Assembly: GCF_014195685.1 (NCBI RefSeq)
Contig: NZ_JACICF010000002.1
Span: forward strand, 1-64,000
DNA length: 64,000 nucleotides
Direction of reading: 5' to 3'
From: Sphingomicrobium lutaoense
GTDB lineage: Bacteria > Pseudomonadota > Alphaproteobacteria > Sphingomonadales > Sphingomonadaceae
A program made the position numbers and the translations under genes. The notes under the pieces were generated by a model. It was not told the origin of the DNA, ran no database searches, and was given only the letters and a program-made list of their open reading frames with translations. This document shows, piece after piece, positions 1-64,000 of the stretch. How positions within the stretch are numbered: the stretch's first letter is position 1; each line of letters starts with the position of its first letter.

Positions 1-1256
1 GAATTTTGACCCGACGAGGTCGACCGGTAGCCCATTGCAAAGGATTGCAATCCCGTCGCGGCCGCCTCTCTGCCTACGGCCGTAGTGCTCGCGTTATTGG
101 CGACCGCATCGACCCCGATAGCCATAGCGTAATCACCCGTTGCCTGGGCACCATTGCTACCCAGATCGGTTCCGTCGCCACCGATGGCGATTGCGCCAAT
201 GGCGGCCGCATCGGAAAGTCGACCGATTGCGATTCCGTTGGTGGCTGCCGCGGTGACGTCGGCGGATGATCCAATGGCTATGCCGCCAGCCGCTAAAACA
301 TCGGCGTTCCATCCCAACCCGGTAGCATTGGACCCGGTTACATCAGAACCAACACCGAGCGCCACAGAGCGATCCAAGGTAGCTGACGATCCCAGTCCGA
401 TTGAAACCGTGTAGTCGCCGCTTGCGACCGCATTGCGGCCCAGAGCGTTGCTGCTGATACCCGTTGCCATTGCCTGCTGTCCCACTGCAGTACTGTTGGA
501 GCCCGAGGCGACCGCGTCATTCCCCACTGCGGTGGTGTTGTCGTTGGTAGCTTGCGCGCCCAGCGTGTCCCCGTCTGCACCGTCACCGCCGATGGCGACG
601 CTGTTGGATCCGGTCGCATCGCTCTGCGCACCGATAGCGATCGAATTAGCCGTGTTGGCATTGGCATCAGCGCCAACCGCTATGGCACCTACTCCACCGA
701 CATCGGCGCTACCCCCAAGCGCGACGCTGTCGATAAAGTCAGCTCGGGCGTTGTTGCCGACTGCCACAGCGCTGTTTGCAGTCGCACCGGCAGCATGGCC
801 GACTGCTACGGCCCATTGGTCACTCGCGACCGAGAACCCGCCGACCGCCACCGACCAGCGTCCGCTCGCTGCGCTTTCCGCGCCGATCGAAATTGCATAG
901 TCATTCGTGGCTTGCGCTCCGAAGCCATCGTTATCTTGATCGCCGCCGATTGCGACAGCTCCGACTGCAGACACGTCGGCATCATGACCGATCGCAACAC
1001 CACCGGCCGCTGCGGCGGAAGCGTCAGCATTTGTACCGATTACCGTCGATCGATCCCCTGTTGCATTCGCACTGCGCCCGCAGGCCAAATTGTCGGGGCT
1101 GTTCGCGCCGTCAGTTGTCCCAACCTCCTCGGCGAGTAAGTTCTCATCTGTATCAATGAGACATTCATCCGCCGCTGCTGGCGTAACGAGAACCAAAGTC
1201 GGCACGCTCATCAGCGCCATGCCTGCCACGGTTGCTTTCAAGATCAGTTTTTTCAT
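1..1256 (-). CDS. YadA-like trimeric autotransporter adhesin, head region (3' end outside window)
   Basis: Open frame read on the minus strand from an ATG at 1256 to the window edge without a stop, 418 codons. It begins with a signal peptide (MKKLILKATVAG... ending around TPAAADE). From about residue 60 to the edge it is built of short degenerate repeats of the form S-x-A-(I/V)-G-x-x-A-x-A-x-G (for example NSIAIGAQSDATGSNSVAIG), the left-handed beta-roll head of YadA/Hia-type trimeric adhesins. By family knowledge the product would trimerise on the outer membrane and bind surfaces or host and partner cells. The stalk and C-terminal beta-barrel anchor must lie before position 1. A purine-rich Shine-Dalgarno sequence (AAGGGG) lies about 8 bases upstream. 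Codons with A or T in third position are more frequent than in neighbours, which may indicate transfer. Head repeats are clear; full domain structure is unseen. Confidence 0.85.
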   Translation of the reverse strand, partial: MKKLILKATVAGMALMSVPTLVLVTPAAADECLIDTDENLLAEEVGTTDGANSPDNLACGRSANATGDRSTVIGTNADASAAAAGGVAIGHDADVSAVGAVAIGGDQDNDGFGAQATNDYAISIGAESAASGRWSVAVGGFSVASDQWAVAVGHAAGATANSAVAVGNNARADFIDSVALGGSADVGGVGAIAVGADANANTANSIAIGAQSDATGSNSVAIGGDGADGDTLGAQATNDNTTAVGNDAVASGSNSTAVGQQAMATGISSNALGRNAVASGDYTVSIGLGSSATLDRSVALGVGSDVTGSNATGLGWNADVLAAGGIAIGSSADVTAAATNGIAIGRLSDAAAIGAIAIGGDGTDLGSNGAQATGDYAMAIGVDAVANNASTTAVGREAAATGLQSFAMGYRSTSSGQN

Positions 1257-1421
1257 TGTCCGTACCCCTTTTCCGGATAGGGACGTGCGGCATCGGCGGT
1301 CGGATTAGCGACCGTCAATCAATGCGTTAACGAGGTAAGTGCCCCGGTCGACGCCCCTTGTGTGCATCGCCCTGAATTATCCGGCCAACAGGACCTACTC
1401 GCTTCTCTAGAGCGATGTCTC

Positions 1422-1450
1422 TTATTAATTTATGTTAACGCTGCTGGCAA
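1422..1450 (-). promoter_or_regulatory. candidate sigma-70 promoter for the YadA-like adhesin
   Basis: Reading the minus strand, TTGCCA (1450-1445) is followed after 17 bases by TAATAA (1427-1422), inside a locally AT-rich patch of an otherwise GC-rich region. It would give a leader of about 160 bases before the ATG at 1256. Motif match only. Confidence 0.35.
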
Positions 1451-1536
1451 GGTAAGCGGAAATTGGCGGGAAAGTGCCGATTTTCAGGGGGCGCCGCGAC
1501 TCGACAATTTGGCGAATGGCCGGCGACTCGTGGGTG

Positions 1537-2253
1537 TCAGGCGGATTTGAAGCTAATCCAGAGCGCGCGGGACATTGCGACAGGCTCGTCCTTCGCATCG
1601 AGAAGTGCGCAGGCCGAGCGATGCTTGCGGCCCTCGCTGCCGAGCGGCCAGCCCATCACCTTGAGCGGCTCGCCGGGGCACACGGGGCGGAGAAGTTGGC
1701 CTTCGAGCTGGGCTAGGAGCGCCATCGGGCGCGGTTCGCCGAGCGCGAAGTAGCTGGGGCAATCGAGCGCGGCCCAGAAGAAGCGGGGATCGACAAGGCC
1801 ACGCTCGCCCGCGAGCGCGGCATCGGGGGTCCAGAGCGCCGCCGCGATCGGACGGTCGGGATGGTTGCCGCTGTAGATGCACAGGCCATCGGGACGATCG
1901 CGCTTGGGGCCGCAAACGAAACATTCGGGCAGGATATGTTCCTCGGCGGACGGAAAATGGGGAGCGGCGCGGGCGACGTCGTCGAGGCTTGGCGGTATGG
2001 GAATGTCGAGCAACAGCGGTTCGTCCACCGGTCGGCCTTCGCCATAGATTTGCGCATCGTCGCGCAGGCGGACGGTTTCGCCGTCAAGTTCGCGGCGGAG
2101 CGGGACGTCGAGCGGGATGGGAGCAAGCAAGCGGATCGCGGCGGGGCCGTCGATCCATTCGGCGATCACCCCGCACACATAGCCGCCATTGCCCGATCGC
2201 TCGGGGCCACGGAAGCGGTGGTCGATCACCACCTGGTCGTTCCTCTGCACCAT
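1537..2253 (-). CDS. hypothetical protein, hotdog/thioesterase-like
   Basis: A 238-residue soluble protein without signal peptide. The N-terminal half (RFRGPERSGNGGYVCGVIAE) resembles the start of a hotdog-fold acyl-CoA thioesterase-like domain. The middle carries a conserved-looking ECFVCGP cysteine motif (about residues 109-115) followed by DGLCIYSG, and the C-terminal half (LEGQLLRPVCPGEPLKVMGW) looks like a second hotdog-type strand-helix unit. No catalytic residue set can be assigned by eye, so no substrate is proposed. It is divergent from the DJ-1/PfpI gene at 2351 and shares the intergenic region 2254-2350 with it. Confidence 0.6.
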   Translation of the reverse strand: MVQRNDQVVIDHRFRGPERSGNGGYVCGVIAEWIDGPAAIRLLAPIPLDVPLRRELDGETVRLRDDAQIYGEGRPVDEPLLLDIPIPPSLDDVARAAPHFPSAEEHILPECFVCGPKRDRPDGLCIYSGNHPDRPIAAALWTPDAALAGERGLVDPRFFWAALDCPSYFALGEPRPMALLAQLEGQLLRPVCPGEPLKVMGWPLGSEGRKHRSACALLDAKDEPVAMSRALWISFKSA

Positions 2254-2350
2254 GTCGCCTCCCTATGCGCTTTTGGCCGTTAGCAGAAGGGATAGATGCC
2301 GCTGCCCCATGCGTTGCCCCGACGAAAGCGAAAGAATGAAGGAGCGAGCG

Positions 2351-3046
2351 ATGAACATCCTGATCGTGCTGACCAGCCATGACGAACTGGGAACGACGGG
2401 GGAGAAGACCGGCTTCTGGCTCGAGGAATTCGCCGCGCCTTATTATGTCCTCAAGGACGCGGGCCACAATATCACGATCACCAGCCCCGAAGGTGGCCAG
2501 CCGCCGCTCGACCCCAAGTCCGACGAGCCGGATTCGCAGACCGATGCCACGCGCCGCTTCAAAGAAGACGAAGCCGCGCAGGCGCATCTTGCCAATAGCG
2601 AGCGCCTGTCGACCATCAATCCCAAGGATTATGACGCGGTCTTCTATCCCGGCGGGCACGGCCCGCTGTGGGACCTGGCGGTCGACGAGCATAGCAAGCG
2701 GGTGATCGAGCAGACGCTGCGTTCGGGCAAGCCCGTTGCATTGGTGTGCCATGCCCCCGCGGTCCTTAAGAATGTCGAGGCCGAAGATGGCAGCCCGATC
2801 GTCAAGGGCCGAAAGGTGACCGGCTTTACCAATGAAGAGGAAGAGGCAGTCGGGCTGACCGACGTGGTGCCTTATCTTCTCGAGGACGTGCTTAAGGAAC
2901 AGGGCGCCGAATGGAGCGAAGGCGGCACCTTCCAACCGCACGTGGTGGCCGATGGCCTGCTGATTACCGGCCAGAACCCGCCGTCGAGCGAACCCGCCGC
3001 CAAAGCGCTGTTGAAGGCGCTGGAAACGAAGGAGGAATATGCCTGA
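2351..3046 (+). CDS. DJ-1/PfpI family protein (Hsp31/glyoxalase III-like)
   Basis: A 231-residue protein of the class I glutamine amidotransferase-like superfamily. The nucleophile elbow is V-C-H-A-P with Cys133-His134, the YPGGHGPLWDL oxyanion segment lies near residues 99-109, and a glutamate of the TGEKTG segment (Glu18) sits where the family places its acidic partner. Length and the CHAP motif fit the Hsp31/YajL-related branch that detoxifies methylglyoxal or repairs glycated molecules. Start at 2351 is chosen because MNILIVLTSHDELG is the canonical N-terminus; the frame is open further upstream but that part overlaps the divergent gene. Biochemical activity is an inference from family. 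Confidence 0.88.
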   Translation: MNILIVLTSHDELGTTGEKTGFWLEEFAAPYYVLKDAGHNITITSPEGGQPPLDPKSDEPDSQTDATRRFKEDEAAQAHLANSERLSTINPKDYDAVFYPGGHGPLWDLAVDEHSKRVIEQTLRSGKPVALVCHAPAVLKNVEAEDGSPIVKGRKVTGFTNEEEEAVGLTDVVPYLLEDVLKEQGAEWSEGGTFQPHVVADGLLITGQNPPSSEPAAKALLKALETKEEYA

Positions 3047-3067
3047 GCGCGGCGCGCGAAAAATAAA

Positions 3068-3144
3068 TGGTCGGGGAGAGAGGATTCGAACCTCCGGCCC
3101 CTGCCTCCCGAAGACAGTGCTCTACCAGGCTGAGCTACTCCCCG
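3068..3144 (-). tRNA. tRNA-Pro (anticodon CGG)
   Basis: The 77-base minus-strand sequence folds into a cloverleaf: acceptor stem CGGGGAG/CTCCCCG, anticodon stem CTGTC/GGCAG with loop TTCGGGA (anticodon CGG), T arm GGAGG-TTCGAAT-CCTCT, discriminator A and an encoded CCA end (3070-3068). It reads codon CCG. Confidence 0.95.
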
Positions 3145-3226
3145 ACTAACGCTCGATAGGTCGTGATGACCGGGGCAAGGGCGAAGGCTCCCTAGCCGCG
3201 CCGTGGGGCTTATGCAAGCACAGGAT

Positions 3227-4537
3227 TCATGCATGGCCGAGGAGACGCAACATCTCCTCGGTCGAGATCATCTTCTCGCGCGGGCTGCCGGCGCGCGCGG
3301 CGGCTTCCTCGGCGGCTTCGATCTTGCGCCAGTCGGCGAAGCTAGTGTGCGGCACGTCGCGTGATTCGAGCAGTTTTTCGAGCCCGTCGCGCCCTTTCCT
3401 GCCCCCGTCGCTGCCGGGCGGGAGCGCGGCCTCGATCGTTGCCGCGACCTCATAGCCGTCGGGGCGGTTGGTGCCAATCGTTCCCGACGGCCCGCGCCGC
3501 GCCCAGCCGACCGCGTAGAAACCCTCCTCGATCACGCCATTCTCATTTTCATAACGGCCCCCGCGATGGTCGTAGGGAACGCCGGGGATATGGGGGCTCG
3601 AATAGCCGATGCAGCTTATGACGAGGCCTGCCGGGATCTCGTAGGTCTCGCCGGTGCCGCGCGCGCGGCCATCCTCGTCGAGACGGGTCCTCTCGACCGT
3701 GACACCCTGCGCCTTCCCCTCGCCCTCGACGCGGACGGGGCGAGCGAAGAAATCGAAGACGATTTTCTTTTCCTTGTCCCACGGACGCGAAGCGAAATCG
3801 CGCAATATCGCGACCGACTTGGCCAGCCCCCGGTCTTCCAATGCTTCATCCTCCTCGACCGGAGGGAAGTCGGCGAGATCGACGATCGGTGCGGCCGCAT
3901 CGAGATGGCCCAGTTCGCCCAGTTCCTTGGGAGTCATCGCGATCTGGTGGGGGCCCCGCCGCCCGAGGATGGTGATGGTGCGGATGTTCGAGGCCATGAG
4001 CGCTTCGAGCGCGTGGCGGACGATGTCCGAACCTTCGAACTCCTCTTCGGTCTTGGCGAGGATCCGCGCGCAGTCGAGCGCGACATTGCCATTGCCGACG
4101 ATCACCGCATGGTCACTGTCCAGCGGCGGTTCGATATCGGCAAAGTCGGGATGGCCATTATACCAGCCGACGAAGGCCGCCGAGCCGAAGACACCGGGCA
4201 GTTCCTCGCTCGGGATGCCGAGCTTGCGGTCGTGCGGGGCGCCGGTGGCCATGATCACTGCATCGTAAAGCTCGCGCAGTTCGGCGATCGAGACGGCATC
4301 GCCCACCGAGACATTGCCGGCAAAGCGCACGGTATCGAGCGCGGCGACCTTGTCGTAGCGAAGCGCGACCTTCTTGATCGACTGGTGATCGGGCGCGACC
4401 CCGAAACGGATGAGGCCATAGGGCACGGGCAGCCGGTCGATGATGTCGATGCGGGCATTTTCGCCATAGGCCTTGGCCAGCGCCTCGGCAGTGTAGAAAC
4501 CCGCCGGACCCGAACCCACGATCGCAAAATGCCGCAT
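3227..4537 (-). CDS. FAD-dependent ferredoxin/adrenodoxin-type NADP+ reductase (FprA-like)
   Basis: A 436-residue flavoprotein of the adrenodoxin reductase/FprA family, which passes electrons between NADPH and a ferredoxin. The FAD-binding dinucleotide fold is at the N-terminus (IVGSGPAGFYTAEAL, residues 6-20), followed by the family segment PVPYGLIRFGVAPDH, the NADP-binding loop VGNGNVALDCARIL near residue 150, and the C-terminal WARRGPSGTIGTNR segment. Length matches the family. It is the second gene after tRNA-Pro on the same strand, with no clear operon partner; upstream (4538-4592) is a short gap to another minus-strand gene. Confidence 0.9.
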   Translation of the reverse strand: MRHFAIVGSGPAGFYTAEALAKAYGENARIDIIDRLPVPYGLIRFGVAPDHQSIKKVALRYDKVAALDTVRFAGNVSVGDAVSIAELRELYDAVIMATGAPHDRKLGIPSEELPGVFGSAAFVGWYNGHPDFADIEPPLDSDHAVIVGNGNVALDCARILAKTEEEFEGSDIVRHALEALMASNIRTITILGRRGPHQIAMTPKELGELGHLDAAAPIVDLADFPPVEEDEALEDRGLAKSVAILRDFASRPWDKEKKIVFDFFARPVRVEGEGKAQGVTVERTRLDEDGRARGTGETYEIPAGLVISCIGYSSPHIPGVPYDHRGGRYENENGVIEEGFYAVGWARRGPSGTIGTNRPDGYEVAATIEAALPPGSDGGRKGRDGLEKLLESRDVPHTSFADWRKIEAAEEAAARAGSPREKMISTEEMLRLLGHA

Positions 4538-4592
4538 GCCCCTACCTCCCGCCTGTTGTCGGCGGTGAGACTAGCAGCCGAGCCGCGCTTGC

Positions 4593-4916
4593 CTAGTCGT
4601 CGCTTCGATCTTCGAGAAGGAGGTCGCTGCCCTTGCGGTTCAATGCGGCCTGGATCGCCCCCGCGAACAAGGCAAGCATGGGCGGCAGGGTGACGGTGAC
4701 ATGGACGCTGTCTTCGCGCACGTCGATATCGCCGAGCACTTCCTGTCCCATCGCGCCCAGCGTGAGCTTGAGCGTGTCGCCTTCCCAGCGATGCGCGACA
4801 TCGGCGACATTGCCGGGCAGATGCTCGGGCAGGCTGCCGATATTGCCGGCGATGCGGCGGCGCGCTTCTTCGCGGCCGAGATTGTGGTTCAGGTCCACTT
4901 CAACTGATTGTGTCAT
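4593..4916 (-). CDS. polyhydroxyalkanoic acid system family protein
   Basis: A small 107-residue protein beginning MTQSVEVDLNHNLGREEARR and containing TLPPMLALFAGAIQAAL near the C-terminus, which matches the PHA granule-associated regulator-region family (PHA_gran_rgn). Members are found near polyhydroxyalkanoate genes, but none is visible here, so its role is open. Start at 4916 fits the family's usual length; an upstream in-frame start at 5039 would overlap the divergent gene at 4972 and adds a non-conserved extension. Confidence 0.75.
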   Translation of the reverse strand: MTQSVEVDLNHNLGREEARRRIAGNIGSLPEHLPGNVADVAHRWEGDTLKLTLGAMGQEVLGDIDVREDSVHVTVTLPPMLALFAGAIQAALNRKGSDLLLEDRSDD

Positions 4917-4971
4917 GCCATTAAGGTGGAAGGACGACGGAGCCTTTGCAACTGTCGTTCGTCGAAAGGAC

Positions 4972-5658
4972 ATGATGAAGCTTCTCGCCCTGTTCCTCGC
5001 CGCGACGGCCCCTGCCCATCTCGAGGCGCAATACCCCACTGCGCGCCCGTCGGATGAGTATGTCGTGGCCGGACAGGACGAAGCGGGCTTTCACCAATGG
5101 GTCGCCGCCGATCCCGAGCGCGCGGCGCGGGTCGCCTCCTATGGAGCCTATCTCGATAGCGCGGGCGTGGGCGATGTCGTCCCGACCTGGCAATTGCTGC
5201 GCACCGCGAGCGACTGGCTGAAATGCGGGCAGCCGGCCTTTGAGGTGCCGCCCACCGAATTGTGGCCGAGCATCGTCAACACGCTCCGCTATGCCAAGGA
5301 GCAGATCGTCCCCGCGGTGGGCGCGGTCGATGCGGTATCGGTCTATCGCAATCCCTATCTCAACAGCTGTGCGGGCGGGAGCGCGCGGTCCACCCATCGC
5401 AGCCATTTCGCGCTCGACCTCGTGCCCGTCTATCCCTTCGAGCGCGGCGAATTGATGAGTCGCCTGTGCACCGTCCATGCGCGGCGCGGCCGTGACTATT
5501 CGGTCGGACTGGGCTTCTATGTCGGGTTGCGCTTCCATATCGACAGCTGGAAATATCGCGTCTGGGGCGTGAGCGAAGCCGAGGGCGGGCGCCAATGCGC
5601 GATCGCGCTAGCCCGGCGCGAAAATGCCCGCGCCGACCAGCCGGGGGGCACACCGTAA
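4972..5658 (+). CDS. exported peptidase M15-like protein (D,D-carboxypeptidase fold)
   Basis: A 228-residue protein with a short signal peptide (MMKLLALFLAATAPAHLEAQ). The segment STHRSHFALD (residues 140-149) fits the zinc-binding S-x-H-x(4)-A-x-D pattern of M15 peptidases (His142, Asp149), and FHID (residues 188-191) gives the third ligand and catalytic pair region. By family it would cut D-Ala cross-links or peptide side chains of peptidoglycan in the periplasm. AAAGGA lies just upstream of the ATG at 4972. It is divergent from the PHA-system gene, with only 55 bases between. Confidence 0.75.
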   Translation: MMKLLALFLAATAPAHLEAQYPTARPSDEYVVAGQDEAGFHQWVAADPERAARVASYGAYLDSAGVGDVVPTWQLLRTASDWLKCGQPAFEVPPTELWPSIVNTLRYAKEQIVPAVGAVDAVSVYRNPYLNSCAGGSARSTHRSHFALDLVPVYPFERGELMSRLCTVHARRGRDYSVGLGFYVGLRFHIDSWKYRVWGVSEAEGGRQCAIALARRENARADQPGGTP

Positions 5659-5689
5659 CCGGGGGGTAGCAAAGTTTCGCGGCCCGCAC

Positions 5690-5717
5690 CTTGTGTTGCT
5701 GTATCGCAACACTACAT
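5690..5717 (+). promoter_or_regulatory. candidate heat-shock-type promoter/inverted repeat upstream of clpB
   Basis: CTTGTG (5690-5695) and CTACAT (5712-5717), 16 bases apart, loosely fit the alphaproteobacterial RpoH pattern (CTTG ... C-T-A-T). Overlapping it is a 7-bp perfect inverted repeat GTGTTGC (5693-5699)/GCAACAC (5706-5712) with a 6-base spacer. Weak as a promoter, strong as a dyad. Confidence 0.35.
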
Positions 5718-5748
5718 CACTGGCAAAGTTTGATGTGGCGAGGGATTT

Positions 5749-8325
5749 ATGGACCTGGAAAAACTGACCGAACGCGCGCGGGGCTTCCTGCAGGCCGCGC
5801 AGACCATCGCGGCGCGCGAGAATCATCAGCGGATCGCGCCCCAGCACCTGGTGAAGGCGCTGCTCGACGACGAACAGGGCATGGCCGCGGGCCTCATCGA
5901 ACGGGCGGGCGGCAATGCCAAGGCGGCGCGGCGCAACATCGACGCGCTGGTCGAGAAACTGCCCGCGGTGACCGGATCGGGCGCGACCCAGGCGCCGGGG
6001 GTCGATGGCGACCTGATGCGTCTTCTCGACAAGGCGCAGGAAGTCGCCGAGAAATCGGGCGACAGCTATGTCACGGTCGAGCGGATGCTGCTGGGCGCCT
6101 TGCTCGCCAAGGGCGAAGTCGGCGAAGCGCTCGAGAAAGCGGGGTTGAAGGCACAGGCGCTCAATGCCGCGATCGAGGAATTGCGCGGGGGCCGCACCGC
6201 CGACACGCAGAATGCCGAGGACCGTTACGATGCGCTCAAGAAATATACCGTCGATCTCACCGCGCGGGCGCGCGAAGGCAAGCTCGATCCCGTGATCGGG
6301 CGCGACGAGGAAATCCGCCGGACGATCCAGGTTCTCGCGCGGCGGACCAAGAACAATCCCGTGCTGATCGGCGAGCCCGGCGTGGGCAAGACCGCCATCG
6401 CCGAGGGGCTCGCGCTGCGCATCGCCAATGGCGACGTTCCCGACGGTCTAAAGGACCGGCAGCTCCTTTCGCTCGACATGGGCAGCCTGATCGCGGGCGC
6501 CAAATATCGCGGCGAATTCGAGGAACGGCTCAAGGGCGTGGTCGACGAGGTCAAGCAGTCCGTTGGCCAGATCGTCCTGTTCATCGACGAAATGCACCAG
6601 ATCGTGGGCGCCGGGAAGACCGAAGGGGCGATGGATGCGGGCAACCTTCTGAAGCCCGCCCTGTCGCGCGGAGAACTGCATGTCATCGGCGCGACCACGC
6701 TCGATGAATATCGCCAGCATGTCGAGAAGGATGCGGCGCTCGAACGGCGATTCCAGCCGGTGATGATCGAGGAGCCGACGGTGCCCGACACCATCTCGAT
6801 CCTGCGCGGATTGAAGGAGAAATATGAGCTGCATCATGGCGTGCGGATCACCGATGCGGCGCTGGTCGCGGCGGCGACGCTGTCGCACCGATACATCACC
6901 GACCGCTTCCTTCCCGACAAGGCGATCGACCTGATGGACGAGGCAGCGAGCCGGATCCGCATGGAAGTGGAATCCAAGCCCGAGGAAATCGAGGCGCTCG
7001 ACCGCAAGATCATCCAGCTCAAGATCGAGCGCGAGGCCTTGAAGAAGGAAAAGGACAAGGCGTCGAAGGACCGGCTCGAGAAGCTCGACAAGGAATTGGG
7101 CGACCTCGAGGAGCAGTCGGCCGAACTCACCCAGCGCTGGCGCGCCGAGAAGGAGAAGATCGACGCCGAGGGCGACCTCAAGAGCGCGCTCGACCAAGCA
7201 CGGATCGAGCTGGAGCAGGCGCAGCGCGAAGGCGATCTCGCCAAGGCGGGCGAGCTGCAATATGGCCGCATCCCTGAACTGGAGAAGAAGCTCGAGGCCG
7301 CTTCGGCGGCGACCGAGGGCGCGATGCTGCGCGAGGAAGTGACCGACGAGGATATCGCCTCGGTGGTGTCGCGCTGGACCGGGGTTCCCGTCGAGAAGAT
7401 GATGGAAGGCGAGCGCGACAAGCTCATCAACATGGAAAAGCTGATCGGCAAGCGCGTGATCGGGCAGGACCAGGCCGTGCAGGCGGTGTCCAAGGCGGTG
7501 CGCCGGTCGCGTGCGGGGCTGAAGGACCCGGGACGGCCGCTGGGCAGCTTCCTCTTTCTCGGGCCGACGGGCGTGGGCAAGACCGAGCTTACCAAGGCGC
7601 TTGCCGAATTCCTGTTCGACGATCCTTCCGCGATGGTGCGGATCGACATGAGCGAATTCATGGAGAAGCATTCGGTCGCTCGGCTGGTCGGCGCGCCGCC
7701 GGGCTATGTCGGCTATGAGGAAGGCGGCGTGCTTACCGAAGCGGTGCGGCGGCGTCCTTACCAAGTGGTGCTGTTCGACGAGGTCGAGAAAGCTCATTCG
7801 GACGTGTTCAACATCCTTCTCCAAGTGCTCGATGACGGGCGGCTGACCGACGGGCAGGGGCGCACGGTCGATTTTACCAACACCATCATCATCCTCACCT
7901 CGAACCTCGGCAGCCAATATCTTGCCGGGCTGGGCGAGGACGAGGAAGCGAGCAAGGTCGAAGAGCAGGTGATGGAAGTCGTACGCGGGCACTTCCGGCC
8001 CGAATTCCTCAACCGCCTCGACGAGATCATCCTGTTCCATCGCCTGAGCCAGTCGCACATGACCCCGATCGTCGAGATCCAGGTCAAGCGGCTCCAGAAG
8101 CTGCTCGACGACAAGCATATCACGCTCGACTTGAGCGAGGGTGCGCTGAACTGGCTGGGGCGGGTCGGATATGACCCCGTCTATGGCGCCCGGCCCTTGA
8201 AGCGGGCGGTGCAGAAATATCTGCAGGACCCGCTGGCTGACGAGATCCTTGCGGGGCGCATCGGCGACGGGATGACGGTGAAGGTCGAGGAAGGCGACGG
8301 CGAGTTGAAGCTCAGCCCAGCTTAG
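5749..8325 (+). CDS. clpB: ATP-dependent chaperone ClpB
   Basis: An 858-residue Hsp100 disaggregase, full length for the family. Order: Clp-N domain (residues 1-150), first AAA+ module with Walker A GEPGVGKT near residue 205 and Walker B LFIDEMHQ, the long middle coiled coil (about 400-520, rich in E/K/L heptads), second AAA+ with GPTGVGKT near residue 605 and [11 protein letters not shown], and the C-terminal ClpB D2-small domain. It threads aggregated proteins together with DnaK in the cytosol. All key motifs are intact. A dyad and possible heat-shock promoter precede it. A 9-bp hairpin (8320-8356) covers its stop codon. Confidence 0.98.
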
Positions 8326-8356
8326 GGCTTCACGCCGCCGCGCCGAGGCCCTAAGC
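8320..8356 (+). repeat. 9-bp inverted repeat over the clpB stop codon
   Basis: GCTTAGGGC (8320-8328) and GCCCTAAGC (8348-8356) are perfectly complementary, enclosing a 19-base GC-rich loop. No T tract follows, so it is not a classical intrinsic terminator. It ends 8 bases before the methyltransferase ATG at 8364 and may dampen read-through or protect the clpB mRNA end. Confidence 0.55.
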
Positions 8357-8363
8357 CAGCGCG

Positions 8364-9200
8364 ATGAACAAGGCCGACATCTGGAATCATTTCTGGCAGC
8401 AGGGGGAGCAATCCTCCTGCCTGCCCAATGCCGCGGATATTCGCAGCGCCCTCGACACCTATTGGGACGAATTCACGCGCGGGCTCGATACACCCTCGTC
8501 GCTCATCGACCTCGGGTGCGGGAGCGGCGCGCTCGCCGAGCGGCTGGCACGCCGAAACGACGGATTGAGCATCACGGGCATAGACTTTGCTTCGGTGGGC
8601 GAAAGCGCGGTCGACGGCGTGACGCTGATGTCCGGGGTATCGATGGAAAAGCTGCCGATGGACGAGGGCTCATTCGACGGGGCCGTGAGCCAGTTCGGGG
8701 TGGAATATGCCGATCCCGCAACGGTCGGGCCCGAAATCGCCCGCGTGTTGCGCAAAGGCGCGCCGGTGGCATTCGTGATGCACCATGCCGACAGTCCGGT
8801 GGTGGCGCAGAACAAGGCGCGCAAGGCGATCCTCGCTTCGTTGTCGGAGGATGGCATCGGCAAGGCCTATCGCGAGGACGAGAAGCAAGTGCTTGCCCGG
8901 TCGATCTTCGAGATCCGCCAGAAAAGCGGCGTACATGCACCTCTGGTCGACCAGGTGGCGCGCGGACTGGGCCAGTCGATCGGCGAGGCCCCCGATAAGC
9001 GCGAGCGGATCTGGTCGGATTTTGCCGAAGGCGCAGCCAATGAAATCGCGATCATCGAGGCGATGGAAAAGGCCGCGATCCGCGATCCACGCGTTTGGGC
9101 GATGCGGCTGGGCGACGGCTATCGTTGGGAGAGGCCGACCTTCATCTCCACGCCGCAGGGCGAGAAAGCGGCCTGGTCGCTGACAGGACGGCGGGCCTAG
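8364..9200 (+). CDS. class I SAM-dependent methyltransferase
   Basis: A 278-residue protein with a Rossmann-type SAM-binding motif I LIDLGCGSGALAERLA (about residues 47-62), motif II around TGIDFA, and SQFGVEYADP plus EIARVLRKGAPVAFVMHH typical of UbiE/Methyltransf_11 proteins. The substrate cannot be told from sequence. The C-terminal 120 residues (helical, charged) are not a recognised substrate domain. It follows clpB by 38 bases without an obvious Shine-Dalgarno sequence. Confidence 0.85.
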   Translation: MNKADIWNHFWQQGEQSSCLPNAADIRSALDTYWDEFTRGLDTPSSLIDLGCGSGALAERLARRNDGLSITGIDFASVGESAVDGVTLMSGVSMEKLPMDEGSFDGAVSQFGVEYADPATVGPEIARVLRKGAPVAFVMHHADSPVVAQNKARKAILASLSEDGIGKAYREDEKQVLARSIFEIRQKSGVHAPLVDQVARGLGQSIGEAPDKRERIWSDFAEGAANEIAIIEAMEKAAIRDPRVWAMRLGDGYRWERPTFISTPQGEKAAWSLTGRRA

Positions 9201-9205
9201 CCAAG

Positions 9206-9249
9206 AAAAAGCGCGGCGGCGACCCGTCGGTCGCGCCGCGCATTTTCCT
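9206..9249. terminator. bidirectional intrinsic terminator
   Basis: GC-rich stem between 9211 and 9241 (GCGCGGCG.../...CGCCGCGC with one bulge) flanked by A5 on the left and a T-rich tract on the right. It therefore serves the methyltransferase on the plus strand and the small secreted genes on the minus strand. Confidence 0.8.
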
Positions 9250-9276
9250 TTCGCCCGAGCGAAAGAGACGCCGGGT

Positions 9277-9558
9277 TCAACTGCCCTGGAAGGGTTTGCG
9301 CTGCATCTTGCGCAGACCGTCCTGGGTATCTTCTTCCATCATGTCCCATTCGGCCTGGGTCTTGCAGATCTGGCGAGCGCGAAGACGCGTGCCCACGGGC
9401 GGAGGCATCTTCTTGCACACATAGGCGTTCGGTCCGCCCTTTTCTTCCTGCGTCTTCTTGGCTGCTTCGGCAGCCGCGGCCTCTTCGGCCGGACCCGCCG
9501 CATAAGCCATGGCGGGAATGCCCGCGACCATGAAGGCGGCGATGATTACATTACGCAT
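9277..9558 (-). CDS. small secreted protein, paralogue of 9574-9852
   Basis: A 93-residue protein with a signal peptide (MRNVIIAAFMVAGIPAMAYA), an Ala/Glu-rich linker, and a two-cysteine module NAYVCKKMPPPVGTRL followed by RQICKTQAEWDMMEEDTQD and GLRKM. The same module recurs in the adjacent upstream gene with over half of positions identical, so the pair arose by tandem duplication. The two cysteines (in VCKK and ICKT) are conserved in both and could form a disulphide in the periplasm. Comparable short proteins with a GSRL...C-(R/K)-T pattern occur widely in sphingomonads, but I know no assigned function. Confidence 0.8.
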   Translation of the reverse strand: MRNVIIAAFMVAGIPAMAYAAGPAEEAAAAEAAKKTQEEKGGPNAYVCKKMPPPVGTRLRARQICKTQAEWDMMEEDTQDGLRKMQRKPFQGS

Positions 9559-9573
9559 GGGGGTAGCTCCTCT

Positions 9574-9852
9574 TCATTGACCCGAGATCGAGTTGCGCAT
9601 CTTGCGCAGCCCGTCCTGCATGTCCGTCTCCAACATCTTCCAATTCGCCTTGGTCTTGCAAATCTGCCGCGGTCCGAGGCGCGAGCCTACGGGTGGCGGG
9701 AATTTCTTGCAGACATAGGCGTTGGCATCATCATCCTTTTCCTGCGTCTTGAGCGCGGCTTCCGCAGCAGCAGCTTCCTCGACCGGGCCGGTGGCGCTGG
9801 CTAGCGCCGGAACGCCTACCAGCAACCCTGCTCCCAAGATCAGCTTTTGCAT
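9574..9852 (-). CDS. small secreted protein, paralogue of 9277-9558
   Basis: A 92-residue protein with signal peptide MQKLILGAGLLVGVPALASA, a linker rich in Glu/Ala, then the module NAYVCKKFPPPVGSRL, RQICKTKANWKMLETDMQD, GLRKM. A strong Shine-Dalgarno AAGGAG precedes the ATG. It is the first gene of a two-gene unit with its paralogue 15 bases downstream. The signal peptides of the two copies have diverged more than the cysteine module, which argues that the mature module is the selected part. Function unknown. Confidence 0.8.
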   Translation of the reverse strand: MQKLILGAGLLVGVPALASATGPVEEAAAAEAALKTQEKDDDANAYVCKKFPPPVGSRLGPRQICKTKANWKMLETDMQDGLRKMRNSISGQ

Positions 9853-9977
9853 CGGTATTCTCCTTGGCTTTCACCTCGTCGAAACCGCTCCACAACCTGC
9901 AAGAATAACCATTTTAGTCTTCAGCGTCCAGAAACTGGCGCTGGACAAGGATTGCCCACCTGCCGCACGGTGCGGAC

Positions 9978-11420
9978 ATGGGGGATCAGGCAACACTCGT
10001 CCATGCAGCGTTGCAGCAGGACGACGAGGAAAAAGCAGCCGAGCTTCTGCGAAAGGCTGCGCGAAAACGACCAACGGCGCAGGCCGCCGCGCAACTGGCG
10101 CAACTGGCGCGGAGCATGGACCGCAACGACCTTGCCTTGCCGCTGGTCGATCGGCTCGCGCCGGGCCTGCAGCGCGACATGTTCGCCCTGTATTTGCGTG
10201 GCGAGATGGGCGAAGCGGTCGCCCGCCAGACCGGCCGTCGCCTTGAAGGCCATCGCCAACCCGATGGCATGATCCTGCAATATGCGGGCGCGCTGGAAGC
10301 CGAGGGGCGGCAGGACGAGGCCATCGCTCTCCTCTCCGACCTTCTCGAGGATTATCCAGACTGGATCGCGGGGCAGCAATGCCTCGCACAATTGCAATGG
10401 ACCTTGCGGCATGACGACCCGGCAAGCGGATTTGCGAAGGCGGTCAAGGCGCGGCCCGACCATGAGTTGCTTCACGCGGCCTGGCTGGGAACGCTCAAGA
10501 GCATGGAGGATCATGCGCGGCTGGCAGAGCTTCTCCCGCAGATCGAAGCGGCCTTCCCTTCCTCGCAGCTGATCCGGATGGTTGCCGCCGAAGCCTATAG
10601 CGAGATGGGCCAGACCGACATGGCCGATACGCGTTTCACGGATCTCCGGAGCGTCGCCGATCCTTCCTTCGATGCCGCGCGGATGCGGCATGAAATGCGC
10701 GCCGGACGGCCGTGCGAAGCGGCCCGTATCGGTGCGGGCGCGGTGGCATCGCACGGTGCGCCCGAATGCTGGGCCTGGCTGGGCGCGGCGCTACGCGCGC
10801 TTTCCGATCCGCAGGCCGACTGGTTCTATCGCGGCGATGCGCTTTTCAGCATCCAGACGATCGCGCTCGACGAGCCGCAACGCGCTTCGCTGGCCAAACT
10901 GCTGCGCTCGATCCACCGGGGTTCGGGGCCGCCGTTCGGGCAAAGCCCGCGCGGGGGGACCCAGACGCTGGGGCCCTTATTGAAACGGCGCGACAAGCCG
11001 ATCATCGCGCTACGGAGAGCCTTGAAGAAAGCGGTGCGCAGCTATGTCGATGCGTTGCCGCCCGTCGAGCCCCGTCATCCCTTCCTTGCGCGGCCTCGCG
11101 AGGCATTTCGTTTCGAGGGGGCCTGGTCGATCCGGCTGCTGCCCGAGGGTCATCATGTCGCGCATATCCACAGCCATGGCTGGATCAGCTCGGCGCTTTA
11201 TGTCGACCTGCCCGAGGGCATGGGGGACGATCCGGATCGCAAGGGTTGGCTCGATATCGGGGTTCCGCCGATCAATCCCGAGGGACGCATCGAGCCGCTT
11301 GGGAGCATTGCGCCCGCGCCATTGAAGCTGGCGCTCTTTCCTTCGATCTTCTGGCACGGCACCCGCCCCTTCGACGCGGGCGAGCGGCTGACCGTCGCGT
11401 TCGACGTCGTTCCGCGCTGA
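9978..11420 (+). CDS. TPR-repeat protein with C-terminal 2OG-Fe(II) oxygenase-like domain
   Basis: A 480-residue cytosolic protein. Residues 1-270 are helical repeats of TPR type (for example QYAGALEAEGRQDEAIALLS). The last 140 residues match the putative 2OG-Fe(II) oxygenase family (2OG-FeII_Oxy_5): AHIHSHGWISSALYVDLPEG provides the first metal histidine region, FPSIFWHGTRPF the distal histidine, and ERLTVAFDV the 2-oxoglutarate-binding arginine region. It faces the TonB-dependent receptor tail-to-tail. I recall proteins of this type beside TonB receptors in sphingomonads and Caulobacter. Substrate unknown. Confidence 0.75.
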   Translation: MGDQATLVHAALQQDDEEKAAELLRKAARKRPTAQAAAQLAQLARSMDRNDLALPLVDRLAPGLQRDMFALYLRGEMGEAVARQTGRRLEGHRQPDGMILQYAGALEAEGRQDEAIALLSDLLEDYPDWIAGQQCLAQLQWTLRHDDPASGFAKAVKARPDHELLHAAWLGTLKSMEDHARLAELLPQIEAAFPSSQLIRMVAAEAYSEMGQTDMADTRFTDLRSVADPSFDAARMRHEMRAGRPCEAARIGAGAVASHGAPECWAWLGAALRALSDPQADWFYRGDALFSIQTIALDEPQRASLAKLLRSIHRGSGPPFGQSPRGGTQTLGPLLKRRDKPIIALRRALKKAVRSYVDALPPVEPRHPFLARPREAFRFEGAWSIRLLPEGHHVAHIHSHGWISSALYVDLPEGMGDDPDRKGWLDIGVPPINPEGRIEPLGSIAPAPLKLALFPSIFWHGTRPFDAGERLTVAFDVVPR

Positions 11421-11469
11421 CTGCCTGCCGCGCGAACGGAGCGGCGGCCATCATCCGTTTCAGGCAAAG

Positions 11470-11499
11470 AAAAAGGGGCGGGACCGAAGTCCCACCCCC
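11470..11499 (-). terminator. intrinsic terminator of the TonB-dependent receptor gene
   Basis: On the minus strand a stem GGGGTGGGAC-TTCG-GTCCCGCCCC (11499-11475, one G.U pair, stable UUCG loop) is followed by five T. It lies between two convergent genes. Confidence 0.85.
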
Positions 11500-11520
11500 A
11501 ATTCTTTCCTGTGCTGACGC

Positions 11521-14500
11521 TTAGAAGCGCAGCGTGCCGCTCACGAAGAGGAAGCGACCGACCGGGTCATAAGTACCGGCCCAGGTGTTGGCGTTATCCG
11601 TACCATAAGCCGACGGCACCAGCGGCGGCGACTTGTCGAGGATGTTGTTCACACCCACGCGGAAACCGAATTCGTCGGTCACGTCGAAGTTGACGCTCGC
11701 GTCGAAATAGTTGTGCGCGTCGATGTTGCCGTTGGCATCGGGCGTACCCGAGAAGGCGCGATCCGGATCGTTGATGAACTGGTCGAGTTCAACCGATCCG
11801 ATGTGGCGCCAGCGGAACGAGAGGCCAACGCCGCTGTCGAAGTTGTACGCCGCACGGAACGTGTGGCGCCATTCCGGCTGCGGGAAGCCGCAGAAGGAAC
11901 CGACATAGCCGGCGCAGTCGACGATCGCGTCACCACCAGCGACGGGGATGCCGCTGTTGGCAGCATATTCCATCAGGTAGGAGCCCTGCAGGTCGAGGTT
12001 CAGACGACCAGCGCCCAGACCACGATTGTAGGACACGCCAACGTCGATACCTTCAGTGGTGATACCACCGATGTTCTGCTGGGTGTTGACGATGAAGCCG
12101 TTCTGACCGGCCCAGAGCGAACCCGAGATCGGGTCACGCTGGACGAGCGAGCAGAACAGGGCGTCACCCGTCAGTGCGCACTGACGCAGGATGGTTTCCG
12201 CACCGATGCCCGAGATCGCATCTTCGACTTCGATGTCGAAATAGTCGACCGTGGCAACGAAGCCCGGAAGGATCGAACCGCCTTCGATCACCACACCGGC
12301 GGTAATCGTGTCAGCCTTTTCCGGGTTCACGTTCGGGTTACCGCCACCGATCTGGTTGTACTGATCGGCCGGCGACGGAGCGATCGAACCATACTGGCCA
12401 GCCGTCACACCGGTGTTGGCGCACTGCGCCGCGGTGAATTCAGGCGTCGGACCCGAGCAGGGGTCGGTACCCGACCAGAGGCCAAGAGCCTGCGGCGAGA
12501 ACAGTTCGAGAATGTTCGCAGCACGCACCGCGCGGTTGTAGCCGCCACGGAACTTGACTTCGGGGATCGGCGAGTATTCGGCCAACAGCTTGTAAGTGTC
12601 GGTCGTCGCACCCGTCGAATAGTCGGAGTAGCGATAGCCGGCTTCGAGAGCCAGGCGGTTCACACCCGGAACGTCGGTGATGATCGGGACGAGGATTTCC
12701 GCGAAGACATCCTTCACGTCGAATTCACCCGAGACCGACGGCGAGGGACCACCCTGACCGGCGAGATCACCCGAAGCGAAAGCGACGTCCGAATCGAGCG
12801 CCAGGATTTCCTGACGATATTCGGCACCGACAACCGCCGAGACGGGCTCGTCAGCAACGATGTTGAAGAGATCGCCGGTGATGTAGCCGGTAGCGACCCA
12901 TTCTTCGGTTTCACCCTTCTGGAGACCCGGCGTAAGAACATAGTTCAGAGCGCCCTGGGTCACGCCGTTACGCGGATCGTTGACAAGACCCTGACCCTGG
13001 AAGGGGTTGTAGGGAACGCAGCCGTTCGCACGAGCGATCGGATCGGCGCAAACCACCTGACCGTTGACTTCGACCGCCTGGATCGCGTCGCGCAGACGCG
13101 AGAAGCTGAAGTCGTTGGTGTAGAAGTTCGAGTAGATGGTCGTGCCATACTGCGCGCTCATGTCGTAGCTGAAGCGCTCGGTGATGTCGCCGCGCACGCC
13201 AGCAACCGCACGGTAGCCGGTGTGACGGAGGTCGGCGTTACGACCACCACCTTCGACGTTACGCTTACCGATCAGGATCGGAACAACGCGGTCAACGGCG
13301 GTATCGCCGGCACCAGCCTGGCCGTCGATGGCGGCGCAGAGCGCGTCGCCCTGAGCAGCCGTCAGCAGCGGGCTGTCGCACGAGAGGTTGTAGACTTCAC
13401 CGAAGAAGGTGCCCGATTCGGCGATCTGCGCGTCCGAACGGTCATCCATGAACATGAATTCGGCATAGGCTTCCGCCGCGTCCGAGATTTCATAGTTGGC
13501 GAAGGCACCAGCGGTCCAACGGACGTCGGGACGCTGGAAGAAGTTGACCGGCGCGTAGTTGTACGGCGGGCCACCCGGCTTACCGAAGCCCGAGAAGTCA
13601 TCCGAACCGTCGGCAACACCGAAGAAGAAGCCACCGAAGGTCGGGTCGACCACGGTCGCGTTCGGCGAGTTGAACGAACCACCGCAACGTCCTGCGGTGT
13701 TGATGGCGCAAGCCGAATAGTCGCGGTTGCCCTGGAGGATCGAACCGATGCGACGATAGCCAACATAGCCGACGACATTGCCGCGGCCGTCATCGAAGCC
13801 GGCGCCGATGGTCAGCTGCGCGTCGAAGGTATCACCATCGACGACGTTGCCCCGCGGATATTCGTAGCCGCGCGCGTCAAGCGCTTCGCGGATCGAACGG
13901 CCGTTGAAGCTTTCGTCGTTGCGGTTGTCATGCTGGTAGACGCCGTAGGTGGCATCGAGCTGCACGCCTTCGAAATCGGTGTCCATGATGAAGTTGACAA
14001 CGCCGGCGACGGCGTCGGCACCGTAGGTCGACGAAGCGCCACCGGTGAGGACTTCAACACGGCTCACGAGCGAAGCCGGGATCTGGTTAAGGTCGGCCGC
14101 GGGCAGGAAGGGATCGCCCGGCTGCAGACGGCGGCCGTTGACGAGAACCAGCGTACGAGCAGTGCCGAGGCCGCGAAGGTCCACGGTTGCCGTACCGGTC
14201 GCGCCGTTGGCGACGAACGCGGTCTGGCCCGGAGTGACCTGCGGAAGCGAGTTGACGAGGTCTTCAACGCGGGTCGTGCCGACCTGGGCGATGGCCTCTT
14301 CGCCGACCACGGTAACCGGGCTGGCGCTTTCAACGTTCGGGCGCGCAATACGCGTACCCGTGATGACGATCGGGTCGCTGCCCTGGAGGACTTCACCCTG
14401 TGCATCGACGTCGGTCGAAACCTGTTCGACCGGGCCGGTGTCGTCATCGGCGTCTTGTGCGAACGCCGGGCTGGCAAAAGCCATGCCGGCGATCACGGTG

Positions 14501-14535
14501 CTCGTCAGCAACGAGCTCTTGTGAAACTTCTTCAT
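11521..14535 (-). CDS. TonB-dependent receptor
   Basis: A 1004-residue outer-membrane receptor. Signal peptide MKKFHKSSLLTSTVIAGMAF..AFA, then the TonB box DPIVITGTRI near residue 53, plug domain (VEDLVNSLPQVTPGQ, DLRGLGTARTLVLVNGRR) to about residue 190, and a long beta-barrel ending in the outer-membrane C-terminal signature GRFLFVSGTLRF. This is the sphingomonad branch with large extracellular loops, used for uptake of siderophores, carbohydrates or peptides; the ligand is unknown. Start at 14535 is set by AAGGGGAAC just upstream. The plus-strand open frame of 960 codons across this gene is an antisense shadow. Confidence 0.95.
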   Translation of the reverse strand: MKKFHKSSLLTSTVIAGMAFASPAFAQDADDDTGPVEQVSTDVDAQGEVLQGSDPIVITGTRIARPNVESASPVTVVGEEAIAQVGTTRVEDLVNSLPQVTPGQTAFVANGATGTATVDLRGLGTARTLVLVNGRRLQPGDPFLPAADLNQIPASLVSRVEVLTGGASSTYGADAVAGVVNFIMDTDFEGVQLDATYGVYQHDNRNDESFNGRSIREALDARGYEYPRGNVVDGDTFDAQLTIGAGFDDGRGNVVGYVGYRRIGSILQGNRDYSACAINTAGRCGGSFNSPNATVVDPTFGGFFFGVADGSDDFSGFGKPGGPPYNYAPVNFFQRPDVRWTAGAFANYEISDAAEAYAEFMFMDDRSDAQIAESGTFFGEVYNLSCDSPLLTAAQGDALCAAIDGQAGAGDTAVDRVVPILIGKRNVEGGGRNADLRHTGYRAVAGVRGDITERFSYDMSAQYGTTIYSNFYTNDFSFSRLRDAIQAVEVNGQVVCADPIARANGCVPYNPFQGQGLVNDPRNGVTQGALNYVLTPGLQKGETEEWVATGYITGDLFNIVADEPVSAVVGAEYRQEILALDSDVAFASGDLAGQGGPSPSVSGEFDVKDVFAEILVPIITDVPGVNRLALEAGYRYSDYSTGATTDTYKLLAEYSPIPEVKFRGGYNRAVRAANILELFSPQALGLWSGTDPCSGPTPEFTAAQCANTGVTAGQYGSIAPSPADQYNQIGGGNPNVNPEKADTITAGVVIEGGSILPGFVATVDYFDIEVEDAISGIGAETILRQCALTGDALFCSLVQRDPISGSLWAGQNGFIVNTQQNIGGITTEGIDVGVSYNRGLGAGRLNLDLQGSYLMEYAANSGIPVAGGDAIVDCAGYVGSFCGFPQPEWRHTFRAAYNFDSGVGLSFRWRHIGSVELDQFINDPDRAFSGTPDANGNIDAHNYFDASVNFDVTDEFGFRVGVNNILDKSPPLVPSAYGTDNANTWAGTYDPVGRFLFVSGTLRF

Positions 14536-14853
14536 TATGTTCCCCTTCATCTCTGCGCCCCGGGCGCAAGGAAAGTCACACGTACCGAAAATTAGCATTC
14601 GGCATCGGTGCCGCCTCTACGGTGAAGGAAAGCGCACACGCAATCATTGTATGGGGGGGGATCGGTTTTCGTGACTGCTGTGTGACTTTTGGAACACAAC
14701 CCCTTTTTGGAGGCCGTGCCGTTACGGGATGGCGGAAAATTGAGTCTTTCGGGCATTCGCGAGCCTACGGGGCTCCGTTCGGCTTGCGCCTCGCGCGCGG
14801 GTGGATGATAGTGCCGCCGATCCCATCCCATTTGCCGACAGGACATGCCTTCC
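14536..14853. other. 318-base intergenic region between divergent genes
   Basis: Holds the upstream regions of the TonB-dependent receptor (leftward) and the small exported protein (rightward). It includes a run of eight G at about 14653-14660 and AT-richer stretches. No convincing promoter pair or conserved RNA was recognised. Confidence 0.5.
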
Positions 14854-15357
14854 ATGATTCGACCGTTCGCCCCCCTGATAATCGCCAGCCTTCTCGCCGT
14901 TCCGGCCGCGGCGCAATCCGATGGCTCCAAGGTGCAGCGGGTGGTGGCCTGCCGGACCATTGCCGACGATGCCGAGCGATTGGTCTGCTACGACCGGGAA
15001 AGCGCGGCGCTGGGCGCGGCTCTCGAGAGCGATGAAGTGGTGGTGGTTAGCCGCGAACAGGCGGTCGAGGCGCGGCGCGAACTGTTCGGTTTCTCTAGCC
15101 CCAATTTCGCGGGCCTCCTCGGCGATGAGGACAATCTCGACAAGGTCGAGGTCGAGGTCGCTTCGGCGCAGATGAGCGGGCATGGCGATTTGGTCGTCGC
15201 GATGAAGGACGGGAGCGTCTGGCGACAGATCGACGACCGGCAGATGGGCCGCCTGCCCAAGGCGGGCACCAGCGCGACCATCGAGAAAGCGATGATGGGA
15301 AGCTACGAGATGAAGATCGACGGTCGCCGCTCGATCAAGGTGCGGCGGATCCGCTAG
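14854..15357 (+). CDS. small exported hypothetical protein
   Basis: About 167 residues starting MIRPFAPLIIASLLAVPAAAQ, a clear signal peptide. The mature part has CRTIADDAERLVCYDRESAAL, a two-cysteine motif seen in many small exported proteobacterial proteins, and then a beta-rich part (VEVEVASAQMSGHGDLVVAM, VWRQIDDRQ) that may be an OB-like fold. AGGA at 14840-14843 is 10 bases from this ATG but only one base from the earlier ATG at 14845, so 14854 is preferred. Ends next to the convergent DUF2093 gene with no gap. Confidence 0.7.
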   Translation: MIRPFAPLIIASLLAVPAAAQSDGSKVQRVVACRTIADDAERLVCYDRESAALGAALESDEVVVVSREQAVEARRELFGFSSPNFAGLLGDEDNLDKVEVEVASAQMSGHGDLVVAMKDGSVWRQIDDRQMGRLPKAGTSATIEKAMMGSYEMKIDGRRSIKVRRIR

Positions 15358-15570
15358 CTAGAAGCTGGAGCCGCGCTGTTCGGCCGCGAGGCTGGCGGCG
15401 GCATCGACATAGGCTTCCTGGCGCGCCACCGACCAGTAGCGAAGCTGTTCGAGCGGGATTTCCACGCCGGTCACCGCACAGCGCACATGATCGCCGTTCG
15501 ACAGCACCCGGAAAGTGGCGTCCATGTAATGGATTTTCGCTTCGCGGCCGCGTCCGCCCATCAACATCAT
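15358..15570 (-). CDS. DUF2093 family protein
   Basis: A 70-residue protein with the family core EAKIHYMDATFRVLSNGDHV, RCAVTGVEIPLEQLRYWSV and RQEAYVDA. DUF2093 is a small alphaproteobacterial family of unknown function with a cysteine in R-C-A-V-T-G. Its ATG overlaps the xseA stop as ATGA, so it is translationally coupled to xseA. Confidence 0.9.
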   Translation of the reverse strand: MMLMGGRGREAKIHYMDATFRVLSNGDHVRCAVTGVEIPLEQLRYWSVARQEAYVDAAASLAAEQRGSSF

Positions 15571-17024
15571 TCGTCTCCGCTATCGCCGGGCGCGTCGAAC
15601 AGCCCGGGCTGGTTGGCGGTGCGATAGGACTTGCGCGGCTTTCGCGCAACCGGCGCGGTCTTTCGCGGCGCGCTGCCCGCACCTTCGCTGCCTTCGGGCA
15701 CGGCATGGACCTGGCCATCGGCGAAATGGAGAGATAGACGCGCGGCCTCGCGGGCATCGGCGGCTCGAGTGAGCGTGCGCCCGTCGCCATCGGTGATGCG
15801 GGCATAGCCGCGCGACAGCGGCTTGTCGGGATGCGCGAGCTGGGCAAGTCGCCAGAGCCCCGCGAGCCGTTCCTCGCCGCGATGGATCTTCTGGTCAATG
15901 AGCCGACGGTCGAGCCGACCTGCGACGGCGGCGAGGTCGCCATGCGCGCGCTGGGCCCGCGCGCCGAGCGCGCGCGACAGGCGGTCGCCGAGATCGTCCA
16001 CCCTCTGTTCGCGCTGGTCGATCAGCTGGAGCGGCGAAGGAAGGCGCGCGGCGACATGGCCCAGCCGCTCGGCGCTGCGGTCGAGTCCGCGTCCCAGTGC
16101 CTTGCCTGCGCGAAAGCCCAGTTCCCCGACATAGTTGACGAGTTCGCGGCGCACCGGGACCGCCATTTCGGCAGCGGCGGTGGGCGTGGGCGCACGCTTG
16201 TCGGCGGCATGGTCGATGAGCGTGGTGTCAGTCTCATGGCCGACCGCGCTGATGAGCGGGATGGTGCAGTCGGCGGCGGCGCGCACCACCACTTCCTCGT
16301 TGAAGGCCCAGAGGTCTTCGATCGAGCCGCCGCCGCGCGCGACGATCATCAAATCGGGACGCGGCAAGGGACCATCGCCCGTCAGTGCCGCCATGCCGCG
16401 GATGGCGGCGGCGATCGCGGGGGCGGCGGCTTCGCCCTGCACCGGCACGGGCCAGACCAGCACATGGGTCGGACAACGGTCTTCGAGGCGGTGGAGAATG
16501 TCGCGGATGACCGCGCCGGTGGGACTGGTGATCACCCCGATGACGCGGGGGAAATAGGGCAGTTCGCGCTTGCGTTCGGGGGCAAAAAGCCCCTCGGCGG
16601 CGAGCGCCTTGCGGCGGCGGTCGAGCAGCGCCATCAGCGCGCCTTCGCCCGCCAGTTCCATGCTCGCGACGCTGATCTGATATTTGGAACGGCCCGGATA
16701 GGTGGTGATCTTGCCGGTCGCCACGACCTCGGCGCCGTCTTCGGGCTGGAAGGCTAGCCGCCCCGCCTGCCCGCGCCACAACACGGCATCGAGGCAGCTA
16801 TTTTCGTCCTTCAAGGTGAAATAGCAATGGCCCGAGGCAGCGCGTTTCCATCCCGAGATCTCGCCGCGCACGCGCACATGAGCGAAAGTGCCTTCGACCG
16901 TTCGCTTGAGCGCGCCGGACAATTCGGACACGCTCAGCGCGGGTGCGTTGTCGCCGCGCTCCTGCTTCGCTAACAGGCCCCCGTCGGGCTGGTCGGCGCG
17001 GTCATTCTGTTCAGGGGCTACCAA
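15567..17024 (-). CDS. xseA: exodeoxyribonuclease VII large subunit
   Basis: About 485 residues, normal for XseA. An N-terminal OB domain (ALSVSELSGALKRTVEGTF, VRVRGEISGWKRAASGHCYF) is followed by the catalytic domain with FPRVIGVITSPTGAVIRDIL and the DLMIVARGGGSIEDLWAFNE motif, and a coiled-coil C-terminal region. Together with XseB it degrades single-stranded DNA. The only start that retains the conserved N-terminus appears to be TTG at 17024-17022, which overlaps the ATG of the divergent purD by one base. It heads a two-gene unit with DUF2093. Confidence 0.93.
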   Translation of the reverse strand: MVAPEQNDRADQPDGGLLAKQERGDNAPALSVSELSGALKRTVEGTFAHVRVRGEISGWKRAASGHCYFTLKDENSCLDAVLWRGQAGRLAFQPEDGAEVVATGKITTYPGRSKYQISVASMELAGEGALMALLDRRRKALAAEGLFAPERKRELPYFPRVIGVITSPTGAVIRDILHRLEDRCPTHVLVWPVPVQGEAAAPAIAAAIRGMAALTGDGPLPRPDLMIVARGGGSIEDLWAFNEEVVVRAAADCTIPLISAVGHETDTTLIDHAADKRAPTPTAAAEMAVPVRRELVNYVGELGFRAGKALGRGLDRSAERLGHVAARLPSPLQLIDQREQRVDDLGDRLSRALGARAQRAHGDLAAVAGRLDRRLIDQKIHRGEERLAGLWRLAQLAHPDKPLSRGYARITDGDGRTLTRAADAREAARLSLHFADGQVHAVPEGSEGAGSAPRKTAPVARKPRKSYRTANQPGLFDAPGDSGDE

Positions 17025-18280
17025 TGAAAATCCTTCTTATCGGTTCGGGCGGTCGCGAAGATGCGCTGTGCTGGCGACTTTCGCAATCGCCTGCCTGTGA
17101 AAAACTGGTCGCCGCGCCCGGCAATCCCGGCATGGAACGCTGGGCCGACGAATTGAAGGCGGTCAAAGTCGAGGACCCGGAAGCAATCGTCGCGCTGGCC
17201 CGTGAAGTCGAGGCCGACCTTGTTGTCATCGGACCCGAGGCACCGCTGGTGGCGGGCGCCGCCGATGCACTGGCCGAAGCGGGGATCGCCTGTTTCGGGC
17301 CCAGTGCCAAGGCCGCGCAGCTCGAGGGATCGAAGGGCTTTACCAAGGACCTGTGCAAGCACGCGGGCATTCCAACCGCCGATTATGTCCGGGTCGAGAC
17401 GGTCGATGCGGCGCTGGAGGCGCTGGGCGGGTTCGGCATTCCGGTGGTGATCAAGGCGGACGGGCTGGCCGCGGGTAAGGGCGTGACCGTGGCGCAGAGC
17501 CGCGAGGAAGCCGAAGCGGCGATCCGCGCGGCGGGCGACGGACCGATGGTCATCGAGGAGTTTCTCGAGGGCGAGGAGGCCAGCTTGTTCGCACTGGTCG
17601 ATGGCCGCCAGGTGCGTTTCCTTGCATCGGCGCAGGACCATAAACGCGTGGGCGAAGGCGATACCGGCCCCAATACCGGCGGGATGGGAGCCTATTCTCC
17701 TGCCCCCGTCCTTGACGACACGCTGGCGGCGCGGGCGATGATGGACATCGTCCAGCGTACCGCCGACGCGATGGTGGAGGAAGGCATGCCCTTCCGCGGC
17801 GTGCTGTACGCGGGTCTGATGCTGACCGAGACGGGCCCCAAGCTGATCGAATATAATGTCCGGTTCGGCGATCCCGAATGCGAGGCGATCATGCCGCGCA
17901 TCACCGGCGATTTTGCCGAGATGCTGCACTGCGTCGCGACCGGAAAGCTGGCCGAGATGGATGAGATCATCCTTGAAAGCGCGCATGTGATGACCGTGAT
18001 CATCGCCGCCAAGGGCTATCCGGGCACGCCTGCCAAGGGCGGCGCCATTTCGGGTATCGACGAAGCCGAAGAGGATGGCGCGATCGTCTTCCAGGCGGGC
18101 ACCGCTCGCGACGGCGGGAAACTGGTCTCTTCGGGCGGGCGCGTGCTGGCGGTGACCGCGGCGGGCGACACGCTGGCCAGTGCGCGCGACGCGGCCTATG
18201 CGGCAGCGGAGAAGATCCGTTTTGCCGACGGCTTCTATCGGGGAGATATCGGATGGCGCGAACTGGAGCGAAAGGGATGA
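17024..18280 (+). CDS. purD: phosphoribosylamine--glycine ligase
   Basis: A 418-residue GAR synthetase catalysing the second step of purine biosynthesis. It starts MKILLIGSGGREDALCWRLS, has the ATP-grasp segment PVVIKADGLAAGKGVTVA near residue 145, FLEGEEASLFALVDG, the DHKRVGEGDTGPNTGGMGAY signature and LIEYNVRFGDPECE. Full length and intact. Its stop overlaps the next gene as ATGA. Divergent from xseA with a 1-base overlap of start codons. Confidence 0.97.
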   Translation: MKILLIGSGGREDALCWRLSQSPACEKLVAAPGNPGMERWADELKAVKVEDPEAIVALAREVEADLVVIGPEAPLVAGAADALAEAGIACFGPSAKAAQLEGSKGFTKDLCKHAGIPTADYVRVETVDAALEALGGFGIPVVIKADGLAAGKGVTVAQSREEAEAAIRAAGDGPMVIEEFLEGEEASLFALVDGRQVRFLASAQDHKRVGEGDTGPNTGGMGAYSPAPVLDDTLAARAMMDIVQRTADAMVEEGMPFRGVLYAGLMLTETGPKLIEYNVRFGDPECEAIMPRITGDFAEMLHCVATGKLAEMDEIILESAHVMTVIIAAKGYPGTPAKGGAISGIDEAEEDGAIVFQAGTARDGGKLVSSGGRVLAVTAAGDTLASARDAAYAAAEKIRFADGFYRGDIGWRELERKG

Positions 18281-18714
18281 AGCGGTATCGCCCCGCTATT
18301 CTCGGCATCGCCATCGTCATGGCCTTTGCCGCCCTGTGGCACGGTCCGCTCGGCAATGCCGCCCAGCGCTTCACCGCCGAGACCGAGACGATCGCGCGGC
18401 TCAACCTCGAATATTATGAAATGGACGGGCAGGTCGCGGTCGCGATGGAGCGCGCGCCGCTCACGCGCAGACTGTGGCTCACCGGGCGCGCCGACGATTT
18501 CCAGCGCAGCGAACTGGTGCGCATCCTCGACGGCATCCCCGCGGTCGGCGATGTCCAATGGTGGCGTCCCGAAGGCGGCACGGTGCGCGGCGACCCCCTT
18601 CTCCCGCTGATCGTTGAGGTGGAACTTGCCGCGCTCGCGGGCTTTGGATTCGGTATGATTGTCGCATTCCTGGTCGCCTTGCGCCGGCGTGCGATCCGAT
18701 GGTCTAAGATTTGA
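18277..18714 (+). CDS. membrane-anchored BON/OmpA-linker-like protein
   Basis: A 145-residue protein with an N-terminal helix (RPAILGIAIVMAFAALWHG), a soluble region ETETIARLNLEYYEMDGQVA ... RLWLTGRADDFQRSELVRIL ... AVGDVQWW, and a second helix (LAALAGFGFGMIVAFLVAL) with a basic tail. The central alpha/beta segment resembles a BON-like domain of OmpA-type proteins, as in other purD-adjacent alphaproteobacterial genes. It is coupled to purD (ATGA) and followed 9 bases later by the HhH gene. The domain call is tentative. Confidence 0.6.
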   Translation: MKRYRPAILGIAIVMAFAALWHGPLGNAAQRFTAETETIARLNLEYYEMDGQVAVAMERAPLTRRLWLTGRADDFQRSELVRILDGIPAVGDVQWWRPEGGTVRGDPLLPLIVEVELAALAGFGFGMIVAFLVALRRRAIRWSKI

Positions 18715-18723
18715 GGAAAGAAT

Positions 18724-19224
18724 ATGGACGCCCTGCTGCAAACCTATTGGCCCGTGATCGTGATTGCCATTGTCCTTGGCATCATCGCGGGCTGGATCAT
18801 CTTCCGTCCGCGCCAGTCGGTCCGGCTGTCCGAGGACGAGGGCCTTCGCCGCCCCCACATGGAAGGGATCGAGAAAAGCGGCGAGGGGCGGAGCATCATC
18901 GACCAGGGCGCGGCAGCGACCGCCGATATCGCGGGCCAGGCGCTGCAGGCCGAGGTGCATGAGCAATTGCCCGGTGCGACCGGGGAGCCCGACGATCTCA
19001 AGCGGTTGAAGGGCGTGGGCCCCAAGCTGGCGGCGATGCTCAACGGCATGGGGATCACCCGTTTCGACCAGATCGCCAAGCTGACGCCCGCGCAGGTCGA
19101 GGCCATCGATGCCAAGCTGGGCGCCTTTTCCGGACGCTTCCAGCGCGACCGGATCGTCGAACAGGCCGATTATCTCGCGCGGGGCGATACCGCCGGTTAC
19201 GAAGTGAAGTTCGGCAAGCTCTAG
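18724..19224 (+). CDS. membrane-anchored helix-hairpin-helix protein
   Basis: A 166-residue protein with one N-terminal transmembrane helix (YWPVIVIAIVLGIIAGWIIF), a linker, and a C-terminal helix-hairpin-helix region DDLKRLKGVGPKLAAMLNGM, GITRFDQIAKLTPAQVEAID, similar to the domain found in predicted FEN1-like proteins and at the end of some ribosomal or NADH-dehydrogenase-linked proteins. HhH motifs bind DNA non-specifically or act as protein interfaces; the membrane anchor makes an enzymatic nuclease role unlikely. Third gene of the purD unit. Its stop shares CTAG with the convergent gene. Confidence 0.7.
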   Translation: MDALLQTYWPVIVIAIVLGIIAGWIIFRPRQSVRLSEDEGLRRPHMEGIEKSGEGRSIIDQGAAATADIAGQALQAEVHEQLPGATGEPDDLKRLKGVGPKLAAMLNGMGITRFDQIAKLTPAQVEAIDAKLGAFSGRFQRDRIVEQADYLARGDTAGYEVKFGKL

Positions 19225-20558
19225 AGCTTCGCCGAACGTGGTACCGGCAGGCGGCGCTTCTTCGAGGGGCGCATCGCAATGAGCTTGTCGATCTTGCGCC
19301 CGTCCATGTCGACGATTTCGAAGATCCAGCCACCATGCTGGAAGCGCTCGCCTTCCTCGGGGAGTCGGCGCAGGACCGACAGGGCGAAGCCCGCGGCGGT
19401 GGCATAGTCGCGGTCCGCAGGCAGATCGAAGCCCAGCCGTTCCGAAAGCTGGTCGGCAGCGCAAGCGCCCGAGACCAGCCAGCTGCCGTCCTCGCGCTCG
19501 ATCATCGGTTCGCCTTCGTCCTCGTCATTGGCGAACTGGCCCGCCAGCGCGACGAGAATCGAGCCCGGCGTGACGATGCCGTCGAGATGACCATATTCGT
19601 CATGAACCAGAGCGAGCGGCACATCGGCGCCGCGCAGCACCGTCAGAGCATCCATCGCGTCCATGAGATCGGGGATGATCGGCGCGGGCTTGGCGAGGCG
19701 CGCCAGGTCGAGCGGCTGCCCGTCGAGCAGCGACATTAACAGATCGCGTGAGGACACCACGCCGACGATATTGTCGACCGACCCGTCGGCGACCGGCAAG
19801 CGGCTGTGCGGCGTGAGGCGCAGCCGCTCGCGGATGTCCGCCTCTCCGGCATTGACGTGGATCCAGTCGATATCGGTGCGCGGAGTCATGATCTCGCGCA
19901 CCGGGCGGTCGGCAAGGCGCACCACACCCGAGATGATCGCCCGCTCGCTTTCCTCGAGAACCCCCGCGGTCTGCGCTTCGGCGACGACGAGATGGAGTTC
20001 CTCGGCGGTGACCGCATTGTCGCCTTCGCGCTTCATCCGCAGCAGGTGGAAGATAAGAGCGCTGGTGCGGTCGAGCAGCCAGACGAGTGGCGCGGTGAGG
20101 CGCGAGAGAAAGAGCATCGGGCGCGCCACCGCGGCGGCGATGGGTTCGGGAGTGCGCAGCGCGAATTGCTTCGGCACCAATTCGCCGATCACGAGGCTGG
20201 CGTAGGTGGTAAGCGCGATCACCAGCGCGAGCGAAAGCGCCTCGGCGGTATCCGGGGCCATGCCGAAATAGACCAGCCGTTCGCTCACCGGGCCGCCGAG
20301 ACTGGCGCCCGAATAGGCACCTGCGAGGATGCCGATGAGGGTGATGCCGATCTGGACGGTCGAGAGAAAGCGGCCGGGCTGCTGCGCCAGCTGGAGCGCG
20401 ACCGTGGCGCCCCTGCTGCCGTCCTTTTCGAGCGCCTTCAGCCGTGCTTCGCGCGCGGAGACGATCGCCAGCTCGCTCATCGACAAGAGGCCGTTGGTCG
20501 CGACAAGCGCGAAGATGATGAAGACATCGATCCAGGGAAAGGGCGTAAGTTCGCTCAT
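19221..20558 (-). CDS. hemolysin family protein, CNNM (DUF21)-CBS-CorC_HlyC transporter-like
   Basis: A 445-residue protein. N-terminal CNNM/DUF21 membrane domain with three to four helices (IDVFIIFALVATNGLLSMSE, IGITLIGILAGAYSGASLGG), then a CBS pair beginning REIMTPRTDIDWI near residue 215, and a C-terminal CorC/HlyC domain. CNNM proteins mediate Mg2+/Na+ transport; the older name hemolysin is misleading. Complete and intact. It converges on the HhH gene, and a second Mg2+ transport gene (mgtE) lies at 51949-53337. Confidence 0.9.
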   Translation of the reverse strand: MSELTPFPWIDVFIIFALVATNGLLSMSELAIVSAREARLKALEKDGSRGATVALQLAQQPGRFLSTVQIGITLIGILAGAYSGASLGGPVSERLVYFGMAPDTAEALSLALVIALTTYASLVIGELVPKQFALRTPEPIAAAVARPMLFLSRLTAPLVWLLDRTSALIFHLLRMKREGDNAVTAEELHLVVAEAQTAGVLEESERAIISGVVRLADRPVREIMTPRTDIDWIHVNAGEADIRERLRLTPHSRLPVADGSVDNIVGVVSSRDLLMSLLDGQPLDLARLAKPAPIIPDLMDAMDALTVLRGADVPLALVHDEYGHLDGIVTPGSILVALAGQFANDEDEGEPMIEREDGSWLVSGACAADQLSERLGFDLPADRDYATAAGFALSVLRRLPEEGERFQHGGWIFEIVDMDGRKIDKLIAMRPSKKRRLPVPRSAKL

Positions 20559-20648
20559 GGCGCGGCCCTCTCATGCCGTGGAAACGGCGCGGCGACAAGC
20601 ATGCAAGATGAACCGAGGCGGGAGCTCGGTCAGCATCGGTTCACCTGC

Positions 20649-20673
20649 GGAACCATTATTCAGGGCACATGTT
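20649..20673 (+). promoter_or_regulatory. candidate EcfG-type general-stress promoter for the OmpA lipoprotein
   Basis: GGAAC (20649-20653), 16 bases, then TGTT (20670-20673). This fits the alphaproteobacterial EcfG geometry (GGAAC-N16/17-CGTT) with one mismatch in the -10. A 6-bp inverted repeat ATGTTG/CAACAT follows. The gene starts at 20712. Confidence 0.4.
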
Positions 20674-20711
20674 GGCATGACAACATCACTTTGCATCACG
20701 GGAGAACAAGG

Positions 20712-21407
20712 ATGCTGAACAAGAAGATCATGTCCGTGGCCGCCGCGGGCGCCGCGATTGCGACGCTCGGTGCGTGCACCACCGATGCTGTCACCGGCGA
20801 ACGCCGCATCTCGACCGAAGCCGCTGTCGGCACCGGCGCGGGCGCGGTGGTCGGCTATCTGCTTGGCGACCTCATCGGCGGCAAGAACGACCGTACCGAG
20901 AAGATCATCGGCGCGGGCATCGGTGCCGTCGCGGGTGGCGCGGTCGGCGCCTACATGGACAAGCAGGAACAGGAATTGCGCCGCCAGACCCAGGGCACCG
21001 GCGTCGATGTCGTGCGCGAGGGCGACAATCTTCTCCTCCGCATGCCGTCGGGGATCACCTTCGATCACAACAGCTACACGGTAAAGCCGCAGTTCCAGTC
21101 GACCCTCAACGAGGTCGCGCAGACGCTCGCGAGCTATGAGTCGACCTATATCGACATCATGGGCCACACCGATTCGACGGGTTCCGACAGCTATAACCAG
21201 CAGCTTTCGGAACGGCGCGCGCAGGCCGTCGCCAACTATCTGGCGCAGCGCGGCGTGCAGCCCCAGCGCATGGCGACCATGGGCTATGGCGAAAGCCAGC
21301 TGCTCTATCGTCCGGACGACACCGAAGCGAAGCGCGAAGCCAACCGCCGCGTCGAGATCAAGGTCGTTCCGGTGACCCAGCAGGACGCCCAGCGTTACGG
21401 CTATTAA
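20712..21407 (+). CDS. OmpA family lipoprotein
   Basis: A 231-residue lipoprotein: signal with lipobox LGAC (cleavage before Cys22), a glycine-zipper segment (AAVGTGAGAVVGYLLGDLIG, IIGAGIGAVAGGAVGAYMD) and a C-terminal OmpA peptidoglycan-binding domain with YIDIMGHTDSTGSDSYNQQLS, RAQAVANYLAQRG and ANRRVEI. It tethers the outer membrane to peptidoglycan, like YiaD. A possible general-stress promoter precedes it and a strong terminator follows. Confidence 0.93.
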   Translation: MLNKKIMSVAAAGAAIATLGACTTDAVTGERRISTEAAVGTGAGAVVGYLLGDLIGGKNDRTEKIIGAGIGAVAGGAVGAYMDKQEQELRRQTQGTGVDVVREGDNLLLRMPSGITFDHNSYTVKPQFQSTLNEVAQTLASYESTYIDIMGHTDSTGSDSYNQQLSERRAQAVANYLAQRGVQPQRMATMGYGESQLLYRPDDTEAKREANRRVEIKVVPVTQQDAQRYGY

Positions 21408-21437
21408 GCCCACACGTTCGGCCTAGCTGAAGAATTG

Positions 21438-21468
21438 GGGCGCTTGCCTTCGGGCAGGCGCCCTTTTT
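21438..21468 (+). terminator. intrinsic terminator after the OmpA lipoprotein gene
   Basis: Stem GGGCGCTTGCC (21438-21448), TTCG loop, GGCAGGCGCCC (21453-21463), then five T. It ends exactly at the convergent tadA stop codon. Confidence 0.88.
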
Positions 21469-21927
21469 CTATCGCCGGTCGCGGAAGAAATCGCGCAGAA
21501 GAAGCGCGGCTTCCTCTTCGCCGATGCCGCTCATCACCTCGGGGCGGTGGTGGCAGGTCGGCTGGTTGAAGAAGCGTGCGCCGTGGAGGATCGCTCCGCC
21601 CTTGGGATCCTCGGCCGCGAAGGCGAGCCTGGCGATGCGTGCCATAGCGATCGCGCCCGCGCACATTGCGCAGGGTTCGAGGCTGACCCACAAGGTGCAT
21701 CCGTCGAGCCGGGAGGTACCCAGCTTCTCGGCGGCGGCGCGGATGGCGACCATTTCGGCATGGGCGGTGGGGTCGTTGGCGGTGCGCATGGCATTGGCGG
21801 CTTCGGCGATGATCTTACCGTCGGGGCCGGTGACGACCGCGCCGACCGGCACCTCGCCGTCACGCGCGGCGTCCTTCGCCAGCGCGAGGGCGCGGCGCAT
21901 CGGTTCGGGAAGCGGAAAAGCCGTCAT
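21469..21927 (-). CDS. tadA: tRNA-specific adenosine deaminase
   Basis: A 152-residue deaminase converting the wobble A34 of tRNA-Arg(ACG) to inosine. Zinc site HAE (His56-Ala-Glu58) in NDPTAHAEMVAIRAAA and PCAMC (Cys86, Cys89) in LEPCAMCAGAI; the substrate-specific GGAILHGARFFNQPTCHHRP segment is present. Essential in most bacteria. Lies 41 bases after a small membrane-protein gene in the same direction. Confidence 0.95.
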   Translation of the reverse strand: MTAFPLPEPMRRALALAKDAARDGEVPVGAVVTGPDGKIIAEAANAMRTANDPTAHAEMVAIRAAAEKLGTSRLDGCTLWVSLEPCAMCAGAIAMARIARLAFAAEDPKGGAILHGARFFNQPTCHHRPEVMSGIGEEEAALLLRDFFRDRR

Positions 21928-21968
21928 GCTTCAGCGGGGCTACCGCCCCGGCGGCTTCCTGTCACGCC

Positions 21969-22241
21969 TCAAGGGGCGGTGGGTCGCTCTTCACCAGCGG
22001 TGCCGGCAGTTTCGGCACTGCGCATTTCATTGTCGCCATCTTCGGCATCGCCGATCGTGATGGTGCCGGTCTCGACCTCGAAGGACGGGGCCTGGCCGGG
22101 TTCGGCGACGATCTTTTCATCGTCGGCCTCGACCTTGGGGAGGGTCGCGGGCCGGGTCTGGCTGACGTCGAGGAAGGGGCTCGCCACGAGGGCGATCGCG
22201 CCGATGACGAGGATGATGAGAAGGATGAGCAAACGTCGCAT
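21969..22241 (-). CDS. small single-pass membrane protein, hypothetical
   Basis: A 90-residue protein with one N-terminal transmembrane helix (LLILLIILVIGAIALVASPF) followed by an acidic, Pro/Glu/Ala-rich tail. No domain recognised. An upstream in-frame extension to 22577 is rejected because it overlaps rpmB antisense. It probably shares a transcript with tadA. Divergent from rpmB across a 150-base gap. Confidence 0.6.
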   Translation of the reverse strand: MRRLLILLIILVIGAIALVASPFLDVSQTRPATLPKVEADDEKIVAEPGQAPSFEVETGTITIGDAEDGDNEMRSAETAGTAGEERPTAP

Positions 22242-22394
22242 ATGCAAAACCACCGCGATGAACAGATCAGGGGGCCAACGCGCAGACCCGTTCGGGGTTT
22301 CCCGATGGCGTCTAGCGGTTGACGTTGGACCCGTGGGACGGTAGGGGGCGGCGCTTTCCGGGACAATAGTTCCGCCAAACCAGGATTGAAGATT

Positions 22395-22685
22395 ATGTCG
22401 CGCGTTTGCGAACTGACCGGCAAGGGCCGGCAGGTGGGCAACAATGTTTCCCACGCCAACAACAAGACCAAGCGGGTTTTCCTGCCCAATCTGCAGAATG
22501 TCACGCTGCTGAGCGAAGCGCTCGATCGCCGTGTCAAGCTGCGGGTCTCGACCCATGGCCTGCGTTCGGTCGAACATAATGGTGGCCTCGACAATTGGCT
22601 CGAGAAGACCAGCGACGACAAGCTGTCGCCGCGGGTCCAGAAGCTGAAGCGGGAAATCGCCAAGGCGAAGGCCGCGGCCAACTAA
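22395..22685 (+). CDS. rpmB: 50S ribosomal protein L28
   Basis: A 96-residue L28 with the family start [20 protein letters not shown] and [20 protein letters not shown], in the alphaproteobacterial long form (about 95-100 residues). Start ATG at 22395 is the family start; a TTG nine bases earlier is not needed. Its stop overlaps that of the convergent esterase gene by 4 bases. Confidence 0.97.
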
Positions 22686-23608
22686 GGCCAGGCTTCGGCC
22701 TTCACGTCATAGGCGACGAGCCACTGCCTGAGATAAGGCGCGCGGTTGTCGTCCGACAACAGCCATAGGCGGCTGCCCCCAGCGATGGGGGTGGCCGCCA
22801 ATGCTTCCATATTGGCCAGTCGCGAAACGGGCAGCCGCACCGGCGTACCGATTCGCACCCGTTCGCCTTCGTCATGGGCGATCGCGACCTGCGTCCCGAA
22901 CCCTCCCCAATCGAGTGTGCGCATCACGACCGCGAGGCGGCCGTCGGCAAGGCGCGTCGCGCCGGTGATGCGCGAGGGGGCGCCGACGATCGGGATGGCG
23001 ACGGGCGCGCCCTTGCCGATGCGGTAAGCCATCTTCGCGCTTTCCCCCAGAGCAAGGATAGCGTCACCCGAAGCGACCAACGCCTCGGCGCCGCCATTGT
23101 AGGACCAGCTGGCACCATCGAGCGTGATTTCGCGGGCCGCGGCGAGCGTCCTTGCGTCGAACAGCATGGCGCGGTGGCGGCGCTCGAACCCGACGAGCAG
23201 GCCGTTCTGCCAGGGATGCAGCGATTCGCTGTCATGGCCGCCGAGCGAGCCCCCCTCCCCGTCCCGCAGCACGGCGAAACGTGCCTCGCGGCGATCGGGG
23301 CCCGGCACGGGCAATGAGGTGCGCACCAGGCGTCCGCTGTCGCTGACCATCAGCAGTTCCCCGCCTATCACTTCCATCCCCGACAGGCCCGTGAGGCGCG
23401 GATCGTCGCTCGAAAGTGTCCAGGCGCCGTGCAATGCCCAACCCGAAGGCGCTTCCAGTTCGACCGGATCGAAACGAATCGTACGGAGCGATTCGCGGGG
23501 CGGATCGACCATGTTGTTGGCGTTGAGCAGGCTGGCCCAGAAAAGGACTGTGAAAATCAGTAGCAAACCACTGAAAAACGGGCGTTTTTTCCTGAATGAT
23601 TGCTGCAT
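22682..23608 (-). CDS. esterase-like phytase-family protein, membrane-anchored or exported
   Basis: About 308 residues starting [19 protein letters not shown] with a hydrophobic segment to about residue 28 (signal or anchor), followed by a beta-propeller-like domain: [60 protein letters not shown]. This is the esterase-like activity of phytase family (Phytase-like). I recall members lying near rpmB and cobT/cobS in alphaproteobacteria. An alternative start at 23626 adds six residues. Confidence 0.82.
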
Positions 23609-23730
23609 GGCCCGTTCAGTACCCATGAAAGGCGAATCGGGCATAAGTCTTTGGCAAGGCGGGGTTTTCCCCCTTTTCCCCGCTGCCGCCGCGAGGTGGC
23701 CACTCTTCCCTCGCGTCGCGTATCGAGGGG

Positions 23731-23769
23731 GGCTCGGCACGAGACGATCGTGCCGGGCCCATTTTTTTT
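23731..23769 (+). terminator. orphan plus-strand intrinsic terminator between two minus-strand genes
   Basis: GGCTCGGCACG (23731-23741) pairs with CGTGCCGGGCC (23749-23759) apart from one G.U, and is followed by CA and eight T. No T tract is present for the minus strand, although both flanking genes are on the minus strand. Confidence 0.75.
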
Positions 23770-23798
23770 GTCCCTGCCAGGGGCAACCCCTTCATTCC

Positions 23799-25610
23799 TT
23801 AAAGATCGGCGTCGAACAGGCCGGCGAGCTGCTCGACCAGAGCGCCGCCCAGCTGCTCGGCGTCCATGATGGTGACCGCGCGGTCGTAATAGCGCGTCAC
23901 GTCATGGCCGATCCCGATCGCCGCGAGTTCCACCGGCGAGCGGCTTTCGATCCAGTCGATGACCGCGCGCAGATGCGCTTCGAGATAGGTGCCGCCATTG
24001 GCAGAGCCCGTTGAATCGTCGACCGGGGCGCCATCGGAAATGACCATCAGGATGCGCCGTTCCTCGGCGCGCGCGATGAGCCGCTGGTGCGCCCAGAGAA
24101 GTGCCTCGCCGTCGATATTTTCCTTCAGCAGGCCTTCGCGCATCATCAGGCCCAATTGGCGCCGGGCGTGACGATAGGGCTCGTCGGCTTCCTTGTAGAT
24201 GATGTGGCGCGTGTCGTTGAGCCGACCCGGATTGGCCGGACGCCCCGCCGCGAGCCAGTCCTCGCGGCTCTGCCCGCCTTTCCAGGCGCGGGTGGTGAAG
24301 CCCAGAATTTCGGATTTCACCGCGCACCGTTCGAGCGTGCGCGCCATGATGTCGGCGCAGATCGCTGCAATCGAGATGGGGCGCCCACGCATCGAACCGC
24401 TATTGTCGATGAGCAGGCTGACCACCGTGTCCTTGAAATCGGTGTCGCGCTCGATCTTGTAGGAAAGCGAGCGTCCCGGCGCGGTGACCACGCGAGCGAG
24501 GCGAGCGGCGTCGAGCAGCCCCTCTTCCTGATCGAAATCCCAGCTGCGCGCCTGCTGCGCCATCAGGCGGCGCTGGAGCCGATTGGCAAGCCGCGTGACC
24601 ACGCCCGACAGCCCTTCCATCTGCTGGTCGAGATAGGCGCGCAGCCGTTCGAGTTCCTCGGTATCGCAAAGTTCGTCGGCGGCGATGATCTCGTCATGCG
24701 CGGTGGTGAAGACGCGATAGCCGGTCGGCTCGCTGTCGGCCCAGTTGCGGCGGGGCCCCGCGCGCGGCTGCTGGCTGTCCTCTCCCGCTTCGCCGCTGTC
24801 GGCGGGATCGTCGCTTTCGCGGCCCTCTTCCTCTTCCTGTTCCTGCTCGCCTTCCTCCTGCTCGCCGCGCTGTTCGGCGGCGCCTTCGTCGGGCTGGCTT
24901 TCGTCCTCCTCGCCTTCGTCGGCGCCCTCGTTGTCCTCGCCCTCTTCCTCCTCCTCATTCTCCTCGGGCTGGTTCTCGGCGGGATCCTCGACCTTGAGGT
25001 CGAGATCCTCGAGCAAGCGGCGCGAAAGGGTCGCGAAGGCTTTCTGGTCGTCGATCGCGAGCGCGAGCGCATCGAGTTCGGCGCCTGCCTGCTCCTCGAT
25101 CCACGGGGCAATCAGCGACAGGCCGTCGCGGGTCGAGACGGGCGGCTCCTCGCCGGTGAGCCGCTGGCGGGCGAGAAGTTCGACCGCGGTTTCGAGCGGG
25201 ACTTCCTCGGCAGTGCGAGCGCGGGTGATCGCGTCGCTGCGCATCCGTGCGCGGAGCGCGGCGGAAAGATTGTCCTTCACCCCCGCAAACTGGCGTGCGC
25301 CCAGGGCCTCGATCCGCGCGGTTTCGAGCGCGTCGAAGACATTGCGCGCCTCGAGATCGGAGGGCGCTCGTGCGCCGTGGAGCGAGCGGTCGTGATGGCG
25401 CAGCCTCAGAGCGAGCGCATCGGCGGCACCGCGCGCTTCGGCGACCAGCGTCTCGGCGAGGTCGGGGCCCGGCGAGACCACGGTCGCGCTGCGCCCGCTC
25501 GACTTGGCCGAGCCCGAGGCGGAGAAGCTGACCTCGACCTCCGCGTCGCGGGCAATGGCCCGCGCGGCCCCCGCAAGGGCGCGTCGGAAGATGTCGAGCT
25601 TTTCGGTCAT
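23799..25610 (-). CDS. cobT: CobT-like cobaltochelatase subunit (VWA protein)
   Basis: About 603 residues, CobT size. An N-terminal CobT domain (residues 1-220) is followed by an extremely acidic low-complexity linker (about 220-290, mostly E/D/Q) and a C-terminal VWA domain with an intact MIDAS motif D-N-S-G-S in [17 protein letters not shown]. CobT with CobS and CobN inserts Co2+ into hydrogenobyrinic diamide; no cobN or other cob gene is in the window. Start ATG at 25610 overlaps the cobS stop (TGATG), indicating translational coupling. An orphan CobS/CobT pair may instead be a MoxR/VWA-type chaperone. Confidence 0.88.
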
Positions 25611-26614
25611 CAGGCGCGGCTGGCGACGCTTTCGGGAAGATCGGTGCCGAACACGCGCTGGTAATATTCGGCGATCACCGGGCGCTCCGCCTCGTCGCAC
25701 TTGTTGAGGAAGGAGACGCGGAAGGCAAAGCCGACATCGCCGAAGATGAGCGCATTCTGCGCCCAGCTGATCACCGTGCGCGGGCTCATCACCGTCGAGA
25801 TGTCGCCATTGATGAAGCCCTGCCGCGAGAGATCGGCGACCTTGATCATCTTGGTCACCGTTTCCTTGCCTTCGGGCTTGTCATATTCGCCCGACTTGGC
25901 GAGCACGATCTGCGCCTCGGTCTCGGCGGGGAGATAGTTGAGCGTGGTGACGATGTTCCAGCGGTCCATCTGGCCCTGGTTGATCGCCTGGGTGCCGTGA
26001 TAGAGGCCGGTGGTGTCGCCAAGACCCACCGTGTTGGTGGTCGCGAACAGCCGGAAATAGGGGTTGGGGCGAATGACGCGGTTCTGGTCGAGCAGCGTCA
26101 GCTTGCCCTCGGTCTCGAGCACGCGCTGGATGACGAACATCACGTCCGGGCGGCCCGCGTCATATTCGTCGAAGACGAGCGCGACCGGATGCTGAAGGCA
26201 CCAGGGCAGGAGGCCTTCCTTGAACTCGGTGACCTGCTGGCCGTCCTTGAGGACGATGGCATCGCGGCCGATGAGATCGATGCGGCTGATATGGGCATCG
26301 AGATTGATGCGGATGAGCGGCCAGTTGAGGCGCGCCGCGACCTGTTCGATATGGGTCGATTTGCCGGTGCCATGATAGCCCTGCACCATCACGCGGCGGT
26401 TGAAGGCGAAGCCCGCGCAGATCGCCATCGTCGTATCGGGATCGAAGACGTAGGCGGGGTCGAGATCGGGCACCCGTTCGTCGGCCTCGGAAAAGGCGGG
26501 AACTTCCATGTCGCTGTCGATCCCGAAGGCATCGCGCAGCTTCACCATCTTGTCGGGCGCGGCGAGGATCGTCTCGGCGCGGCTCACTTCGGTCGTGTTG
26601 GGCAAATCTGTCAT
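25610..26614 (-). CDS. cobS: CobS-like cobaltochelatase AAA+ ATPase subunit
   Basis: A 334-residue AAA+ ATPase, the size of Cob[21 protein letters not shown] holds Walker A (GTGKS), [20 protein letters not shown] holds Walker B, and [20 protein letters not shown] is the characteristic insert, with [20 protein letters not shown] as sensor region. It forms a hexamer driving metal insertion or remodelling with CobT. First gene of a cobS-cobT unit transcribed leftward. Confidence 0.92.
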
Positions 26615-26762
26615 GCTTGGGCCTTTAGAGCAGGGGTTCGCGAGCCTCAATGCCTCGCAGGCGCACTTGGCTCCGGCGGGGCCCAATTCGCCCCGCGCGA
26701 ATTGCCTAGGAGCGACTCCGCCACGGCTGGTATTACCGCCCTTGCCGAGGAGGAGAAGTGCG

Positions 26763-27113
26763 ATGGCCTATATCGACGGTTACCTGGTTCCCGTGCCCGA
26801 GGGCAATCGCGAGAAATATCGCGAAATGGCGCAGGAAATGTCGGGCATCTTCAAGGAATATGGCGCGACCCGCGTGGTCGAGGCATTCGAGGACGACTGC
26901 CCGGCGGGAAAGCGGAATGATTTCCATACGGCGGTATTGGCCGAGGATGGCGAGCGTACCGTGTTCAGCTTCGTCGAATGGCCCTCGAAGGAAACCCGCG
27001 ACCAGGCCTGGAAAAAGATGGAAGCGGACGAGCGGATGCAGCCCAAGGGCGACACCCCGTTCGATGGCAAGCGGCTGATCTATGGCGGATTCACGCCTAT
27101 CGTCGACGCATGA
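26763..27113 (+). CDS. DUF1428 family protein
   Basis: A 116-residue protein matching the DUF1428 family ([50 protein letters not shown]), which adopts a dimeric alpha+beta barrel ferredoxin-like fold. Function unknown. GAGGAGGAG about 10 bases upstream sets the start. Its stop overlaps the next start as ATGA, so the two are coupled. Confidence 0.9.
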
Positions 27114-27583
27114 GCTCCGCGCTTCGGCCCTGCCTCTGGTATGACGGAGATGCCGAAGAGGCGGCTCGCCTCTATGCCGGGGCGATTCCCGGCAGCCGGC
27201 TCCTGTCGCTCAACCGTGCCCCGCACGACTGGCCAGCGGGCACGAAAGGCGATGTCATCACCGTCGACATGGAGGTGGCGGGCCAGCGGGTGATGCTGCT
27301 CAATGGCGGTGATGCATTCAGGCCCTCACCCGCGACGAGCCTGATGATCGTCACCGGGGACCAGGAAGAGACTGACCGTTGCTGGGATGCCCTGCTTGCC
27401 GATGGGGGATCGGCGATGGCGTGCGGATGGTGCGTGGACCGTTTCGGCCATGCCTGGCAGGTCACGCCGCGCCGCCTGCTCGATCTGCTTGCCGACGAGA
27501 AACAGGCCGCGAACGCCTTTGCCGCGATGAACGAAATGGTGAAGATCGACATCGCCGCGCTCGACCGCGCCTGCGCGCCCTGA
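27110..27583 (+). CDS. VOC family protein (PhnB-like)
   Basis: A 157-residue protein of the vicinal oxygen chelate superfamily, PhnB/3-demethylubiquinone methyltransferase-like branch: LRPCLWYDGDAEEAARLYAG at the start, VMLLNGGDAFRPSPATSLMI in the middle, GWCVDRFGHAWQVTPRRL near the end. Members lack the metal ligands of true glyoxalases; function unknown. Coupled with DUF1428. Confidence 0.85.
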   Translation: MSSALRPCLWYDGDAEEAARLYAGAIPGSRLLSLNRAPHDWPAGTKGDVITVDMEVAGQRVMLLNGGDAFRPSPATSLMIVTGDQEETDRCWDALLADGGSAMACGWCVDRFGHAWQVTPRRLLDLLADEKQAANAFAAMNEMVKIDIAALDRACAP

Positions 27584-27590
27584 AAGCGGG

Positions 27591-28169
27591 TCAGGCGAAG
27601 GCGCTTGCCTTGCGGAGCACTTGCCAGGCCTCGATCACGCGGGTGAGCCGCGCTTCGTGGCTGCGGTCGCCGCCGTTGCGGTCGGGGTGATATTGGCGGA
27701 CGAGCGCCGAATAGCGGCGGCGGACGGTATGCAGATCGGCCTGCGCATCGAGGCCGAGCGTGTCGAGCGCATGCTGCTCGCGGCCCGAAAAACGTGAAGC
27801 CGCGCGCGCCCATTCGACCGAGGCGCCGCCCTTGAAGCGTGCCGCGATGGCATCGAGCGGATCGTTGAAGTCGGCCCAGGCGGGCCCCGGATCGCCCGAG
27901 CGCATGAAGGAGAAATCGCGCGCGCGGCGGCCATGTTCGGGAATGGGCGACTGGGCGGCGAGGATCTCTTCCGCGCTCATCCCGGCGAAGAAATCGTAGC
28001 GGGCATTATGTTCGCGGATATGGTCGAGGCACATCAGACGGTAGGCGCCCGGCCCGTCGAAATCGCCCGGCGTGACGGGCGCACGATATTGGCCAGGCTC
28101 CGCGCAGCCCGGCGCGGCGCATTGACCCTCGGCATTCTCGACCCGTCCATCATAGGCTTTTCGTCCCAT
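27591..28169 (-). CDS. J-domain (DnaJ-like) molecular chaperone
   Basis: A 192-residue protein with an N-terminal region carrying two cysteines (CAAPGCAEPG), a conserved middle (YRLMCLDHIREHNARYDFFA, MSAEEILAAQ), and a C-terminal J-domain ending in the HPD motif: RRRYSALVRQYHPDRNGGD. The HPD activates Hsp70 ATPase. Having the J-domain at the C-terminus is typical of this alphaproteobacterial family, which sits near cobS/cobT and bolA. It is divergent from bolA, 18 bases apart. Confidence 0.9.
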   Translation of the reverse strand: MGRKAYDGRVENAEGQCAAPGCAEPGQYRAPVTPGDFDGPGAYRLMCLDHIREHNARYDFFAGMSAEEILAAQSPIPEHGRRARDFSFMRSGDPGPAWADFNDPLDAIAARFKGGASVEWARAASRFSGREQHALDTLGLDAQADLHTVRRRYSALVRQYHPDRNGGDRSHEARLTRVIEAWQVLRKASAFA

Positions 28170-28187
28170 GCCGCATATATAGGAAGG

Positions 28188-28475
28188 ATGAGCGACAAAC
28201 CCAACGGACCCGTGGCGAGCGAGATGATCCGGCGCCTCACCGAAGCGCTGGAACCCACGCGCATGCATCTCGACGACCAGAGCGATCATCATATCGGCCA
28301 TGCCGGGCATGACGGTCGCGGCGAAAGCCATTTCGCGCTGACCATCGAGAGCGCCGCGTTCGAGGGCAGGAACCGGATCGAGCGGCAGCGGCTCGTCTAT
28401 CGGGCGCTGGGCGAGCTTCTCGACGAACAGGTGCATGCCCTGTCGATCCGCGCGCTCGCGCCGGGCGAAGCCTGA
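28188..28475 (+). CDS. BolA family protein
   Basis: A 95-residue BolA-like protein: MIRRLTEALEPTRMHLDDQS, ESHFALTIESAAFEGRNRIE, RQRLVYRALGELLDEQVHAL. BolA proteins partner monothiol glutaredoxins in Fe-S cluster handling. A His-rich loop (DHHIGHAGHDGRG) occupies the place of the usual metal-binding loop. AGGAAGG is just upstream. Its stop overlaps the pirin start (TGATG). Confidence 0.92.
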   Translation: MSDKPNGPVASEMIRRLTEALEPTRMHLDDQSDHHIGHAGHDGRGESHFALTIESAAFEGRNRIERQRLVYRALGELLDEQVHALSIRALAPGEA

Positions 28476-29356
28476 TGGAAGGCGTGCGCGCGATCGCGCC
28501 GAGCGTGCACGACCTTGGCGATTTCAAGGTACGCCGCGTCCTGCCGAGCCGTCCGCGCACGATGGTCGGACCCTTCATCTTCGTCGATGAATTCGGGCCG
28601 GCGCAGCTCGACATCGGCAAGGGGATGGACGTGCGGCCCCATCCGCACATCAATCTCGCCACCGTCACCTATCTGTTCGAAGGGGCGATCCACCATCGCG
28701 ACAGCATCGGGTCGAGCAAGGTCATTCGCCCGGGTGCGATCAACCTGATGACCGCGGGCGAAGGCATCGTCCATTCCGAGCGCTCGCCGCAGGAAGAACG
28801 TGAAAAAGGCGCCCGGCTGTACGGAATGCAGACCTGGCTCGCGCTGCCCGAAGACAAGGAAGAGATTGCGCCCGGCTTCGATCATGTCGCCGAAGAGGGC
28901 CTGCCGTTCATCGAGGACGAGGGCGTGTCGGCGCGGGTGCTGATGGGGAGCCTGTGGGGCGCGAGCGCGGCGACCCCCCAGCACAGTCCCACCATCTATG
29001 CCGATATCGTGCTGGGCGGGGGCAAGCTGCCGATCGATGCCGAGTCGGACGAGCGAGCGGTGCTAGTGACTGAAGGCGAGGTGCTGCTGGACGGCGAGCG
29101 GCTCGAACCCTTCACGCTGTATGTGCTCGCGCCCGGGCATGAAGCGAGCCTGTCGGGGCGCGGGCGGGTGATGCTGCTGGGCGGAGAGGCCTTTTCCTCG
29201 CCGCGCCACGTGTGGTGGAACTTCGTTTCTTCGCGGCGCGAGCGCATTGCGCAGGCCAAGGAGGATTGGCAGGCGCGCCGTTTCCCGCTGGTGCCCGGCG
29301 ACGAGCAGGAGCGCATTCCGCTGCCCGAGGTCCCCAAGACGGTCAGCTATCCCTGA
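28475..29356 (+). CDS. pirin family protein
   Basis: A 293-residue bicupin. The N-terminal cupin contains DVRPHPHINLATVTYLFEG and the partner HSER of IVHSERSPQEE, which together provide three His and one Glu for a metal. Pirins act as quercetin dioxygenases or redox sensors. Middle gene of the coupled bolA-pirin-hydrolase run; its stop overlaps the hydrolase start (TGATG). Confidence 0.92.
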   Translation: MEGVRAIAPSVHDLGDFKVRRVLPSRPRTMVGPFIFVDEFGPAQLDIGKGMDVRPHPHINLATVTYLFEGAIHHRDSIGSSKVIRPGAINLMTAGEGIVHSERSPQEEREKGARLYGMQTWLALPEDKEEIAPGFDHVAEEGLPFIEDEGVSARVLMGSLWGASAATPQHSPTIYADIVLGGGKLPIDAESDERAVLVTEGEVLLDGERLEPFTLYVLAPGHEASLSGRGRVMLLGGEAFSSPRHVWWNFVSSRRERIAQAKEDWQARRFPLVPGDEQERIPLPEVPKTVSYP

Positions 29357-30246
29357 TGGAGAGCAAGCGGATTGCCCTGTCGACGGGCGTGAGCCTCAAT
29401 GTCGCGATGGCCGGGGCCGCGGACGGCAAGCCGGTGATTCTGTTGCACGGCTTTCCCGAATCGCACCGCACCTGGCGAAAGCTCGCTCCGCTGCTCGGCG
29501 AATTCCAGCTGGTGATGCCGGATCTTCGCGGCTTTGCCGGGTCGGACAAGCCGCAAAATCTCGACGCATATCGCACCGACGTGCTGGTCGCGGACCTGCT
29601 GGCGCTTGCCGACGCGATGGAGATCGAACGGTTCGCGCTCGTCGGGCATGACTGGGGCGGAGCGGTGGCCTGGGCGGCGACGCTGCGGGGCGGGCCGCGG
29701 ATCGAGCGGCTGGCGATCATCAATTCGCCCCACCCGCTCATTTTCCAGAAAAGCATCATCGATGACGAGGCGCAGCGGGCGGCGAGCCAATATATCCGCA
29801 GCTTCCGCGAAACCGGGATGGAAGAGAAGATCCGCGCGATGGGGCTCGATGCCTTTTTCGATAAAAGTTTCGGCGCGCATGTCGACCTTGGCTCGATCAG
29901 CGCGGAGGAGCGCAAGGCCTATCTGGAAGAATGGGGCGGCGACGGCGCGCTCGAGGGGATGCTGGCATGGTATCGCGCCAGCCCGATCCTCGTCCCGGCG
30001 ATGGACGAGGCGGGCGAATATCCGGCCTGGCTGATGTCGGGAGTGCCCGACGTGCATGTCCCGGTGAAGATCCTCTGGGGGATGGAGGACAAGGCGCTCC
30101 TTCCCTGCCAGCTCGAAGGGCTGGACGGATTGATCGACGATCTTTCGATCGAACGGCTCGAAGGCGTGGGGCATTTCGCGCCGTGGGAAGCGGCCGACAA
30201 GGTCGCGGCGGCGCTCAAGCCATTTCTTGCTAAGGCCGACCTTTAG
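29356..30246 (+). CDS. alpha/beta hydrolase (epoxide hydrolase-like)
   Basis: A 296-residue alpha/beta hydrolase. HGFPESHRTWR gives the oxyanion segment, VGHDWGGAVAWA the nucleophile elbow with Asp instead of Ser (G-H-D-W-G), as in epoxide hydrolases and haloalkane dehalogenases. GVGHFAPWEA provides the catalytic His. The Asp nucleophile supports epoxide hydrolase over esterase. Coupled to pirin; nusB follows 18 bases later. Confidence 0.88.
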   Translation: MESKRIALSTGVSLNVAMAGAADGKPVILLHGFPESHRTWRKLAPLLGEFQLVMPDLRGFAGSDKPQNLDAYRTDVLVADLLALADAMEIERFALVGHDWGGAVAWAATLRGGPRIERLAIINSPHPLIFQKSIIDDEAQRAASQYIRSFRETGMEEKIRAMGLDAFFDKSFGAHVDLGSISAEERKAYLEEWGGDGALEGMLAWYRASPILVPAMDEAGEYPAWLMSGVPDVHVPVKILWGMEDKALLPCQLEGLDGLIDDLSIERLEGVGHFAPWEAADKVAAALKPFLAKADL

Positions 30247-30264
30247 GCGCTAGAGGCGCGGCCC

Positions 30265-30708
30265 ATGTCCAGATCGCAATCGCGCAGTGCCGCCCGGCTC
30301 GCCGCCGTGCAGGCTCTCTACCAGCAGGAAATGGAAGGCACGCCCACGGCGAAGCTGATCCATGAATTCCACGAGCATCGCCTCGGCGCGACGATCGAGG
30401 ACGTGACCTATGCCGAGGCCGAGGTGCTGTTCTTCGACGATATTGTCGCAGGCGTGCTGGCGCGGCGCGAGGAAATCGATGCCAAGATCCAGGGCAAGCT
30501 GGCCCAGAGGTGGAATATCGAACGGCTCGACCGGCCGATGCGCGCGATCCTGCGCGCGGGCACCTATGAACTCATTGCCCGCGCCGACGTGCCGCGCGGC
30601 AGCGTGATCGACGAATATGTCGATGTCGCCGATGCCTTCTACGACAAGAAGGAGAAGGGGTTCGTCAACGGCCTGCTCGACGCGATCGCCAAGGACGTGC
30701 GCGACTAG
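30265..30708 (+). CDS. nusB: transcription antitermination factor NusB
   Basis: A 147-residue NusB with RSAARLAAVQALYQQEMEGT, LDRPMRAILRAGTYEL and RGSVIDEYVDVADAFYDKKE, GFVNGLLDAI. With NusE it binds boxA for rRNA antitermination. Normally followed by thiL; here a minus-strand esterase intervenes and shares a CTAG stop overlap. Confidence 0.97.
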   Translation: MSRSQSRSAARLAAVQALYQQEMEGTPTAKLIHEFHEHRLGATIEDVTYAEAEVLFFDDIVAGVLARREEIDAKIQGKLAQRWNIERLDRPMRAILRAGTYELIARADVPRGSVIDEYVDVADAFYDKKEKGFVNGLLDAIAKDVRD

Positions 30709-31655
30709 GGATCGTTGCGGTCGAGGAAAGCGAGCGGAATGTCGATCCGCTCGGCCCAGGCAATCTCGTCATGCTCGGCGCCGGTGTAGCGGCGGCTCAT
30801 GTAATTGGCCCCTCCCCATCCGCGCGCCTCCATCATCGCATCGAAGGCATCGGCATAGGGCGGGTAATGGGCATCCAGGGTCGCGGTGCCATGATCCATG
30901 TAGATGCGGTTCGCGCCGGGGGTAAGTTCGGTGGTTTCGAAATAGGAAGCCCAGGCCGCGGTGGTGTCGGCGACATTGGCGGCGACATCCTCCTGTTCGG
31001 GTTCGCCCAGCGGATAATGGATCGAGACCGCCGCAGCCTGCCCGAAGACATGGGGATATTCGGCAATCGCATAAAGGCTCATCAGCCCGCCCATCGAGGA
31101 GCCCATCACGCCCGTGTCCTCGGGTCCCGCGAGCGTGCGATAGGTGCGATCGACCATCGGCTTCACCGTGCCGGTGAGCCATGACAGATATTCATCGCCC
31201 TTGAGTGCCTCCCGCTCGATCTTCTCGCGCTCCGACACGCTCGCCAGCGCTTCGACGCGGTGCGGCGGGAGGTGGTCGACCAGCTTTTCGGGGAAAAGAG
31301 TGAGATAGCGTTCTCTCGGGCTTTCGACCCCTACCACGATCCATTCGCGAAGGTCGCCTGCCTCGGCCATGCGCGGAACGGCCTGATCCAGCTCCCATGA
31401 CTTTTTGTAATAGGTGACGCTCGGGTCGAAGAGATTCTGGCCGTCATGCATGTAGAGCACCGGATAGCGGCGCTCGGGATCGGTCCCGTAGGAAGGCGGG
31501 AGCCAGACCCACACCCGATCGATCCGCAGGTGCGGCGCGGAGAGATGGCTCTGTTCGAGCTTACCCGCCGTCACTTGCGGCATGGCGGGGGCCTCCGGCT
31601 GCTGCCAGCCGAGCAACAGGGCGATGAGCATGACTGGCATCGATCGGGTCTCCAT
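30705..31655 (-). CDS. exported alpha/beta hydrolase (esterase D/enterochelin esterase-like)
   Basis: A 316-residue protein with signal peptide METRSMPVMLIALLLG. DRVWVWLPPSYGTDPERRYP, VLYMHDGQNLFDP and the nucleophile elbow GVMGSSMGGLMSLYA (G-S-S-M-G) place it in the Esterase (Esterase D) family. The catalytic His is likely in the AEHDE segment (about residue 295). The substrate may be a siderophore or short ester. It sits alone on the minus strand between nusB and thiL. A plausible in-frame extension to 31823 overlaps thiL antisense. Confidence 0.8.
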   Translation of the reverse strand: METRSMPVMLIALLLGWQQPEAPAMPQVTAGKLEQSHLSAPHLRIDRVWVWLPPSYGTDPERRYPVLYMHDGQNLFDPSVTYYKKSWELDQAVPRMAEAGDLREWIVVGVESPRERYLTLFPEKLVDHLPPHRVEALASVSEREKIEREALKGDEYLSWLTGTVKPMVDRTYRTLAGPEDTGVMGSSMGGLMSLYAIAEYPHVFGQAAAVSIHYPLGEPEQEDVAANVADTTAAWASYFETTELTPGANRIYMDHGTATLDAHYPPYADAFDAMMEARGWGGANYMSRRYTGAEHDEIAWAERIDIPLAFLDRNDP

Positions 31656-31704
31656 GCGATGAACGGGAGCGAGTGATGCCTTACGGGAACCCTGCTGCCA
31701 AGCC

Positions 31705-32661
31705 ATGACCGCCGAACTCAAGCTCATTGCCCGCCTTGCACGGATGGCGACCCATCCCGCCGCGCGCCGGCTGTCGGACGATGCCGCGCATCTCGACGGC
31801 ATGGTGCTGACGCATGACAGCATTGCCGAGGGGGTGCATTACCGCGCCGACGATCCGCCCGAGAGCGTCGGGTGGAAGCTCGCCGCGGTCAACCTGTCGG
31901 ACCTTGCCGCCAAGGGCGCGACGCCTGCGGGTGCGCTGCTGTCGCTCACGCTCGCCCCGCCGCAGGAAGGCGCGCTCGAAGGCGAATGGGAGGAGCGTTT
32001 CCTCAACGGGCTCGATGCGGCCTGCGAAAGCTATGGGCTACCCCTTCTCGGCGGCGACACGATCGCGCTTCCGGCGGGCGCGCCCCGCGTCCTCGGACTG
32101 ACCGCGATCGGGCGCGCGGGAAGCCACAGCCCGACCCGCGACGGCGCGATGGCGGGCGATGAATTGTGGGTCGTAGGCACGCTGGGCGATGCGATGGCGG
32201 GGCTGTCGCTGCTGGTCGAGGATCGCGATGCCGAAGGAGCGCTGGTCGATATCTACCGCCGTCCCGTCCCCCAGCTCGCCGCAGGCGAAGCGCTCGCACC
32301 TGCCGCCCATGCCATGATGGACATCTCGGACGGCCTGCTGCTCGATACCGCCCGGCTCGCGCAGGCGAGCGGCGTGCATGCCCGCATCGATCTTGGCGCG
32401 CTGCCCTTGTCGGCGGCCTTCCGCTCGGCGCGGGGCGAGGATCGTACGGCGCGTCTGTTCGCGGCGACGGGGGGCGACGATTATGCGCTTCTGGCCGCCT
32501 TCCCGCCCGGAAAGGCGCGCGAATTAAGAAAGTTTTTACCACCCAAGTCCATCTTTACCCGTGTCGGGAAACTGTCGGATGGCGAGGGATTGTCCCTCGA
32601 ACATGACGGCGAGCAAATCCCGCTGCCGGAGCATTTGGGACATGAACATCGCGCTTCCTAG
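31705..32661 (+). CDS. thiL: thiamine-monophosphate kinase
   Basis: A 318-residue AIR-synthase-fold kinase that phosphorylates TMP to thiamine diphosphate. Conserved segments LTHDSIAEGVHYRADD (substrate/metal Asp), GWKLAAVNLSDLAAKGATP, GGDTIALPAG and MMDISDGLLLDTARLA, with GGDDYALL near the end. Complete. Its last 20 bases overlap a candidate small ORF. Confidence 0.93.
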   Translation: MTAELKLIARLARMATHPAARRLSDDAAHLDGMVLTHDSIAEGVHYRADDPPESVGWKLAAVNLSDLAAKGATPAGALLSLTLAPPQEGALEGEWEERFLNGLDAACESYGLPLLGGDTIALPAGAPRVLGLTAIGRAGSHSPTRDGAMAGDELWVVGTLGDAMAGLSLLVEDRDAEGALVDIYRRPVPQLAAGEALAPAAHAMMDISDGLLLDTARLAQASGVHARIDLGALPLSAAFRSARGEDRTARLFAATGGDDYALLAAFPPGKARELRKFLPPKSIFTRVGKLSDGEGLSLEHDGEQIPLPEHLGHEHRAS

Positions 32662-32731
32662 CCTGCGTCAATGGGTCATCGGCACCGCCGGTCTGGCCTC
32701 GGGCATGGCGACCGCTCTGCTGCTCCTCTAA
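32642..32731 (+). CDS. candidate 29-residue membrane microprotein
   Basis: ATG at 32642, overlapping the thiL 3' end by 20 bases in another frame, encodes MNIALPSLRQWVIGTAGLAS followed by GMATALLLL. It is hydrophobic and could be a single transmembrane helix. GAGCATTTGGGAC upstream is only a weak ribosome-binding site. Kept at low confidence because short hydrophobic ORFs arise by chance. Confidence 0.25.
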   Translation: MNIALPSLRQWVIGTAGLASGMATALLLL

Positions 32732-32741
32732 AGGCCGCCGA

Positions 32742-32828
32742 CCGATTTCCTAAATCGGCGGAGCGGGTTGCGCCCGCCGAATCACCCGTTACACATCTTC
32801 CCCGGATGCCCGTCGATCTTCGGCGGGC
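32742..32828 (+). promoter_or_regulatory. structured leader of hppA
   Basis: Two hairpins precede the hppA ATG (32847). The first is CCGATTT (32742-32748)/AAATCGG (32752-32758), extendable by flanking CCGCC/GGCGG. The second is a long-range 9-bp perfect pair GCCCGCCGA (32772-32780)/TCGGCGGGC (32820-32828). Neither has a T tract. No known riboswitch is recognised. Confidence 0.5.
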
Positions 32829-32846
32829 GATCAATTGGGGGTGTTC

Positions 32847-34955
<2,109 letters not shown>

Positions 34956-34984
34956 GCGAACGCCTACTTCGATCCGAACGAATG

Positions 34985-35015
34985 GGGCGGGGGCAGCGAT
35001 GCCTCCGCCCTTTTT
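34985..35015 (+). terminator. intrinsic terminator after hppA
   Basis: GGGCGGGGGCA (34985-34995), loop GCGA (34996-34999), TGCCTCCGCCC (35000-35010), one G.U pair, then TTTTT (35011-35015). Confidence 0.85.
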
Positions 35016-35104
35016 GTATCAGGCGGCGCGATCGGCTCGAGTGGATAAAGGGGCTTCCTCTTCCAGCACAATCCGGCGCGTTGAGGCTTTCTCTTTCCAT
35101 GTCA

Positions 35105-35129
35105 GGCGCTTCCCGCTAAGGGGAGCGCC
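35105..35129 (+). promoter_or_regulatory. hairpin in infA leader
   Basis: GGCGCTTCCC (35105-35114), loop, GGGGAGCGCC (35120-35129), one G.U pair, no T tract. It ends 27 bases before the infA start codon and could affect mRNA stability or translation initiation. Confidence 0.5.
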
Positions 35130-35156
35130 ACTCGAAACCACACGCAAAGGATGTTC

Positions 35157-35375
35157 ATGGCCAAGGAAGAACTTCTCGAGATGCGGGGTCGGGTGGTCGA
35201 ACTGCTGCCCAACGCGATGTTCCGCGTCGAGCTGGAGAATGGCCACGAGATCCTCGGACATACTGCCGGAAAGATGCGCAAGAACCGCATCCGCGTCCTG
35301 ACCGGCGACGAAGTCCTCGTCGAACTGACGCCCTACGACCTGACTAAGGGCCGCATCACCTACCGGTTCAAATAA
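35157..35375 (+). CDS. infA: translation initiation factor IF-1
   Basis: 72 residues, the exact IF-1 length: [53 protein letters not shown]. The ATG at 35157 is chosen over 35151 because AAAGG (35146-35150) is then 6 bases away. First gene of infA-maf-RNase-yacG. Confidence 0.98.
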
Positions 35376-35379
35376 GCGC

Positions 35380-35955
35380 ATGAAGCTGGTCCTCGCCTCG
35401 GCGAGCCCGCGACGCCGCGACCTATTGGCGCGCATCGGGGTCGTACCCGACGCTGTCGACCCCGCCGACATCGACGAGGAGCCGATGCGTGGCGAGTTGC
35501 CGCGTCCCCATGCCCTGCGCCTCGCCGAGGAAAAGGCCGCGGCAGTCGCGCCGCGCCATCCCGAGGCGCTGGTGCTTGCCGCCGACACCGTGGTCGCGGT
35601 CGGGCGGCGCATCCTCCCCAAGGTCGAGGACGAGGAGACGCTGCGTGCCTGCATGAAGCTCCTGTCGGGGCGGCGGCACAAGGTCCTAACCGGGGTCGCG
35701 ATCAAGGTGCCGGGCGAGGACCGGATCAAGTCGCGCGTGGTCGAGACGATGATCGCGATGAAGCGGCTGAGCGACGAGGAAATCGACCATTATGCCGCGC
35801 ATGGCGAGTGGAAGGGCAAGGCCGGGGGCTATGCGCTGCAGGGCTATGGCGAAGTCTATGTCCGGCACATTGCGGGAAGCTATTCCAACGTGGTCGGCTT
35901 GCCGCTGGCCGAGACGCGCCACATGCTGAAAAGCGCGGGCATGCCGATCCCATGA
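35380..35955 (+). CDS. maf: Maf family nucleotide pyrophosphatase
   Basis: 191 residues: LVLASASPRRRDLLARIGV (substrate loop S-x-S-P-R-R), AADTVVAVGRRILPK (catalytic Asp), LSGRRHKVLTGVAI, GGYALQGYGEVYVRHIAGSY and NVVGLPL. Hydrolyses dTTP/UTP or modified nucleotides. Stop overlaps the next gene as ATGA. Confidence 0.93.
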   Translation: MKLVLASASPRRRDLLARIGVVPDAVDPADIDEEPMRGELPRPHALRLAEEKAAAVAPRHPEALVLAADTVVAVGRRILPKVEDEETLRACMKLLSGRRHKVLTGVAIKVPGEDRIKSRVVETMIAMKRLSDEEIDHYAAHGEWKGKAGGYALQGYGEVYVRHIAGSYSNVVGLPLAETRHMLKSAGMPIP

Positions 35956-36878
35956 GTGCGCCCGATCCCGATGGCTGGATCATCGAGGAGGGCATTGGCG
36001 AAACCCGCGCCGCTCTCATCGAGAATGGCGAGATCGTCGAGGCGCGCGTGCGGCGCGAGGGCATCATCCCCGCCGGAACGGTGCTCGACGCCAAGCTGGT
36101 CGCGGTCGCGCCGCGCGTCACCGTCGAGGCGGACGGAGAACAATTCCTTTTGCCCCGCGGCGTGAGCGGCATCAGCGAAGGCAGTCGTCTTCGGATCGAA
36201 GTGGTGCGCGAGCGGCTGGGCGGAAGCGAGCCGTGGAAGCGCGCGCTCGCCCGTTTTACCGAGGAGGAACCGCGCCCTGCCCCGCCGCTTGCCGAGGGCC
36301 GTGCCGGGAAGATCGAGGGGTGGGACGATCTGCTCGAGGAAGCGCGCAGCGGCATGATCGGGTTCGATGGCGGCGAATTGCGGATCGAGCCCACCGCCGC
36401 GATGACCATGATCGACGTGGATGGCTGGCTCCAGCCCGACAAGTTGGCGCAGATGGCGGCCTGGGCCGCGGCGCGCGCGATCCGCAGGCTCGATATCGGC
36501 GGGCAGGTGGGGATCGACTTTCCCAATCTCGAAGGCCGCGATGCGCGGCGCGAGATCGGGGAGATCATCGACGCCTATCTTTCCAAACCCTTCGAGCGCA
36601 CCGCGATGAACGGCTTCGGCTTCGTCCAGATCGTCCGGCCGCGGGAGCGCGCGTCGCTGATCGAGCTGGCGCGCGACCGGGCTGCTTTCGAGGCACGGGC
36701 GCTGTTGCGGCGAGCGGAAAAAGAGGTGGGTGCAACCCGGCTGGTCGCGCATCCCGCGGTGCTGGGCGCGATTCCCGAGGCGTGGATTGAACGGCTGTCG
36801 CGCCGGGTCGGAGGCGAGGTGACCTTGCAGCCCGACGCCACCCTCTCCATCTCGGGGGCCTATGCCCAGCAAAAGTGA
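35952..36878 (+). CDS. compact RNase E/G-like ribonuclease
   Basis: 308 residues, much shorter than RNase E/G (about 490+). It retains an N-terminal S1-like segment ([20 protein letters not shown]) and the DNase-I-like core in which MTMIDVDGW and [13 protein letters not shown] supply the two catalytic Asp positions of RNase E, followed by [11 protein letters not shown]. The Zn-link CPxC motif is absent, so it may not form the RNase E tetramer. Coupled with maf (ATGA) and overlapping yacG. Confidence 0.8.
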
Positions 36879-37044
36879 ACCCCGCTGCCCCAAGTGCGGC
36901 AAGAAATCCTCGCCCGACACAAGGCCTTTCTGTTCGCGCGGCTGTAAGGACCGCGACCTTCTGAATTGGTTGGGCGACGGCTATCGCATCCCCGGACCAC
37001 CTGCCGACATAGAAGGGCTGGACAGCGAGGAAGACCAAGGTTAG
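36862..37044 (+). CDS. yacG: DNA gyrase inhibitor YacG
   Basis: 60 residues with the zinc motif C-P-K-C (RCPKCGKK) and [16 protein letters not shown], typical YacG, including the YRIPGP tail. YacG binds GyrB and blocks DNA access. It overlaps the 3' end of the RNase gene by 17 bases. Confidence 0.93.
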
Positions 37045-37088
37045 GGAGCGCCTCGCTGAACCGCGGCGGACCCGCCGCGATGACCTGT

Positions 37089-37164
37089 GCCCAGGTAGCT
37101 CAGTTGGTAGAGCATGCGACTGAAAATCGCAGTGTCGGCGGTTCGATCCCGTCCCTGGGCACCA
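37089..37164 (+). tRNA. tRNA-Phe (anticodon GAA)
   Basis: A 76-base cloverleaf: acceptor GCCCAGG/CCTGGGC, D-arm GTAGCTCAGTTGGTAGAGC, anticodon loop CTGAAAA with GAA, T-arm with GGTTCGATCC, discriminator A and encoded CCA (37162-37164). Confidence 0.97.
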
Positions 37165-37228
37165 CCCTCCCCCATCCTGCAAATCCGCCGCAGGTGACCC
37201 TTCGAGCAATCTTAGTTAAGAAGGCGGG

Positions 37229-37681
37229 ATGGCTACCTTGCTCATCGGCATCCTGCTCGCTTCGCTGACGATCATCATCCATTACGAAACGCTGCGCTTC
37301 ACCTCGGCGCGGCTCACGCATCTGCATATCCCGCCGCGCGCGCGGATCATCGTCGTGCTGGTCGCCGCGACGCTATCGCACCTGACGCAGGTGTTCATCT
37401 ACGCGCTGGCCTTTCTCGGCATGGAGCGGATGGGCGGATTCGGCTCGATCGACGGGGGCGTGAAGCACAGCCTCGGCGATGCCTTCTATTTCTCCATTTC
37501 TTCCTACACCACGCTCGGGATCGGCGATCTCATTCCCACCGGAGGTCTTCGGATGATCTCGGGACTGGAGGCGCTCAATGGTCTCATAATGGTCGGCTGG
37601 ACCGCCTCGATGACCTATCTCTACATGGAAAAATTCTGGCATCTGCAGAATCAGAATCCCCATGCCCGCAAACGCCGCTAG
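37229..37681 (+). CDS. two-TM potassium channel family protein
   Basis: 150 residues with an N-terminal helix (MATLLIGILLASLTIIIHYE), two further helices, and the pore segment FSISSYTTLGIGDLIPTGGL; the filter reads T-L-G-I-G rather than T-V-G-Y-G. This is the Ion_trans_2 family; ion selectivity is unproven. Its stop and that of the convergent SLOG-like gene share CTAG. Confidence 0.85.
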   Translation: MATLLIGILLASLTIIIHYETLRFTSARLTHLHIPPRARIIVVLVAATLSHLTQVFIYALAFLGMERMGGFGSIDGGVKHSLGDAFYFSISSYTTLGIGDLIPTGGLRMISGLEALNGLIMVGWTASMTYLYMEKFWHLQNQNPHARKRR

Positions 37682-39489
37682 CCCGGAAGGCTGAGCGGCC
37701 GCGTCTCGTAATGGAGGCGCCATTGCTGCACCTCCGCGAGCATGATCTCGCCCAGCCGCCGCGAGCGTTCGGCGAGCCGCTCGATCCGCAGGGGATCGGC
37801 CTCGATGGCGATCTTGAGCTGGAGCAGGCGCTGCGCGATCACCGACGAGCGCTCGCCGGTCGAGGCGAAATCGCCTTGCATGCGGATCCCGTAAAGCGCC
37901 GCCGCGAGCGCCGGGAAGAGCGCGGTGACGAAGGTTACCAACTGGGTCATTCCGACACCGAACAGCTTGCCCACGCTGCCGGTGCCGATGGCGACGGCGA
38001 GATAGGCGACGCAGGCGAGGATCGTCCCGATGAAAAGTAGGTCGCCCGCATGGTGCAGGCGATGGTCGGCACGGTGCATCGCGCGGGCATTGGCACGGTG
38101 ATAGTCGATCTGCTCGTTGATCAGGCCGATGAGCGAAGCGCGCACCTTTTCGAGATAGGCCTTGTCGACCAGCGCGGCGGGCAGTCCCAGCTCGCGTGCG
38201 CTGGCCCGCGCATACCAGCTGACCCAGCCCGGATGGGTGGTGCCATCCTCGACGTCGCGCAGTGACAGGCGGCCCAGCGTGGCGGTGAGCGCGAGAAGCC
38301 GCAGCCGTTCGGCCAGGTGGCGCCGGTCGAGCCAGCATTGGTGGAGATTGTTGCGGCGCGCGCCATGAGTGTTGGCGATGATGAGGAGAATGACGAAAAG
38401 CTCGGTGGCGATGAGCGCCTTCTTGGCATCGGGAAACAGCAGGCCCGCCAGCGCGAGAAAGACCGCGAGCCCTGCCAGCGCGTAATTGGTCACGAAGCTT
38501 GACCGGAAGCGGAGCGCGAACTGATTGGCACGCGCATCGGCTCGCCCGAAGCGTGCGAGCAGCGGGCCGTTGAGCCTTTTTCCGAAGCGGCCATGGTCAT
38601 CGAACGGACCCGTATGGCGGCGGAGCCATTCGGCACTTTCTTCTTCCCCGGCCGCGCGGAATTGCAACTTTCGCCATGACTTTGCGCCCGACAGGGCCAT
38701 CAGCAGCGGCCAGCCGAGATTGCGCCGCGCCTTGCGCCGGGCGGGGCTGGTGAATTGTACCAGCGCATCGCGTTCGGGCCTGGCGGGCGGCGCGCACAGG
38801 GCATTGACCAGTGCGGCGAGCACCGTCCGGGCATCGGCACGATTGATGCCGTCGAGCGAGGGACGGTCGGGCACGGCTTCATGGAGGCCGCTCCACAACA
38901 GTTCGGGGGGTGCCTTTCCTCCGGCATCGACATGGATCACCGGCATGTGCATCGCGACGGCCTCGGCAATCACCTGGGTGGTGCCGCCCCGCCCGCGCGC
39001 CGCCTCGCCGTCCCAGACCGCAATGAGGATGTCGCATTGCGAGAGCATCAGCCGCCCGGCCATCTCGTAGCCGGCTTCGTCGCCGCCCTCATATTCGGAC
39101 AGCGACATCACCGTATCGGCCTGGTCGACCAGCTTCTTCGAGCGCGCCCATTTATCGTCGGTGAAATCGCGCGCGTAGATCGGTTCGGGAAAAGGAAGGC
39201 AGACCGCCAGCCGTGCGCCCGCTTCGAGCGCGGCCTCGGCGGCGAGCACGTCGGCCCCTTCGGCGACCGAGGTCACGAGTTTGATGCGCGGCGGCTGCGG
39301 GGACAGAAGGTCGCCATGGCGAGCGTGCAATTGTTCGAGCGCCTGCGCGCTATGCCTGAAGATTTCGCGGCACGCCGCCTTGATCGCTTCATGCTGGTCG
39401 GGGTCGAGGCGCGGCGGGCGATGGCCCGTGATGCCGAAACGAAGCACCAGCCGGGGTTGGAAAGGATCGGCCCTCGGGTCCACGCTCAT
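37678..39489 (-). CDS. SLOG-like domain protein with four-helix membrane region (SLATT-like)
   Basis: About 603 residues. The N-terminal half is a Rossmann-like SLOG-type domain: LRFGITGHRPPRLD (13-26), IKLVTSVAEGAD (69-80), LILSQ-type core QCDILIAVWDGEAARGRGGT (151-170) and TTQVIAEAVAMHMPVIHVD (170-188), the pattern of proteins that bind nucleotide-derived ligands. The C-terminal half has four helices (YALAGLAVFLALAGLLF, ALIATELFVILLIIAN, LLFIGTILACVAYLAVAIG, LVTFVTALFPALAAALYGI), arranged as two hairpins, like SLATT-type or DUF4231-type modules. SLOG plus SLATT-type membrane domains are described as nucleotide-dependent conflict effectors. Start at 39489 (GGGGGAG upstream) is preferred to an extension to 40095 that overlaps nhaA. 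Confidence 0.72.
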   Translation of the reverse strand: MSVDPRADPFQPRLVLRFGITGHRPPRLDPDQHEAIKAACREIFRHSAQALEQLHARHGDLLSPQPPRIKLVTSVAEGADVLAAEAALEAGARLAVCLPFPEPIYARDFTDDKWARSKKLVDQADTVMSLSEYEGGDEAGYEMAGRLMLSQCDILIAVWDGEAARGRGGTTQVIAEAVAMHMPVIHVDAGGKAPPELLWSGLHEAVPDRPSLDGINRADARTVLAALVNALCAPPARPERDALVQFTSPARRKARRNLGWPLLMALSGAKSWRKLQFRAAGEEESAEWLRRHTGPFDDHGRFGKRLNGPLLARFGRADARANQFALRFRSSFVTNYALAGLAVFLALAGLLFPDAKKALIATELFVILLIIANTHGARRNNLHQCWLDRRHLAERLRLLALTATLGRLSLRDVEDGTTHPGWVSWYARASARELGLPAALVDKAYLEKVRASLIGLINEQIDYHRANARAMHRADHRLHHAGDLLFIGTILACVAYLAVAIGTGSVGKLFGVGMTQLVTFVTALFPALAAALYGIRMQGDFASTGERSSVIAQRLLQLKIAIEADPLRIERLAERSRRLGEIMLAEVQQWRLHYETRPLSLPG

Positions 39490-39657
39490 GACGCAAAACT
39501 CCCCCTTGCGCCGTGCATGAGCGCACAAATGGCCGCCAAGCGCAAGCCGGGCGCCTTTGGGGAAAAGCGGCCAATGCGGGCGAGCGGGCGGCAAAGTGCC
39601 AAAAAAAGCGTCGTTTCCCATCGACGCGGGGCATGGCTTCTGTCTATCAGGCTGGCC

Positions 39658-40881
39658 ATGCCCAATACGCCGCAACAGATCCAATCCGAGGAAAAGCTCG
39701 CCGGCCTGGTCCTGATCGGGGCCGCCGCGCTTGCGCTGATCTTCGCCAATACGGGCCTTGCCCATATCTATCACGCGATCCTCGAATTCAAATTCGGCCC
39801 GACCTGGCCGCGTTTCGGGACGTTCAGCGTCGAATATTGGATCGTCGACGGGCTGATGGCGATCTTCTTCCTGCTCGTCGGGCTCGAAGTGAAGCGCGAA
39901 TGGTTCGAAGGGCGGCTGGCCACGCCCGAGGACCGGCGCCTGCCGATCATCGCCGCGCTGGGCGGGATGATCGTTCCCGCGCTCGTCTATCTCACCGTGA
40001 TCGGCTTCGATCCCTCGCTCCAGTCGGGCTGGGCGATCCCGGCGGCGACCGACATCGCCTTCGCGATCGGCGTGCTTGCGATCCTCGGACGACATGCGCC
40101 CGCCTCGATCAAGCTATTGCTCGTCACCATCGCGATCGTCGATGACATCGGCGCGGTGGCGATCATCGCGCTCGTCTATACCGCCGATCTCAATACGCTC
40201 GCTCTCGCCGGGGCAGCGGGGATGGTCGCGATCATGTCCACCATGGCGCTCTATGGCGTGCGCAAGCTGCGCTGGTACATGATCGGTTTCTTCCTTCTCT
40301 GGTATTGCGTGCTCGCCTCGGGGGTCCATGCGACCATCGCCGGGGTGCTGGCAGCGCTCACCATTCCGCTCGGTAAGGGCGAGGAGCGCAGCCCGCTGAA
40401 GACGCTCGAGCATCGCATCCATCCCTGGGTGATGTTCGGCATCGTGCCCGTGTTCGGCTTTGCCGCCGCGGGGGTCGAACTGCCCGACAATATGGGCGCC
40501 CTGTTCCAGCCGCTTCCGCTGGCGATCATGCTGGGCCTGTTCGTGGGCAAGCAGATCGGCGTGTTCGGCACGGTCTATATCGCCTGCAAGACGCGCCTTG
40601 CGATGCGGCCGCGCGGCACACGCTGGATGCAGATCTGGGGCGCGGCGACGTTGTGTGGCATCGGCTTCACGATGAGCCTGTTCATCGGCGCGCTGGCTTT
40701 CCCGGGCAATCCCGAAGCGGTCGATGCCGCCAAGATCGGCACGCTGATGGGTTCGCTCATCTCGGCGCTTCTCGGCTTTGCCATTCTGCGGTTCTCCCAC
40801 GCCCGTCCGTCGAGCGAGGGGCAGATCGAGCAGGCGGGCGAGATTTTCGGCGCCGACGACGAGACCAGTCTGCGCGAATAG
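39658..40881 (+). CDS. nhaA: Na+/H+ antiporter NhaA
   Basis: 407 residues with twelve helices. DGLMAIFFLLVGLEVKREWF, SGWAIPAATDIAFAIGVLAI (the A-T-D-I-A-F sequence carries the first active-site Asp; the second is in the following IAIVDDIGAV), and VHATIAGVLAALTIPL. Exports Na+ in exchange for H+, important for salt tolerance. Divergent from the SLOG-like gene. Confidence 0.96.
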   Translation: MPNTPQQIQSEEKLAGLVLIGAAALALIFANTGLAHIYHAILEFKFGPTWPRFGTFSVEYWIVDGLMAIFFLLVGLEVKREWFEGRLATPEDRRLPIIAALGGMIVPALVYLTVIGFDPSLQSGWAIPAATDIAFAIGVLAILGRHAPASIKLLLVTIAIVDDIGAVAIIALVYTADLNTLALAGAAGMVAIMSTMALYGVRKLRWYMIGFFLLWYCVLASGVHATIAGVLAALTIPLGKGEERSPLKTLEHRIHPWVMFGIVPVFGFAAAGVELPDNMGALFQPLPLAIMLGLFVGKQIGVFGTVYIACKTRLAMRPRGTRWMQIWGAATLCGIGFTMSLFIGALAFPGNPEAVDAAKIGTLMGSLISALLGFAILRFSHARPSSEGQIEQAGEIFGADDETSLRE

Positions 40882-40884
40882 GCG

Positions 40885-41559
40885 TTAGCGCGCCCGGGCC
40901 TGCCAGCCATTGTCGCGCGCTGCCCGTTCGGCGTCCGCATCGAAAGCTTCGCCTTCGATGAGGCCATCGACGAGTGCGCCGAGACGCGGATCGGGACCCG
41001 AGGCCATGCGATAGTCGCCGCTATCTTCGCCTTCCCTCGCGAACATGCCTTCGAGCGCCCAGTCGCCTCCCTCGTGGCAGGCAACCCCGCTGGCGGCCGG
41101 AGCCTCGAAGCTGCGGCAGGTGCGGCCGTCGCGGTCGTGGAAAGTCAGGCCGATGCGCACATCGCCGTCGGGAAGGGACGCCAGCTTCGTGTCGAGCGCT
41201 TCGTCAAGCGAGGCTGCAGCGATCATGCGGCCATCCTGTTCGACCGCGATCGCCCCCTCGCCGCCCTGCCCCAACTGCAGGCCGAGAAGCACCGCCAGCG
41301 CGAGGCTCGCGGCAACCGCGCCGCCGCGCAGCCAGCCGCGATTGTCATTGGCGGCGACGGGCGGCTTCTTCCGAAGGGGTGGCGGTGTGGCTTCCATCAG
41401 CGGAGCGAAGGCGGTGCGCAGATTGGCGCCCAACGCGCGATGATCGGCCGCGAGCGCCTGCAATTCGGGATCGGCGGCAACCCTTGCGGCCACCCTCCGG
41501 GCGGTCTCGCCGTCCAATTCGCCATCAAGCCAGGCGAAAAATTCCTCTTCCTCAGTCAT
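40885..41559 (-). CDS. anti-sigma factor for the adjacent ECF sigma factor
   Basis: About 224 residues. An N-terminal cytoplasmic anti-sigma domain (MTEEEEFFAWLDGELDGETA ... DPELQALAADHRALGANLR) without the HxxxCxxC zinc motif, one transmembrane helix (VAASLALAVLLGLQLGQ) and a periplasmic part with two cysteines (TCRSFEAP, VACHEGGD). ATG at 41559 overlaps the sigma stop (ATGACTGA), so the two are translated together. The C-terminal cysteines may sense oxidation or envelope damage (inference). Confidence 0.8.
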   Translation of the reverse strand: MTEEEEFFAWLDGELDGETARRVAARVAADPELQALAADHRALGANLRTAFAPLMEATPPPLRKKPPVAANDNRGWLRGGAVAASLALAVLLGLQLGQGGEGAIAVEQDGRMIAAASLDEALDTKLASLPDGDVRIGLTFHDRDGRTCRSFEAPAASGVACHEGGDWALEGMFAREGEDSGDYRMASGPDPRLGALVDGLIEGEAFDADAERAARDNGWQARAR

Positions 41560-42061
41560 CGTCTTTCTCACCCAGCAATTCCATGAGCGCCTTGCGCCCG
41601 CGCACGAGGCGGCTCGACACCGTGCCGATCGGCAGGTCGAGCAGTTCGGCGGTTTCGCGGTAGCCCATCCCGTCGATGAGGATGAGCGCCACCACTTCGC
41701 GTTGTTCCTCGGGCAGGTGGCCCATCGCCTCTAGCGCGGTCGAAAGATCGATCGCGGCTTCGGTCGCGGGACGCGGATCGTAGCCCACCGACTTTCCAGC
41801 CTCGGCATCGATCTCGCGGCTCGCTCGGCGCGAGGAAGCCCGCACCGTGTCGATCCACAGGTTGCGCGTCAGCCGGAACATCCAGCTGTCGAAGCGCGTG
41901 CCCGGCTCGAACCGGTCGCTCTTGCGCATCGCCCTTTCGCAGGCGCGCTGCACCAAATCGTCGGCATCGGCGGCCTGCGACGTCAGCCCGTAGGCGAATC
42001 GGCGCAACCTCGGGTAAACCTCGGTGAGTGCGGCTTCGAAATCGGCGTGCAACAGATTCAT
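41552..42061 (-). CDS. ECF RNA polymerase sigma factor
   Basis: 169 residues with sigma region 2 (EVYPRLRRFAYGLTSQAADA, DDLVQRACERAMRKSDRF, SWMFRLTRNLWIDTVR) and region 4 (LPEEQREVVALILIDGMGYR, ETAELLDLPIGTVSSRLVRG). The promoter at 42073-42106 is shared back-to-back with the subtilase gene, so autoregulation is likely. First gene of the sigma/anti-sigma operon. Confidence 0.93.
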   Translation of the reverse strand: MNLLHADFEAALTEVYPRLRRFAYGLTSQAADADDLVQRACERAMRKSDRFEPGTRFDSWMFRLTRNLWIDTVRASSRRASREIDAEAGKSVGYDPRPATEAAIDLSTALEAMGHLPEEQREVVALILIDGMGYRETAELLDLPIGTVSSRLVRGRKALMELLGEKDDD

Positions 42062-42072
42062 CGTCCTTCATG

Positions 42073-42106
42073 GGGATGAAACGTCAGGCGGCTGTCGTTT
42101 CATCCC
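42073..42106. promoter_or_regulatory. overlapping divergent ECF-type promoters forming a 10-bp dyad
   Basis: GGGATGAAAC (42073-42082) and GTTTCATCCC (42097-42106) are perfect inverted repeats with a 14-base spacer. On each strand it reads GGATG-N17-CGTT, the spacing of an ECF -35/-10 pair. It therefore offers a promoter for the sigma gene (minus) and for the subtilase (plus) on the same DNA. The plus-strand version is 25/28 identical to the element before the gene at 43563. Confidence 0.65.
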
Positions 42107-42133
42107 TGAATATGCATAAATAGGGAAACCATC

Positions 42134-43471
42134 ATGTCCAGACGCCGCCTTTTTCTCTTCGCATCGCTTTGCGCCGCGCTGACGCTTCCTTCGTCGGCAC
42201 AGCTGATACCCGACCTGGGTTCGGTGACCGGCCCGGTGAAGGGCGTGTTGCCGCCCTTGCCGACGCGCGGAGTGCCGGTGGTCGATCAATTGCTCGGACA
42301 GGAAGAGGCCGCGCAAGAACTGGTCACGCCTTCACTCGACCGGCTGGGATCGAGCGGGCTTTCGGGCGAACTGTCAGGCGACACGCTCAAGAAGCTGCGC
42401 CGCGAACGTCTCGACCGGCTGGTTCGCGAGCATCGCGACGAACTGGAGGAGGATCGCGACGATCATCCCGTGCGACGCGGCGAACTGCTGCTGGTCGATC
42501 CCGATGCGGCGGGCCTTGCTGCCGCCACTGCCGCCGGCTTCACGCCGATCGAGGATCGAGAGCTCGAAGGCCTCGGCATCCGCATCGTGCGCGTTTCGGT
42601 GCCCGACAAGGCGGGCAACGTCCGCTCGGCGATCAAGCGGCTGCGCAAAATCGCGCCGGGCCTGACAGTCGATTACAACCATGTCTTCGAACCCGCCGGG
42701 GGCGCACTGGCCAGTTCGGCGGCGACCGTGCTTCAGGGAGGCGCTTCGGGACGCGGTGGATCGACCGTCGCGATCATCGATGGCGGCGTCGCAGCGCATC
42801 CCTCGCTGTCGGGCGCGTCGGTCCGCCAGCGTGCCTTTTCGGGCAAGGCCGTGGCGACCGGGCATGGCACCGCGGTCGCTTCGCTGCTGGTCGGCCACCA
42901 GGGCGCTTTCCATGGCGCGGCGCGCGGCGCGAACCTGCTGGTCGGCGATGTCTATGGCGGCAATCCTGCCGCCGGATCGGCCACCGCGATCGCCAGCGCA
43001 ATCGGCTGGGCGGTCTCCCAAGGCGCGCATGTGGTGAACATCTCGCTCGTCGGGCCGCCCAATGCGCTGATCGAGCGCGCGGTGCGACGCGCCCGCGCCA
43101 AGGGAGCGCATATCGTTGCTGCGGTAGGCAATAACGGCCCCGCCGCGCCTGCTCCCTATCCCGCGAGCTATCAAGGCGTGCTCGCCATCACCGGGGTCGA
43201 TGCCAAGGGACGCGCCCTGCGCGAAGCGGGGCGCAGCCCCAATCTCGCCTTTGCCGCGCCCGGCGCCGATATGGCGGCCGCGCTGATGGGCAAGGGCTAT
43301 GGCACCGTGCGTGGCACCAGCTTTGCCGCGCCGCTCGCCAGCGCGCGTCTCCTGCGCGCGGGATCGCCCGCCGCGCTCGAGAAGGAAGCGGTCAAGGGCA
43401 AGGGCCGCGTGGGCAAGGGAATTGTCTGCGTCACTTGCCGGATCGACCCGCGAAAGGTCGGAGCGAAATAA
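42134..43471 (+). CDS. secreted S8 (subtilisin-like) serine peptidase
   Basis: 445 residues. Signal peptide MSRRRLFLFASLCAALTLPS SA-Q, a prodomain-like region (about residues 60-190, RGELLLVDPDAAGLAAATAA), then the S8 domain with catalytic Asp216 (AIIDGGV), His244 (GHGTAVASL), oxyanion Asn333 (VGNNGP) and Ser396 (GTSFAAPLAS). C-terminal VCVTCR gives a CxxC-like cysteine pair. It is divergent from the sigma/anti-sigma operon and likely belongs to its regulon. It might act on envelope targets or the anti-sigma factor (inference). Confidence 0.9.
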   Translation: MSRRRLFLFASLCAALTLPSSAQLIPDLGSVTGPVKGVLPPLPTRGVPVVDQLLGQEEAAQELVTPSLDRLGSSGLSGELSGDTLKKLRRERLDRLVREHRDELEEDRDDHPVRRGELLLVDPDAAGLAAATAAGFTPIEDRELEGLGIRIVRVSVPDKAGNVRSAIKRLRKIAPGLTVDYNHVFEPAGGALASSAATVLQGGASGRGGSTVAIIDGGVAAHPSLSGASVRQRAFSGKAVATGHGTAVASLLVGHQGAFHGAARGANLLVGDVYGGNPAAGSATAIASAIGWAVSQGAHVVNISLVGPPNALIERAVRRARAKGAHIVAAVGNNGPAAPAPYPASYQGVLAITGVDAKGRALREAGRSPNLAFAAPGADMAAALMGKGYGTVRGTSFAAPLASARLLRAGSPAALEKEAVKGKGRVGKGIVCVTCRIDPRKVGAK

Positions 43472-43485
43472 TTTTCATGGATGGC

Positions 43486-43513
43486 GGGATGAAGCGTCCG
43501 CCGGCTGTCGTTT
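43486..43513 (+). promoter_or_regulatory. ECF-type promoter element before the Gly/Ala/Ser-rich secreted protein gene
   Basis: GGGATGAAGC, a 14-base spacer (GTCCGCCGGCTGTC) and GTTT, identical at 25 of 28 positions to the plus-strand element at 42073-42100, with the same GGATG-N17-CGTT geometry. The right arm of the dyad is missing here, as expected of a one-sided promoter. Confidence 0.65.
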
Positions 43514-43562
43514 TCGGGTTGTGAAGGGGGCGGTTATGGCCCCCGCCAACAAGGAGAATGAC

Positions 43563-44339
43563 ATGAAGACGCACCTCATCGCACTGGTCATGGCCAGCAC
43601 CGCCACCCTCGCCGCGACCCCCGCTTCGGCGCAGCTGGTCGGCAATCTCGGCGGAACCATCAACAATACCGTCGGCGGCGCCGTGAACGGCACCGTAGGC
43701 GGCGTGACCCGCGGCACCCTTTCGGGCCAGGGCGGGCTTGTCGGCGGGATCGACAGCCGCGGCGCCCTGTCGGCGGCCGATGCCGTGACCAGCAGCGTCT
43801 CGGGCGCGGTGTCGGGCAATGCCTCGGGTTCGGCCGACGGCCGTGTCGATGCACGCGGCGGTTCGGCTTCGGGCAATGCCGGTCTTGCCGGCACGGTCGA
43901 TGCGATCGCCGGTGGCGCCACGTCGGTTGCGGGCATGAATGGCAGCGGGCAGGCCTCGGGCCGTGCCTCGACCAGCAAGAATGCCGGCGTCAGCGTCAGC
44001 ACGATGGGCAGCGATGCCCTCGGCAGCGCCGCCGGTTCGGCGCTGTCGGGCGCAGCGGGTTCAGCCGCTGCCGCACAGGGTGAAGCGCGCGGGCGCGCCG
44101 AAGGCGGCGCCGATGCTGCTGGCAACGCCCTGATCGCCGCGCGCCGCGAAACCGGCGCCGTTGCCGCAACCGCCCGCCAGTCGGCAAGCGGACGCGCGCA
44201 GGGCGCGGCCAGCGGCGCGGGTTCGCTCGCATCGCAGGCCAATGGTGCGAGCCTTCCGGTGTCGGGTAGCCTCGGCGCGCAGGGTTCGGGCCATGGTTCG
44301 GCCCATGCCCGCGCCGAAGCGGACGAAGAACGCCGCTAA
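43563..44339 (+). CDS. secreted Gly/Ala/Ser-rich low-complexity protein
   Basis: 258 residues with signal peptide MKTHLIALVMASTATLAATP ASA. The mature part is almost entirely Gly, Ala, Ser, Asn, Asp, Val and Arg, first with NLGGTINNTVGGAVNGTVGG -like repeats, then AGSAGSAAAAQGEARGRAEG -type segments with spaced Arg/Glu. No fold is recognisable. AAGGAG 6-7 bases upstream fixes the start. It follows the second ECF element, so it is likely a structural or surface output of the sigma factor. Confidence 0.8.
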   Translation: MKTHLIALVMASTATLAATPASAQLVGNLGGTINNTVGGAVNGTVGGVTRGTLSGQGGLVGGIDSRGALSAADAVTSSVSGAVSGNASGSADGRVDARGGSASGNAGLAGTVDAIAGGATSVAGMNGSGQASGRASTSKNAGVSVSTMGSDALGSAAGSALSGAAGSAAAAQGEARGRAEGGADAAGNALIAARRETGAVAATARQSASGRAQGAASGAGSLASQANGASLPVSGSLGAQGSGHGSAHARAEADEERR

Positions 44340-44365
44340 AACTTTCCTTGCCGCAAAAAAAGGAA

Positions 44366-44395
44366 GGGCCCGCCGATCGGCGGGCCCTTTTGTTT
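44366..44395 (+). terminator. intrinsic terminator after the Gly/Ala/Ser-rich gene
   Basis: A 22-base perfect palindrome (44366-44387; GGGCCCGCCGA in each arm, read in opposite directions) is followed by TTTTGTTTG. It separates this gene from the convergent etfA. Confidence 0.88.
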
Positions 44396-44412
44396 GTGAA
44401 GGCTCGGGGGGC

Positions 44413-45342
44413 CTAGAGTTTTTCGGTCAGTTCGGGCACCGCCTTGAAGAGGTCCGCGACGAGGCCGATGTCGGCGACCTGGAAAATGGGCGCTTCCTCG
44501 TCCTTGTTGATCGCGATGATCGTCTTGCTGTCTTTCATCCCGGCAAGATGCTGGATCGCGCCCGAGATGCCGATCGCGATATAGACTTCGGGAGCAACGA
44601 TCTTGCCGGTCTGGCCGACCTGATAGTCGTTGGGGGCATAGCCCGCATCGACCGCCGCGCGGCTGGCGCCCACCGCGGCATTGAGCTTGTCGGCGAGCGG
44701 GTCGAGCAGCTTGTGGAAATCTTCTTCCGAACCGAAGGCACGGCCACCCGAAACGATCACGCCCGCGCTGGTCAGCTCGGGACGGTCTCCTTCGGACAGT
44801 TCGGCTCCGACGAAGCTCGACTTGCCGCCGGACGAGCCCGCGTCGATCGTTTCCACCTCGGCGCTGCCGCCTTGCGCCGACGCCTTGTCGAAGGCGGTGC
44901 CGCGAACGGTGATCACCTTCTTGGCATCGCTCGACTTCACCCTGGCGATGGCATTGCCGGCATAGATGGGCCGAGTGAAGGTATCTTCGCCTTCGACCGA
45001 GATGATGTCGGAAATCTGCATCACGTCGAGCTTGGCGGCGACGCGCGGCGCGACATTCTTGCCCGTGGTAGTGGCGGGCGCGAGGAAAGCGTCATGATGA
45101 CCCATCTGGTCGATGATGATCGGCGCGACATCCTCGGCCAGCTGATGTTCGAGATGCGCGGCGTCGGCGACATGCACCTTGCCCACGCCATCGATCGCGG
45201 CGGCGGCCTTGGCGATGTCGCCCACATTGGAGCCCGCGACGAGCAGATGGATTTCGCCCAATGCCTTGGCGGCGGTCACGGTCGAAAGGGTGGCATCCTT
45301 GATGGCGCTGCCGTCATGTTCGACGAGAACGAGCGTTTTCAT
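44413..45342 (-). CDS. etfA: electron transfer flavoprotein subunit alpha
   Basis: 309 residues: [20 protein letters not shown] at the start and the FAD-binding C-terminal domain with [70 protein letters not shown]. Carries electrons from acyl-CoA dehydrogenases to ETF-QO. One base separates it from etfB. Confidence 0.97.
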
Positions 45343-45343
45343 G

Positions 45344-46090
45344 TCAGGCAACTCCCATGTCTTTGAGCTTGGCGACGAGGTCGTCGACCGAATCCACCTT
45401 GATCCCGGCTTCGCGCTTGGGCGGCTCGGTCACTTCGAGCGTCTCGAGACGCGGCGCGATGTCCACGCCATAATCCTCGGGGGTCTTGGTCGCGAGCGGC
45501 TTGGACTTGGCCTTCATGATGTTGGGAAGGCTCGGATAGCGCGGCTCGTTGAGGCGAAGATCGGTGGTGATCACCGCGGGGGTAGCGAGTTTTACCGTTT
45601 CGAGGCCGCCATCGACTTCACGGGTCACGCCGACCCTGTCGCCATCCACTTCGACCTTCGATGCGAAGGTGCCCTGGGGCCAGTCGAGCAAGGCGGCGAG
45701 CATCTGGCCGGTCTGGTTCGAATCGTCGTCGATCGCCTGCTTGCCCAGGATGAAGAGATCGGGCTGTTCTTCCTCGGCGACCTTCGCAAGCAGCTTGGCG
45801 ACGCCGAGCGGTTCGACCGTTTCGTCGGTCTGGATGTGGATGGCGCGGTCGGCGCCGATCGCGATCGCGGTACGCAGCGTTTCCTGCGCCTTGGCCGGGC
45901 CGATCGAGACCGCGACGACTTCGGTCGCGACGCCCTTTTCCTTGAGCCGGACGGCTTCCTCGACGGCGATCTCGTCGAAGGGGTTCATCGACATCTTCAC
46001 ATTCTGGAGATCGACACCGCTGCCGTCCATCTTGACGCGCGGTTTCACATTATAATCGATCACCCGTTTCACGGCGACGAGCAGTTTCAT
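45344..46090 (-). CDS. etfB: electron transfer flavoprotein subunit beta
   Basis: 248 residues: [60 protein letters not shown], with [12 protein letters not shown] near the C-terminus. Beta subunit of the heterodimer with EtfA, AMP-binding. First of the etfB-etfA unit. Confidence 0.97.
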
Positions 46091-46208
46091 GCGTCTCTCC
46101 TGGGAGGATTGTTTTGCCAGCGCATATGGTCGGGAGAGAAGCGCGCGTCAAATGGTCAAAGTTCCGTAGCGGCGCATCGGACCGGATTCGCAACAATCAG
46201 GCGCATCC

Positions 46209-46838
46209 ATGGGTTGGGGCCTCATGGGTATGCACCAGGGCGATGGCATCTGCTGCGATCCGCACAGCGTGGCGGACGTCGTCGACTGTCTGTCGCGCAT
46301 CGCCGAGGAACATGGATCGGTGTCGGTCGGCGACATTGTCGACGGGCTGGGGACGCGCACCTACGGCCCCTTGCTCATCATCCCCGCGCTGATCGATCTG
46401 AGCCCGCTGGGTGCGATCCCGGGACTGCCCACCATGCTCGCGATCCTGGTCGCGATCCTTGCCGTGCAGATGTTGCGCGGGGCGCATCATCTGTGGATTC
46501 CGGACGTCGTCGAAAACCGCGCGATATCTTCGCAGAAACTGGCGGCGGCGACGCGGCGGCTGCGGCCCATCGCGCGGTGGCTCGACCGCCATTTTCATGG
46601 TCGGATGACTTATCTGACGCAGGGGCGCGCGGTGCGCATCGCCGCGCTCATCATCCTCTTCTTCTGCCTGACGGTGCCGCCGCTCGAATTCCTGCCGCTC
46701 GCGGCGAGCGGGCCGATGGCGGCAATCGGCGCCTTCGGCCTGGCTCTCCTCGTGCGCGACGGAGCGCTGATGCTGTTCGCGGGCGCGGTCGGGCTTGGCA
46801 CCGTGATCATTGCCGCCGTGCAATTGCTCGGCGGCTGA
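46209..46838 (+). CDS. exopolysaccharide synthesis ExoD family protein
   Basis: 209 residues with several hydrophobic helices. VSVGDIVDGLGTRTYGPLLI, IIPALIDLSPLGAIPGLPTM and LPLAASGPMAAIGAFGLALL are typical of the ExoD family. ExoD members are linked to exopolysaccharide and alkaline tolerance. Three ATGs (46209, 46224, 46233) precede the conserved core; the first is used though no clear Shine-Dalgarno sequence supports it. Divergent from etfB. Confidence 0.85.
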   Translation: MGWGLMGMHQGDGICCDPHSVADVVDCLSRIAEEHGSVSVGDIVDGLGTRTYGPLLIIPALIDLSPLGAIPGLPTMLAILVAILAVQMLRGAHHLWIPDVVENRAISSQKLAAATRRLRPIARWLDRHFHGRMTYLTQGRAVRIAALIILFFCLTVPPLEFLPLAASGPMAAIGAFGLALLVRDGALMLFAGAVGLGTVIIAAVQLLGG

Positions 46839-46845
46839 TCGGGCT

Positions 46846-48045
46846 TCAGGCGGCTTCCTTCACCTGCGCGACGATTTTCTTGGCGGCATCGCCGAGATCG
46901 TCGGCGGCGATAATCGGCAGCCCCGAATTGTTGAGGATTTCCTTGCCCTTATCGACATTGGTGCCTTCGAGGCGCACCACCAGCGGAACATCGAGATCGA
47001 CTTCCTTGGCCGCCGCGACGATGCCCTCGGCGATGGTGTCGCAGCGCATGATACCGCCGAAGATGTTGACGAGGATGCCCTTCACCGCGGGATCCGAGAG
47101 AATGATCTTGAAGGCCGCGGTGACCTTTTCCTTGTCGGCACCGCCGCCGACGTCGAGGAAGTTGGCGGGGAAGGCGCCATTGAGCTTGATGATGTCCATC
47201 GTCGCCATGGCGAGGCCCGCGCCGTTGACCATGCAGCCGATGTCGCCGTCGAGCTTGATGTAGGCCAGGTCATATTTGGAGGCCTCGACTTCCATCGGGT
47301 CTTCCTCGGTGAGGTCGCGCAGTTCGGCGATCTCGGGATGGCGGAACATCGCATTGCTGTCGAAGCCGACCTTGGCGTCGAGGACGACCAGTTCGTCATC
47401 CTCGGTGACGGCGAGCGGGTTGATCTCGATCTGGCTCGCATCGGTGCCCATGAAGGCCTTGTAGAGCGAGGCGGTAACCTTGGCGGCCTGCTTGGCGAGC
47501 GCACCCGAAAGGCCGAGCGCGGCGGCGACCGAGCGGCCATGGTGCGGCATCAGGCCGGTTGCGGGATCGACGATGATGGTGCGGATCTTCTCGGGCGTTT
47601 CATGCGCCACTTCCTCGATATCCATGCCGCCTTCGGTCGAGGCGACGATCGCGAGACGACCGGTGGCCCGATCGACGAGCATGGCGAGATAGAATTCCTT
47701 GGCAATGTCGACGCCATCGGTGACGTAGAGGCGCTGGACTTCCTTGCCTTCCTCGCCGGTCTGGACTGTGACCAGCGTGTTGCCGAGCATGTCCTCGGCA
47801 TGGGCGCGCACTTCGTCGAGCGACTTGGCGAGGCGGACGCCGCCCTTCGACCCTTCGGGCAATTCCTTGAAGCTGCCCTTGCCACGACCGCCGGCATGGA
47901 TCTGCGCCTTGACCACCCACAGCGGCCCCGGGAGCTTCTTCGCGGCCTCGACGGCTTCCTCGACGCTCATCGCGGCATGGCCGGCGGGCACGGGCGCGCC
48001 GAATTTCGCGAGCAATTCCTTGGCCTGATATTCATGGATGTTCAT
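46846..48045 (-). CDS. sucC: succinate--CoA ligase (ADP-forming) subunit beta
   Basis: 399 residues: [40 protein letters not shown] (ATP-grasp), MEIEINPL-type segment [40 protein letters not shown]. Substrate-level phosphorylation in the TCA cycle. The partner sucD is not in the window, unlike the usual sucCD arrangement. Confidence 0.96.
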
Positions 48046-48127
48046 GGGAGAATCCTGCTGGCTGGTCTGACTTTGCGCGCCCTAAAGCATATCGAGAGCG
48101 CGAGGAAAAGCCGCTAGAGGGATAAGA

Positions 48128-49213
48128 GTGCCCGACGAATCCGCCCACCCCCAGCGCAAGATCATCCATATCGACATGGATGCCTTCTTCGCCAGCGTCG
48201 AACAGCGCGACGATCCGTCGCTACGCGGCCGACCGGTGGCGGTGGGGGGCGGACATCGCGGCGTGGTGGCCGCAGCAAGCTATGAAGCGCGCAAGTTCGG
48301 GGTGCGTTCGGCCATGCCCTCGGTCACCGCGCGGCGGCGCTGCCCCGACCTTGTCTTCGTGAAGCCGCGTTTCGAGGTCTATCGCGCGGTCTCGCAGCAG
48401 ATCCGGGCGATTTTCGCGCATCATACCGATCTCATCGAACCCTTGAGCCTCGATGAAGCCTATCTCGACGTCAGCGAGGACCGCCACGGCCTCGGCAGCG
48501 CGCGCGCCATCGCCGAGGACATTCGCGCCCGCATCCGCGCCGAAACGGGGCTCACCGCCTCGGCGGGAGTTTCCTACTGCAAGTTCATCGCCAAGCTCGC
48601 TTCGGACCAGAACAAGCCCGATGGCACCTGCGTCATCCCGCCCTCGAAAGGCCCGGCCTTCGTCGCGGCGCTCCCGGTGAGCCGCTTTCACGGCGTTGGG
48701 CCCAAGACCGCGCAGAAGATGGAGCGGCTCGGCATCCACACGGGCGCCGATCTCGCGGCCTGGCCGCTTGCCGAACTGGAAGCGCGGTTCGGATCGTCGG
48801 GGCGCTGGTACCATCGCATCGCGCGCGGGATCGATGACCGGCCGGTGCGCGCTAGCCGCCAGCGCAAGTCGGTCTCGACCGAGGATACGTTCGGCGAGGA
48901 CCTGATCGCGCATGAGCGACTGGCCGAGGAGTTGCAGCGGATCGGCGAGCGAAGCTGGGAGCGGATCGAAAAAGCCGATTTCCGGGGCCGCACGGTGACG
49001 CTCAAGGTCAAGTTCGCCGATTTCACGATCATCACCAGGTCGCGCAGCATGGCGGGAGCGGTCGGAAAAAAGGCGGATTTCCTGCGGATCGGGCAGGATC
49101 TTCTCGCCCAGCTGATGCCGCTGCCAAAGCCCGTCCGCCTGCTCGGGTTCGGGTTGCATTCGCCAGTCGTGGAGGAAGAGGACGGGCCCCTGCAACTGGG
49201 ACTCGAAATCTAG
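48128..49213 (+). CDS. dinB: DNA polymerase IV
   Basis: 361 residues, Y-family. KIIHIDMDAFFASVEQRDDP (catalytic Asp), VAAASYEARKFGVRSAMPS, PLSLDEAYLDVSEDRHGLGS (second acidic pair DE), ASAGVSYCKFIAKLASDQNK, and the helix-hairpin-helix RFHGVGPKTAQKMERLGI. Lesion bypass and stress mutagenesis. Starts with GTG at 48128. No convincing LexA box was seen. Divergent from sucC. Confidence 0.95.
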   Translation: MPDESAHPQRKIIHIDMDAFFASVEQRDDPSLRGRPVAVGGGHRGVVAAASYEARKFGVRSAMPSVTARRRCPDLVFVKPRFEVYRAVSQQIRAIFAHHTDLIEPLSLDEAYLDVSEDRHGLGSARAIAEDIRARIRAETGLTASAGVSYCKFIAKLASDQNKPDGTCVIPPSKGPAFVAALPVSRFHGVGPKTAQKMERLGIHTGADLAAWPLAELEARFGSSGRWYHRIARGIDDRPVRASRQRKSVSTEDTFGEDLIAHERLAEELQRIGERSWERIEKADFRGRTVTLKVKFADFTIITRSRSMAGAVGKKADFLRIGQDLLAQLMPLPKPVRLLGFGLHSPVVEEEDGPLQLGLEI

Positions 49214-49378
49214 GTCATTTTCTGTTATATAATATGTGCATAGCCGTCATGGTCACATGGCGGCGCTTTCTTAACGACTTAGCTGAGGACTGGCTCGGCC
49301 GTGCCGACCATCGCTATTGGGGGGCGACGACAACGGCAGGCGGGCCGGGGACAGGCGACTAACGAAAGGCAATTTTTT

Positions 49379-49912
49379 ATGGCGAGTAAAGCGCTTAGCT
49401 TCGATGTGGGCGATTATGTCGTGTACCCCAAACATGGTGTCGGCAAGGTTGTCGAACTCCAGTCGACCGAGATCGCCGGTGCCAAGCTCGATCTTTATGT
49501 CCTGCGTTTCGAAAAGGAAAAGATGACGCTGCGGGTTCCCGTCAACAAGGCGGAATCGACCGGCATGCGCAAGCTGTCCTCGGACAAGGCGATGAAGGAC
49601 GCGCTCGAGACCCTCAAGGGCAAGCCCAAGGTCAAGCGCACCATGTGGTCGCGCCGTGCGCAGGAATATGAAGCCAAGATCAACTCGGGCGATCTCATCC
49701 TGATCGCCGAAGTGACCCGCGATCTCTTCCGCGCCGACGACCAGCCCGAGCAGAGCTATTCGGAACGGCAGATCTTCGAAGCGGCTTCCTCACGCCTCGC
49801 GCGCGAACTGGCCGCGATGGAAAAGACCGACGAGCCGACCGCATTGAAGAAGATCCTCAAGATCCTCAACGAAGCCGCGGCGATCTGGAACGCGGAGAAG
49901 GAAGAAGCCTGA
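49379..49912 (+). CDS. CarD family transcriptional regulator
   Basis: 177 residues. FDVGDYVVYPKHGVGKVVEL begins the CarD/TRCF RNAP-interaction domain, with FEKEKMTLRVPVNKAESTGM and RKLSSDKAMK; KVKRTMWSRRAQEYEAKINS is the CarD C-terminal helical domain. Binds RNAP beta and stabilises open complexes at rRNA and other promoters. Preceded by TATAAT at 49228-49233 in a 165-base gap; a terminator follows. Confidence 0.95.
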   Translation: MASKALSFDVGDYVVYPKHGVGKVVELQSTEIAGAKLDLYVLRFEKEKMTLRVPVNKAESTGMRKLSSDKAMKDALETLKGKPKVKRTMWSRRAQEYEAKINSGDLILIAEVTRDLFRADDQPEQSYSERQIFEAASSRLARELAAMEKTDEPTALKKILKILNEAAAIWNAEKEEA

Positions 49913-49941
49913 TCTGGCTTTTCCTTCCAGCCAAAGATGAA

Positions 49942-49977
49942 GGGCGCGGGGAGCCGGATGGCTCCCGCGCCCTTTTT
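49942..49977 (+). terminator. intrinsic terminator after carD
   Basis: GGGCGCGGGGAGCC (49942-49955), loop GGAT, GGCTCCCGCGCCC (49960-49972), one bulge, then TTTTT. Confidence 0.87.
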
Positions 49978-50039
49978 CATTCTTGCTTCCATCGATGCTT
50001 CGCTGTATTAAGTCAGCAATACAGATGGGAGAGCATCGA

Positions 50040-50747
50040 ATGAAGATCCTTGGCATCGTTGGCGCCGCGGCATTGCTTGCAGGCTGCAACTGGGGCGACG
50101 TTCCGCTGGCCGATCCGGGCGCGGACGTAAGCGAATCGCGCAGCATCGGCGACTTCACCAGCCTTTCGGTGGGCGGCCCGCACGAAGTGACCGTTACCAC
50201 CGGCCAGGCCCCTTCCCTGACCATCAGCGGCCCCGAGAAACTGGTCGAGAATAGCGAGATCAGCGAGGAAGATGGCGAACTGCGCATCCGGCAGAAGGAT
50301 GGAAACTGGAATTGGCGCTCGGGCAAGGTCAAAGTCGCGATCGGGGTTCCCGCGATCGAGAAAGCAACGCTCGGCGGATCGGGCAAGATCGCCATCGACC
50401 TAATCGAAAGCGACAATTTCGAAGGTCGGGTGTCGGGATCGGGCAATCTCGAAATCGCACAGCTCAACGCCCAGCGCACCAGCCTGTCGGTCACCGGGTC
50501 GGGCGACATCAAGGCCGCCGGGTCGAGCGATGAACTTACCGTCGGCGTGACGGGATCGGGCGATGTCGACAGCCGCGACCTCGTCGCACGCACCGCCAAT
50601 CTTTCGGTCACCGGATCGGGCGATATTCGCGCCCATGTCACCGAAAGCGTCGATGCGCGGGTCACCGGATCGGGCGACATTGACGTGACCGGTGGCGCGA
50701 CCTGCACGCGCAAGTCGAGCGGGTCGGGCGACATTCACTGCGACTGA
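50040..50747 (+). CDS. lipoprotein with DUF2807 (putative auto-transporter adhesin head GIN-like) domain
   Basis: 235 residues, lipobox LLAGC. The mature part is a beta-helix-type DUF2807 domain with a repeated GSG motif: GGSGKIAIDL, GSGNLEIAQL, GSGDIKAAG, GSGDVDSRDL, GSGDIRAHV, GSGDIDVTG, GSGDIHCD. Outer-membrane or periplasmic, function unknown. Followed 48 bases later by a second DUF2807 gene. Confidence 0.85.
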   Translation: MKILGIVGAAALLAGCNWGDVPLADPGADVSESRSIGDFTSLSVGGPHEVTVTTGQAPSLTISGPEKLVENSEISEEDGELRIRQKDGNWNWRSGKVKVAIGVPAIEKATLGGSGKIAIDLIESDNFEGRVSGSGNLEIAQLNAQRTSLSVTGSGDIKAAGSSDELTVGVTGSGDVDSRDLVARTANLSVTGSGDIRAHVTESVDARVTGSGDIDVTGGATCTRKSSGSGDIHCD

Positions 50748-50795
50748 TGCGGCTGTTGTCGAGAAATTAACCATGTCGGGCGATGATCTGTGACC

Positions 50796-51491
50796 ATGAA
50801 GATCATCGCCCTTCTCCTTTCGCTTTGTGCCCTGGCTGCTCCCGCATCGGCGCAGCAGCGCAACTATACCGTCACCAGCTTCACCCAATTGCGCGTCGAT
50901 GGCGCGATCCATGTCAAGCTGACCACCGACAGCGCGCCCTTCGCGCGGGCCAGCGGCAAGGCCGCCGCGACCAATGCGGTCGATATCCGCATGAACGGCC
51001 GGACGCTCACCATTTCCCTGCGCCGCGATGCCTGGGGCGCCTATCCCGGCGACGATGGCGGTCCGCTGCTGGTCGAAGTGGGAACCCACCGGATCGAGCG
51101 TGCATCGCTTAGCGGATCGGGTCGTCTCGATATCGACCGGCTTGAGGGAATGAAGGCGGGCCTTGCGCTTCGCGGCGCGGGATCGCTTCAGGTTGGGGCG
51201 ATCGAACTGGACGAGTTTACCCTGCTGGTCGCGGGCGCGGGGAGCGCACGGATCGCGGGCAGCGCCAAGCAAGCCAGCATCAAGGTGCAGGGCCTATCGG
51301 CACTCGATGCCGCCAATTTCATGGCCGACGAATTGAGCATGGCGGTCGAGGGACCCGCGCTGGTGCGGATCGGCGCCGATGACAGCCTCGACCTGTCGGT
51401 TGCGGGAGCCGCTGATATCGTGGTGAGCGGCAATCCCGCCTGCACGATGACGGTGCGCGGCGCGGCCAGCATCTCGGGGTGCCGCCGCTAG
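50796..51491 (+). CDS. exported DUF2807 domain protein
   Basis: 231 residues with signal peptide MKIIALLLSLCALAAPASAQ. Same beta-helix architecture (LSGSGRLDIDRL, LRGAGSLQVGAIEL, VAGAGSARIAGSA, VAGAADIVVSG) but with GAG/GSG repeats more diverged than the upstream copy and no lipobox. Probably the product of an old duplication. A GTG at 50790 is an alternative start. Confidence 0.82.
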   Translation: MKIIALLLSLCALAAPASAQQRNYTVTSFTQLRVDGAIHVKLTTDSAPFARASGKAAATNAVDIRMNGRTLTISLRRDAWGAYPGDDGGPLLVEVGTHRIERASLSGSGRLDIDRLEGMKAGLALRGAGSLQVGAIELDEFTLLVAGAGSARIAGSAKQASIKVQGLSALDAANFMADELSMAVEGPALVRIGADDSLDLSVAGAADIVVSGNPACTMTVRGAASISGCRR

Positions 51492-51881
51492 TCAGACCAG
51501 CGCCAGCGCCGCCAGCTTTCCGTAGAGCCTCGGGGGCAGTTCGGCGATGCCCGAACCGTCGTCATCGGTGCCCGGCGCATCCTTGTCCTCAAGATAGCGC
51601 CAGCCCTGGTGGGCGCGCTTGGGCGTGGCCGCGATCGCTTCCAGCCGGTCCGAAAGCACGATGTCCCAGCGCCCGTCATTGCGCTGCTCGAACCCGAGAA
51701 TCGGCGAGCGGGCCACCAGCCGATGCTTGACGATCCAGTGAAGGCAGCCGCCGCGCACTACCTCTTCATGGCGACGCGGGCGCCGCTTGGTGACGATGCG
51801 CACTTTCCCGCCATTCGAGCGCGCGGCAATGCGCTTTTCGAGCGCGGGCAGGGTCGCGCAGCCAAAGGCCACCTTGGTCAT
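51492..51881 (-). CDS. DUF1489 family protein
   Basis: About 129 residues starting MTKVAFGCATLPALEKRIAA, with TKRRPRRHEEVVRGGCLHWI, VKHRLVARSPILGFEQRNDG and RWDIVLSDRLEAI, the DUF1489 pattern. Function unknown. The ATG at 51881 is preferred over 51908 because the family begins at this segment. Downstream of mgtE on the same strand. Confidence 0.85.
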   Translation of the reverse strand: MTKVAFGCATLPALEKRIAARSNGGKVRIVTKRRPRRHEEVVRGGCLHWIVKHRLVARSPILGFEQRNDGRWDIVLSDRLEAIAATPKRAHQGWRYLEDKDAPGTDDDGSGIAELPPRLYGKLAALALV

Positions 51882-51948
51882 GTGAACGGGAGGAAGAGCG
51901 TCGGACACCTGCCTTCAAGTGGCGGAATCGACTGCGCTTTTCAAGGGC

Positions 51949-53337
51949 TTAGAGCAGGACCACGCTGGCGAGGCCGAGAAAGGCGAAGAAGCCCATCGTG
52001 TCGGTGACGGTGGTAACGAAGACCGAGGAAGCCACCGCGGGGTCGGCGCCGAAGCGGTCGAGCGTGACCGGCACGAGCACCCCGGCCAGTCCGGCGACCA
52101 CGATGTTGAAAAGGATCGCAGCTGCAATCACCCAGCCGAGCGTGAAGTCGAGGAACAGCGTCACCCCTGCGCCCAGAAGGATGGCGATGGTTGCGCCGTT
52201 GAGGATCGCCACGCGGAACTCGCGGTTGACCGCGCGCCAGCGGTTGGCGCCGGTAAGCTGGTTGGTGGCGATAGCGCGCACCGTGACCGCGAGCGCCTGC
52301 GTCCCCGCATTGCCTCCCAGTGCGGCGACGATCGGCATCAGCGCGGCGAGGATCGCGAGCCTCGCGATGGTGCCTTCGAACATCGAGATCACGAAGGTCG
52401 CGATGAGCGCGGTGCCCAGATTCGCAATCAGCCAGCGCACCCGGTCGCGATAGGCTTCGCGCACGGGCTCGTTGATGTCGCCTTCGCCCGCGCCCGAGAG
52501 GAGCAGGGCGTCCTCGCCCGCTTCTTCCTGGACGATGTGGACGATGTCATCGACCGTCACCATCCCGACGAGCCGCCCCTCGGCATCGACGACAGCCGCG
52601 GAAATGAGCGCATATTTCTGGAATTTGAGCGCGACCTCTTCCTGGTCCATCTGCGCGGGGATGAGCGTCTGCTCTTCCTGCATGATCGCGTTGATCGGCA
52701 CGTTGCGCGGGGTGCGCAGCAACGTAGAGAGCTTGCAGGTCCCTACCGGGTGATGGTTGGGGCCGACCACGAAAACTTCCCAGAAATCGTCGGCCAGATC
52801 GGCGTCCGAGCGCATATAGTCGATCACCTGCCCGACATTCCAATGCTCGGGCACCGCGATGAGATCGCGCTGCATGATGCGGCCCGCGCTCTCTTCGGGA
52901 TAGGACAGCGCTTCCTCGACCGCGGCGCGATCATCGGGCTGCATCTCGGCGAGAATCGCCTGCTGGTCCTCTTCCTCGAGATCCTCGAGCACCGCGACCG
53001 CATCGTCGGTATCCATCTCGCTGGTCAGCTCGGCGGCGGCCTGCGGGTCCATTTCCTCGATCACGAGCTCGCGGACATGCTCGTTCATCTCGGCATAGAC
53101 GTCGGCGTCGACCTCGGGGCCGAGCGCGGTAATCAGCGCGACGCGATCTTCCTCGCGCGCCAGTTCGATGAGGTCGGCGACATCGGCGGGATGGAGCGGC
53201 TCGACCAGCCGCAGCGCGTCCTCGACACGGCCTTCCTCGACCGCTTCGAGCACGTCGCGCACATATTGGGGAAGGAGGCGATCCTCCTCGTCGTGGATGC
53301 CATCCTCTTCATGGGGAAGCGTGCTTGGTTCGGTCAT
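51949..53337 (-). CDS. mgtE: magnesium transporter MgtE
   Basis: 462 residues. N-terminal helical MgtE_N domain (LPQYVRDVLEAVEEGRVEDA), a CBS pair (IMQEEQTLIPAQMDQEEVAL, VTVDDIVHIV) and a C-terminal five-helix channel domain with IVAALGGNAGTQALAVTVRA and LFNIVVAGLAGVLVPVTLDR. A Mg2+-gated Mg2+ channel. Second Mg2+ transport candidate in the window besides the CorC-type gene. Confidence 0.95.
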   Translation of the reverse strand: MTEPSTLPHEEDGIHDEEDRLLPQYVRDVLEAVEEGRVEDALRLVEPLHPADVADLIELAREEDRVALITALGPEVDADVYAEMNEHVRELVIEEMDPQAAAELTSEMDTDDAVAVLEDLEEEDQQAILAEMQPDDRAAVEEALSYPEESAGRIMQRDLIAVPEHWNVGQVIDYMRSDADLADDFWEVFVVGPNHHPVGTCKLSTLLRTPRNVPINAIMQEEQTLIPAQMDQEEVALKFQKYALISAAVVDAEGRLVGMVTVDDIVHIVQEEAGEDALLLSGAGEGDINEPVREAYRDRVRWLIANLGTALIATFVISMFEGTIARLAILAALMPIVAALGGNAGTQALAVTVRAIATNQLTGANRWRAVNREFRVAILNGATIAILLGAGVTLFLDFTLGWVIAAAILFNIVVAGLAGVLVPVTLDRFGADPAVASSVFVTTVTDTMGFFAFLGLASVVLL

Positions 53338-53486
53338 GCAATCCCCCCTGGCTGAACAGGCTCCTCCTATGCGCTGCCGATGGCGAGCGCAACATGGCTG
53401 GCGGCGCAGCCGATGATCGCGGGCCTAGCCTTGCGCCGCCATGCCGCCTACATGGGCGCCCAACCCAATCTCGAGGAGAAGCCTCC

Positions 53487-53939
53487 ATGGCCGATAAATT
53501 GACCCTGACCCTTTCCACCGGCGGCGATGTCGTCATCAAGCTGCGCCCCGACCTTGCACCCGGCCATGTCGAGCGCATCACCACGCTGGTGAAGGACGGA
53601 TTTTACGACGGGGTGGTTTTCCACCGCGTGATCCCGGGCTTCATGGCGCAGGGCGGCGATCCCACCGGCACCGGCACCGGCGGCAGCGACCTTCCCGACC
53701 TCAAGGCCGAATTCACCGAGGCCCCGCACGTTCGTGGCACCTGCTCGATGGCGCGGACTCCCGATCCCAACTCGGCCAACAGCCAGTTCTTCATCTGCTT
53801 CGACGATGCGCGTTTCCTCGACGGTCAATATACCGTCTGGGGCCAGGTCGAGAGCGGCATGGAATATGTCGACAAGCTGCCCACCGGCGAACCCGTGCCG
53901 AACCCGGGCAAGATCGAGAAAGCGACCATCGGCGAATGA
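53487..53939 (+). CDS. cyclophilin-type peptidyl-prolyl cis-trans isomerase
   Basis: 150 residues, cytosolic form without signal peptide. FHRVIPGFMAQGGDPTGTGT and MARTPDPNSANSQFFIC carry the catalytic Arg, Gln and Phe residues. Catalyses proline isomerisation. GAGGAG is 10 bases upstream. Its stop overlaps the next start (ATGA). Confidence 0.95.
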   Translation: MADKLTLTLSTGGDVVIKLRPDLAPGHVERITTLVKDGFYDGVVFHRVIPGFMAQGGDPTGTGTGGSDLPDLKAEFTEAPHVRGTCSMARTPDPNSANSQFFICFDDARFLDGQYTVWGQVESGMEYVDKLPTGEPVPNPGKIEKATIGE

Positions 53940-54694
53940 CCGCTCCGGTCACGTTGATTACCGGCGCCTCGGCGGGGCTGGGCGTGGATTTCGCGCGTCG
54001 CTATGCGGCGCGCGGACATCGGCTCGTCCTTGCCGCTCGGCGGCTCGACCGGCTCGAGGCGCTGGCGAGCGAGCTGGGCAATGCCCGCGCGGTCGCCATC
54101 GACCTGTCGCAAGCGGGTGCCGCCGAAAAGCTGCTGGCCGACGTGACGGCGGCGGGCGAGCATGTCGATCTGCTCGTCAACAATGCGGGGTTCGGCCTCG
54201 TGGGGCGGTTCGACCAGCTGAGCGGCGCCAGGCAGCGCGAAATGATCGACCTCAATGTCGGCGCGCTCACCGAGCTGGCGCATGGCGTGGTCGGCCCGAT
54301 GAAGGAGCGCGGGCGCGGGACCATCATCAATGTCGCTTCGACCGCTTCCTTCCAGCCGGGGCCCGGCATGGCGGTCTATTTTGCCACCAAGGCCTATGTG
54401 CTGAGCTTCAGCGAAGCGCTGCACGAGGAATTGAAGCCCCATGGCGTGCATGTGTCGGCGCTTTGCCCGGGGCCGACCTCGACCGAATTCGGCGATGTGG
54501 CGGGCTTTGGCGGAAACAAGGCGGTCGAGACGCTGGCGGCCGAGCCCGGCGCGGTGGTCGATGCGGGGATCGCGGGAGCCGACCGCAACCGCGCGGTGGT
54601 CGTCCCGGGCATGACCAACAAGCTCAGCGCGCAGGCCAACCGCTTCCTGCCCCGTGCGGCGATCCGCAAGATCGTGGGCATCATCAAAAAGTGA
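53936..54694 (+). CDS. short-chain dehydrogenase/reductase (SDR)
   Basis: 252 residues. N-terminal LITGASAGLGVDFARRYAAR (TGxxxGxG), LVNNAGFG, IINVASTASFQPGPGMAVYF, then Y-F-A-T-K as the YxxxK catalytic pair. Substrate unknown; SDRs of this branch (DltE-like) act on diverse carbonyls. Coupled to the cyclophilin gene by an ATGA overlap. Confidence 0.92.
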   Translation: MTAPVTLITGASAGLGVDFARRYAARGHRLVLAARRLDRLEALASELGNARAVAIDLSQAGAAEKLLADVTAAGEHVDLLVNNAGFGLVGRFDQLSGARQREMIDLNVGALTELAHGVVGPMKERGRGTIINVASTASFQPGPGMAVYFATKAYVLSFSEALHEELKPHGVHVSALCPGPTSTEFGDVAGFGGNKAVETLAAEPGAVVDAGIAGADRNRAVVVPGMTNKLSAQANRFLPRAAIRKIVGIIKK

Positions 54695-54715
54695 TGCTGC
54701 GGTGCGATTTCGCAC

Positions 54716-54744
54716 TTGCACAATTTGTGTTGCACTGCAATAAT
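54716..54744 (+). promoter_or_regulatory. candidate promoter upstream of an orphan terminator
   Basis: TTGCAC (54716-54721), 17 bases, AATAAT (54739-54744). It overlaps a TTGCACTGCAA palindrome. Starting near 54751, a transcript would reach the terminator at 54775-54809 after about 60 bases. Confidence 0.4.
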
Positions 54745-54749
54745 GGCGA

Positions 54750-54809
54750 GGCCAGCGATGGCACTCTCCTGACTGGGTCTGGCGTCCTTCGGCGCCGGAC
54801 CCTTTTTTT
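54750..54809 (+). ncRNA. candidate small RNA or attenuator leader, about 60 bases
   Basis: A region bounded by the candidate promoter above and the intrinsic terminator below, with no ORF. It contains a CUCCU segment (54766-54770) before the terminator hairpin. No known RNA family recognised. Confidence 0.3.
54775..54809 (+). terminator. intrinsic terminator between SDR and CDC48-like genes
   Basis: GGGTCTGGCG (54775-54784), loop TCCTTCGG, CGCCGGACCC (54793-54802), one G.U pair, then seven T. It may end the SDR transcript or act in the CDC48-like leader. Confidence 0.88.
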
Positions 54810-54827
54810 GTCCGCTGCCCAGCCTAA

Positions 54828-54858
54828 ATTGAACCTCGAGCCCATCCTGCCGTTCAAT
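54828..54858 (+). promoter_or_regulatory. promoter/inverted repeat proximal to the CDC48-like gene
   Basis: ATTGAAC (54828-54834) and GTTCAAT (54852-54858) are a perfect 7-bp inverted repeat with a 17-base spacer. TTGAAC and TTCAAT inside it also fit a sigma-70 -35/-10 pair with 18-base spacing, giving a leader of about 26 bases. Confidence 0.4.
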
Positions 54859-54890
54859 CAAGCAACGGCCGCTGCGAGACAGGAGATTCC

Positions 54891-57173
54891 ATGGCAGAAG
54901 TGGATGCCAAGCTGAACAAGGTCCAGGTCGCGAGCCTGCCGCCCGCCGACAGCGGGCGCGGCATTGCGCGCCTGCCTGACGGACTGATGCGCGAACTCGG
55001 CCTCAAGGACGGGGACCCGATCGAGATCCGCGGCAAGCGCGTCACCCCCGCGGTGGCGGTCAGCGCCTATGATGACGACAAGGGCCTCGACATCATCCGC
55101 ATCGACGGCCTGCAGCGGTCGAATGCCGGAGTGGGCACGGGCGACTTCGTCAATGTCGCGCGCACCAGCGTGAAGCCTGCCACGCGCGTGGTGTTCGCCC
55201 CCGCGCAGGCCAATGTCCGCTTGCAGGGAAGCGCCGAGGCACTGCACCGCAGCTTTGCCCACCGCCCGCTGACCAAGGGCGATTTCGTTGCCACCGCAGG
55301 GCACCAGCGGGTCAATGCCGACATGCCCGAGCAGCTTCGCCGCCTGCTCAACGCACCTGCCTTCGCGCTCCAGGAAATCCGTCTCAAGGTGGTCGATACG
55401 GTTCCCGCGGGGATCGTGCAGATCGACGCCAATACCGAAGTCAGCCTTCAGCCCGCGGGCGAACGCGAGCCGTCCGACGGGCGCGCCAGCGTTACCTATG
55501 ACGATCTTGGCGGGATGACCGACACGATCGACGCGCTGCGCGAGATGGTCGAACTGCCGCTGCGCCATCCCGAACTGTTCCAGCGCCTCGGGGTCGATCC
55601 GCCCAAGGGCGTGTTGCTCCACGGCCCGCCCGGGACCGGCAAGACCATGCTTGCCCGCGCGGTCGCCAATGAATCGGACGCCAAATTCTTCCATATCGCG
55701 GGGCCCGAGATCATGGGATCGGCCTATGGCGAGAGCGAGAAGAAGCTGCGCGGCCTGTTCGAGGATGCCGCCAAGAGCGCGCCTTCGATCATCTTCATCG
55801 ACGAGATCGATTCGATCGCGCCCAAGCGCGACCGTGTGCAGGGCGAAGCCGAAAAGCGGCTCGTCGCCCAGCTTCTCACTCTGATGGACGGTCTAGAGCC
55901 GCGCCAGAATACCGTGGTGATCGCCGCGACCAACCGTCCGGATTCGATCGACGATGCCTTGCGCCGCCCGGGTCGTTTCGACCGCGAGATCGTGATCGGC
56001 GTCCCCGACATGACGGGTCGCCGCGAGATTTTCGGCATTCACATGCGCGGCATGCCGCTGGCCGACGACGTCGATATCGAACGGCTCGCCAAGCGCACCT
56101 ATGGCTTCGTCGGGGCCGACATCGCGGCGCTCACCCGTGAGGCCGCGCTGGAAGCGGTGCGGCGGATCATGCCGCAGATCAATCTCGAAGAAGACACCAT
56201 CCCGCCCGAGGTTCTCGACAATCTGTCGGTCACCACCGAGGATTTCGCCGAGGCACTCAAGCGTGTCCAGCCTTCGGCGATGCGCGAAGTGATGGTGCAG
56301 ATGCCCGATGTCGAATGGGACGATATCGGCGGCCTTGACACCGCGCGAGACAAGCTGCGCGAAGGGATCGAGCTTCCGCTCACCCATCCCGACGCCTTCC
56401 GCCGGCTGGGCATCCGTCCGGCCAAGGGCTTCCTGCTCTATGGTCCGCCGGGCACCGGCAAGACGCTTCTTGCCAAGGCGACCGCGCGCGGAAGCCAGGC
56501 CAATTTCATCGCCACCAAGTCGTCCGACCTTTTGAGCAAATGGTATGGCGAGAGCGAGCAGCAGATCGCTCGCCTTTTCGCCCGGGCCCGGCAGGTCGCG
56601 CCGACGGTGATCTTCTTCGACGAGCTCGACAGCCTCGTTCCCGCGCGTGGCGGCGGACTGGGCGAGCCGCAGGTGACCGAACGGGTAGTCAACACCATCC
56701 TCGCCGAGATGGACGGCCTCGAGGAATTGAACAATGTCGTAGTGATAGGGGCAACCAACCGTCCCAATCTCATCGACCCCGCTCTCCTGCGCCCCGGGCG
56801 CTTCGACGAACTGATCTATGTCGGCCCGCCCGATGTCGCGGGACGGCGCCGCATCCTTGCCATCCATACCGACGGCATGCCGCTATCGAAGGATGTCGAC
56901 CTCGAGAATCTCGCTCGCCGGGCCGAACGCTTTACGGGCGCCGATCTCGAGGATCTCACTCGCCGCGCGGGTCTTATCGCTCTTCGTCGCAACGACAAGG
57001 AGCCGGTGGTGACCATGGCCGACTTCGAAGCGGCGCTCCGCGAGACCCGCGCCTCGGTGACCGAGGAGATGATCGAGCAATATGCCAAGATCCAGGACAC
57101 GCTGAAGGCGGATGCGGTCAAGCCGCGCGGCGGCATCGGTTTCCACATCCCCGACACGCCCGAGAAGGATTAG
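54891..57173 (+). CDS. CDC48/VCP-like double AAA+ ATPase
   Basis: 760 residues with archaeal/eukaryotic CDC48 architecture. N domain ([20 protein letters not shown], residues 1-190), then two AAA+ modules: D1 Walker [19 protein letters not shown] and Walker [17 protein letters not shown]2 Walker [19 protein letters not shown] and Walker [18 protein letters not shown]. Both arginine-finger regions ([20 protein letters not shown]) are present. Unfolds proteins in archaea; in bacteria this family is uncommon. No C-terminal HbYX motif. Preceded by a regulated-looking leader. Confidence 0.93.
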
Positions 57174-58462
57174 AGGCGGCGCCAACCCCAGGCGACGAGG
57201 ATCAGCAGGATTGCCGCACAGACGGTAAAGGGTAGTAACGCGTCCACACCATAGGCGAGGATGCCGAGGGTCGGCGCCGCGACGAAGGCCAGCCCGTTGG
57301 CCGAAGTAACGATGCCTGCCACCCCGCCCTGTTCGGCAAGCGGCACAGCAAGGCTCGCGCCGGCGGTAAAACCGGGCCGCACAAGCCCGAAGCCCAGATG
57401 CTGGATCGCGAAACCAAGCACGATCGCATAGAGGCTGTCCGCGAGCATGGTGGCGACCATGCCCAGCGCGGCGACGAGACTGCCGACCAGCACGAGCATT
57501 CGGGGGCTCCAACCCAGACGAGGGATGAGCCCCCATTGCGCTGCCAAGGTGGCGGCCGCGCCCGCCATCATCACCAGCGAAATTTCGCGCTCCGAGCCGC
57601 GCGCATCGAGACCCAGCCGGTCAATGGTGAAAAAGCCCACTACCGTCAGGATCGCCGCCATCGCATGGTTGCTCGCCACCCCGGCGAGGATCCAGCCGCG
57701 AATACGCGGGTCGTGCCAGCGCAGCCTTTTCTTCATCCGCTGTCCGGTGGCGGCGCGGACGCTCGCGCCCGTGGGCGGACTCGCGACCGAGGGATAGCTC
57801 ATTGCCGCGCCGCGCCCCCGGCGGCGACCCAGGTCGTTGGGCAGCCCCGCGAGAATGAAAGCAAACACCAATGCGCCGAGCACCGCGAAGACGAACAGCG
57901 GCCCCGACAGCCCCAGGAAGGGAAGGACGAACAGCGGTGCGAGCGCGGGACCGACGATGGTGCCGAGACTGAAGCTCGAAGCCAGGCCCGCGAGCGCGTT
58001 GACGCGCGCGCTGCGCCGCGTCTTGGCGGCCAGATAGGCTTGTGTCGCGCTGGGCGTCGCGCAACCGAAGATGCCGTAGAAGCCGCGCACCACCGCAAAA
58101 AGGATGAAGGTAAGAAGCGGCCCCACCAGCCCTTTCAGGCCCAGGAGCAGCACGATTCCGCACAAGAGCGAGGACAAGGTGAAGCCCGCCCCCACGCCGA
58201 GAAGGATGAGCGGCTTTCGTCCCTTGCCGTCGGCGAGCCGCGCCCAGATCGGTGCGAAGGCCACCCAAAGTGCCGCCGAAGTGGAAAAGGTCAGCGCGAC
58301 ATAGAGATCGGGCACCTCGATCGCGCGTCCGATCGCTGGCATCACCGATTGGAGCGCGGTGTTTCCGGCCGCCGCAATCAGCATCGCGGCGTAAAGCAGG
58401 AGGAACTGCCGGGTAGTCAGTGCGCTGCCCGCGATCCTGCCGAAACTGGGGGCCTGATTCAT
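57170..58462 (-). CDS. MFS transporter
   Basis: About 430 residues, twelve predicted helices, with loop GLGRAP-like RLADGKGRKPLILLGVGAGF between helices 2 and 3 (motif A) and a long cytosolic linker (LGRRRGRGAAMSYPSVASPP) in the middle. TetA/drug-efflux-type family; substrate unknown. Start is either 58468 or the next ATG at 58462. Stops overlap by 4 bases with the CDC48-like gene. Confidence 0.85.
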   Translation of the reverse strand: MNQAPSFGRIAGSALTTRQFLLLYAAMLIAAAGNTALQSVMPAIGRAIEVPDLYVALTFSTSAALWVAFAPIWARLADGKGRKPLILLGVGAGFTLSSLLCGIVLLLGLKGLVGPLLTFILFAVVRGFYGIFGCATPSATQAYLAAKTRRSARVNALAGLASSFSLGTIVGPALAPLFVLPFLGLSGPLFVFAVLGALVFAFILAGLPNDLGRRRGRGAAMSYPSVASPPTGASVRAATGQRMKKRLRWHDPRIRGWILAGVASNHAMAAILTVVGFFTIDRLGLDARGSEREISLVMMAGAAATLAAQWGLIPRLGWSPRMLVLVGSLVAALGMVATMLADSLYAIVLGFAIQHLGFGLVRPGFTAGASLAVPLAEQGGVAGIVTSANGLAFVAAPTLGILAYGVDALLPFTVCAAILLILVAWGWRRL

Positions 58463-58577
58463 GTCCAAGGGCCTAGATTGTGCGCCGCGATAAGGACAGC
58501 CCTTGCTTGCAAGTTTAACCTGGATTTGCCATCGCCAGGGCTGGATAGTGTATTGCGTTCGGGGGAAAGCAGGTCAG

Positions 58578-59195
58578 ATGAATTTCACGCGGACATTGGC
58601 AGGCGACTTGCGCAAGGCCGTCAACCGGCGCCGCCGCCATGGCCGGTGGAAATTCCTGCGCGGCTTTTTCAAGAACCCGGTGATGGTCGGATCGGTGGTC
58701 CCTTCGAGCCGCATCCTGATCGACAAGATGCTCGAACCCGTCGACTGGCAGACCTGCCGGCTGTTCATCGAATATGGTCCGGGCGTGGGCACCTTTACCC
58801 GCGAAATCCTCGACCGGCTGCATCCCGACGCGCGGTTGATCGCGATCGACACCAATGAGGATTTCATTGCGCACCTCAAGGAAGAGATTGACGATCCGCG
58901 GCTGATCGCGGTGCATGGCTCGGCTGCCAATGTCGAGGAGATCGTCGCCGATCACGGGTTCGACATGGCCGACTATGTCGTCTCGGGGCTGCCTTTCTCG
59001 ACGCTGCCGCCCGGGCTGGGCGACACGATCGGGCGCGCCACCGCCAATGTCATCGCGCCGGGCGGGGCCTTCCTCGTCTATCAGTTCAGCCCCAAGGTGC
59101 GGCAGTTCCTCCAGCCCCATTTCGACCGCATCGACAGCGGCTTCGAATGGCGCAACATCCCGCCAGCCACTCTCTTCTGGGCGTGGCGCAGCTAG
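58578..59195 (+). CDS. phospholipid N-methyltransferase-like protein (PmtA type)
   Basis: 205 residues starting MNFTRTLAGDLRKAVNRRRR, then FLRGFFKNPVMVGSVVPSSR, IEYGPGVGTFTREILDRLHP (SAM-binding), DYVVSGLPFSTLPPGLGDTI and FLVYQFSPKV. Matches small alphaproteobacterial PE N-methyltransferases or rRNA-dimethylase-like proteins. Next to the convergent phospholipase D-type gene, consistent with phospholipid metabolism. Confidence 0.8.
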   Translation: MNFTRTLAGDLRKAVNRRRRHGRWKFLRGFFKNPVMVGSVVPSSRILIDKMLEPVDWQTCRLFIEYGPGVGTFTREILDRLHPDARLIAIDTNEDFIAHLKEEIDDPRLIAVHGSAANVEEIVADHGFDMADYVVSGLPFSTLPPGLGDTIGRATANVIAPGGAFLVYQFSPKVRQFLQPHFDRIDSGFEWRNIPPATLFWAWRS

Positions 59196-59199
59196 ACGA

Positions 59200-60378
59200 T
59201 CAGTCTTCCGACAGGTTGAAGTTGAGGCGCCTCGACACGGTATAGTCGATGGTGGTCACCAGCCAGTGCGACAGCGCCCATTTGAAACGGCGCCACCAAT
59301 TGGCGCGGCGCCGGTGCTTCTCGGGCGTGATCTCCACGCTGTCTTCCAGTTCGCGGTCGATCCATTGGCGCATCGTGCGCGCAAAGTCGGCATCCTCGAT
59401 CCGCAGCATCACCTCGAGGTTGAGCCGCAGGCTTCGGAAATCGAAATTGGACGAACCGACATGCACCGCATCGTCGATCACGAGCAGTTTGCTGTGCAGG
59501 CGGCAGCGTTGATATTCCCACATGCGCGCGCCCATCCGCAAAAGCCGCGAATAGGTATGGCGCGCCGCCGCGATGGTCGCCTCATTGTCGGACTTGGCGG
59601 CAGTAAGGATGCGCGTCTGCCCGCCCCGCCTGGCGACGCGCCCCAACCGCCAGAGCATGTGACGCGTCGGCGAGAAATAGGCCGCGACGAGATCGACGCG
59701 CTCGGCCTGGACGATCTCGCGGGCGACGGCGCCGGGCCAGGGATTGTGGCGTGGCAGGGGACCGGCGAGCACCCATTGGATCGGCCCTTCGGTCTGGCTG
59801 TAGCGGATGATCAGTTCGCGCAGCCGCCGTGCCAGCGGGCGGGGCGAGCGCGCCCAGGCATCGAGAGCATCGAAATAGGCGGCAATATGCGCCGCCGAAG
59901 GCCCGCTCAGTTCGATCCAAAGATCGCGCCATGCCCGCTCATGATCGTCGAGATAGTCGTTGCCGATATTGGCCCCTCCGACGATGACATGGCGTTCATC
60001 GGCAATCAGCAGCTTCTGGTGATTGCGGATGAAATAGCGCCGCCCGATGCGCGGGTGGAAGATGAGATAGTCGCCACCGGCCTCGCGCACCGGCCGGTAA
60101 TAGTCGTCGGGCGTCTTGCTTGACCCGAAACTATCGATGATGAGCCGTACCTCGACCCCGCGCCGCGCCGCGCGCACGAGCGCTTCGAGCACCTTCTGGC
60201 CCGCTTCATCGTCGAGGAACATGTAGAACAGCAGCCGGAGGCTCTTTTGGGCGCCGTCGATCCGCTCGATCAGGGCATCGAAACGGTCCTTTCCGCTGTC
60301 GAGGAGGCGCAATTCATGGCCTGCCACCTCGTGGCGAAGCGGTGCGGCGGGATCGGGAGACTTGGGCGGCCTGGCCAT
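59200..60378 (-). CDS. phospholipase D-family cardiolipin synthase-like protein
   Basis: 392 residues with two HKD motifs: RNHQKLLIADERHVIVGGAN and RLHSKLLVIDDAVHVGSSNF, both with the following G-G/S-x-N. No N-terminal membrane helices, so it is of the ClsB/ClsC type rather than ClsA. It transfers phosphatidyl groups to make cardiolipin. Start at 60378; in-frame extension to 60495 is not conserved. Confidence 0.88.
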   Translation of the reverse strand: MARPPKSPDPAAPLRHEVAGHELRLLDSGKDRFDALIERIDGAQKSLRLLFYMFLDDEAGQKVLEALVRAARRGVEVRLIIDSFGSSKTPDDYYRPVREAGGDYLIFHPRIGRRYFIRNHQKLLIADERHVIVGGANIGNDYLDDHERAWRDLWIELSGPSAAHIAAYFDALDAWARSPRPLARRLRELIIRYSQTEGPIQWVLAGPLPRHNPWPGAVAREIVQAERVDLVAAYFSPTRHMLWRLGRVARRGGQTRILTAAKSDNEATIAAARHTYSRLLRMGARMWEYQRCRLHSKLLVIDDAVHVGSSNFDFRSLRLNLEVMLRIEDADFARTMRQWIDRELEDSVEITPEKHRRRANWWRRFKWALSHWLVTTIDYTVSRRLNFNLSED

Positions 60379-60498
60379 GGCCCTTGTCTTTCGCCGAGCC
60401 GGTGGCTGCTGGCAAGGCGCCTGATTGACTCTTCGAGGGTTCGTCCCTATCTCGCCCCCTCGATATTTTCCACGTCCTGACAAGAAGGTAGGCACGCT

Positions 60499-60855
60499 AT
60501 GGCGCGCGTTACAGTCGAAGATTGCGTCGACAAGGTTCCCAACCGTTTTGACCTGGTGCTGCTGTCGGCGCAGCGCGCGCGGCAGATTTCGGGCGGCGCC
60601 GACCTGACGATCGATCGCGATCGCGACAAGAATCCGGTCGTTGCCCTGCGCGAGATTGCCGAGCAGACGATCAAGCCCAAGCAGCTCGAGGAAGCGATCA
60701 TCACCGGCCTGCAGCGCGTGCAGCTCGACGATGACGACGAGATCGATGAAGTGTCGAGCCTCGCGGAATCGGCCGAAGCGCTGCGTCTCACCGCTGCGGC
60801 TCCGCCGCGCCCGACGCCTTCGGCAGCTCCGGCGGACTATGATCCCAAGAGCTGA
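60499..60855 (+). CDS. rpoZ: DNA-directed RNA polymerase subunit omega
   Basis: 118 residues, starting [57 protein letters not shown]. Omega stabilises beta' assembly. In many alphaproteobacteria rpoZ is followed directly by the rsh gene; here an HxlR-type gene and a small secreted protein intervene. Confidence 0.96.
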
Positions 60856-60880
60856 TCGAGCAAATTTCGAAAAATGAAAA

Positions 60881-60905
60881 GGCGGTCCCTCGGGGCCGCC
60901 TTTTT
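60881..60905. terminator. bidirectional terminator between rpoZ and hxlR-type gene
   Basis: GGCGGTCCC/GGGGCCGCC stem with TTTTT (60901-60905) on the plus strand; on the minus strand AAAA/TGAAAA gives T runs. It separates convergent genes. Confidence 0.8.
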
Positions 60906-60909
60906 CATG

Positions 60910-61413
60910 TCAGAGCTTGCCGTCCCAGCTGTCTCCGCGCCTGAGCGCGGTGCCGGTCCTTCGGTCGAGCCACATCAGGTCTTTCAAATCGAGTTCGCGG
61001 CCATCCTCGCTCATCAGCCGGATCCGCCGCACGGGCTTTCCGTCGCGCTGGTCGGCAAGGACGATGTCCGACTGGCCGTGGCACCAATCCTCGCCCCACT
61101 GGCGCAGGGCCACGACGACCGGGAGTAGCGCCTCGCCCTTGGGCGAAAGCGAATAGATGACCTTGCGCCGGTCGCTGGGATCGGGCTCGCGCTTCAGAAT
61201 GTCGCAGCCGACGAGCTTCTGCAGGCGGTCGGACAGGATATTGCGGGCGATCCCCAGCCCCGCCTGGAACTGTTCGAAATGGCGCAGGCCGTTGAAAGCG
61301 CCACGAAGGATGAGAAAGGCCCATTTCTCGCCGATCAACTCGATCGCATGGGGCAGCGGACATTGCAGCGCCGCTTTCTTGAAATTCTCGATATCGGGTT
61401 CGATTCCGCTCAA
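60910..61413 (-). CDS. HxlR family winged-helix transcriptional regulator
   Basis: 167 residues, with CPLPHAIELIGEKWAFLILR, GAFNGLRHFEQFQAGLGIAR, NILSDRLQKLVGCDILKREP, typical HxlR. The first cysteine (QCPL) is the redox-sensitive one of the family. Probable TTG start at 61413 with GGAG 8 bases upstream. Divergent from the small secreted gene at 61540; the shared spacer holds a candidate operator. Confidence 0.88.
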   Translation of the reverse strand: MSGIEPDIENFKKAALQCPLPHAIELIGEKWAFLILRGAFNGLRHFEQFQAGLGIARNILSDRLQKLVGCDILKREPDPSDRRKVIYSLSPKGEALLPVVVALRQWGEDWCHGQSDIVLADQRDGKPVRRIRLMSEDGRELDLKDLMWLDRRTGTALRRGDSWDGKL

Positions 61414-61474
61414 CTCGTTTCACTCCGCCCGATGGTCCAATCTTCTTTCCTTAGCGCGTCGGCGAACAAATAAC

Positions 61475-61520
61475 AGTTGCAAATTAAAATCGACCTCCTA
61501 ATGAGTTGCAAAACACAACT
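61475..61520. promoter_or_regulatory. candidate HxlR operator in divergent spacer
   Basis: AGTTGCAAA occurs twice in direct orientation (61475-61483 and 61504-61512, 29 bases apart). The second copy forms an inverted repeat AGTTG-N7-CAACT (61504-61520). Its AT-rich setting between divergent genes fits an operator. Confidence 0.45.
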
Positions 61521-61539
61521 ATAAATGAGGAGCTGACCC

Positions 61540-61821
61540 ATGCGTATCCTTCTTGCCCTTGCCGCTTTTCTTCCCGCTTCGGCGATGGCTGCGCCGATGA
61601 TGACCGCCACGCCCGAATCGCCTGCATCGGCACGCGTGATTACCAAGGGCGCGGCATGGAATTGCCGCGAAGGCCAGTGCCGCGCCGCCTCGGCCGACAG
61701 CCGCCCCGCGGTGCTGTGCCAGCGCCTTGCCAAGGAAGTGGGCACGATCAGCAGCTTTTCGGTCGACGGGCGCACCTTCGGCGAAGAGGACCTCGCCAAA
61801 TGCAATGCCAAGGCGCGCTAG
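61540..61821 (+). CDS. small secreted protein with two-cysteine module
   Basis: 93 residues. Signal peptide MRILLALAAFLPASAMAAPM, then a domain with WNCREGQCRAASADSRPAVL and CQRLAKEVGTISSFSVDGRT, containing four cysteines. Similar short exported proteins are frequent in sphingomonads and Caulobacter; function unknown. GAGGAG is 7 bases before the ATG. Probably controlled by the divergent HxlR regulator. Confidence 0.8.
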   Translation: MRILLALAAFLPASAMAAPMMTATPESPASARVITKGAAWNCREGQCRAASADSRPAVLCQRLAKEVGTISSFSVDGRTFGEEDLAKCNAKAR

Positions 61822-61882
61822 ACGGCGGTTCGAGACCATTTTGCACTTGCGAACAGGGTAGTTCGCCCCCCATCTAGGGCCT

Positions 61883-63994
61883 GTGCTGAGACAATATGAA
61901 CTGATCGAAAAAGTCCGGGCCTATGACCCGGAGGCGGACGAGGCGCTCATCAACCGCGCCTATGTCTTCTCGATGAAGGCGCATGGCGCCCAGGTGCGCG
62001 CCAGCGGGGATCCCTATTTCAGCCACCCTATCGAGGTGGCGGGGATCCTCACCGATCTCAAGCTCGACGATGAGACCATCGTCACCGCGATCCTCCACGA
62101 CACGATCGAGGACACGGTCGCGACCCATGAGCAGATCGAGAATTTGTTCGGGGAGAATGTCGCTCGGCTGGTCGATGGCGTGACCAAGCTGTCCAAGGTC
62201 GAGGCGATGAGCGAAAGCGAGCGCGCGGCTGAGAATTTGCGCAAGTTCCTGCTCGCGCTGTCGGGCGATATCCGCGTGCTATTGGTGAAGCTCGCCGACC
62301 GCCTGCACAACATGCGCACACTCCACCATATTCCCAAGGAAGAGAAACGCCGCCGCATCGCCCGCGAGACGATGGATATCTATGCGCCGCTCGCTGAGCG
62401 CATCGGCATGTACGAGATGATGAAGGAGATGCAGACGCTCGCCTTCAAGGAACTCGAACCCGATGCCTATGCCTCGATCACCCGCCGCCTCGAGCAACTG
62501 AACGAGCAGGGCGGCGACCTGGTCAACCGGATCGGTCTCAACCTCCAGCTCCATCTCGAGGACCATGGCATGTCGGCCGAGGTCACGGGGCGCGAGAAGC
62601 ACCCCTATTCGATCTGGAAGAAGATGGCCGAAAGGCACATCAGCTTCGAGCAATTGTCCGACGTGATGGCTTTCCGCGTGATCGTCGATACGGTCGATGA
62701 CGTCTATCGCGCGCTTGGCCTCATTCACCAGCGCTGGCCGATGGTGCCGGGCCGCTACAAGGATTTCATCTCGACACCGAAGCGCAACGGATACCGTTCG
62801 CTCCACACCTCGGTCATCCATGACAGCAACATGCGGATCGAGATCCAGATCCGTACCCGCGAGATGCACGAGCAGGCCGAGCGTGGCCTCGCTGCCCATT
62901 GGGCCTACAAGGAAGGCAAGCCCGCCGCGGACATCAAGGTGCCGTGGATTTCCGATCTCGTCGAAATCCTCGACCATGCCGCCAGCCCCGAGGAACTGCT
63001 CGAGCATACGCGCATGGCGATGTACCAGGACCGCATTTTCGCCTTCACTCCCAAGGGGGAGCTCATCCAGCTGCCCAAGGGCGCCACGCCGGTCGATTTC
63101 GCTTATGCGGTCCATACCGACCTTGGGGACCAGACCGTTGGCGCGAAGGTCAATGGCCGCGTGGTGCCATTGCGCACCCTTCTCGACAATGGCGACCAGG
63201 TGGACATTCTCGCCTCGGAATCGCAGCATCCCCAACCAAGCTGGCTGCGCTTCGTCGCGACGGGCAAGGCGCGCTCGGCGGTTCGCCGCTTCGTGCGCCA
63301 GAAGGAAGCCGGCGAGACGATCGAACTGGGCCGCAAGATCTTTCAGGAAATCGTCGAACGGCTCGAAGGCGATCTGCCCAAGGATCCGGTCAAGACCGCT
63401 GCCCGCGCACTGATGATGGATGACGAGGATGCGCTGATGAAGGCGATTGCTCGTCGTCGCCTCACCGATGAAGCGGTGATGGAAGCACTGGTCCCGGGTT
63501 CGACCACCGAGAAGAAGGGACTGTTGGGGCGGCGGCGCAAGAAGCGCAAGACGCCGGGCCAGCGGCAGGCGATCTCGATCAAGGGGCTGACCGCCGGCGT
63601 GGCCTATGACCTCGCCGAATGTTGCCACCCCATTCCGGGCGACCGCATCGTCGGCGTGCGCGGCGAGGACGAAGCGATCGACGTCCATGTCATCGGCTGC
63701 GACAAGCTCGCCAACGGGGTCGATGCCGACTGGATCGATCTGTCATGGGGCGAAAGCGACGGCGGCACCGCGCGGATCACCGTCGTGCTGCGCGACGTCG
63801 CGGGCGCGCTGGGCGAAATGGCGGGCATCTTCGGGGCGAAGGACGCCAATATCGTCAACCTGCAGCTCGCGCACCGCGACGGCAGCTTCCACACCTTCCA
63901 TGTCGATGTGGAACTGCACGACCTCGCGCACCTCCACGCGATCATCGCCGCGCTGCGCGCGTCCGACGTGGTCAGCCAGGCCGACCGGATCTAG
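61883..63994 (+). CDS. rsh: bifunctional (p)ppGpp synthetase/hydrolase (Rsh)
   Basis: 703 residues. HD hydrolase domain: FSHPIEVAGILTD, ILHDTIEDTVATHEQI (intact HD). Synthetase domain: RYKDFISTPKRNGYRSLHTS. TGS domain: DRIFAFTPKGELIQLPKGAT; C-terminal ACT: TARITVVLRDVAGALGEMAG. All domains intact, so a bifunctional long RSH protein. Starts with GTG at 61883. Stringent response hub of alphaproteobacteria. Confidence 0.95.
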   Translation: MLRQYELIEKVRAYDPEADEALINRAYVFSMKAHGAQVRASGDPYFSHPIEVAGILTDLKLDDETIVTAILHDTIEDTVATHEQIENLFGENVARLVDGVTKLSKVEAMSESERAAENLRKFLLALSGDIRVLLVKLADRLHNMRTLHHIPKEEKRRRIARETMDIYAPLAERIGMYEMMKEMQTLAFKELEPDAYASITRRLEQLNEQGGDLVNRIGLNLQLHLEDHGMSAEVTGREKHPYSIWKKMAERHISFEQLSDVMAFRVIVDTVDDVYRALGLIHQRWPMVPGRYKDFISTPKRNGYRSLHTSVIHDSNMRIEIQIRTREMHEQAERGLAAHWAYKEGKPAADIKVPWISDLVEILDHAASPEELLEHTRMAMYQDRIFAFTPKGELIQLPKGATPVDFAYAVHTDLGDQTVGAKVNGRVVPLRTLLDNGDQVDILASESQHPQPSWLRFVATGKARSAVRRFVRQKEAGETIELGRKIFQEIVERLEGDLPKDPVKTAARALMMDDEDALMKAIARRRLTDEAVMEALVPGSTTEKKGLLGRRRKKRKTPGQRQAISIKGLTAGVAYDLAECCHPIPGDRIVGVRGEDEAIDVHVIGCDKLANGVDADWIDLSWGESDGGTARITVVLRDVAGALGEMAGIFGAKDANIVNLQLAHRDGSFHTFHVDVELHDLAHLHAIIAALRASDVVSQADRI

Positions 63995-64000
63995 CCGACC

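Follow-up and report, generated by a model that had tools for sequence, protein, structure and literature searches.

A perfect dyad between divergent ECF sigma factor and S8 subtilase genes as a very probable pair of interlocked, opposite promoters

The 72-bp intergene between a gene for an ECF sigma factor (minus strand) and a gene for an S8 subtilase (plus strand) is occupied for about half of its length by a dyad, GGGATGAAAC-N14-GTTTCATCCC, at positions 42073-42106 of the 64-kb stretch of DNA analyzed here (the window). We consider it very likely that this dyad is a symmetric bidirectional promoter of the adjoining ECF sigma factor, composed of two interlocked promoters that face in opposite directions. 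A first-pass annotation of the window had claimed two divergent ECF promoters on the same DNA, and that claim is strongly supported by comparison, through the conservation of the dyad, one-way copies, position-specific constraint and relatives with back-to-back promoters. What appears to be new here is the interlocked form of the divergent overlapping promoter; the ECF26 sigma/serine-protease arrangement was already known. No earlier description of the interlocked element was found in the open-access literature searched.

The full sequence of 42073-42106, GGGATGAAACGTCAGGCGGCTGTCGTTTCATCCC, is a perfect 10-bp inverted repeat around a 14-bp center. GGGATGAAAC at 42073-42082 (plus strand) has its exact reverse complement at 42097-42106, across a gap of 14 bp, which confirms both arms as they had been described earlier. 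Perfect 10-bp inverted repeats whose arms are at most 30 bp apart number 12 in the 64-kb window versus 3-14 in Markov shuffles; inside the 72-bp intergene, by contrast, a repeat of the same type is rare, having occurred in 24 of 20,000 shuffles. Because such a dyad is ordinary in 64 kb, the case for it rests on comparison and conservation.

The ECF sigma factor presumed to act on the dyad (41552-42061, minus strand; 169 aa; Pfam Sigma70_r2 and Sigma70_r4_2) is RpoE6/ECF26-like, being 47.5% identical (93% coverage) to the S. meliloti/S. medicae plasmid sigma factor whose gene adjoins an S8 gene. Its ORF is overlapped by 20 bp by that of a putative membrane anti-sigma factor (40885-41571, minus strand), which has a weak NCBIfam anti-sigmaE match (E 5e-4), relatives annotated as anti-sigma factors and one hydrophobic stretch, judged by eye from the sequence. 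Divergent from the sigma gene lies the gene for the S8 subtilase (42134-43471, plus strand), a protein of 445 aa that is likely secreted given its signal-peptide-like N terminus (Pfam Peptidase_S8, 1e-23). A third predicted target (43563-44339, plus strand) encodes a secreted, low-complexity Gly/Ala-rich protein of 258 aa containing ..AQLVGNLGG.., for which there was no match in Pfam or NCBIfam.

The register of the proposed promoters was taken from a mapped system. The serine protease gene SMa0142 of S. meliloti, which is divergent from rpoE6, is under positive control of RpoE6 via the mapped promoter GGGAATAGACCGACGACTCAGCCGTTCTGACACAa, of the GGAATA..CGTT type, and the arrangement of a sigma gene with a divergent serine protease gene is widely conserved among ECF26 (PMC6180224). 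The corresponding intergene of another S. meliloti strain matches the published SMa0142 promoter almost base for base. We aligned GGGATGAA of the window with GGGAAT, and CGTT with CGTT, of the SMa0142 promoter. In this register, which is that of the one-way copies and of the mapped ECF26 promoters (PMC6180224), the predicted -35 of the subtilase promoter is GGATGAA at 42074-42080 and its -10 is CGTT at 42096-42099 (both plus strand), CGTT being invariant in the dyads and, by search design, in 47 one-way sites. From symmetry and conservation, the sigma promoter would have its -35, likewise GGATGAA, at 42099-42105 (minus strand). Its -10 would be CGTT on the minus strand at 42080-42083, where an A at 42081 and a G at 42083 are fixed in dyads and free in one-way copies. 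Transcription is predicted to start 12 nt beyond the C of CGTT, at ~42108 (plus strand) and ~42071 (minus strand), each +/-1, and these homology-based starts are ~37 bp apart. Start codons lie close to the dyad on either side in nearly all of the alphaproteobacterial sites listed, leaving short leaders. The overlap of one promoter's -35 with the other's -10, also part of the first-pass annotation, is real but small, in that base pair 42080 is the one base pair common to the subtilase -35 and the sigma-promoter -10; it becomes larger once flanking conserved bases are included, and the promoters as wholes are superimposed.

Conservation of the dyad was followed from the genus outward. Sigma orthologues of the same genus, collected by protein, had kept both arms and diverged in the spacer. 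With two mismatches allowed, a scan of the genus found the element in 25 of 71 genomes (reversed control pattern, 0 matches), with one element per genome save for a single genome with two. A scan of the family found it in 85 of 398 genomes, which belonged to 34 of 96 genera (control, 0 matches). In an exact scan of species-level genomes, almost all of the matches listed were from Sphingomonadales and Caulobacterales, and nearly all of the alphaproteobacterial sites listed had a sigma gene on one flank and an S8 gene on the other. Matches in Paenibacillus, Bifidobacterium, a cyanobacterium and Chloroflexi adjoined neither and fit the background expected by chance. A class-wide protease search returned many S8 relatives that lack an adjoining sigma gene, a result that is uninformative on the promoter.

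Distinct sigma/subtilase intergenes that contain GGATGAAACG-N12-CGTTTCATCC numbered 174 and came from Sphingomonadales and Caulobacterales. The logo of these 174 oriented sites has nearly invariant arms and a spacer near background, and its outer G and C are conserved at 100%, though outside the search pattern. Most of the 174 sites were gathered with the dyad pattern, and therefore conservation inside the pattern derives in part from selection. The fair test is a protein-selected set, for which S8 relatives were drawn from 200 genomes of the family and their upstream regions were scored with the spacing left free (8-17 bp). In this sample the dyad was present in 50 automatically scored divergent sigma-S8 pairs, with a spacer of 12 in 50/50, and two further dyads (G130 and G123) were added by hand, a truncated S8 start having displaced the search window. 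The dyad was thus present in 52 of 56 divergent pairs, with the 12-bp spacer throughout, and the remaining four had GGAATA-type promoters instead.

Three lines of evidence support the two-promoter reading beyond conservation itself. The first is that one-way copies, which have GGATGAA and CGTT at the dyad spacing but no second arm, lie ahead of a third gene, whose product is a secreted protein; in the window this copy (GGGATGAAGC-N13-CGTT) lies at 43486-43512 (plus strand). The one-way pattern had 34 matches versus 0 for the reversed control, a few of the 34 being dyad variants, and a looser rule with dyads excluded yielded 47 one-way sites. The second is that dyad bases unneeded by a one-way -35 are fixed where the opposite CGTT needs them. 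Within the genus, 15 of 18 one-way copies had G at position 6 (42081), whereas the 50 dyad arms all had A there (p 4e-15). At position 8 (42083), G was present in 21 of 47 one-way copies and in every one of the 52 unbiased dyads (p 2e-11). The two positions belong to the opposite-strand -10, and another base at either of them would abolish its CGTT. The genome of the window, searched with flexible spacing and no mismatch, had the three cluster promoters, two other sites on contig 1 and nothing else. These few matches make a small local regulon likely for this sigma factor, with weaker targets possible.

The third line comes from relatives outside the dyad clade, in which the same gene pair carries two separate, back-to-back GGAATA..CGTT promoters, one per gene. 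Such promoters were present in nine loci, with -35 starts 8-48 bp apart, and the outgroup intergenes as a set contained 25 motif matches versus 0.4 in shuffles and 0 for the reversed motif. Several outgroup loci had a single motif only. A tenth locus, on the Agrobacterium plasmid pAt1D1460 (intergene 2317-2467), has two GGAAT-type motifs in overlapping order, each facing one gene, and its two -10s nearly coincide.

The sigma factors with interlocked promoters group as a single clade, which has a support of 93/83 and appears in 92% of bootstrap trees. The arrangement had been called unusual, which holds in general, but within this sigma clade it is standard. In the recognition helix of region 4.2, the interlocked clade has T, N or S at residue 149, where 16 of 16 outgroup sigma factors have M, and residue 155 differs likewise (A in the outgroup, G in the clade). 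Residue 149 is a candidate specificity switch. Adjoining the interlocked clade in the sigma tree is the lineage of locus L286, which is not interlocked. This sister lineage (L286/L327 and L328-L336) has the divergent sigma-S8 pair, T149 and mostly GGAAGAA..CGTT sigma promoters, and the dyad was absent from its examined sigma-S8 intergenes; at L286, GATGAA-type promoters stand back to back, 20 bp apart. It is a possible evolutionary intermediate. This pattern, drawn from few deep branches, suggests that -35 recognition changed first and that the promoters became interlocked later.

We propose that each arm of the dyad is double-purposed: its GGATGAA would serve as the -35 for transcription that runs over the spacer, and its inner half, read in reverse complement as CGTT, would serve as the -10 of the opposite promoter. 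Once the anti-sigma factor lets go of the sigma factor, sigma-RNA polymerase would load on the 34 bp in either orientation, the leftward start (~42071) leading to sigma and anti-sigma and the rightward start (~42108) to the subtilase. Because the promoters overlie each other, polymerase would bind only one way at a time, and mutual exclusion of the two loading orientations would follow from the geometry. As the core elements are identical both ways, balanced co-expression is expected; expression of regulator and protease would be coupled and near-balanced, with competition relevant only near saturation. The separate one-way copy at 43486 would drive the third secreted protein, free of this exclusion. 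We infer from sequence and comparison that both starts are used, that this sigma factor recognizes the promoters, and that the orientations exclude each other in vivo, with whatever effect this may have.

The first-pass annotation had also claimed competition between sigma autoregulation and subtilase expression as a built-in trade-off; this part is a possibility that would depend on occupancy, and the annotation is supported in part. In an exclusion model, the loss for each direction is 8% when occupancy is low (x = 0.1) and does not exceed one half when the site is saturated. We give roughly an even chance to the explanation that the interlocked promoters serve compaction and co-regulation only, competition having no regulatory effect because occupancy never comes near saturation. 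This is a sub-case of the two-promoter explanation and differs from it in effect alone. The at most two-fold cost of exclusion speaks for it, as does the behavior of E. coli bidirectional promoters, whose basal activity is too low for competition, which arises upon strong activation (PMC12825309). Autoregulation can, however, strongly activate ECF promoters, and positive autoregulation could reach the competition regime. The compaction explanation must also account for an interlock that is of single origin and strictly kept, with an exact 12-bp spacer across much sequence divergence; its retention could just be hard to reverse, yet back-to-back versions exist in the same family, and so the interlock may be selected.

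A tentative, somewhat less probable possibility is that autoregulation and output on one site make a positive loop that its own output holds back. Every transcription of the protease gene would then cost one round of sigma synthesis, which would set the ratio of the two and cap or quiet the response. Such a device would have evolved once, after the switch from GGAATA to GGATGAA made an arm legible both as a -35 and as a reversed -10.

Explanations that do away with one or both promoters fare far worse. It is very unlikely that a single ECF promoter, for either the subtilase or the sigma gene, is real, the symmetry is incidental and the other gene is served from elsewhere. In S. meliloti the ECF-type mapped promoter is on the protease side only, rpoE6's own mapped promoter having been judged not ECF-like (PMC6180224), and therefore autoregulation on the sigma side via a motif of this kind does not extend to every member of the wider group; the outgroup loci with just one motif also fit a single promoter. 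In the dyads, however, the arms are equally conserved, the opposite-strand -10s are both held fixed, and start codons are near on both sides. Among the 174 sites, the most frequent -35 variant, GATTAAAC, was present 22 times on the subtilase side and 17 times on the sigma side, and this like frequency indicates that neither direction is favored.

Perfect symmetry, fixed arm spacing and flanking divergent genes would equally be typical of an operator for a separate dimeric regulator. That the dyad is such an operator and not a promoter pair is nevertheless highly improbable, and we reject it on the strength of the one-way copies, which lack the second arm that a dimeric operator would need. The arms also fit the mapped ECF26 promoters, relatives carry two discrete ECF promoters toward the same genes, and in the annotated relatives seen there was no conserved regulator gene at the locus besides those for sigma and anti-sigma. 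A symmetric operator for a dimeric regulator could exist alongside the promoter pair. An RNA hairpin, a terminator or a CRISPR-repeat fragment, to which an inverted repeat with a 14-nt loop might point, can be dismissed almost entirely: the predicted starts lie outside the dyad, which these promoters would leave untranscribed, no T-run follows it, the sequence read contains no repeat array, and the spacer is unconserved in an element tied to sigma/S8 context in alphaproteobacteria.

Classical divergent overlapping promoters consist of two core promoters that overlap on opposite strands. The element described here differs from them in its perfect symmetry, its single alternative sigma factor and a geometry conserved across two orders. 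With the bidirectional promoters that Warman, Grainger and colleagues studied in E. coli and other prokaryotes it would share a symmetry that lets RNA polymerase engage in two exclusive orientations (PMC12825309). Those promoters have a common -10, with a typical distance between starts of 18, 10 or 23 bp, and are described for the housekeeping sigma factor (PMC12825309). In the window, by contrast, an arm is common to one -35 and the other -10, the predicted starts are ~37 bp apart, and the -10s are not shared but flank the spacer, one on each side with 12 bp between them, which places the dyad outside the common -10 class. In addition, both directions would use one dedicated ECF sigma factor that is itself a product. 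The ECF26 system RpoE6-EcfR6/SMa0142 resembles the window locus in having a sigma factor ~47% identical, a divergent S8 protease, a CGTT-type -10 and an anti-sigma gene downstream (putative in the window). Its -35, however, is GGAATA and that of the window GGATGAA, and its protease promoter is one-way with no dyad, whereas the window promoters are merged in a symmetric element.

The dyad would be a minimal natural case, strictly conserved, in which two promoters of one alternative sigma factor occupy the same bases, and the non-interlocked version in other alphaproteobacteria provides a control. With it one can test directly whether overlapping promoters are under selection to couple or limit positive autoregulation, a question that bidirectional promoters in general also raise. 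The -35 switch and the change of a recognition-helix residue offer a concrete case of sigma-promoter co-evolution, and the dyad might find use in gene circuits as a compact two-way part.

Several individual sites deserve mention. The genus genome with two elements (G087; C1:1954851 and C1:2671546) has them at separate places with different spacers, and judged from these copies the interlocked system can be duplicated. An interlocked element of Sphingomonas hankookensis is plasmid-borne. A MAG labelled Stagnimonas, a gammaproteobacterium, contains the dyad together with a sphingomonad-like sigma factor, which is probably binning contamination. Homologues of the Gly/Ala-rich protein that start with ..AQLLGG.. 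sit behind one-way copies in Sphingomonadaceae and Caulobacteraceae. Just 3' of the secreted-protein gene in the window, at 44362-44395, a strong GC-rich hairpin is followed by a T-run, apparently a terminator between this gene and a convergent gene pair (44413-46090) that resembles etfAB.
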